Source: a virus. From it: a stretch of DNA of 25,564 bases. The position numbers and the translations under genes are program-made. The stretch's first letter is position 1, and each line of letters opens with the position of its first letter. The notes under the pieces were generated by a model. The model was not told the origin of the DNA. It worked only from the letters and a program-made list of their open reading frames with translations, and searched no databases. This document shows positions 1-25,564 of this stretch, piece by piece. The stretch lies in IMG/VR virus record IMGVR_UViG_3300037264_005519, positions 1-25,564 of that record; one strand, written 5' to 3'.

Positions 1-770
1 TTAACTGTCTTAAAAACATTGCCACCCCAGTGTAGATCGAAATCCTTATTATCATTCACCGCTTGCATGAATTTATCAGTAATCTTAACAGACACATTCG
101 CATAACGCACCAAATCAAGATCATCGCCACCTTTTATACTAATAAAGTCTTCAACATCAGGATGACTAACATCAATACTAATTAATAATGCACCAATTCT
201 AGCCTTTTGTCCAATCATACCAGTAATATGGCTATAAAAATCCATAAACGACACAGAACCGGTTGATTCCCTAGCCGCATTACGAACTATACTGCCTTTT
301 GGTCGTAACACAGAAATGTCAATACCACAACCACCACCAGCTTTATACGTCTCGGCCATCTCATATGCTGCTTGAAAGATACCCTTAATTGAATCTTCTC
401 TAATAGCAATGACATAGCAATTCTTAAGCGTAACGTTTACATATGGATTGCCAAGACCATACAACACACGTCCAGCTGGAACAAATTTGAAATCATCTAA
501 AACATCTCTAAATTGTTTAGTCCAATGGAGTCGCTTATCAGGTGCTTCTACTAATGATATTGCTTGGGCCAGACGACTCCACATATGAGCTGGTTCAGAT
601 TCATAATATTTATCTTCATTACATAGAAAATATTTATCAACTAAGACCTTCGCAGCCAATTCATCATTGACTACGCCCCGACAATGATTGTATGCTTCAT
701 GTTTCGTTATTGGTTTAATTGTCTCAATTTTTACTGGCGCATATTCATCAATTAGTTGTAAAGCGCTCAC
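1..770 (-). CDS. Ribonucleotide reductase large subunit, N-terminal part (runs off the window)
   Basis: Reduces ribonucleotides to deoxyribonucleotides for phage DNA synthesis. About 256 residues are visible and the reading frame is still open at base 1, so the C-terminal part lies outside. Visible family signatures are FVPAGR (about residues 96-101), NCYVI with a conserved Cys near 118, AGGGCGIDISVLRPKGS (about 144-160), TGSVSFMDFY and the DVSHPDVEDFI segment. The pattern resembles adenosylcobalamin-dependent (class II, NrdJ-like) enzymes more than aerobic NrdA, but the class-defining part is not in the window. The start is chosen as GTG at 770 because AGGAG lies 8 bases upstream, overlapping the stop of the preceding gene, which suggests translational coupling. 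No partner subunit is visible here. Confidence 0.88.
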   Translation of the reverse strand, partial: MSALQLIDEYAPVKIETIKPITKHEAYNHCRGVVNDELAAKVLVDKYFLCNEDKYYESEPAHMWSRLAQAISLVEAPDKRLHWTKQFRDVLDDFKFVPAGRVLYGLGNPYVNVTLKNCYVIAIREDSIKGIFQAAYEMAETYKAGGGCGIDISVLRPKGSIVRNAARESTGSVSFMDFYSHITGMIGQKARIGALLISIDVSHPDVEDFISIKGGDDLDLVRYANVSVKITDKFMQAVNDNKDFDLHWGGNVFKTV

Positions 771-775
771 CTGTT

Positions 776-1435
776 CTACTCCTGGAATAAATCATTTCCC
801 ATGAATACACGCAGTTCGGCTGCGATCTCTTTGTCCATTACAAGCCTAATCTTGAGTCTTAATAACTCACGTGAACTTGGTAAAAGCGCCAATTCATACT
901 CTTGTAATTCAGCCAGCGCTCTTCTACATGCTTTAGACACTGTTATATATCCAAGTGTGATATAACCGGCTTTATGCCAGCTCACGATATTTGCATAAGC
1001 ACGCACGCTCGGTCTCTTACTCAACAGTTGCGTAACAGATCGATCTGGATTTTGTTCCTGTTGTTTTCTGACGAAATCATATGATCTTCTAATTTCTGTA
1101 ATTAGGTTACTTTCACTTCGGGCGTCACGTTCGAATCTAGCGTAACAGACATCAAACAGATCTTTTTGATCAAGGACAGCAATGCCACGATGCAGTAAAC
1201 CTTGTTCTTTAGCATGTGCAACCACAGCATCCACGATACGCGGTAAAATCTCATCACCAAGCTCTAATTCATCAGCTTTTTCTAAAAAATTAGCTAAGTA
1301 TCGCCAACAATACGTTTTGGTTGGGTCCGTCTTTTTTGGAAATGAAATCATTCTGCCATTACGCTGCATCGCTCGTTTGAATAATCGATATAACTCAAGG
1401 ATTCGCTCGGTTTGTTCGGTTTTAATCAGTTCCAT
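776..1435 (-). CDS. Unknown phage protein ahead of the ribonucleotide reductase
   Basis: About 219 residues; I do not recognise the family. The sequence is rich in charged, helix-forming stretches (ELIKTEQTERILELYRLFKR near the N-terminus; many Arg/Glu/Leu near the C-terminus), with no membrane segment or signal peptide. The stop codon (TAG) overlaps the SD of the reductase 3' of it, so the two are probably coupled. The ATG at 1435 is preferred. The frame also opens 12 codons earlier at a TTG (1471), but that start has no SD and would leave only 16 bases before the divergent gene at 1488. It may serve in nucleotide metabolism by context only. Confidence 0.7.
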   Translation of the reverse strand: MELIKTEQTERILELYRLFKRAMQRNGRMISFPKKTDPTKTYCWRYLANFLEKADELELGDEILPRIVDAVVAHAKEQGLLHRGIAVLDQKDLFDVCYARFERDARSESNLITEIRRSYDFVRKQQEQNPDRSVTQLLSKRPSVRAYANIVSWHKAGYITLGYITVSKACRRALAELQEYELALLPSSRELLRLKIRLVMDKEIAAELRVFMGNDLFQE

Positions 1436-1487
1436 AATTGCACCGTATATAAAGTCATCAGTCGTGATCAAATACCAGGAGCTAATT

Positions 1488-1835
1488 ATGCCAAAGACCC
1501 AACCAGATCCACAACCAACTACCCAACCAGATCCACAACCAGCTATCCAATCGGAAAGTTTGCATCCAAGCGCAATCGATCTTAGAATAATAAAGAATGA
1601 AGGTGAGATGAAAACAGCACAAGCATCAATTGATGAATGGACAAATAGCGTCCTTAAAGACCTACGTCAAGTATTAGAACAACATCACATAAAAACATTC
1701 GCATTTGGATTCATACAAGAAGGTACCAAAGTACCATTAGCAGTAGCAGGTGGACATAAATATGATGCGGCACGATGCGCAGCTGCTCTTCTGCGTCAAA
1801 TGAAAGAACAAATCGACCAGGATCTAACGGTATGA
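1488..1835 (+). CDS. Small unknown protein with a Pro/Gln/Asp repeat at the N-terminus
   Basis: 115 residues. The ATG at 1488 has AGGAG 6 bases upstream, which fixes the start; a longer open frame to the left is just the antisense of the neighbouring gene. The N-terminus (about residues 4-18) is a duplicated TQPDPQPT-like segment that looks disordered. The rest is a compact domain with HIKTFAFGFIQEGTKVPLAVAGG and an alpha-helical C-terminus (RCAAALLRQMKEQI). The stop overlaps the next gene by ATGA. Function unknown. Confidence 0.72.
   Translation: MPKTQPDPQPTTQPDPQPAIQSESLHPSAIDLRIIKNEGEMKTAQASIDEWTNSVLKDLRQVLEQHHIKTFAFGFIQEGTKVPLAVAGGHKYDAARCAAALLRQMKEQIDQDLTV
1497..1544 (+). repeat. Tandem duplication of a 24-bp coding unit
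   Basis: Two adjacent copies, 1497-1520 and 1521-1544, differ at one base (CAACT against CAGCT at the end). They encode two copies of an eight-residue Thr-Gln-Pro-Asp-Pro-Gln-Pro-rich unit at the N-terminus of the 115-residue protein. Confidence 0.85.
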
Positions 1836-2080
1836 CAATTAAAGTTCCAAAGAATGCACGTGGACACTTCTGGAATGAACCACCACCTAACCATTATGAA
1901 TTTTGGGCATTTAGAAATAAGCCAAAATGTGCAACTGGTGAACTAATCACTTTCTATTTTGATAATCAACCGGTAGCTTCTATTCAAGAGCCACACCAGG
2001 CAAAATGTGAACAAACAGGACGCTTTGGTAGCAGCTGGAAGGTATTTTGGACGCCAGAGAGCTTTACGAAGCTTTCTTGA
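1832..2080 (+). CDS. Small unknown phage protein
   Basis: 82 residues, starting at the ATG that overlaps the upstream TGA (ATGA at 1832-1835). Notable segments are ITFYFDNQPVASIQEP and TGRFGSSWKVFWTPESF, which give an aromatic, beta-rich profile with two cysteines (PKCATG, AKCEQTG). It looks like a small cytoplasmic phage protein family, but I cannot name it. Its last 17 bases overlap the 3' end of the converging thymidylate synthase gene. Confidence 0.72.
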   Translation: MTIKVPKNARGHFWNEPPPNHYEFWAFRNKPKCATGELITFYFDNQPVASIQEPHQAKCEQTGRFGSSWKVFWTPESFTKLS

Positions 2081-3176
2081 CGGCTATCGAGCCTATTCCA
2101 TCAGGGCTAGACTCAAGAACATAATCGCCAAAATAAGAACCGTACTGGCTTGACTTTAGAGCCTCCAGAGCATCACTGAAAATAATGCGTATTTCTGCAT
2201 CGGCTGCTAGCGTAGCTCTAAGATCCAACATCCATCTCCATATGGTGACCGGCGCAGTAAAGAACATCTCTGTGTATAGAGCATTACCTAGAACACCACG
2301 AGCAGCACCACGTGCTTGTTTTCTAGCATTAAACTTATCAATCCCCAAATTAATTAACTGGTTTTGAAGATCTTCAACCGTCACCCCATATGCGTCTTGA
2401 CATGCATGTTTGCTGTCATTTAATTGTTTTTTATGAATTTCATCTGATAATTTTTCAATTAACGGATGCCAAACCCATGTACTTTCTGATTCATCACAGT
2501 ATCGTGTGCTTCGTTGTGAAATATTAAATCGATGTCTAACCATTTCATGACTGAACCCACGAGAACCAGCCATAAACAAGGTAATATGTTTCTCCATCAT
2601 ATGTTCTGGCTGCACCAACTCCCATAACAAACTAGATTTATCACCGTTAAAATTGCGGAAAATAATAGGGGCCAACTGTTTGGACGCATGGAATAAAACC
2701 AGCTTAAGCTGTTCACACAATGGGCTATCATACAAGTCTGTTGGTAATACACCTGACCACTTATCAAAATCAAGCACATTTCTAAAATTAACTGTAATTC
2801 TTAGATCTGTATTGTCTTCATTGAGTCCAGCCCTAACTGGTTTAACAAAAATACCTGGTCGGTTCATTAATATATGGCTGGCATGATATTGGTCATTTAA
2901 TTTTTCAAAATGGACTAATACTGTGAAATAAGCATGTTCAACTGTACTAAGGTGATTAACATCAAGAATGTGCTTATGATATTCTTCACTAGAGCGTCCA
3001 GCTCCCAACGAGTCATAACAGACTCTACCAGCTAATTCACATAACATTTCTCTTGGTGTTCCTTGTAATTGTTGTTTATCAGTTATTTTAGCTTTATCCT
3101 TCGGCATCATTTCATCAGGGATTATTGGATTAGCATCGCGCTCATCCCATATTAATTTAGCAACCATATTCTTCAT
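2064..3176 (-). CDS. thyX: Flavin-dependent thymidylate synthase, long form with an altered signature
   Basis: ThyX makes dTMP from dUMP with methylene-tetrahydrofolate and reduced FAD. Visible family landmarks are ELAGRVCYDS (about 47-56), HLSTVEHAYFTVLV (75-88), SRGFSHEMVRHR (205-216) and the C-terminal run from LGNALYTEMFF through WMLDLRATLAADAEIR. At 370 residues it is much longer than the usual 220-260. The signature reads RHRFNISQRSTRY: eight residues separate RHR and RY, where most ThyX proteins I know have nine (RHR...S.RY). The start ATG at 3176 has GGAG about 11 bases upstream, so the SD is weak. It is the last gene of a minus operon containing a glycosyltransferase and a kinase. 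A role in making an altered deoxyuridylate is possible but only inferred. Confidence 0.93.
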   Translation of the reverse strand: MKNMVAKLIWDERDANPIIPDEMMPKDKAKITDKQQLQGTPREMLCELAGRVCYDSLGAGRSSEEYHKHILDVNHLSTVEHAYFTVLVHFEKLNDQYHASHILMNRPGIFVKPVRAGLNEDNTDLRITVNFRNVLDFDKWSGVLPTDLYDSPLCEQLKLVLFHASKQLAPIIFRNFNGDKSSLLWELVQPEHMMEKHITLFMAGSRGFSHEMVRHRFNISQRSTRYCDESESTWVWHPLIEKLSDEIHKKQLNDSKHACQDAYGVTVEDLQNQLINLGIDKFNARKQARGAARGVLGNALYTEMFFTAPVTIWRWMLDLRATLAADAEIRIIFSDALEALKSSQYGSYFGDYVLESSPDGIGSIAVKKAS

Positions 3177-3219
3177 TTATTGTTTCTCCAGGGCGTCATT
3201 ACGTGTATCAGTGAAGGTT

Positions 3220-5127
3220 TCATTTAGAAGTATAACCGTATTTAGCAACGAGTCGTTTGTGGGCGAATGCGAACCTAACTTGCATCGAATCTTTAGATAA
3301 TCTGAATTCCAATTGTTTATTCTTTTCATGATGTTGTTTCCATCCAATGCTTCTACCATGATACATGTGAAGAAGGTCAATAAACCTATTATTATGAAAT
3401 TTGCAACCAACTGATAATCGTGCGAAGAATTCCGTATCTTCGCAACCGTATCCTATAAATTCTTCAATGTGCCCACCAATCATTATATAAGTATTACGCC
3501 GACAAGCCAATGAACCACCCTCAAAATACCGAACACTTCTTTCTGCATGTAGATCATTATCTAACTGATTATGTTTAACAATATTATTTGTGGTCATCTC
3601 ATCTAAACAAATAACACTTTTACCAATATGCAGCCCCTCATAAGTATCAAGCAACAAAGAAACTGTTTCTGTGTAATCATCTTGAATTAACATATCAGCG
3701 TCGTGCAGAATTATTTTATCAGTTTTTGCTTCTACACAACCTCTATTAAAGGCAAGAGCTTTAGTGAAAGGCTGATTGCTAAATTCATTACGGGCTAGAA
3801 CATATTTAACCGTAGCCATCTCTGCTAGCTTCAAACGGCGATCAGAATCTTGCTCAGCAATAATAATATCGATGTATGGATATTTCTGCGCTTTAACATT
3901 CTGTATGGCTACACGGATACTATCTGTTCGGTCCTGTTCCCGAAAAGGGATAATGAACGATACTCCTGATACCTTAGATTTATCACTTGGTTTGACATAA
4001 ATGCGATTCTGATCGCGCCGTAATGATTCATATCTCTTTCTAGCTTCGGCTAGAAAGATAGTTCTGGCATCAACTGCTGATTTATCAGGATGCACCTTAT
4101 AAAACTGGTCTGAACCAACTATATCATGGAAACCGGGCGGTTGTATACTACTCAATTCAACCCTATGTGACCAATCAACATGTTCCATGCCATAAACACC
4201 AAATGTCTCATCAAAGAAACCAACCCGTTCAAATGCAACATGGTCAAGCGCAAATACAGCTCCTTGTGGTTTCTCATCAATTGTCCTTACCATGATGCCA
4301 TTTATGTCTTTAACAATACCATCTGAATCCTTTGCGCCATAAACGCCCGATTGTCGCATACAAAAATGATGAAACCCAGTATCATGCATTGCCCTAACAT
4401 AGAGTTGTTCCCAATTTTTACCAAGGATCTCCACATCATCATTTAATAGAATTTTATAACGAAAACGTTCAAGACATTTTAGAAGCCGATTTGTGTTACC
4501 AGCAATACCTAACCGTTCTTTGTTCAATAATACACCCATGTCTCTAACTGAGTGCAAATACTCACGTACGTTGGGTTCAGTTGATTCGTCACTAATTATA
4601 ACTGTAGTCCTTGAAAGATCGGTGTTATTTCTAATTGATTTAATTAATCTCTTAATGCAGTCTAACCTATTAAAACTCAATATACCTACACCAATATCAT
4701 TCGATATGGAAAATGATACGCGCTTAGTCAGCTCACGAAGATAATTGCTCGCTTCCTCCGATCGCATCGAGGTTGAGCCTACTATTGGTTTACGTCGTAT
4801 TACGTCTTGTTGCTTAGCAATTCTAACCGATGCACGTTTTCGCATTTCAGCCAAATAAGCTCGGCGTTCTTCTCGCTGTTGGATTTTACGCACAAGCTCT
4901 TTAGCTTTAATCTTCGTCATATCAACTCTGTGAATTGGTCCTTGCGGAACACCAGCAATTGCATCTTCTTTAACAATTTTAAGATATCGTGGGACATACC
5001 TGGTGAAATATTTTGGCAATACTTTTCTTTCGGCTTTAGCAAGATGTACCCGTTTTACATCAGGAGGAGGCCCAGATAATATAATAATGCGTCCAGAAAC
5101 ATTCATAAATTCAATTAGATCACTCAT
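3220..5127 (-). CDS. Glycosyltransferase with two GT-A domains
   Basis: 635 residues. After a Lys/Arg-rich N-terminal region (1-140) comes a first GT2-like domain (about 145-340: IGVGILSFNR, acidic LLNDDVEI at 227-234, GMEHVDWSHRV at 313-323). A second follows (about 388-600: VSFIIPFREQDRTDS, LHDADMLI at 474-481, GYGCEDTEFFARL at 559-571, which resembles the galactosyltransferase-type C-terminal motif). Both domains keep a DxD-like acidic motif, so both may be active, as in bifunctional polysaccharide synthases. There is no signal peptide or membrane helix, so it probably acts in the cytoplasm. The acceptor is unknown: modified phage DNA, a virion protein or a host glycan are all possible. 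The start overlaps the upstream kinase gene by ATGA. Confidence 0.9.
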   Translation of the reverse strand: MSDLIEFMNVSGRIIILSGPPPDVKRVHLAKAERKVLPKYFTRYVPRYLKIVKEDAIAGVPQGPIHRVDMTKIKAKELVRKIQQREERRAYLAEMRKRASVRIAKQQDVIRRKPIVGSTSMRSEEASNYLRELTKRVSFSISNDIGVGILSFNRLDCIKRLIKSIRNNTDLSRTTVIISDESTEPNVREYLHSVRDMGVLLNKERLGIAGNTNRLLKCLERFRYKILLNDDVEILGKNWEQLYVRAMHDTGFHHFCMRQSGVYGAKDSDGIVKDINGIMVRTIDEKPQGAVFALDHVAFERVGFFDETFGVYGMEHVDWSHRVELSSIQPPGFHDIVGSDQFYKVHPDKSAVDARTIFLAEARKRYESLRRDQNRIYVKPSDKSKVSGVSFIIPFREQDRTDSIRVAIQNVKAQKYPYIDIIIAEQDSDRRLKLAEMATVKYVLARNEFSNQPFTKALAFNRGCVEAKTDKIILHDADMLIQDDYTETVSLLLDTYEGLHIGKSVICLDEMTTNNIVKHNQLDNDLHAERSVRYFEGGSLACRRNTYIMIGGHIEEFIGYGCEDTEFFARLSVGCKFHNNRFIDLLHMYHGRSIGWKQHHEKNKQLEFRLSKDSMQVRFAFAHKRLVAKYGYTSK

Positions 5128-5648
5128 ATCTCAACACACCGAGTTATTTCAACTAATTTACTTATATCTGGATCAACATCATCATTATTTTCGATAATAA
5201 TACGATGATCACACAACTTGGTCAATTTAGGTATGCTGTCAGTAAATTTATCAATATACTTCTGTTCCAATTCAGGACTTAATCCATCCTTGGTTCTACG
5301 ATGACAAGAATCAAGATTAGCCTTAACATACACGTATACAACCTGATGTTTATATTTCTTAGCTAATTTGAAATATGCTTCCATAACTTGATATGTGGCG
5401 CAACAAGTATCGTAAATTATAATCTCCTTCTTAACCGATTCCTTAATCTTTTCAGTCAATAAATCAAGTGACACTTCCCAAGCGGCAAGATCCTGGTTAC
5501 GTTGTTCATCCTTTGTAAGCTTCTCATATAAATCAGATCTGAAACTCTTCGGATTAATAACCAATAAATCAGGACGAGTCTTTTCAATTAGACGGGAAAC
5601 TACAAATGATTTACCTGATGATGGCATGCCAGCCATGAATATAACCAT
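5124..5648 (-). CDS. P-loop kinase (polynucleotide kinase / zeta-like AAA_33 type)
   Basis: 174 residues. The Walker A motif GMPSSGKS (residues 7-14) follows the first beta strand, and a second strand IIIYDTC carries an acidic residue (D80) in the Walker B position. VKANLDSCHRRTKDG (about 108-122) looks like the Arg-rich LID region of small-molecule or nucleic-acid kinases. The fold matches the AAA_33 group that includes T4 polynucleotide kinase, zeta toxins and phage 5-hydroxymethyluridine DNA kinases; I cannot choose between these. No antitoxin-like neighbour is seen. The start ATG at 5648 has no clear SD. The gene overlaps the glycosyltransferase by 4 bases, which implies coupled expression. 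Confidence 0.85.
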   Translation of the reverse strand: MVIFMAGMPSSGKSFVVSRLIEKTRPDLLVINPKSFRSDLYEKLTKDEQRNQDLAAWEVSLDLLTEKIKESVKKEIIIYDTCCATYQVMEAYFKLAKKYKHQVVYVYVKANLDSCHRRTKDGLSPELEQKYIDKFTDSIPKLTKLCDHRIIIENNDDVDPDISKLVEITRCVEI

Positions 5649-5664
5649 TGATTGTTAAATACAG

Positions 5665-5880
5665 TTATAAACCCTGTTCGGCGTACGGCTTATCAATACT
5701 GGTGGTCGCTGCATATACCTTCTTGGCATTCATCCAGCTGCGCGTTTTACTCGTTCGATTATAATCAACTGGCTGCCAAACCTTACCCATTTTGTTCCGT
5801 ATCTTATGGCTAAACATTCCACCTGTCTCGCGGATATTAATGGCTGATAAAACATCATCACGCAAAACGGTCAATTTCAT
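5665..5880 (-). CDS. Small basic unknown protein
   Basis: 71 residues, Arg/Lys-rich (FSHKIRNKMGKVWQP, NRTSKTRSWMNAKKVY). It starts at an ATG overlapping the previous stop (ATGA at 5877-5880). No recognised domain, signal or membrane segment. Its operon position between an unknown gene and the kinase gives no firm clue. Confidence 0.66.
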   Translation of the reverse strand: MKLTVLRDDVLSAINIRETGGMFSHKIRNKMGKVWQPVDYNRTSKTRSWMNAKKVYAATTSIDKPYAEQGL

Positions 5881-6455
5881 TTTATTAACCCATACATTGG
5901 TATTACTTCATCACCATGTATCATAAATTTGAATGCTGATGGTTTTACGATAAAAGCACCAGTAGAATATTCACCAATCTTATCCTTTATCTTCTTCAAA
6001 TTGTCCTCAATCAGATGTACCGGTTTACCAACCAGTTCCTGGGTTGGAATACCAACCTTTGCAACAAAATCCTGTAACCATCCGGGGCCACAAAATTTAT
6101 TCAGGGAAACCCTAATGTCAACCACTCTTAATTCACCCTGACATTCTGAAAAATAGAATATGGCTTGGTTAATATTAATATACTTCATTAACATTGCTAA
6201 TTTTTGATAATAATTACTTAGAATATTTGTAATTATAGTTGAAAATGGCCCATTTACGGTAGGGTCTAAACATTCACCATTAAAACGCCCAAACTGTGTA
6301 TTGATTTGTTGATTATGTCTATATATTAACAATGCAATACCTTCTAATGGATATGATTTAACAACATAACAGAATTTATCACGCAATTGTGGCATATCAT
6401 CAATGTTTAAGATTCGTGGGTATGATAATAGCTTAGGTACTAGTTCTTTTGCCAT
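5877..6455 (-). CDS. Unknown phage protein
   Basis: 192 residues; mixed alpha/beta, with features such as EGIALLIYRHNQQINTQFG, AIFYFSECQGELRVVDIRVS and CGPGWLQDFVAKVGIPTQEL. No membrane segment, and no motif I can tie to a function. The frame opens upstream at a TTG (6467), but the ATG at 6455 overlaps the preceding stop as TAATG, a pattern used repeatedly here, so I take that start. Also linked by ATGA to the next gene. Confidence 0.7.
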   Translation of the reverse strand: MAKELVPKLLSYPRILNIDDMPQLRDKFCYVVKSYPLEGIALLIYRHNQQINTQFGRFNGECLDPTVNGPFSTIITNILSNYYQKLAMLMKYININQAIFYFSECQGELRVVDIRVSLNKFCGPGWLQDFVAKVGIPTQELVGKPVHLIEDNLKKIKDKIGEYSTGAFIVKPSAFKFMIHGDEVIPMYGLIK

Positions 6456-6775
6456 TAGAAATACCAAACACCATTTTGTTCAATGTGATATTCACCACCA
6501 CGAGATGATTTGATTTTATATAAAGGAATATGCACGAGGTGTTTTTCACGTTCCGATTCGGGCAACGTGAACAACAAACACGGCAAACCCTCAGTAATAA
6601 CAGTTACTTCATTATCAAGTATTGAATTTATAACACCATACCACCGATTTAGAAACCATCCATGCCATATCACGAAATCACCAATCGTCGGCTTCCAAGC
6701 CGCAAGCGGACGATAACGGGCCAATTCAACATTCTGGTCAGGGACACGTGATGATTTTACTGTGACATCAGGCAT
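6455..6775 (-). CDS. Small beta-rich unknown protein
   Basis: 106 residues. The central part, IGDFVIWHGWFLNRWYGVINSI followed by EVTVITEGLPCLLFTL, reads like a small SH3-like beta barrel (a Gly-Asp-Phe-Val opening and alternating hydrophobics), but this is only a pattern resemblance. The start ATG at 6775 has GGAGG about 6 bases upstream. Function unknown. Confidence 0.7.
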   Translation of the reverse strand: MPDVTVKSSRVPDQNVELARYRPLAAWKPTIGDFVIWHGWFLNRWYGVINSILDNEVTVITEGLPCLLFTLPESEREKHLVHIPLYKIKSSRGGEYHIEQNGVWYF

Positions 6776-6790
6776 GATGACCTCCGCATA

Positions 6791-7264
6791 CTAACGTCCA
6801 ACCTCGAACAATCGCTTAGTATATGGATCAAATTCATACATACCCTCTTGCACCGTCCATCTAACCCTTAATCCATTTCGAACTCCGCCTAATCGACGCT
6901 TAATCAACAAATCGACATTAAATTTAACACCGTCAATATTTAGCAAAGCCGTAGCTGAACTTGGTAGTTCATCCTTATCAAGCTCATCATATGTGGCTTT
7001 CGCCCTCTCAACCGCTTCTTGATGACGCTTAACCATATTCATACCATCAATCAATATCCTATATAATGAAGCATCATTACTATAACACTTAACCTCATCT
7101 ACTCCACTATCATTATCGGTACTCCATGGTAACTTACAATCAAAAACGATCGGTACATCCTTGGTTTTATCCGATAAGATCGGTAAGAGAACTCGCCTGA
7201 TATCATCAAACGTCCGAACTTCAACCGGTTTAGCTGCCTCTTGGAGGCGTTCAATGTTGTTCAT
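6791..7264 (-). CDS. Unknown phage protein
   Basis: 157 residues. The N-terminal half is acidic and mixed (VPIVFDCKLPWSTDNDSGVDE); the C-terminal half is basic (LLIKRRLGGVRNGLRVRWTV). No recognised domain. Two adjacent ATG codons (7267, 7264) follow GAGG at 7271-7274. The second gives the normal spacing of 6 and is chosen; a longer open frame to 7315 has no SD. The start lies inside the 3' end of the upstream membrane-protein gene. Confidence 0.68.
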   Translation of the reverse strand: MNNIERLQEAAKPVEVRTFDDIRRVLLPILSDKTKDVPIVFDCKLPWSTDNDSGVDEVKCYSNDASLYRILIDGMNMVKRHQEAVERAKATYDELDKDELPSSATALLNIDGVKFNVDLLIKRRLGGVRNGLRVRWTVQEGMYEFDPYTKRLFEVGR

Positions 7265-7634
7265 CATCAACCTCAATCTTATCTGGTAGATCGTCAATCT
7301 GATTCTTTGCAACAATCACATACCATGGAAGCCGCTTAAACCATCGTGAGAACAATTCATGGATCACATTAGAACAACGATGTAAGATAAAGATCTTAAT
7401 TATTACGTCAAGTAACCAAATTGATGTAATACAACCTGGTAAGGACCATGCAATCAATATTGACACCCATACTGACATACAGTAACCACAACTAATTAAC
7501 TTACCAAGAATATTTCTATTTAATTTAGTTATGAAGTTTCTAAATCTAAACAAAATCTCTGATGATATGATTATTTCAGTTATTGCTTCTACGAATATTA
7601 CTGCACCGGCCCATATAATTAATGCCTGAATCAT
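7251..7634 (-). CDS. DUF1360-like membrane protein
   Basis: 127 residues with about three hydrophobic segments (about 1-24, 53-69 and 71-85) and the C-x2-C-x3-W motif (CGYCMSVWVSI, residues 49-59), which is the hallmark of the DUF1360 family of small membrane proteins found in phages and in Bacillus (YngL-like). Function of the family is unknown. The C-terminus is soluble and acidic (DDLPDKIEVDDEQH). It is coupled to the upstream zinc-ribbon gene by an ATGA overlap. Confidence 0.75.
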   Translation of the reverse strand: MIQALIIWAGAVIFVEAITEIIISSEILFRFRNFITKLNRNILGKLISCGYCMSVWVSILIAWSLPGCITSIWLLDVIIKIFILHRCSNVIHELFSRWFKRLPWYVIVAKNQIDDLPDKIEVDDEQH

Positions 7635-7837
7635 TGATTGATCCTATATCTGCAATTCTTATTGTTACATACCCATGATGTAATCTTGACCTTATTCTTC
7701 ATTGTCAGTAAATTAGCCATGGGCCAGCTACATCGTGGACATTTCCGTGGTACTTGGCGCGGCTGAGCATGCTTCACTGTAATCTGCTGCATCGCACCAG
7801 CTCTGTATTGTACTCGCTTCTGTCCACAGCAACCCAT
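7631..7837 (-). CDS. Small zinc-ribbon protein
   Basis: 68 residues. It begins MGCCGQKR and has a C-x2-C pair (KCPRCSWPM) followed by a second Cys pair (VCNNKNCRY), consistent with a zinc ribbon. The start at 7837 is fixed by a strong AAGGAGG site about 6 bases upstream; the frame opens 6 codons earlier without an SD. It is the first gene of the minus operon that runs to ThyX. Function unknown; small proteins beginning MGCCG are common in phages. Confidence 0.75.
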   Translation of the reverse strand: MGCCGQKRVQYRAGAMQQITVKHAQPRQVPRKCPRCSWPMANLLTMKNKVKITSWVCNNKNCRYRINQ

Positions 7838-7890
7838 AACACCCTCCTTTACCATATCCTTAATTAATTTTATTTAGCTACTTGTTTATG

Positions 7891-7899
7891 ATAATAGCA
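7891..7899 (-). promoter_or_regulatory. Possible extended -10 promoter for the 7837-to-2064 operon
   Basis: In the 119-base intergenic region between divergent genes, the minus strand reads TGCTATTAT, matching an extended -10 (TGnTATnAT). No good -35 hexamer sits 17 bases upstream. The element lies about 54 bases before the operon's first ATG. A sigma70-type promoter is inferred only from this match. Confidence 0.3.
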
Positions 7900-7956
7900 T
7901 ATCCCAATACTATTTATGGTGCTGGCACACGGCGATATTCCAGTTAAATATAATTG

Positions 7957-8409
7957 ATGAAAAAGAAGAGCAAATTACAAAAGAAACTCGATAATACAAA
8001 TTCCCCTCTGTGGCGGCACAAAGCTGATAAATTATGGAAGGAACTTGTATATATCAACTATGCAGGCAGATGTGCGGTATGCGGTGGTGCTGATTGGACG
8101 CAATCGCACCATCTCATACCGAGAGAAATGTATTCACATCGGCATATAATAAAAAATGGCATACTTTTATGTGCCGCCCATCATCGATTTAGTTTTATAT
8201 TGTCGCCACATAAAGCACCAATAGCTTTTGCAAGATGGATGATTGAACATCATAACGAAGTTTGGGATTGGTTATTAATGCAGGAGCCAACACGCCATAA
8301 TATAATTTCATTTAAGGAAACTACTCAAAAATTGGAGATTGAATATGCCATGGAAAAACAAAGAGAAAATAAAAGCTTACCAGAAGAAACACAGGATAGC
8401 GCATCATGA
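7957..8409 (+). CDS. HNH endonuclease
   Basis: 150 residues. A basic N-terminus (MKKKSKLQKK) precedes an HNH domain: CAVCGGADWTQSHHLIPRE (C-x2-C then HH, about residues 38-56) and ILLCAAHHRFS (about 68-79). This architecture is typical of free-standing phage HNH nucleases that cut DNA and may promote their own spread. The ATG at 7957 follows a TTG and has no clear SD. The gene is on the strand opposite to its surroundings and is the first of three HNH genes. It differs in sequence from the other two. Confidence 0.85.
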   Translation: MKKKSKLQKKLDNTNSPLWRHKADKLWKELVYINYAGRCAVCGGADWTQSHHLIPREMYSHRHIIKNGILLCAAHHRFSFILSPHKAPIAFARWMIEHHNEVWDWLLMQEPTRHNIISFKETTQKLEIEYAMEKQRENKSLPEETQDSAS

Positions 8410-8776
8410 CATGTATCTAAAACGCGCACTAGAATACAGACAAAACAATAGGAATAAAATTAAAGAGTATCACAAACAACTTAGATTCGATTTAAAAATT
8501 AAAGCATGTGATGCTTATGGTGGTCGTAAATGTTCTTGGTGTGGCGAAGATGATATTACTACATTAACTATTGATCATATAAACAATAATGGATCTAAAC
8601 ATTTAGATAAAGGAGGATATAAAATACAAGGTTCACGAATCTACACTTGGTTGAAAATCAATCATTATCCACTTGGCTTTCAGATATTATGTATTAATTG
8701 TAATTTCGCTAAATCATTTTATAATGGGGTTCTTCCGGCAAATAGAAAAAACCTACATCAAAGCAATCAAACATGA
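8345..8776 (+). CDS. HNH homing-type endonuclease, copy 1
   Basis: 143 residues. After a basic N-terminal helix region, the HNH fold shows CSWCGEDDITTLTIDHINNNG (about 62-82), then a Tyr-Thr-Trp-Leu segment and ILCINCNFAK (about 119-128), giving two Cys pairs plus the catalytic DH. The ATG at 8345 has GGAG 7 bases upstream; the start lies inside the end of the previous gene. It is closely similar to the next gene, including a 60-base block with only two differences, so the pair arose by recent duplication. Such genes are typically selfish elements with no role in replication. Confidence 0.88.
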   Translation: MPWKNKEKIKAYQKKHRIAHHDMYLKRALEYRQNNRNKIKEYHKQLRFDLKIKACDAYGGRKCSWCGEDDITTLTIDHINNNGSKHLDKGGYKIQGSRIYTWLKINHYPLGFQILCINCNFAKSFYNGVLPANRKNLHQSNQT

Positions 8777-8973
8777 GGAAGACTAATTGGTTATTATTAA
8801 CACCCAAACAGCAATCAACTTATAAAAATAAAATGAAATTATATTTTCAAGGATATAGACTAAAAAATCAAGTGAAGACTAATGAAATATCAAGATTAAG
8901 TCGTCTAAAAGCTAAAATTAAAGCATTTGATGCTTATGGTGGTCGTAAATGTTCTTGGTGCGGCGAAGATGAT
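8495..8973 (+). repeat. Direct repeat from tandem duplication of an HNH gene
   Basis: Bases 8495-8554 and 8914-8973 are identical at 58 of 60 positions by my reading, 419 bases apart. Weaker similarity continues downstream through the DH motif and the second Cys pair. The block encodes the conserved YGGRKCSWCGED core. Confidence 0.85.
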
Positions 8974-9216
8974 TTAATAATATTAACCATTGATCATATA
9001 AACAACGATGGTGCAAGTCATCGGAAAAAATTAGGCAAACAAAATAATATAGGCCATCGAAATAACGGTGGTGGTACACGGACATATAATTGGTTAAATA
9101 AGAATGGTTACCCACCAGGTTATCAAGTATTGTGTTTTAATTGTAATTTCGCTAAGGCACAAAATGGTGGAGCACTACCAGAGAACAGACGACACAAATA
9201 TAAAAACGCCCACTGA
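8773..9216 (+). CDS. HNH homing-type endonuclease, copy 2
   Basis: 147 residues, paralogous to the preceding gene and overlapping it by ATGA (8773-8776). The HNH core CSWCGEDDLIILTIDHINNDG is followed by a Gly/Asn-rich insertion (about 97-110) absent from copy 1, then TYNWLNKNGYPPGYQVLCFNCNFAK. All expected Cys and His residues are present, so both copies look intact. The TGA stop lies inside the left arm of the hairpin at 9206-9234. Confidence 0.88.
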   Translation: MRKTNWLLLTPKQQSTYKNKMKLYFQGYRLKNQVKTNEISRLSRLKAKIKAFDAYGGRKCSWCGEDDLIILTIDHINNDGASHRKKLGKQNNIGHRNNGGGTRTYNWLNKNGYPPGYQVLCFNCNFAKAQNGGALPENRRHKYKNAH

Positions 9217-9234
9217 TTTTGGTCCAGTGGGCGT
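9206..9234 (-). terminator. Intrinsic terminator between converging operons
   Basis: A perfect 10-base stem, ACGCCCACTG (9206-9215) and CAGTGGGCGT (9225-9234), encloses a 9-base loop. On the minus strand it is followed by GTTTTTATA, a proper U-tract, so it should end the minus operon whose last gene stops at 9250. On the plus strand the trailing bases (CTCTTA) are only weakly U-rich, so termination of the HNH transcripts there is less sure. Confidence 0.85.
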
Positions 9235-9249
9235 CTCTTATGTACTTAT

Positions 9250-9783
9250 TTAGCCTGTAATCCAAGTATTCTTAACTGCTGGAGCACTGAAGACCGGCTC
9301 AGCCTTATCAATAAATGTTTTAGTTCCATTAGAAATACCACCTAGAAAAGCCTTAATAAGATCAACATGATCTGGCTTTAAGAAAGTGCCACTATCTGGG
9401 ACTGGCAAATAAATATCCAGCACGGCAGCAGCGGCAACAACGGCCAATTTGATTTCATTTGGCACATTCTTGAATAATGACGAATTAATAAATTCACGTA
9501 CCTCTGCTGAGGATGGAAGCTGACTACCATTTAGGTATGGAAGTAGTTGTTCATTAATGTTTCGATTGATAGCCACGGCTGCTTCCTTAGCAGCTTCTGG
9601 TTGCTTTTCTGACCATTTCTTTAAACCAAGTTCGACGCCACTTTCTGAGGCTGATTTGATTATTACAACAATTTTGTCCTTATTCTTGGTGATTGCTTCA
9701 TCAATTTTCACTGCCTCACCACAACCTGGCGTAAGAAACAATACAAACATACCAAGCACAACAAGTACGTTTCGTCTCTTCAT
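9250..9783 (-). CDS. Putative lipoprotein of unknown function
   Basis: 177 residues with a basic N-terminus (MKRR), a hydrophobic core and a lipobox-like LTPGC ending at Cys21, so it is probably exported and lipid-modified, although Thr at -3 and Pro at -2 are not ideal. The mature part is helical with an Ala/Val-rich segment (IKLAVVAAAAVLDIYL, about 115-130) that could contact the membrane. AAGGAG lies upstream of the ATG at 9783. It is the last gene of the replication operon, in a group with a second lipoprotein. Roles in host-envelope modification, superinfection exclusion or lysis are possible; none is shown. Confidence 0.78.
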   Translation of the reverse strand: MKRRNVLVVLGMFVLFLTPGCGEAVKIDEAITKNKDKIVVIIKSASESGVELGLKKWSEKQPEAAKEAAVAINRNINEQLLPYLNGSQLPSSAEVREFINSSLFKNVPNEIKLAVVAAAAVLDIYLPVPDSGTFLKPDHVDLIKAFLGGISNGTKTFIDKAEPVFSAPAVKNTWITG

Positions 9784-9795
9784 GATCCTATCTCC

Positions 9796-10200
9796 TTAAG
9801 CTATTACGAGGCTTAACAACCCCATGGCCAAACGTGTACCAAGCTGCTCAGAAAATTTTAACCAAAATTTTCTAGTTTCTTGGATCTGTCGTGCTAATTC
9901 AGCTAGTTTAATTGAATCCTCTTTAAACTTCTCAACTAATTCTGTGGTCTCTAATGCATCATAAATAGCTACTAATGCCTCAAAATCCTTACCATCACGC
10001 TTTAATTCAAGGAAACGCTGAAACGCTTCTTTACTAATCTGTGCAAGACGCTGTTGATTAACCTTAATTAATTTGACGAATTCTTCTTTGATTTCTACTA
10101 AAATCTCTTCTTTTGGTGGGATAAGGAATTTGATCTTACCATCATCCTTAAGTGCCTTTTCAAGGACACGAATCAATTCCTGAATCCAAGCTGTATCCAT
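9796..10200 (-). CDS. Helical protein with a hydrophobic C-terminus
   Basis: 134 residues, rich in Lys/Glu/Leu helices (about 30-125, possible coiled coil) and ending in a short hydrophobic tail (LAMGLLSLVIA) that could be a tail anchor. No signal sequence at the N-terminus. It starts in a TAATG overlap with the upstream lipoprotein gene, and its stop overlaps the SD of the next lipoprotein. Expressed with two lipoproteins, it may form an envelope-associated complex with them; function unknown. Confidence 0.72.
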   Translation of the reverse strand: MDTAWIQELIRVLEKALKDDGKIKFLIPPKEEILVEIKEEFVKLIKVNQQRLAQISKEAFQRFLELKRDGKDFEALVAIYDALETTELVEKFKEDSIKLAELARQIQETRKFWLKFSEQLGTRLAMGLLSLVIA

Positions 10201-10484
10201 TACTTGTTCTCTGGATCTTTCTTTTCTAGAGTTGTCTCACCCATATTCGCGGATGGTTTCCAGTTGTTCAAGATTTTATCAAGTGACTCATAATCGAGTG
10301 CGCACGCTCTAATCATTTCTTTATTCTGTTCTGGAGTCGGATCATTCTTGGGTTCAGTATCATCAATGCGCTTTACATATGAGTATAACTGAGCATGTTT
10401 GTCTTTTATTGAATCACGTACAGCCTTAGGCGCACCACACCCTGCTACAAACACCAGTAATAAGATCGCCCCAATTTTCTTCAT
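10200..10484 (-). CDS. Small lipoprotein
   Basis: 94 residues. The signal sequence MKKIGAILLLVFVAGC has a textbook lipobox (VAGC, Cys16). The mature part is short and charged (KDKHAQLYSYVKRIDD, DYESLDKILNNW). A size of about 80 mature residues is compatible with an outer-membrane spanin (Rz1-like), but there is no Pro-rich region and no paired inner-membrane spanin, so I do not call it one. TAATG overlaps join it to both neighbours. Confidence 0.78.
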   Translation of the reverse strand: MKKIGAILLLVFVAGCGAPKAVRDSIKDKHAQLYSYVKRIDDTEPKNDPTPEQNKEMIRACALDYESLDKILNNWKPSANMGETTLEKKDPENK

Positions 10485-10747
10485 TATGTCACCTTTTTGG
10501 TTATAATCATCGTTTGAAAAACTTGCACTGGCTCAAAACCATCAGCCGCTTCTCTTTCTAGATACGTTTTAATAGTTGGTGATCCATTAGTGTTAGTATT
10601 GCCTGAATCAGCAGTTACTCTGAATTCGGTGTCAAATTTGAGCATTTCATTAATAGAGAGGTTTGCCTGATTACTACGTCGTACAACGCGGCCATCAGGC
10701 AATACATTAAGGTAGGCTAACTCTGCTATGTGGACTTCAACAGCCAT
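10484..10747 (-). CDS. Small unknown phage protein
   Basis: 87 residues; alternating hydrophobic residues suggest a beta-rich fold. Recognisable stretch TIKTYLEREAADGFEPVQVFQTMIITK near the C-terminus. No signal sequence. Joined by TAATG overlaps to the 5' nuclease gene upstream and to the lipoprotein gene downstream. Function unknown. Confidence 0.7.
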   Translation of the reverse strand: MAVEVHIAELAYLNVLPDGRVVRRSNQANLSINEMLKFDTEFRVTADSGNTNTNGSPTIKTYLEREAADGFEPVQVFQTMIITKKVT

Positions 10748-11622
10748 TATTCACCTCCACATGCGAGGTTTAACTTAAATGGTAAAATCACCCTAGTATA
10801 TTCACCTAGTAACCCACGCACTTTGTATTTTTGAATAATGCCCCTAAGAGCAGTTTGGTCGAATTTTGGTTCCTCTGATATTATTTCAGTAATATAATAC
10901 ATGTTCTTAAGTAAGTACGGACACAATGATAAATCAATTAGTGCTCTATTACGCAGATATATTTCTGTATCGTTTTCTTTAAAGAATTCACTACGTTTCT
11001 TCAAATCATCAACTAAGACTTTAGCCCTAACTGGTCCAATCTGATAATACCCATGTATATTGTCAGCACGTTCTCCCATAAAACATTTTAATTCCACAAC
11101 ATCAAGGTCATCCATACCATGTTCGAACAATTGTTTATCTTTAGCTAACGGATTGAATAAGGAAACATTTTTGAAATGATATGGTATTTGTTTAAAGTCG
11201 CCATCACTACTAATTATAATTGTTTTCGATGCGTTCATTTGCTTGCAAAAAGCATATATTAGATCATCTGCTTCTTGCTTCTCTACTGCGTAGGATCTAG
11301 CATTAAGATGTGGTATCATTTCACCCAATACTGTCGTACAGCGTACTAATGACTCATCAATGCCTCCCTGCTCATGCTTACCATCGTGAGTTAGATCGCG
11401 TCCTTCTTTATATTCTGGCAATACTCGTTTCCGCCATACTTGTGCTTTTGGGCAATCCCATATAAAGTGAATATTCTTGGGTTTAAGACGATGAATATAG
11501 CTACTAATAAATCTGAACAGAATTACAATATCTTCAATGTCTTGATTGTTTCGATCTGATAGGTTAGCATATATAGCTCTATATATTGCATTCCTAGTAT
11601 CAATTACCATATGTTCATACAT
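10747..11622 (-). CDS. 5'-3' exonuclease / flap endonuclease (PIN fold)
   Basis: 291 residues. Removes RNA primers and 5' flaps during replication, as phage T4 RNase H and T5 exonuclease do. Visible signatures are the early Asp (VIDTRN, D8), WRKRVLPEYKEGRD (63-76), the metal-binding EKQEADDLIYAF (114-125), SSDGDFKQI (138-146), MGERADNIHGY (182-192) and a helix-hairpin-helix-like IGPVRAKVL. The usual GD in the GDxxDNIPG motif is GE here. The start ATG at 11622 (or the second ATG at 11610) has no SD. It lies only 8 bases beyond a strong hairpin that separates it from the SSB gene, so its translation may depend on that structure or on low-efficiency initiation. Confidence 0.88.
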   Translation of the reverse strand: MYEHMVIDTRNAIYRAIYANLSDRNNQDIEDIVILFRFISSYIHRLKPKNIHFIWDCPKAQVWRKRVLPEYKEGRDLTHDGKHEQGGIDESLVRCTTVLGEMIPHLNARSYAVEKQEADDLIYAFCKQMNASKTIIISSDGDFKQIPYHFKNVSLFNPLAKDKQLFEHGMDDLDVVELKCFMGERADNIHGYYQIGPVRAKVLVDDLKKRSEFFKENDTEIYLRNRALIDLSLCPYLLKNMYYITEIISEEPKFDQTALRGIIQKYKVRGLLGEYTRVILPFKLNLACGGE

Positions 11623-11630
11623 AGTAAATA

Positions 11631-11668
11631 TAGCTAGGCGACGACAAATTATTATCGTCGCCTAGCTA
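11631..11668 (-). terminator. Perfect 14-bp hairpin between the SSB and 5' nuclease genes
   Basis: Arms TAGCTAGGCGACGA (11631-11644) and TCGTCGCCTAGCTA (11655-11668) pair perfectly around a 10-base AT-rich loop. It begins 6 bases after the SSB stop and ends 8 bases before the nuclease start. On the minus strand it is followed by TATTTAC, a poor U-tract. It may be an attenuating terminator that leaves SSB abundant and the downstream genes low, or an RNA-processing or stability element. Confidence 0.7.
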
Positions 11669-11674
11669 CTCCAA

Positions 11675-12787
11675 TTATTTCTTTCTTGATCTAATTGAAC
11701 CAAGAAGCTCTTGAAGCTCTGGATCATCAGCTACTGCTGTGGCTGCAGATTTTGCCTGAGCCTCTTGAGCTGGGGCTGCCTGAGCTGGGGCTGCCTGAGC
11801 TGGGGCTGCCTGAGCTGGGGCTGCCTGAGCTGGGGCTGCCTGAGCTGGGGCTGCCTGAGCTGGGGCTGCCTGAGTTTTTGTGCTCGATGCAGCTGCCTTT
11901 GATTGTGATTGCTGTGATTTTGACGATGACCCCACTGGAGCTTCAGCTGCTTCATCGTCAGGATCGATTTCCTCAGCATCATCCTCAACACCAGCTTTGA
12001 TGTTCTCGATCTTTTTCACGAGCATGTGTAACTTCTCAACACTACGTTCACCAAACCGTGTCTGCAGAACGATCCGCTTAGATAGGATCTCTTCGATCGT
12101 CTTATCATCAGGATCGTTCTTATCACTAGCAACCATCAATGGGCTGAACGACTTTGGCAAGAAACTCGATTCAGAATAATCATTCCAATCGCCCTTCTTC
12201 TGGGCAATCAGTTTGAATGTATAACCACCCTCATATGGGTGGTAGAAAATTCCATGTGCTTTCTGATCAATTTCATCACCAGCATCATCACTACTTATGC
12301 ACTCATCCATCTTGCGCCACAGGGTAATCGGTAAGTTAAACCATTTAACCTTACCCCGTAACTCTTCCGGATTCGTCTTCACATCAAGGAAATAAACGTT
12401 AACCGCAAATCCTTGTCTGGAAAGATACTTCTGTGCGATCTGCGTCTTAGCAGCCTTATCTGGAGCACTCTCCATCAAATCAAAACCCAATTGACAGAGA
12501 GAGCACTCCCTCCCATCGTGAACACGCGGACATTCAAAGCGCTCTTTCTGATACCAGTGAGCACCATTCTCATAATACCACAGATCATTGTCAATTTCAC
12601 ACAGACCACCAGCACACTTATCTCCCTTGTGGAGTTCCGGCAAGACTCTAAAATAAAAAACAGACTTGCTATTGTCCTTAATCTGCGGTGGTGAGAACTG
12701 ATCTGGGTCCCTACGTCTACTAGTACGCTCATCTTGCTTCTTGCGCATCCTCTTCAGTAGCTCTTCACGTGTTGGCATTGCAGACAT
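11675..12787 (-). CDS. Single-stranded DNA-binding protein, gp32-like
   Basis: 370 residues. Coats single-stranded DNA at the fork and in recombination. An N-terminal basic region (about 7-27, many Arg/Lys) could mediate cooperative binding. The core has VFYFRVLPELHKGDKC (43-58) and a gp32-like zinc site: H77, C86, C95, C98 (C-x8-C-x2-C; T4 gp32 has H then C-x9-C-x2-C). A disordered C-terminal linker holds acidic residues (about 268-285) and seven copies of QAAPA. The protein ends with a conserved-looking DDPELQELLGSIRSRKK tip; unusually, the last residues are basic, whereas SSB tips are normally acidic. ATG at 12787 has AGGAGG about 8 bases upstream. High translation and the hairpin behind it suggest strong expression. 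Confidence 0.87.
   Translation of the reverse strand: MSAMPTREELLKRMRKKQDERTSRRRDPDQFSPPQIKDNSKSVFYFRVLPELHKGDKCAGGLCEIDNDLWYYENGAHWYQKERFECPRVHDGRECSLCQLGFDLMESAPDKAAKTQIAQKYLSRQGFAVNVYFLDVKTNPEELRGKVKWFNLPITLWRKMDECISSDDAGDEIDQKAHGIFYHPYEGGYTFKLIAQKKGDWNDYSESSFLPKSFSPLMVASDKNDPDDKTIEEILSKRIVLQTRFGERSVEKLHMLVKKIENIKAGVEDDAEEIDPDDEAAEAPVGSSSKSQQSQSKAAASSTKTQAAPAQAAPAQAAPAQAAPAQAAPAQAAPAQAAPAQEAQAKSAATAVADDPELQELLGSIRSRKK
11766..11870. repeat. Seven perfect tandem copies of a 15-bp unit
   Basis: The plus-strand unit TGAGCTGGGGCTGCC is repeated seven times without a mismatch. On the coding (minus) strand it gives the pentapeptide AQAAP in the SSB linker. Perfect identity at synonymous positions points to recent slippage expansion. 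Confidence 0.95.
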
Positions 12788-12799
12788 GGTTTGCTCCTC

Positions 12800-13276
12800 C
12801 TATGCTTGTTTTTTCTCTTCCCTCTTGAAGCCAGCCAGACTTCTAAGATGGTCTGATTTACGTTGAAGAGCATTAACTACAGCCCGAATCTTGTTTTCGG
12901 CTTTCTCTTCTTTGATGATTTTAGCTTGTAGAAGCGTCATGCGATCATCAGCATTGATTATATTATTCATCACTTGAACGCTTGTCTTTATCCCTTGTTG
13001 CCGTGAACGATCAATTATTTCGTCAATGATTGTTGCTTTGGTCACCTCCTGTTCAGCTTCTAGTGTAGAAACAGTTGCACGTTGTTCTGCTAATAATTGA
13101 TCAAAGAAACATAGCATCTCAGGCAACTCGGCCAATTGGTTCTCAAGTCCATCAAAATCAATGGTTAGATCGGGCCTTACATCACGTTGAAACAAGCTAC
13201 GATTAGTTAGGGTTATACGTATGTTGAAGACGTATTCGGCAATTTCAGAACTAATATGTTTAGCAACCCAACCCAT
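12800..13276 (-). CDS. Coiled-coil protein, possible recombination mediator
   Basis: 158 residues, almost wholly helical. The section from FDGLENQLAELPEML through AEQRATVSTLEAEQEV to KIRAVVNALQRKSDHLRSL reads as two long amphipathic helices with a middle segment GIKTSVQVMNNIINADDRM. This matches the general shape of UvsY-like or SSB-partner proteins that many phages encode beside SSB and RecA, but the assignment rests on pattern and position (next to SSB), not on a firm motif. The start is set at 13276 because GAGG lies about 8 bases upstream; the earlier ATG (13294) has no SD. Confidence 0.7.
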   Translation of the reverse strand: MGWVAKHISSEIAEYVFNIRITLTNRSLFQRDVRPDLTIDFDGLENQLAELPEMLCFFDQLLAEQRATVSTLEAEQEVTKATIIDEIIDRSRQQGIKTSVQVMNNIINADDRMTLLQAKIIKEEKAENKIRAVVNALQRKSDHLRSLAGFKREEKKQA

Positions 13277-13324
13277 GCAACACCTCGTCAGCATCAGATA
13301 CGTTAATGATGTGAGAGTGTAGAA

Positions 13325-13513
13325 TTAGTCGCGGTGGGCTTGTTGCAACAACTTGTCCAACTCAACTGCTTGCTTCTTTATCTCTTCACTTTTTGCCCGT
13401 TCTTCCGCTTCTAGCACTCGTTTCCTTTGCTCTGTTTTCCTTTGCGCTTGTCTTTTTTCTCTTACTCGTTGTTCTCTTCTTTTTCTCTTTTTCTCTTTAC
13501 GCCTTTGATTCAT
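13325..13513 (-). CDS. Very basic charged peptide coupled to the polymerase gene
   Basis: 62 residues, of which more than half are Arg, Lys or Glu (MNQRRKEKKRKRREQR at the N-terminus; AVELDKLLQQAHRD at the end). It should form a single helix or coiled coil that could bind nucleic acid. The start overlaps the polymerase stop (ATGA at 13510-13513), which argues that the frame is real although composition is biased. Function unknown. Confidence 0.6.
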   Translation of the reverse strand: MNQRRKEKKRKRREQRVREKRQAQRKTEQRKRVLEAEERAKSEEIKKQAVELDKLLQQAHRD

Positions 13514-14652
13514 CTATGTACTCTTAGTTTTTTCCATCTGCGCCATCGATCTCCGACACTAACTTTGATCGGCATTCGCGGAGCTGGATTAACCCAACCA
13601 TCCAACGGTTGCAACATTATTTTAGATACTTCATTAATAACCAGCGGCACTACCTCCTCATTACAACACATAATTATTGAATCATGCACCTCCGCAAACA
13701 AATACTTAGGAAACCTATCGTTAATCTTAACTAAAGCCGCTTGCATCGCATGGACTACACTACCCTGAAATTGCCCATTAAAAACACTTAACTCATTATT
13801 GGCTTCAACAATAAAACGTCGCATTAAGATACTATCTAAATAACCTTGTTTACGCATTAACTGTAATCGATCCACCAACCACGACTTAAACTGTGGGAAT
13901 ATCTCAATAATCGGGTGATTAACATTAAGAGCATATAGCGCCTTAATTAATTCACCTTTACATCGATCTCTACTATACTCCGGATCATGCAGATAGGATT
14001 CAATATATGTATACGGATCTGATTCTAAGAATGATGCTTCCATTTGTTGGTCACCAGACATAAAAGCGGCCATTCGTAAATCAGCGGCAAGCCAATCAAA
14101 ATGCACAAACAAATTAAGATCATCATGAATTGGTCTAATGTCGTATTCATCTGTAGTGCCCTGAACATTAAAACCAAGTGTCTTAGACCTACCCGTAAAT
14201 GTATCAAGGCTATATCTTGTTGATATGACCTTATGGCCATGTCGTATCTTCTTTAAATCAAGATCAGCATATACAAATTCAACATCAGCTAATAATTTCT
14301 GCCATTGGCATGGGTTAATGTTACACAATTCTGATGCTAATCTTAATAAGATTTTTCTACCATGTTGCACATCACTTGGTTTAATATGTAATTCTGGAAT
14401 CGCATAATCATATATGATCGGACCTGGTTCAAGATTAAAGTTTAATATATGCGATTTATAATCGTTAATACATAATTTATCCAACAACATTACTCTAAAT
14501 CTAGACATTGCTTCTTTAATTTGCTTAATAGTGAGACCTATGCCTGGCAAGTAAAATTCAAAAAACTCAATTGAATCTTGATATATTACAACTGATTGTA
14601 ATGGCCGTGGCGGAGTATGGGCATAATCAAATAATGTCAGAATATGACGCAT
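13510..14652 (-). CDS. Minimal family A DNA polymerase-like protein
   Basis: 380 residues, against about 600 for a Klenow-type polymerase. Motif A is HFDWLAADLRMAAFMSGD (catalytic Asp186; the Glu of SQIELR is Asp). Motif B is RDRCKGELIKALY (R228, K232 and Y240 in the Pol I R-x3-K-x7-Y spacing, with Ile for the Phe). QFQGSVVHAMQAAL matches the QGTAAD helix, and motif C is EVHDSIIM (Asp324; the usual HDE is HDS). TRYSLDTFTGRSKTLGFNVQG matches the TGR-LSS-NLQNIP region. The first 130 residues look like a shortened, degenerate exonuclease domain (INDYKSHIL, IYDYAIPELH) without the Exo I Asp-Glu pair, and the thumb is small. It may do gap filling or repair beside the DnaE-type enzyme. SD unclear at ATG 14652. 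Confidence 0.82.
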   Translation of the reverse strand: MRHILTLFDYAHTPPRPLQSVVIYQDSIEFFEFYLPGIGLTIKQIKEAMSRFRVMLLDKLCINDYKSHILNFNLEPGPIIYDYAIPELHIKPSDVQHGRKILLRLASELCNINPCQWQKLLADVEFVYADLDLKKIRHGHKVISTRYSLDTFTGRSKTLGFNVQGTTDEYDIRPIHDDLNLFVHFDWLAADLRMAAFMSGDQQMEASFLESDPYTYIESYLHDPEYSRDRCKGELIKALYALNVNHPIIEIFPQFKSWLVDRLQLMRKQGYLDSILMRRFIVEANNELSVFNGQFQGSVVHAMQAALVKINDRFPKYLFAEVHDSIIMCCNEEVVPLVINEVSKIMLQPLDGWVNPAPRMPIKVSVGDRWRRWKKLRVHR

Positions 14653-14670
14653 CGTTGATAAAATACCAAA

Positions 14671-15015
14671 CTACTTAGATTTTGGGCTAAAATGACGACG
14701 TTTTGGATTGAACTTTCCACCTTTACGTAACTTATTCGCTAGATCGTCCTTCTCACCCTTCTCACGCATATGGTTGTATGGATCATCATTAATTAGCTTA
14801 TATAGGTTCATGTCTCTACGTCTACCGGCTTTGTCAAGCCAACCATAACCTCTAATATAGGTCACTGGTACTGATATGAAAGTCACATGTGTCTTAATGC
14901 CATTACATTGAGGACATTTAATAGTTGGTTTCTCTTTCATACCATGTATTATTTCGAATACAAAATGATGTTTATCGGTACTACACTTTTCGCACATGTA
15001 ATCGTATCGCATCAT
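14671..15015 (-). CDS. FmdB-type zinc-ribbon protein
   Basis: 114 residues. It begins MMRYDYMCEKCSTDKHHFVFE and continues KPTIKCPQCNG: two C-x2-C pairs in the spacing of the FmdB family (small zinc ribbons of unknown role, common in phages). The C-terminal half is Lys/Arg-rich (LANKLRKGGKFNPKRR), suggesting nucleic-acid contact. Two consecutive ATG codons (15015, 15012) follow AGGAG; the second has the better spacing (6). Overlaps the stop of the upstream gene. Confidence 0.75.
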   Translation of the reverse strand: MMRYDYMCEKCSTDKHHFVFEIIHGMKEKPTIKCPQCNGIKTHVTFISVPVTYIRGYGWLDKAGRRRDMNLYKLINDDPYNHMREKGEKDDLANKLRKGGKFNPKRRHFSPKSK

Positions 15016-15410
15016 TTTCTCCTACGTGCCCATACATATGATACTTGCACACGTACTACATCTAAATCAACCGCACGTGCTCTCCCATAATTTATATGTA
15101 TAATTTTAGCATCTTGAACAAACCACTCCTCAATAACTTGTTCACTATGATTTATTAACAATAAAATTATACTATGCTTATCTTTTTTCTGGAGCCATTC
15201 CGCCGTATGCTCTTGATGCCTAGTTGGTATCTCTAGTAGAATATTTTGCCATTGTGGTTTACCATCAGATTTAAGTATGGTCTTCCCATCTCGTTGTTCT
15301 TCTTTAACTGGAAACTTAAAACTTGGTCTTTCGGCATAATAAAGAACTTGTTTTTGGTCGTTCCCAAACACTATGTGCCAATTCTGATGCTGTCGAATAG
15401 AGCCAATCAT
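15012..15410 (-). CDS. Unknown protein with a tail-tube-like C-terminal pattern
   Basis: 132 residues, beta-rich, no membrane segment. The C-terminal stretch EEWFVQDAKIIHINYG followed by DVVRVQVSYVWA resembles the strand pattern of T4 gp19-type tail-tube proteins. I rate that as weak because the gene lies inside the replication block, coupled by ATGA to the helicase. It could equally be an unrelated small replication accessory protein. Confidence 0.62.
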   Translation of the reverse strand: MIGSIRQHQNWHIVFGNDQKQVLYYAERPSFKFPVKEEQRDGKTILKSDGKPQWQNILLEIPTRHQEHTAEWLQKKDKHSIILLLINHSEQVIEEWFVQDAKIIHINYGRARAVDLDVVRVQVSYVWARRRK

Positions 15411-16861
15411 TTTTTCTTCTTGTTCTTTCCTCTATTATCTGTATTTATAGCTTCCTTATCAGGCCGTATAATTGTATCTATAAATCCCTGTTCTCGCATA
15501 ACCATAGTTTCATAATTAATGGTACTACCTACGCTTCTAAACTTAGGACCATTTCTATTCTTAGCAATATATAAACGACATCGTGCCGCTGAAACCGGTC
15601 GTTCTATCGCTTGCTCTTTTGTATCACCATGGACTATTTCTCTACCAATTTCATATTCTTGCTTAGTCTGATTAATGGTTACAACATAACTCAATGGCAT
15701 CGCTTTACCAAAACTTTCTGCCATTTTATTTAACTCAATTACATTGTCTGAACCTTTCGTATTAAGCGGGTCCATCCCGGATCGGTTCGATTGGCTAGCT
15801 GTCACACCGAATACATTCTCTTTTACGGCAAGTCTGGCGAATTCGGTACTGACGCGTTTTTGACGCATATATTCATCATCACGTCCACCGGTTCTTCTTG
15901 AAAGTAACAATTCCAAATAATCTAGAATTACAACATCAATTACTACACCATGGATGCGTCTCAACGCATCAAGTAAAGCATGAATAGCATCAACACTAAT
16001 CTCATCAGGAGGATACTCAACTAAAATTAATTCAGCACCATAGGTTGCTTTTACGGCACGTAAACTCTCAATCATTTGTATTTTCTTATCAAGTCTGCTT
16101 CGTACCTTCAATTCGGTAAAACCACCTAGATATCTATATCCAACCTGTAATTTTGGCATTTCACACGTAACATGCAGAACATTCTTTCTTCTACGAATAT
16201 TAGCAATACCAGTATGATTCAATGCAATCGATTTACCAACACCTGTAGGAGCCAGATAACAAAAAGTATCACGCCTAACTGGTCCACCATAATTCAAACA
16301 AGAATCAAGAGATGCAAAACCAGTCGTAAGTTTTTCTTCTTTCTCATCCACGAACAACTTCTCATAATCATCAAACATCCATAACATATCTGTACCAAAA
16401 TTCACTATGCGTCGTGCATCTTCAATCACCTGTTCTTGGTATTGATATTCACCACGCTCATGGGCATCAAGCGCCTCTTTACTGTAAAGTAAACTAAACT
16501 GCTTTCGTCTAGCCCATTCCATAAGTCGTTCAGTAATTATGGGGACTTCCCTTGGATCTGACTCACGCTTAATTAGTGATATAACATCATCATGTGGATC
16601 GTCGGCGGTTAACGTCTGTTCGGCAACATCAATACACATTGGTCTAGTAACGATTATATTGTGTTTATCATAATAGAACTTAATTATGTTGAATACAAAC
16701 TTTGCTTCATACCTATCAAAATGTTCATCACGCAGATAGCCAATTACTGCTGAGAAGAACTCTGGTTGATCGAATGATAATGATATAATTGCTATTTCTT
16801 CATGTGGTCCAAAAGCACGCCGCTGTCGTTCATCAACGGCAACGTCATCTTGTATTTCCAT
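15407..16861 (-). CDS. Replicative DNA helicase, DnaB family
   Basis: 484 residues. Unwinds DNA at the fork as a hexamer. An N-terminal helical domain (about 18-150) precedes a RecA-like core: LTTGFASLDSCL, Walker A APTGVGKS (204-211), Walker B VIDVVILDYLELL (307-317), and motif GVTASQSNRSG (352-362), which corresponds to the DnaB H3 motif region. The C-terminus is a Lys-rich tail (NRGKNKKKK). Its start overlaps the preceding stop as TAATG. No separate primase or loader is recognisable nearby; the unknown 244-residue protein just upstream is a candidate partner by position only. Confidence 0.92.
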   Translation of the reverse strand: MEIQDDVAVDERQRRAFGPHEEIAIISLSFDQPEFFSAVIGYLRDEHFDRYEAKFVFNIIKFYYDKHNIIVTRPMCIDVAEQTLTADDPHDDVISLIKRESDPREVPIITERLMEWARRKQFSLLYSKEALDAHERGEYQYQEQVIEDARRIVNFGTDMLWMFDDYEKLFVDEKEEKLTTGFASLDSCLNYGGPVRRDTFCYLAPTGVGKSIALNHTGIANIRRRKNVLHVTCEMPKLQVGYRYLGGFTELKVRSRLDKKIQMIESLRAVKATYGAELILVEYPPDEISVDAIHALLDALRRIHGVVIDVVILDYLELLLSRRTGGRDDEYMRQKRVSTEFARLAVKENVFGVTASQSNRSGMDPLNTKGSDNVIELNKMAESFGKAMPLSYVVTINQTKQEYEIGREIVHGDTKEQAIERPVSAARCRLYIAKNRNGPKFRSVGSTINYETMVMREQGFIDTIIRPDKEAINTDNRGKNKKKK

Positions 16862-17595
16862 TATGCAGATCCGGAACTATCAGGACAATACGCTTGTTGT
16901 CTAAAAACTGCTCTCGCCACCGCTCGTTCCAAAAAACTCACGGCTAATGGAAGCGCCTCACATATCTTACATAAATCAACCTCTGGGTACTTAATAATCT
17001 GATTATAAGTCATATCACCACGATCCCCAACCGTCATGTGCTTACCTGGCCTTGGCGTAATCGTAAACACATACACCCATTGATTTAAATCAGTATTCCA
17101 CTCAATGCCGTCAATTCTAAACCCTTCAAGGCGTCCAAGCACTTCAGCCGACTCTCTCAAATACACAAACTCATTATATCCAAAGCGCGGTATCGTCGTA
17201 ATAATCATCTGCTTAAATTTAACAGGTGCTGGTGGATCTTGTGCTGGTTGTGGTTCGACACAATTATCGGTAAACTGTTTTCGCACATCGTCTAATTCTT
17301 TATTAAGAACACGGATCTGAGTATCGAGTGCCTCGCATAGAATCATGATTAGTGATTCACGCAATTCAATTTGTGTTAATGTCATTCGTGCTACTGGTTC
17401 AATTGAGTTATCAATACCCTTTTTAAATTCGCGACTAAATTTATAAACATATTCATTAATGGCTGGCACATATCTAACACCAGTTACGATGATTGGTTCA
17501 ATAAATCCTCTTACTGCGGATGCTTTAACATAGACTACCTCATTTATTGCAAAGCGGGCTTGCGGTGGCCGAAGTATTGTTCTATCACCTGACAT
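16861..17595 (-). CDS. Unknown protein with two duplicated SH3-like domains
   Basis: 244 residues. Two segments resemble each other: RFAINEVVYVKASAVRGFIE...VTGVRYVPAINEYVYKFSR (about 14-56) and RFGYNEFVYLRESAEVLGRLE...IDGIEWNTDLNQWVYVFTI (about 137-179), each read as a small beta barrel. Helical regions follow each copy, and a Pro-rich linker (EPQPAQDPPAPVK) joins the halves. No catalytic motif. It lies between recA and the helicase gene, joined to both by TAATG, which suggests a replication or recombination accessory role. Not a family I recognise. Confidence 0.72.
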   Translation of the reverse strand: MSGDRTILRPPQARFAINEVVYVKASAVRGFIEPIIVTGVRYVPAINEYVYKFSREFKKGIDNSIEPVARMTLTQIELRESLIMILCEALDTQIRVLNKELDDVRKQFTDNCVEPQPAQDPPAPVKFKQMIITTIPRFGYNEFVYLRESAEVLGRLEGFRIDGIEWNTDLNQWVYVFTITPRPGKHMTVGDRGDMTYNQIIKYPEVDLCKICEALPLAVSFLERAVARAVFRQQAYCPDSSGSA

Positions 17596-18680
17596 TAGCT
17601 CTCGCCTGACTCTATATTCTCTGCATCGTCGGTATCGTCACCACCAACGAACACTTCCTCATTAGATTTGGATAGAAGTTTCTCCCTAAGCTTAATATTA
17701 AGATCAGCCAAAATATCCGTATTCTCCTCAAGAAACTTAACAGATGCCCACCAACCCTGGCCAATTTTCTGGTCATTATATGAAAACCACGACCCAGACT
17801 TATCAATCAACTTAAACTTACAACCAAGATCTAAAAGACTACCAGCCTCGGATATACCCTTACCAAATATAATGGCAAATTCGGCATTCCTAAATGGGGG
17901 TGCGACTTTATTTTTAATCACCTTTACTAATGTAAGATTACCAATCATTTGTTTAGCACCATCAACCATTTCTGATATGCCCATCTTCCTACGAATATCC
18001 ATTCTAACTGATGAATAATATCGTAATGCACGACCACCTGGTGTCGTCTCACGATTTGCACCTGGCATCATCATGCCAACTTTCTCTCTAATCTGGTTAA
18101 TAAAGATTAAACAAACATTTGACTTATTAACATCAGATGACAACATGCGAAGTGACTTACTCATCAATCTAGCTAGAGGTGCCATTTGTTTGTCTTCAAT
18201 CTCACCATCTAGTTCCTCCTTCGGAACCATCGCAGCAACGGAATCAACAACTATTACACCAACCATATGGGATTGAATTAACTTCTGACAGATCTTAATT
18301 GCTTGTTCACCATAATCTGGTTGTGAAAACAACAAAGAATCCAGATCCACACCAATATGTTGAGCATACCCTGGGTCAATAGCATTTTCAACATCAATAT
18401 ACGCAGCAACTCCACCTTGACGTTGACATTCAGCCACTATTGTCAACGCCAATGTCGTCTTACCACTACCCTCAGGACCAAAAATCTCAACTACTCTCCT
18501 CTTTGGAACCCCACCCACACCTAGTGCATGGTCAAGTGCGAGACAACGTGTCGATATTGATTCACATTTTAAAACACCACCGGTAAGGATGCCTTGTCTA
18601 ATAGAATCGTCACCAACCTCACCATGAATTGATTTAATAACCTCTTGTAACTTATCATCTGGTTTCTTGTTTTTCGCCAC
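17595..18680 (-). CDS. recA: RecA recombinase, bacterial type
   Basis: 361 residues, full length for RecA. Forms filaments on single-stranded DNA for strand exchange and recombination-dependent replication. Walker A is GPEGSGKTT (68-76). DVEN (96-99) replaces the common DAEH but keeps the catalytic Glu. Walker B is VIVVDSVAAMVPK (142-153), the L1 region ELDGEIEDKQM is present, and FINQIREKVGMMMPGANRETTPGG covers L2. L2 is two residues longer than typical MFG-x-PETT loops and has Met for the conserved Phe. The C-terminus is acidic (GGDDTDDAENIESGES), as in cellular RecA, where it regulates DNA access. Start is GTG at 18680 with AAGGAG 8 bases upstream, within the end of the previous gene. Confidence 0.95.
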   Translation of the reverse strand: MAKNKKPDDKLQEVIKSIHGEVGDDSIRQGILTGGVLKCESISTRCLALDHALGVGGVPKRRVVEIFGPEGSGKTTLALTIVAECQRQGGVAAYIDVENAIDPGYAQHIGVDLDSLLFSQPDYGEQAIKICQKLIQSHMVGVIVVDSVAAMVPKEELDGEIEDKQMAPLARLMSKSLRMLSSDVNKSNVCLIFINQIREKVGMMMPGANRETTPGGRALRYYSSVRMDIRRKMGISEMVDGAKQMIGNLTLVKVIKNKVAPPFRNAEFAIIFGKGISEAGSLLDLGCKFKLIDKSGSWFSYNDQKIGQGWWASVKFLEENTDILADLNIKLREKLLSKSNEEVFVGGDDTDDAENIESGES

Positions 18681-18972
18681 CTTGATTCTCCTTAGATCCG
18701 GCTAAACGATATGCTTTCAAGTCACTTAAAGTTCTAATACGTCTAATTTGATTCATAGTAGCACTTATATCGTAATTAGCCACATGTAGAACATCATCAC
18801 AAGGAATTTGTATTAAAGTCTGATCCTTCGCTAACATCAAAACTCTATCACCATTAACACCAGCAACGACAGTCCAAACACCATGTGGATCAGCAGGTTT
18901 ACTACTAGGCCCGCTCATCCATACGATACTGCGCGTGGTCTTAAGCATAACCAGATCAAATCGTCTTATCAT
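18655..18972 (-). CDS. Small beta-rich unknown protein ahead of recA
   Basis: About 105 residues. The middle, HGVWTVVAGVNGDRVLMLAKDQTLIQIPCDDVLHVANYD, looks like an SH3/KOW-type barrel. The C-terminus is charged and contains the SD and first codons of recA (26-base overlap). The open frame extends upstream to 19083, but that part is antisense to the divergent gene at 19010, so I use the ATG at 18972 (18948 is an alternative). Neither has a clear SD. Function unknown. Confidence 0.65.
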   Translation of the reverse strand: MIRRFDLVMLKTTRSIVWMSGPSSKPADPHGVWTVVAGVNGDRVLMLAKDQTLIQIPCDDVLHVANYDISATMNQIRRIRTLSDLKAYRLAGSKENQGGEKQETR

Positions 18973-19009
18973 GTCAAAAATATTTACACTGAGTAGGAGG
19001 ACTACCCAT
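18973..19009. promoter_or_regulatory. Short divergent intergenic region
   Basis: Only 37 bases separate the minus gene at 18972 from the plus gene at 19010. The right end carries the plus-strand SD TAGGAGG (18994-19000). The left part is AT-rich (AAAAATATTTACA), but I see no convincing -35/-10 pair, so promoters for either direction probably lie partly inside the genes. Confidence 0.3.
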
Positions 19010-19498
19010 ATGAACGATACCGAAACCGCCATCCTTGAAGCAATCCACAACTTATTTAAGGATTCTAAAAGTAAATTGGGCATCGTTCAAGGCAAGCCTG
19101 ATAAAGAAATCACACACCGATTCGAACACCAATGGAACTCAATTGAATACACATATGCTATGAAATCAGTCGAATCACCATTTCATGAAAGCATAACATC
19201 AGCATTCCACGACATTCATAGTTACAAATACCTAAATGACCCTACGTTCCCAATTGCTCTAGACAAACGACTATCAGCAATTGGTATACCACTAGAAGAA
19301 CGCAAAAATGCAATTAAATACCTAAAAGAAACCATTGAAGAACTCGGTGGCGAAAACTTCGAAGAAAAAGAATCAGGTTGGCATCCTGATCTCGGTGAAA
19401 TTGCCACAATGACCAGAGAAGCTAATAACAGAGAAACTAAAATCACAAAACCGTATTCTGGCGGTGGACCTGCCCCGGCTAAGAATGAAATTAAGTGA
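19010..19498 (+). CDS. Unknown protein, first of a three-gene plus cluster
   Basis: 162 residues. Start fixed by TAGGAGG nine bases before the ATG at 19010; the frame extends to 18935 only as an antisense shadow. Mostly helical and charged (TETAILEAIHNLFKD; LEERKNAIKYLKETIEELGG), with an RFEHQWNSIEYTYAM segment and a Gly/Pro-rich C-terminal tail (SGGGPAPAK). No domain recognised. Confidence 0.73.
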   Translation: MNDTETAILEAIHNLFKDSKSKLGIVQGKPDKEITHRFEHQWNSIEYTYAMKSVESPFHESITSAFHDIHSYKYLNDPTFPIALDKRLSAIGIPLEERKNAIKYLKETIEELGGENFEEKESGWHPDLGEIATMTREANNRETKITKPYSGGGPAPAKNEIK

Positions 19499-19712
19499 CC
19501 TACACACCAAGACACCACTTGAATTAACGCTTAGCGCTAATTCATCACTTCAACATTTTAAAACTAAAAAACAATATATGTGGAAAGATAACGGACTACA
19601 TTTCCAATCACCACCAGCAGCAAGTCATACTGGTGGTCATTACGATGCATATATTGAGACCAAACCACGGCTGAAAAAATACTTTGGTGGATCTTTCATG
19701 CGTGCTATATGA
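19485..19712 (+). CDS. Small unknown protein
   Basis: 75 residues. Starts at ATG 19485, 14 bases inside the previous gene; a GTG at 19464 is possible but less likely. Contains KKQYMWKDNGLHFQSPP and HTGGHYDAYIETKPRLKKYFGG, rich in aromatic and basic residues. Joined to the next gene by ATGA. Function unknown. Confidence 0.65.
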   Translation: MKLSDLHTKTPLELTLSANSSLQHFKTKKQYMWKDNGLHFQSPPAASHTGGHYDAYIETKPRLKKYFGGSFMRAI

Positions 19713-20161
19713 ACACAAAACCATTCCCAACACCATCGCGTCAATTCAGCTTGACTAATAATATCGAAATAGCCAAAATTGACGAAATATACCAAAACAA
19801 CCATAATCAATTTGATATGATACCATTCGCAGAAGAACTAACGCTACGACGCGCTGCTGCTCGATTTGGTATTAACCCTGGTCAATATAATATATTTCAA
19901 ATATCACCACCCACCTTTAACGTTACTAAGGCAAGCCAATTTAGATTAATTGATCGAAATTATAATGAATTCATTCAGCGTAGATCAACTTACTTTTTTA
20001 TTAACGTTCAAATTAACAAAACTAAGGCTAAATTAGCATTGCTATTATTTGAAACATGGAAGACAAATGCTGGTGCTGACCGAATTAGTACAGTCTACTT
20101 TCCAGTCATACCAGATCGTTTCAGATATATCATGCCAAGCAGAGGTAAACGATTCCGCTAA
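19709..20161 (+). CDS. Unknown phage protein
   Basis: 150 residues. Begins in an ATGA overlap. Visible stretches are ELTLRRAAARFGINPGQYN (helical), STYFFINVQINKTKAKLALLLFETWKT (beta then helix) and a basic end (PSRGKRFR). No recognised motif or membrane segment. Its 3' end overlaps the converging gene by 4 bases. Confidence 0.68.
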   Translation: MNTKPFPTPSRQFSLTNNIEIAKIDEIYQNNHNQFDMIPFAEELTLRRAAARFGINPGQYNIFQISPPTFNVTKASQFRLIDRNYNEFIQRRSTYFFINVQINKTKAKLALLLFETWKTNAGADRISTVYFPVIPDRFRYIMPSRGKRFR

Positions 20162-20997
20162 CGGTTTAATATGCCAGTACCCTTACATTTCGGACACACG
20201 ATTGTCTCACCCTTATTCTTAACCTTTAATGAACCCTTACATAACGGACATTCAATTACACTATATCCATCACGACCAAATATATGAAACTCTCCCCCAC
20301 TCTTTGATCGGTCCGCAGCTGCTTTAAAATGTTCTTGTATGGTTTTATCACCACCAGTGTCAACTATGGAGATATTGGTTTCTCCACCGAAATTATGTTG
20401 TATTGATCTTGGTATGGTGACTGGTGCGCCACCGCGTCCACGCACCGTCTGTACTTCTTTGATTCTAGATGTTAATTTACCTGGCTTAATGTCTTTTGAT
20501 TGAGCATTATCTAATGGCTGATGCTGCTCAATATTGACTGTTTCACTTTCTCCATCACCTTGAATTTTACCACCAATTGATTTGGGTGGCACTTTCATGC
20601 GGCGATCCTCAACCCTCACAACTGCTGCTTGTACACCAACCTCTTCGTCAAGTGAGAATGCAACTTTCATCTTTTGTTTCTTCTCTGGTTGAATTTGCAC
20701 TTCACTTAGTAATGGTGTTTCTTGTTTTGCTTCTTGTTTTGCTTCTTGTTTTGCTATTAATATACCACTTTGGGTAGAACTGCCTACATTCATACCAAAT
20801 TGCTTCAAAACATCAAGTGCCTTTTGTAAGTCATTTACTTTATCTGTTACTAATTCTTTTGCTTTCTTCGGCGTTATGTCGTCAGAATGCTCATCACAAA
20901 TTATTATATCATATGCCTCATTATTTAGGCTAACTGTCATCTTAGTATTTAGATGTTGGGTGGAACCACAGACGATACAACTTCTAATGAGGTCCAT
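20158..20997 (-). CDS. Unknown protein with zinc motifs at both ends
   Basis: 279 residues. The N-terminus has CIVCGSTQH and ICDEH, a possible Cys/His zinc site. The C-terminus has CPLCKGSLKVKNKGETIVCPKCKGTG, a DnaJ-like pair of CxxCxG motifs forming a zinc ribbon. Between them is a low-complexity, probably disordered region with three AKQE repeats and many Lys/Gln/Glu. ATG 20997 has GGAG about 7 bases upstream and is preferred to 21021, which would abut the divergent gene. It may bind nucleic acid or serve as an adaptor; function unknown. Confidence 0.72.
   Translation of the reverse strand: MDLIRSCIVCGSTQHLNTKMTVSLNNEAYDIIICDEHSDDITPKKAKELVTDKVNDLQKALDVLKQFGMNVGSSTQSGILIAKQEAKQEAKQETPLLSEVQIQPEKKQKMKVAFSLDEEVGVQAAVVRVEDRRMKVPPKSIGGKIQGDGESETVNIEQHQPLDNAQSKDIKPGKLTSRIKEVQTVRGRGGAPVTIPRSIQHNFGGETNISIVDTGGDKTIQEHFKAAADRSKSGGEFHIFGRDGYSVIECPLCKGSLKVKNKGETIVCPKCKGTGILNR
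20719..20754. repeat. Three perfect copies of a 12-bp unit
   Basis: The plus-strand unit TTCTTGTTTTGC is repeated three times and encodes AKQE on the minus strand in the disordered middle of the two-zinc-motif protein. A simple slippage repeat. Confidence 0.9.
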
Positions 20998-21021
20998 AAA
21001 ATCTCCATTAATTAAATACAA

Positions 21022-21432
21022 ATGAGTAAAAAGATAGAGATTGTTAACCTTGACCTTGGGATCGATCCTGAACAGACGATCAAACGCTTACCTATATCAC
21101 AACCAACCAGCGACAAAATCGATAAAGTAATTGATTTAAATAAGAAAGAACAAGCAGCATTCGAAAAGGTAATTGAGAAGCGCCAACAAAAACAAACATA
21201 TAGTGATATTATAGAAACATTATTAGCAAATATGTTAAATGCTGCCGCTAACAAACAAGAATTATCAGGAACAGAAATATTGACAATGACCAAATCAAAT
21301 AACCTATCTGGAATAATGTTGCGGCTAAGGAACTTAGTCAAGCGTCGTGGTAACAACTACAAGATTATTAGTAGACGAGAAGACGGCATATCCTATTATT
21401 CACTTGAGATTAATCAACCTCTTAATACATGA
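21022..21432 (+). CDS. Possible winged-helix DNA-binding protein
   Basis: 136 residues. The C-terminal part (about 85-132) shows helix-turn-helix-then-hairpin periodicity: LSGTEILTMTKSNNLSGIMLRLRNLVKRR followed by YKIISRREDGISYYSLEI, suggesting a winged helix and a possible transcription regulator. The N-terminal half is charged and helical. The ATG at 21022 has no SD, and only 24 bases separate it from the divergent start at 20997. Its last 33 bases overlap the converging oxidoreductase gene. Confidence 0.65.
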   Translation: MSKKIEIVNLDLGIDPEQTIKRLPISQPTSDKIDKVIDLNKKEQAAFEKVIEKRQQKQTYSDIIETLLANMLNAAANKQELSGTEILTMTKSNNLSGIMLRLRNLVKRRGNNYKIISRREDGISYYSLEINQPLNT

Positions 21433-22302
21433 AGCAATATCCATGAAATCATCCCATTGTGCATTACTACCCACACATATTATCCCAGCATCACTAAATA
21501 TTTTCATATCTGGTGGTTCACCAATAGGAACAGATTCATCAATTCGCAATACCTCAACTATATCAAGTTGATATCCCAAAAACTTACCAAAGTATAAATA
21601 TGGATTCTCAATCGCCTCGAAAGTATTAAATATATAACCATCTGACAACTTTGTAACTTTATAAAACTCTATATCAAGATCACTAACTAATGCTTGCTCA
21701 GCACCCTCAAGATCAACCTTATTACTCTGGACTCTATAATGGCATACTGGTCTTGCTTTTAAAATCGAAGCATCAAGACCACAAAGAGCATACAAAATAT
21801 TAAGTGGAATTGTACTAATCAAACGCTCATACTCAATTGATCGCCCATCGGATAGACGCAATGCCCTTGTCTTCAGATCAATACCTAATAACTTAGACTG
21901 TGCACCAGCTTGTATCTGATCCCAGGATTGTTCACTTAATTTCGTATATAATGGAAGTGCTCTAACATCATAAACGGAAAAAACAGTCTTTAATAATTCG
22001 CCTGGTATGTAGCGACCCTTATAAACCTTCTGAACATATGGATCAATCACTATTGGCTCTGTTGAATTAGTTAATTGCCCACGATATGAAAACGGTCGCT
22101 TATAAATTATTATCGGCCCACCTAAGCCAAGCTCCGCACTAACCGTATCAATATCTTTATCACATCGTATAAAATCATCGGCTAATGGTATATCAAACGA
22201 ATAATAACGTGATTTCTTAAATGATATAAATGACCACCCTGGCCCAAGCAGTTTTTTAGCCAAACAAGCAATTAAGCCACTGCCCAGTATTAAATTATTC
22301 AT
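21400..22302 (-). CDS. FAD-dependent oxidoreductase-like protein
   Basis: 300 residues. The N-terminus LILGSGLIACLAKKLLG is a degenerate Rossmann dinucleotide-binding motif (third Gly missing). YERLISTIPLNILYAL (about 158-172) matches the strand-loop of amine-oxidase or UDP-galactopyranose-mutase-like enzymes, and the C-terminus GIICVGSNAQWDDFMDIASCIKRL is the usual second FAD-contact segment. At 300 residues it is short for this group (usually 380-450), so the substrate domain is reduced. It could act on a sugar nucleotide or a modified base; neither is shown. ATGA overlap with the upstream gene places it in the polymerase operon. Confidence 0.74.
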   Translation of the reverse strand: MNNLILGSGLIACLAKKLLGPGWSFISFKKSRYYSFDIPLADDFIRCDKDIDTVSAELGLGGPIIIYKRPFSYRGQLTNSTEPIVIDPYVQKVYKGRYIPGELLKTVFSVYDVRALPLYTKLSEQSWDQIQAGAQSKLLGIDLKTRALRLSDGRSIEYERLISTIPLNILYALCGLDASILKARPVCHYRVQSNKVDLEGAEQALVSDLDIEFYKVTKLSDGYIFNTFEAIENPYLYFGKFLGYQLDIVEVLRIDESVPIGEPPDMKIFSDAGIICVGSNAQWDDFMDIASCIKRLINLK

Positions 22303-22649
22303 GTAACATCGAAATCAAATAAGCCAAGTTCGATTGGATCAACAAACGGACATTCAACTTGAACTAACTGTTTCTTTTGCCCAATTATCTGTCCAGCAGC
22401 TACAACCTCCAGTTTATCGGCTTTAACCACATCACTAACTGTCTTCCCATAACCACATGTTGAGCATTGAACATTAACCTTACTTGTTGTTTCATCCTTA
22501 TCAAAATGAATCATATTGGAACAACTAGGACATGTAGTTTCATATTGATTAGCAAACTTGGGTTCTCCATCCTCGAATATAAAATCAATCGGCCTAGCTG
22601 TCAATTCATATTCACCAATCTGTATTGAAATTCTATCATATGGGTTCAT
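22299..22649 (-). CDS. Zinc-ribbon protein
   Basis: 116 residues with two C-x2-C pairs (TTCPSCSNMIHF and VQCSTCGYGK) about 20 residues apart, a zinc ribbon. Flanks are beta-rich and acidic. The frame opens at TTG 22664, but the ATG at 22649 overlaps the preceding stop (ATGA) and is chosen. Linked by ATGA to the oxidoreductase gene. Function unknown. Confidence 0.72.
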   Translation of the reverse strand: MNPYDRISIQIGEYELTARPIDFIFEDGEPKFANQYETTCPSCSNMIHFDKDETTSKVNVQCSTCGYGKTVSDVVKADKLEVVAAGQIIGQKKQLVQVECPFVDPIELGLFDFDVT

Positions 22650-22951
22650 GATTTCGTCGTCCAATCGTCTTTTGGTTGTTGTGGACTGGCTTGGTCTTGT
22701 GGATTAGCACCCCGATCAAGAGCACGCATCTTAACCCGCTCTAACAGCTCATTCATACATTTAGTGCATACATCTAGGTCTAACCAACGACGATCAATAT
22801 GCTTAATTCCGGTTTTACCAATTTGACGATCAACCTCAACAAGATCTAATTTGGCATTATAATATTCAAATTTGTCAATATAAGTCGAGTTACACAAATC
22901 ACAGATTATACCAGTTTGCTTTTTACTAATCTGGTCAACATGGACTACCAT
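22646..22951 (-). CDS. Small Cys-motif protein
   Basis: 101 residues. Two C-x2-C pairs (IICDLCNSTY near 17-20 and DVCTKCMNEL near 61-65) probably bind one zinc. The second half is helical, with a Gln/Pro-rich tail. The ATG at 22951 overlaps the end of the polymerase gene by 7 bases and has GAGG 7 bases upstream, so it is co-expressed with the polymerase. Confidence 0.72.
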   Translation of the reverse strand: MVVHVDQISKKQTGIICDLCNSTYIDKFEYYNAKLDLVEVDRQIGKTGIKHIDRRWLDLDVCTKCMNELLERVKMRALDRGANPQDQASPQQPKDDWTTKS

Positions 22952-25564
22952 AATAAATCCTCGCCTAGATCTTTTTTCACCGTCTCATTAATCACAACAC
23001 CATCGTCAATTTCAACTGTTTTATGTAGTAACGGTATAACAACACTACCATTAGCTATCCTAAATGACTCTCGCTCCTTATTGTACACAACATCAACTTC
23101 TACACCAGCTCCATCACCAAACACCCTCCTATCACAAGCATTATAAACATCCGCCCAAATTACAACATCCGTAACCTGAACCCCATCAGTTAAATGCATT
23201 ATATAGAAAAAACTACCGCTAGCCTTGGCACGTTTGGTTTCTACTTTCTCTACCACAGCTTCTATTTTAACAATTATGGCTTCTTCACTAGCCAGACTCT
23301 GTTCTTTGGCCTTCTTAATTGTAAACCCACGCGTATGGTACATCAATAATGGTGAACTCCAATAATAACCAAGCATATTCTTCTCTATCACAAGACGCTC
23401 GCTTATATCATAATCATTAAATAAATTTATTACTTGTTCTCTAGTTAAGATTGGCTTAGGACGCCATTTAAGCAACCCAACTGGGATTTTCTTCTTTTTC
23501 GGATTAAGTTGCTTATATTCAGCAATAAGTTTAACACGTCTATTGAGCACATCTTGTTCCGGCCATGCAAACTCAAGATCAACCTGTTTTTTAAGTTCAC
23601 GGATATCAGATCCTGAGCAATATTTATATTTATACCATACCCATAAACCACGACGATTGGAATGCAACTTATCAAACGCACCTAATTTTATCAGCCGCTC
23701 AAAGACTATTTTATGTTTACCACACTTTGATATCATATCATCAATATTAATAAATGGGCCAGGAATCTTAGTAAACGCCTCAGCTGCTTTTCCACCGACA
23801 CCCTTAACTGCTTTAAGCCCAGGAATAACCCTACCATTTAATACTGTAAATTCTTGGGTTAAATTATTAATATCAATCGTTCCGAATTCCACACCATCTA
23901 ATTTGGCTGCACTCATATAATGACCAAGTTTATCACGGTGACATTCGGTCATAACTGCTGCCCACCATTCTGCAGGATAATGAGCCTTAAGGTATAAACA
24001 ACGATAAGTAATCAGCGAATAAGCTAGAGCGTGGGATTTATTAAAACAATATCTGCCGAAGAAGACCATCTTCTCCCACCAAGCATTAGCGGCTTGCTCA
24101 CCAATAACATTAGAAGCACCACTTTTCCATTTCTTCTCAATCTGCGGCAATTTCTCGATCCACTTCTTTGAAACAATCTTTCTGGCTTCTTCGGCCTCGA
24201 CTAATGAGAAGCGGGCTAGTTTGATCCACGTAGCGCTGAGCTGCTCTTGATAACATTGTTGAGTTGCAATGCCATTGGCAATAACAGTATGATCTGGCGA
24301 AACAGATAAATTATAAAATTGAACGTTCTTAACATGATTAATTTTCTTAATTTTATAATACCGAACATCACCAAATTCAACGCCGATAGTCATAGCGATA
24401 GAAGTTCTAATAACATCAGACTGATGTTGTAAATTCTTTCTATTAATACCAAATTTTGTACAGAATTTCCTCTGTGATAATCCTGATTCCTTGATCTTAT
24501 CAAATAAAACTGTCTTTGGAGCATAGCCAACAGTATTGGCATCATATAATTTCCCATTTATCTTCTTTAATAAGAAATCTTTACAAAGATTGTTCACATG
24601 CTTAGTATTCCACATATAAATCTTGGTGTCATTAATAGCAGATATAACTCCAAGGCTTACACACAATCGATGTATGTCTTGCAATAATAATTTATTACAT
24701 GATGAGATATAAACAGCAGCAACGCCATTCCCATTAATTGAAACACACCCATCTGAGTCAATTAAACCAGCCAGAAATGCTGACTTGACCTTTATTGTTG
24801 ATGATGATATATTAATTGGAATACGCTTTTTATGAACATTGCAATTCAAGTTAAGTTTCTCAATTAAATCATGAAACTTCGTCTTTTTCTTCTTTATAAT
24901 TAACTCACCACAACTAATTCCAACATAATAACATCGACAATGTTTATAAATCCGGGTCTTAATCTTTGGTAATTTTACATTGATCCATTTTTGTAACTTA
25001 TGAGCGTCGAGTTTGCTACCAGCTGCTATGGCAAGACTACTACTAGTTAGACAGCCATCGCCGACCAAATGACCAATAAGATATGCTACATCAGTATTAG
25101 ATCCTAGCCAACTAGCCAACTTCTTCTTATTGGCATTGTCATATGTCTTAATAGGCACTGCGATTAGGTCACCTAATTTTAAATCTTTTGCTTCGACTCG
25201 CTTATTATTAAAAGTAATATACTTATGATTAGCCGTCGTAGTTAAAGATAGGCCATTCTCTAATATTACTTCTAATCCATCGCCAAATACAGTTTCCGCA
25301 TGACAATCAACTTTATTATGAATAATACGATTTTCAGAGTTCAATGATTGCACCACTTCGCCATTATTTATATCTATAATCCTCTTATGTGATCCATCTG
25401 CCATTGATAACAATGTGTCACCATGATAGCAGATAACTCCAAATGTCTCACCAAGAATATCAATAATTCGTGGATCTTCACCCTTCTTCCATTCCTGCTT
25501 TGGATCGTCACGTCGTTTAATATATTCAGGAATCATATCCATCGGGCCTGGGCGACCCATGGCA
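22945..25564 (-). CDS. dnaE: DNA polymerase III alpha subunit (DnaE type), C-terminal part, interrupted by an intein
   Basis: Replicative polymerase. The frame continues beyond the window's right edge, so the N-terminal PHP domain and the catalytic palm are not seen. The exteins read MGRPGPMDMIPEYIKRR, then LGETFGVI joined to CYQEQLSATW (E. coli: YGIILYQEQ), then CFNKSHALAYSLITYRCLYLKAHYPAEWWAAVM (the GFNKSHSAAYA region), VIPGLKAVKGVGGKAAEAF (helix-hairpin-helix), FERLIKLGAFDKL, and an OB-like domain (about IIVKIEAVVEKVETKRA to FRIANGSVV). It ends soon after the OB fold, so the C-terminal tau-binding region of E. coli DnaE is lacking. The intein (24256-25431) must splice out. The gene leads the operon ending in an oxidoreductase. 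Confidence 0.93.
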   Translation of the reverse strand, partial: AMGRPGPMDMIPEYIKRRDDPKQEWKKGEDPRIIDILGETFGVICYHGDTLLSMADGSHKRIIDINNGEVVQSLNSENRIIHNKVDCHAETVFGDGLEVILENGLSLTTTANHKYITFNNKRVEAKDLKLGDLIAVPIKTYDNANKKKLASWLGSNTDVAYLIGHLVGDGCLTSSSLAIAAGSKLDAHKLQKWINVKLPKIKTRIYKHCRCYYVGISCGELIIKKKKTKFHDLIEKLNLNCNVHKKRIPINISSSTIKVKSAFLAGLIDSDGCVSINGNGVAAVYISSCNKLLLQDIHRLCVSLGVISAINDTKIYMWNTKHVNNLCKDFLLKKINGKLYDANTVGYAPKTVLFDKIKESGLSQRKFCTKFGINRKNLQHQSDVIRTSIAMTIGVEFGDVRYYKIKKINHVKNVQFYNLSVSPDHTVIANGIATQQCYQEQLSATWIKLARFSLVEAEEARKIVSKKWIEKLPQIEKKWKSGASNVIGEQAANAWWEKMVFFGRYCFNKSHALAYSLITYRCLYLKAHYPAEWWAAVMTECHRDKLGHYMSAAKLDGVEFGTIDINNLTQEFTVLNGRVIPGLKAVKGVGGKAAEAFTKIPGPFINIDDMISKCGKHKIVFERLIKLGAFDKLHSNRRGLWVWYKYKYCSGSDIRELKKQVDLEFAWPEQDVLNRRVKLIAEYKQLNPKKKKIPVGLLKWRPKPILTREQVINLFNDYDISERLVIEKNMLGYYWSSPLLMYHTRGFTIKKAKEQSLASEEAIIVKIEAVVEKVETKRAKASGSFFYIMHLTDGVQVTDVVIWADVYNACDRRVFGDGAGVEVDVVYNKERESFRIANGSVVIPLLHKTVEIDDGVVINETVKKDLGEDLLW
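24256..25431 (-). mobile_element. 392-residue intein with LAGLIDADG homing endonuclease
   Basis: An in-frame intervening protein inside dnaE. It begins with Cys1 (CYHGDTLLSMADGSHKR, block A). Block B has TTANHKYIT (T-x-x-H). Two LAGLIDADG motifs, LIGHLVGDG (118-126) and LAGLIDSDG (220-228), make a complete homing endonuclease, and near residue 320 a SQRKFCTKFGINRKN segment resembles a helix-turn-helix. Block F is VQFYNLSVSPDHTVIANG and block G ends GIATQQ before Cys+1 (CYQEQ). The last two residues are Gln-Gln instead of His-Asn, which is atypical. Gln-ending inteins are known, but loss of the penultimate His is notable. Insertion is in the conserved YQEQ segment of the fingers/palm region. 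Confidence 0.92.

Follow-up and report, generated by a model that had tools for sequence, protein, structure and literature searches.

Why would a phage with a DnaE-type (family C) polymerase also carry a second, very small polymerase of family A? The question is raised by a 25,564-nucleotide stretch of viral DNA (IMG/VR record IMGVR_UViG_3300037264_005519, positions 1 to 25,564), which we refer to as the window. A sequence-only reading had noticed a DnaE-type gene and a 380-residue PolA-like gene in it and had proposed that the latter might be a specialised gap-filler or lesion-bypass enzyme working with a 5' nuclease of the same operon, or else a degraded polymerase. Below we consider whether the small protein, here called mini-PolA (P0001), is likely to function as a polymerase, in what respects it departs from Pol I, and what task it might perform for the phage.

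The mini-PolA gene (13510-14652, minus strand) is a real open reading frame with an ATG start, and its assignment to family A is well founded. The protein scores 41.9 bits against Pfam DNA_pol_A (PF00476; cut-off 34.3), the match covering residues 250-371 alone, and all 60 family members match PF00476 at E <= 0.01. The family profile aligns the polymerase region to Taq polymerase (152-375) and to the apicoplast polymerase (30-375). All residues named in the sequence-only reading (D186, D324, R228-K232-Y240, I236 and HDS at 323-325) are indeed present, and they can be placed on the Klenow fragment together with several others, all encoded on the minus strand. R155, located in the sequence TGRS (14188-14190), corresponds to Klenow R668; the catalytic Asp of motif A, D186 (14095-14097), to D705; R228 and K232 of motif B (13957-13971) to R754 and K758; N292 and Q296 to N845 and Q849; and H323-D324-S325 of motif C (13678-13686) to H881-D882-E883. 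R155, D186, R228, K232, N292, Q296 and D324 are invariant in the family (60/60 each), and H323 is kept in 58 members; the third residue of motif C is Ser in 53, Cys in four and Ala in three. Residues 228-240, which make up motif B and the O helix, are helical in the AlphaFold model. The motif B Tyr (Y240, Klenow Y766) is present in P0001 and in 37 of the 60 sequences altogether, the remaining 23 having Asn. At the position of Klenow 762 the family has Leu (36), Phe (12), Ile (8), Met (2) or Asn (2), and the Ile of P0001 (I236), previously regarded as an oddity, is simply one of several residues found there.

Mini-PolA belongs to a family of its own. We collected 60 distinct relatives of similar size (median 389 residues, most of them 365-400, some with a C-terminal tail) from IMG/VR contigs of up to 408 kb; a gene of the same size occupies the same place in all 60, down to about 28% identity. 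A single-sequence search returned one close relative only, and the family was reached by way of adjacent genes and progressively enlarged alignments. Searches of 84,980 species genomes (by pattern), 72,556 plasmids and 50,697 phage records yielded no full-length relative, isolate phages giving only a partial match to generic PolA. As the viral and genome scans relied on patterns plus tblastn, very divergent copies could have been missed. The patterns covered parts of KTTGFNIQG, MAAFMSG, VFNAQFQ and QGSVAHAM, so that the invariance at 157-165, 194-200 and 290-303, including N292 and Q296, is partly built in, while R155, D186, D191, R228, K232 and D324 lie outside them. Two PHROGs of short polymerases, phrog_2573 and phrog_5995, were considered as members of the same family and rejected; their matches are limited to a portion of the C-terminal half, the similarity therefore being that of PolA in general. 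The phylogeny of family A polymerases suggested along with the original observation places all mini-PolA sequences in one clade with 100/100 support and a long stem (2.45 changes per column), and the T5-like and Twort-like PolA proteins branch with other PolAs outside it; the placement of outgroups in this tree is weak, because some of their branches are very long. Mini-PolA is carried by big phages that form a large group without cultured members to date. We found no publication describing the clade, or phages whose DnaE is encoded by two genes, in a search that covered subscription journals thinly, and a precedent is possible.

Is mini-PolA a working polymerase or the remains of one? Compared with the 79%-identical copy in the related locus L002, its dN/dS is 0.044, in the same range as for DnaB (0.065) and RecA (0.056); selection on mini-PolA thus appears strongly purifying, with dS saturated. 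Structure prediction, which had been proposed as a check, gave a confident AlphaFold model from the 60-row alignment (pLDDT 95.7, pTM 0.93), compared with a pLDDT of 45.6 when only three sequences were supplied. In Foldseek searches, this model matched Pol theta (2e-13), Pol nu and Pol I, the alignments spanning nearly the whole chain; against Mycobacterium smegmatis Pol1 (6vdd) the query TM-score was 0.70 over 559 columns. No viral model of similar size among those listed gave a good match along its full length. According to the model, mini-PolA has the right-hand fold with palm, fingers and thumb, and D186 and D324 would be expected from the fold match to come together in the palm; the refuting outcome named with the original observation, a model with these two residues apart, was thus not seen as far as the fold match can tell. 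The invariant catalytic residues, the dN/dS of about 0.04 and the high-confidence predicted fold therefore speak against a degraded polymerase, one of the two options initially offered. A chance reading frame or pseudogene is ruled out by the conservation, the dN/dS and the model. We also rejected the idea that an intron or a frameshift divides a longer polA of which this gene is one piece, since the 60 relatives share both ends and the neighbouring genes adjoin directly; mini-PolA is complete. Taken together, sequence and model indicate that it is probably an active miniaturised family A polymerase, a "mini-Klenow".

The miniaturisation has affected specific parts of the molecule. As had been stated from the outset, mini-PolA is far shorter than Klenow (380 vs 605 residues), and the profile alignment assigns the deletions relative to bacterial Pol I to the tip of the thumb, to the fingers past the O helix and to a site preceding motif 6. 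The stretch that runs from the position of Y766 to the following conserved Trp measures 17-18 residues in 56 of 60 members, compared with about 33 in bacterial Pol I. In Pol I, strand displacement depends on the O-O1-O2 bundle, with F771, S769 and R841 being important (PMC6846080). At the F771 position all 60 members lack an aromatic residue, and, because the fingers segment with the strand-displacement wedge is lost, the alignment predicts that strand displacement by mini-PolA would be weak. Its loss is not certain, however, since the R841 position is occupied by Arg or Lys in 33 of 60 sequences. Residues 1-92 (14377-14652, minus strand) form a vestigial 3'-5' exonuclease core of the DnaQ/RNase H-like type, with the bbb-a-b-a-b order of secondary structure elements in the model, in agreement with the degenerate exonuclease-like region recognised before; the alignment of the apicoplast polymerase to the profile starts in this part, at position 30. 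A first exonuclease motif of the DxE type is found in none of the 60 members, none having Asp or Glu at the +2 position, although Asp at position 9 of this core is present in 37; in the P0001 model there is also no counterpart of the third exonuclease motif between the b-a-b core and the next helices. As no member has the DxE motif, proofreading is not expected from mini-PolA.

In the active site, the truly distinctive residue of mini-PolA, overlooked in the sequence-only reading, is the Asp in place of Glu at the steric gate (Klenow E710). D191 (14080-14082, minus strand) occupies this position, which is Asp in 59 members and Glu in one; Glu is typical of family A there but is not strictly required, the E389A variant of the Tt72 phage polymerase retaining 35% activity (PMC9324360). 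By contrast, HDS in motif C, singled out as unusual in the sequence-only reading, is also found in Twort-like and T5-like phage PolA and in the Tt72 polymerase, which is active and retains 76% activity as the S616A variant (PMC9324360). Because E710 is replaced by Asp in 59 of 60 sequences and Y766 by Asn in 23, substrate choice or rate may differ from those of Pol I. The combination of an Asp gate, HDS/HDC and Asn at 766 might even define a family A class with relaxed sugar selection; during gap filling on the lagging strand of a two-gene DnaE replisome, such an enzyme could incorporate ribonucleotides or copy across remnants of RNA primer. HDS/HDC in motif C is a trait of single-subunit RNA polymerases as well; we nevertheless consider such a class doubtful.

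The surroundings of the gene are more informative about its task. Mini-PolA lies in a block with the order RecA, DnaB, FmdB, PolA, an unknown protein, gp32-like SSB and T4 RNase H-like 5' nuclease, and this order is the same at every locus where the genes are present. When 81 loci were searched with iterated profiles, in a set in which some copies overlap and some contigs are truncated, the SSB and the unknown protein (p12800) each had a homologue at 80, DnaB at 77, the FmdB-like protein at 75, and RecA and the 5' nuclease at 71 each. In the window all these genes are on the minus strand and several overlap by 1-4 bases, which is consistent with one transcript. RecA (17595-18680; Pfam 1e-100) and the DnaB-like replicative helicase (15407-16861; phrog_19, 5e-54) are followed by an FmdB-like zinc-ribbon protein directly upstream of PolA (14671-15015), whose Zn_ribbon_8 match (7.7e-5) is under the Pfam cut-off. 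Overlapping the PolA stop by four bases is a 62-residue reading frame rich in Lys, Arg and Glu (13325-13513), which has a counterpart in L002. Next comes p12800 (12800-13294; phrog_2058, 2.7e-11), for which there was no PDB match below E 0.3 and no tblastn match in isolate phages; it is a candidate partner of the polymerase or the SSB. The gp32-like single-strand DNA binding protein (11675-12787; Pfam gp32, 9e-12) has near its C-terminus an AAPAQ-type repeat encoded by a perfect 15-base tandem repeat of 7.3 copies (11766-11874). The 5' nuclease (10747-11622), already assigned to the same operon in the sequence-only reading, follows the SSB. It matches Pfam 5_3_exonuc_N (8e-20), with T4 RNase H as the best PDB match (2.6e-12), and its catalytic acids are intact: D8, E117, D119, D120, D140, D142 and D187 are present in 67 of 67 relatives and D56 in 65, and position 184 is Asp or Glu in all. 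Downstream of the block, here as in many relatives, is a two-domain glycosyltransferase (3220-5127, minus strand), with homologues at 51 of the 81 loci. The window also has a ThyX-like thymidylate synthase (Pfam Thy1; 2064-3176, minus strand), which the neighbourhood search found in none of the related loci.

The description of two polymerases flanking a recA-dnaB-ssb group needs some correction: both are near these genes, but the PolA gene sits within the block, with dnaB on one side and ssb on the other, and dnaE is about 4 kb upstream of recA. Likewise, the DnaE-type gene is real (22945-25563, minus strand; phrog_405, 2e-57; DNA_pol3_finger, HHH_6), but the window holds only its C-terminal gene, which is interrupted by an intein and runs off the contig end at 25563; the PHP domain and the PDxDxD motif positions fall beyond that end. 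The intein, with boundaries read off the sequence, is of 392 residues (24256-25431, minus strand), lies between GVI and CYQEQ and contains a LAGLIDADG homing-endonuclease domain (Intein_splicing 3e-12, LAGLIDADG_3 2e-10). It seems to end in Gln rather than Asn, immediately ahead of the extein Cys (ATQQ|C). The relative G001 has no intein at this site.

The related contigs provide a fuller view of the replication genes. A small PolA occurs in all 27 long contigs, in 26 by Pfam with one frame each and in G011 only via its own locus, L056; DnaE was detected in 23 of them, and neither a full-length PolA nor a PolB was found in any of the 27, which confirms the co-occurrence of DnaE-type and PolA-like enzymes in one phage. 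In all 23 contigs DnaE is encoded by two genes, with the break near profile position 98-100, just ahead of PDxDxD, and the halves in separate open frames; in these relatives the PHP domain is in the N gene and the catalytic PDxDxD in the C gene. In G009 the halves are separated by 58 kb and lie on opposite strands, in G017 the separation is 17 kb, and in G001 inspection revealed no intein sequence at the join. In G001 (L014-L020; L105-L124 also show the two-gene DnaE), the C gene starts with a copy-like stretch, LVIPFLLGMTPVDP, of the end of the N gene. Two isolates with a related DnaE have it as a one-piece gene. Homologues of Toprim primases were identified in 20 of the 27 contigs, one being marginal, and mini-PolA is therefore unlikely to be the phage primase. 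A ligase was identified in 11 of 27, many of these contigs being fragments; in G014, G015, G016 and G017 there are short ligase-like frames of 201-220 residues, possibly minimal or split ligases, and G014 and G016 have an NAD-type ligase frame in addition. A beta clamp was not detected in the 27 contigs; a search for the T4-type sliding clamp (PF02916) gave no match, its control being likewise blank, and is uninformative.

Based on these data, we favour a reading in which mini-PolA is an active enzyme of a monophyletic class that fills the short gaps left after the T4 RNase H-like nuclease has removed RNA primers, in other words, Pol I in separate pieces; we put its probability at roughly 0.6. 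This reading starts from what is observed for mini-PolA, namely its family, residues, predicted fold, gene order and the replication genes present with it, and the gap-filling role itself is suggested by gene content and neighbours. It also develops the gap-filler half of the sequence-only reading, which, by this line of inference, is the best-supported of the roles considered. The phage primase would lay RNA primers, and the two-gene DnaE, as the main replicase, would synthesise the leading strand and the Okazaki fragments. The nuclease encoded after the gp32-like SSB gene would take the primers out, mini-PolA would fill the resulting short gaps, stopping at the downstream strand rather than displacing it, and a phage or host ligase would seal the nick. 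Two activities that bacterial Pol I combines in a single polypeptide, the removal of primers and the filling of gaps, would thus be split between proteins of one conserved block. It should be kept in mind that the host's own Pol I could mature the phage Okazaki fragments, in which case the phage enzyme is perhaps not needed.

RecA and the SSB also fit recombination synthesis, and because they share the block, the main rival is that mini-PolA is the synthesis arm of recombination: RecA would form D-loops, and mini-PolA, together with the SSB and the helicase, would extend or fill the invading ends, as in recombination-dependent replication. The grouping of RecA, the DnaB-like helicase, the gp32-like SSB and mini-PolA within one conserved block agrees with this, as do SbcC- and SbcD-like reading frames seen by inspection in a 140-kb relative. 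However, the 5' nuclease and the phage primase indicate removal of RNA primers, and an enzyme with shortened fingers and no wedge residue seems ill suited to D-loop extension, which needs strand displacement; we regard the recombination role as unlikely, if still worth considering. Less probable still is a specialised error-prone or lesion-bypass polymerase resembling Pol theta, Pol nu or the actinobacterial APEX/PolA2. Pol theta and Pol nu are the top Foldseek matches, the proofreading motif is absent, the steric gate and Y766 are altered, and dead exonucleases also occur in bacterial PolA2 enzymes (PMC12926913). On the other hand, the polymerase domain of Pol theta is much larger than mini-PolA, the PolA2 clamp motif QxxLF is absent from the family (0/60), no beta clamp was detected in the 27 contigs, and the constant position of the gene among core replication genes suggests a housekeeping function. 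That mini-PolA has lost catalysis and persists in the replisome for a structural or DNA-binding purpose, as HDS for HDE, the shorter thumb and fingers and Asn at Y766 in 23 members might suggest, is highly improbable given that the metal-binding Asp pair and the triphosphate-binding Arg and Lys are invariant (60/60) and that the Tt72 polymerase is active with Ser in place of E883 (PMC9324360).

How does mini-PolA, taken as a gap-filling enzyme, compare with known systems? It resembles the Klenow part of Pol I (PolA1) in fold (Foldseek probability 1.00) and in having equivalents of R668, D705, R754, K758, N845, Q849 and D882, yet the two share just 19% identity over the aligned part, and mini-PolA differs in its length, its shortened thumb and fingers, its vestigial exonuclease and the replacement of E710 by Asp. 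PolA1 has a fused N-terminal 5' nuclease, whereas mini-PolA begins at the exonuclease-like core and the nuclease is a separate gene (10747-11622). If active, mini-PolA would rank with the smallest family A DNA polymerases in nature and would offer a minimal scaffold for finding which parts of Pol I serve catalysis, strand displacement and sugar selection. The T5-like, Twort-like and Tt72 polymerases are likewise phage-encoded and have HDS for HDE (Tt72: PMC9324360), but all are longer (802-1046 residues for T5-like and Twort-like enzymes, 703 for Tt72). The exonuclease of Tt72 is active, and both Tt72 and the T5-like enzyme have Glu where mini-PolA has Asp (Klenow E710).

Among cellular enzymes, the APEX/PolA2 polymerases of actinobacteria are similar in being family A polymerases with an eclipsed 3'-5' exonuclease (PMC12926913); unlike them, mini-PolA is without QxxLF, occurs in contigs in which no beta clamp was found, and has a phage rather than bacterial distribution. 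Bacteria in which canonical Pol I is missing or replaced keep a solo 5' nuclease supplying that domain, and so they, too, have polymerase and FEN activities in separate genes (PMC12926913). Those systems are cellular, however, whereas here the enzyme is far smaller, belongs to a phage and has a gp32-type SSB and a T4 RNase H-type nuclease as its neighbours. The picture that emerges is a testable one: a phage lineage that would run two polymerase families, with the main one split and the lagging-strand activities of Pol I residing on separate proteins. In phage T4, RNase H, gp32, the polymerase and ligase cooperate in primer removal, and gaps are filled by the family B replicase. The genes for the T4 RNase H-like nuclease and the gp32-like SSB, side by side in the present block, recall that pathway; in contrast to T4, however, the gaps would be left to a dedicated mini family A enzyme, with DnaE as the replicase.
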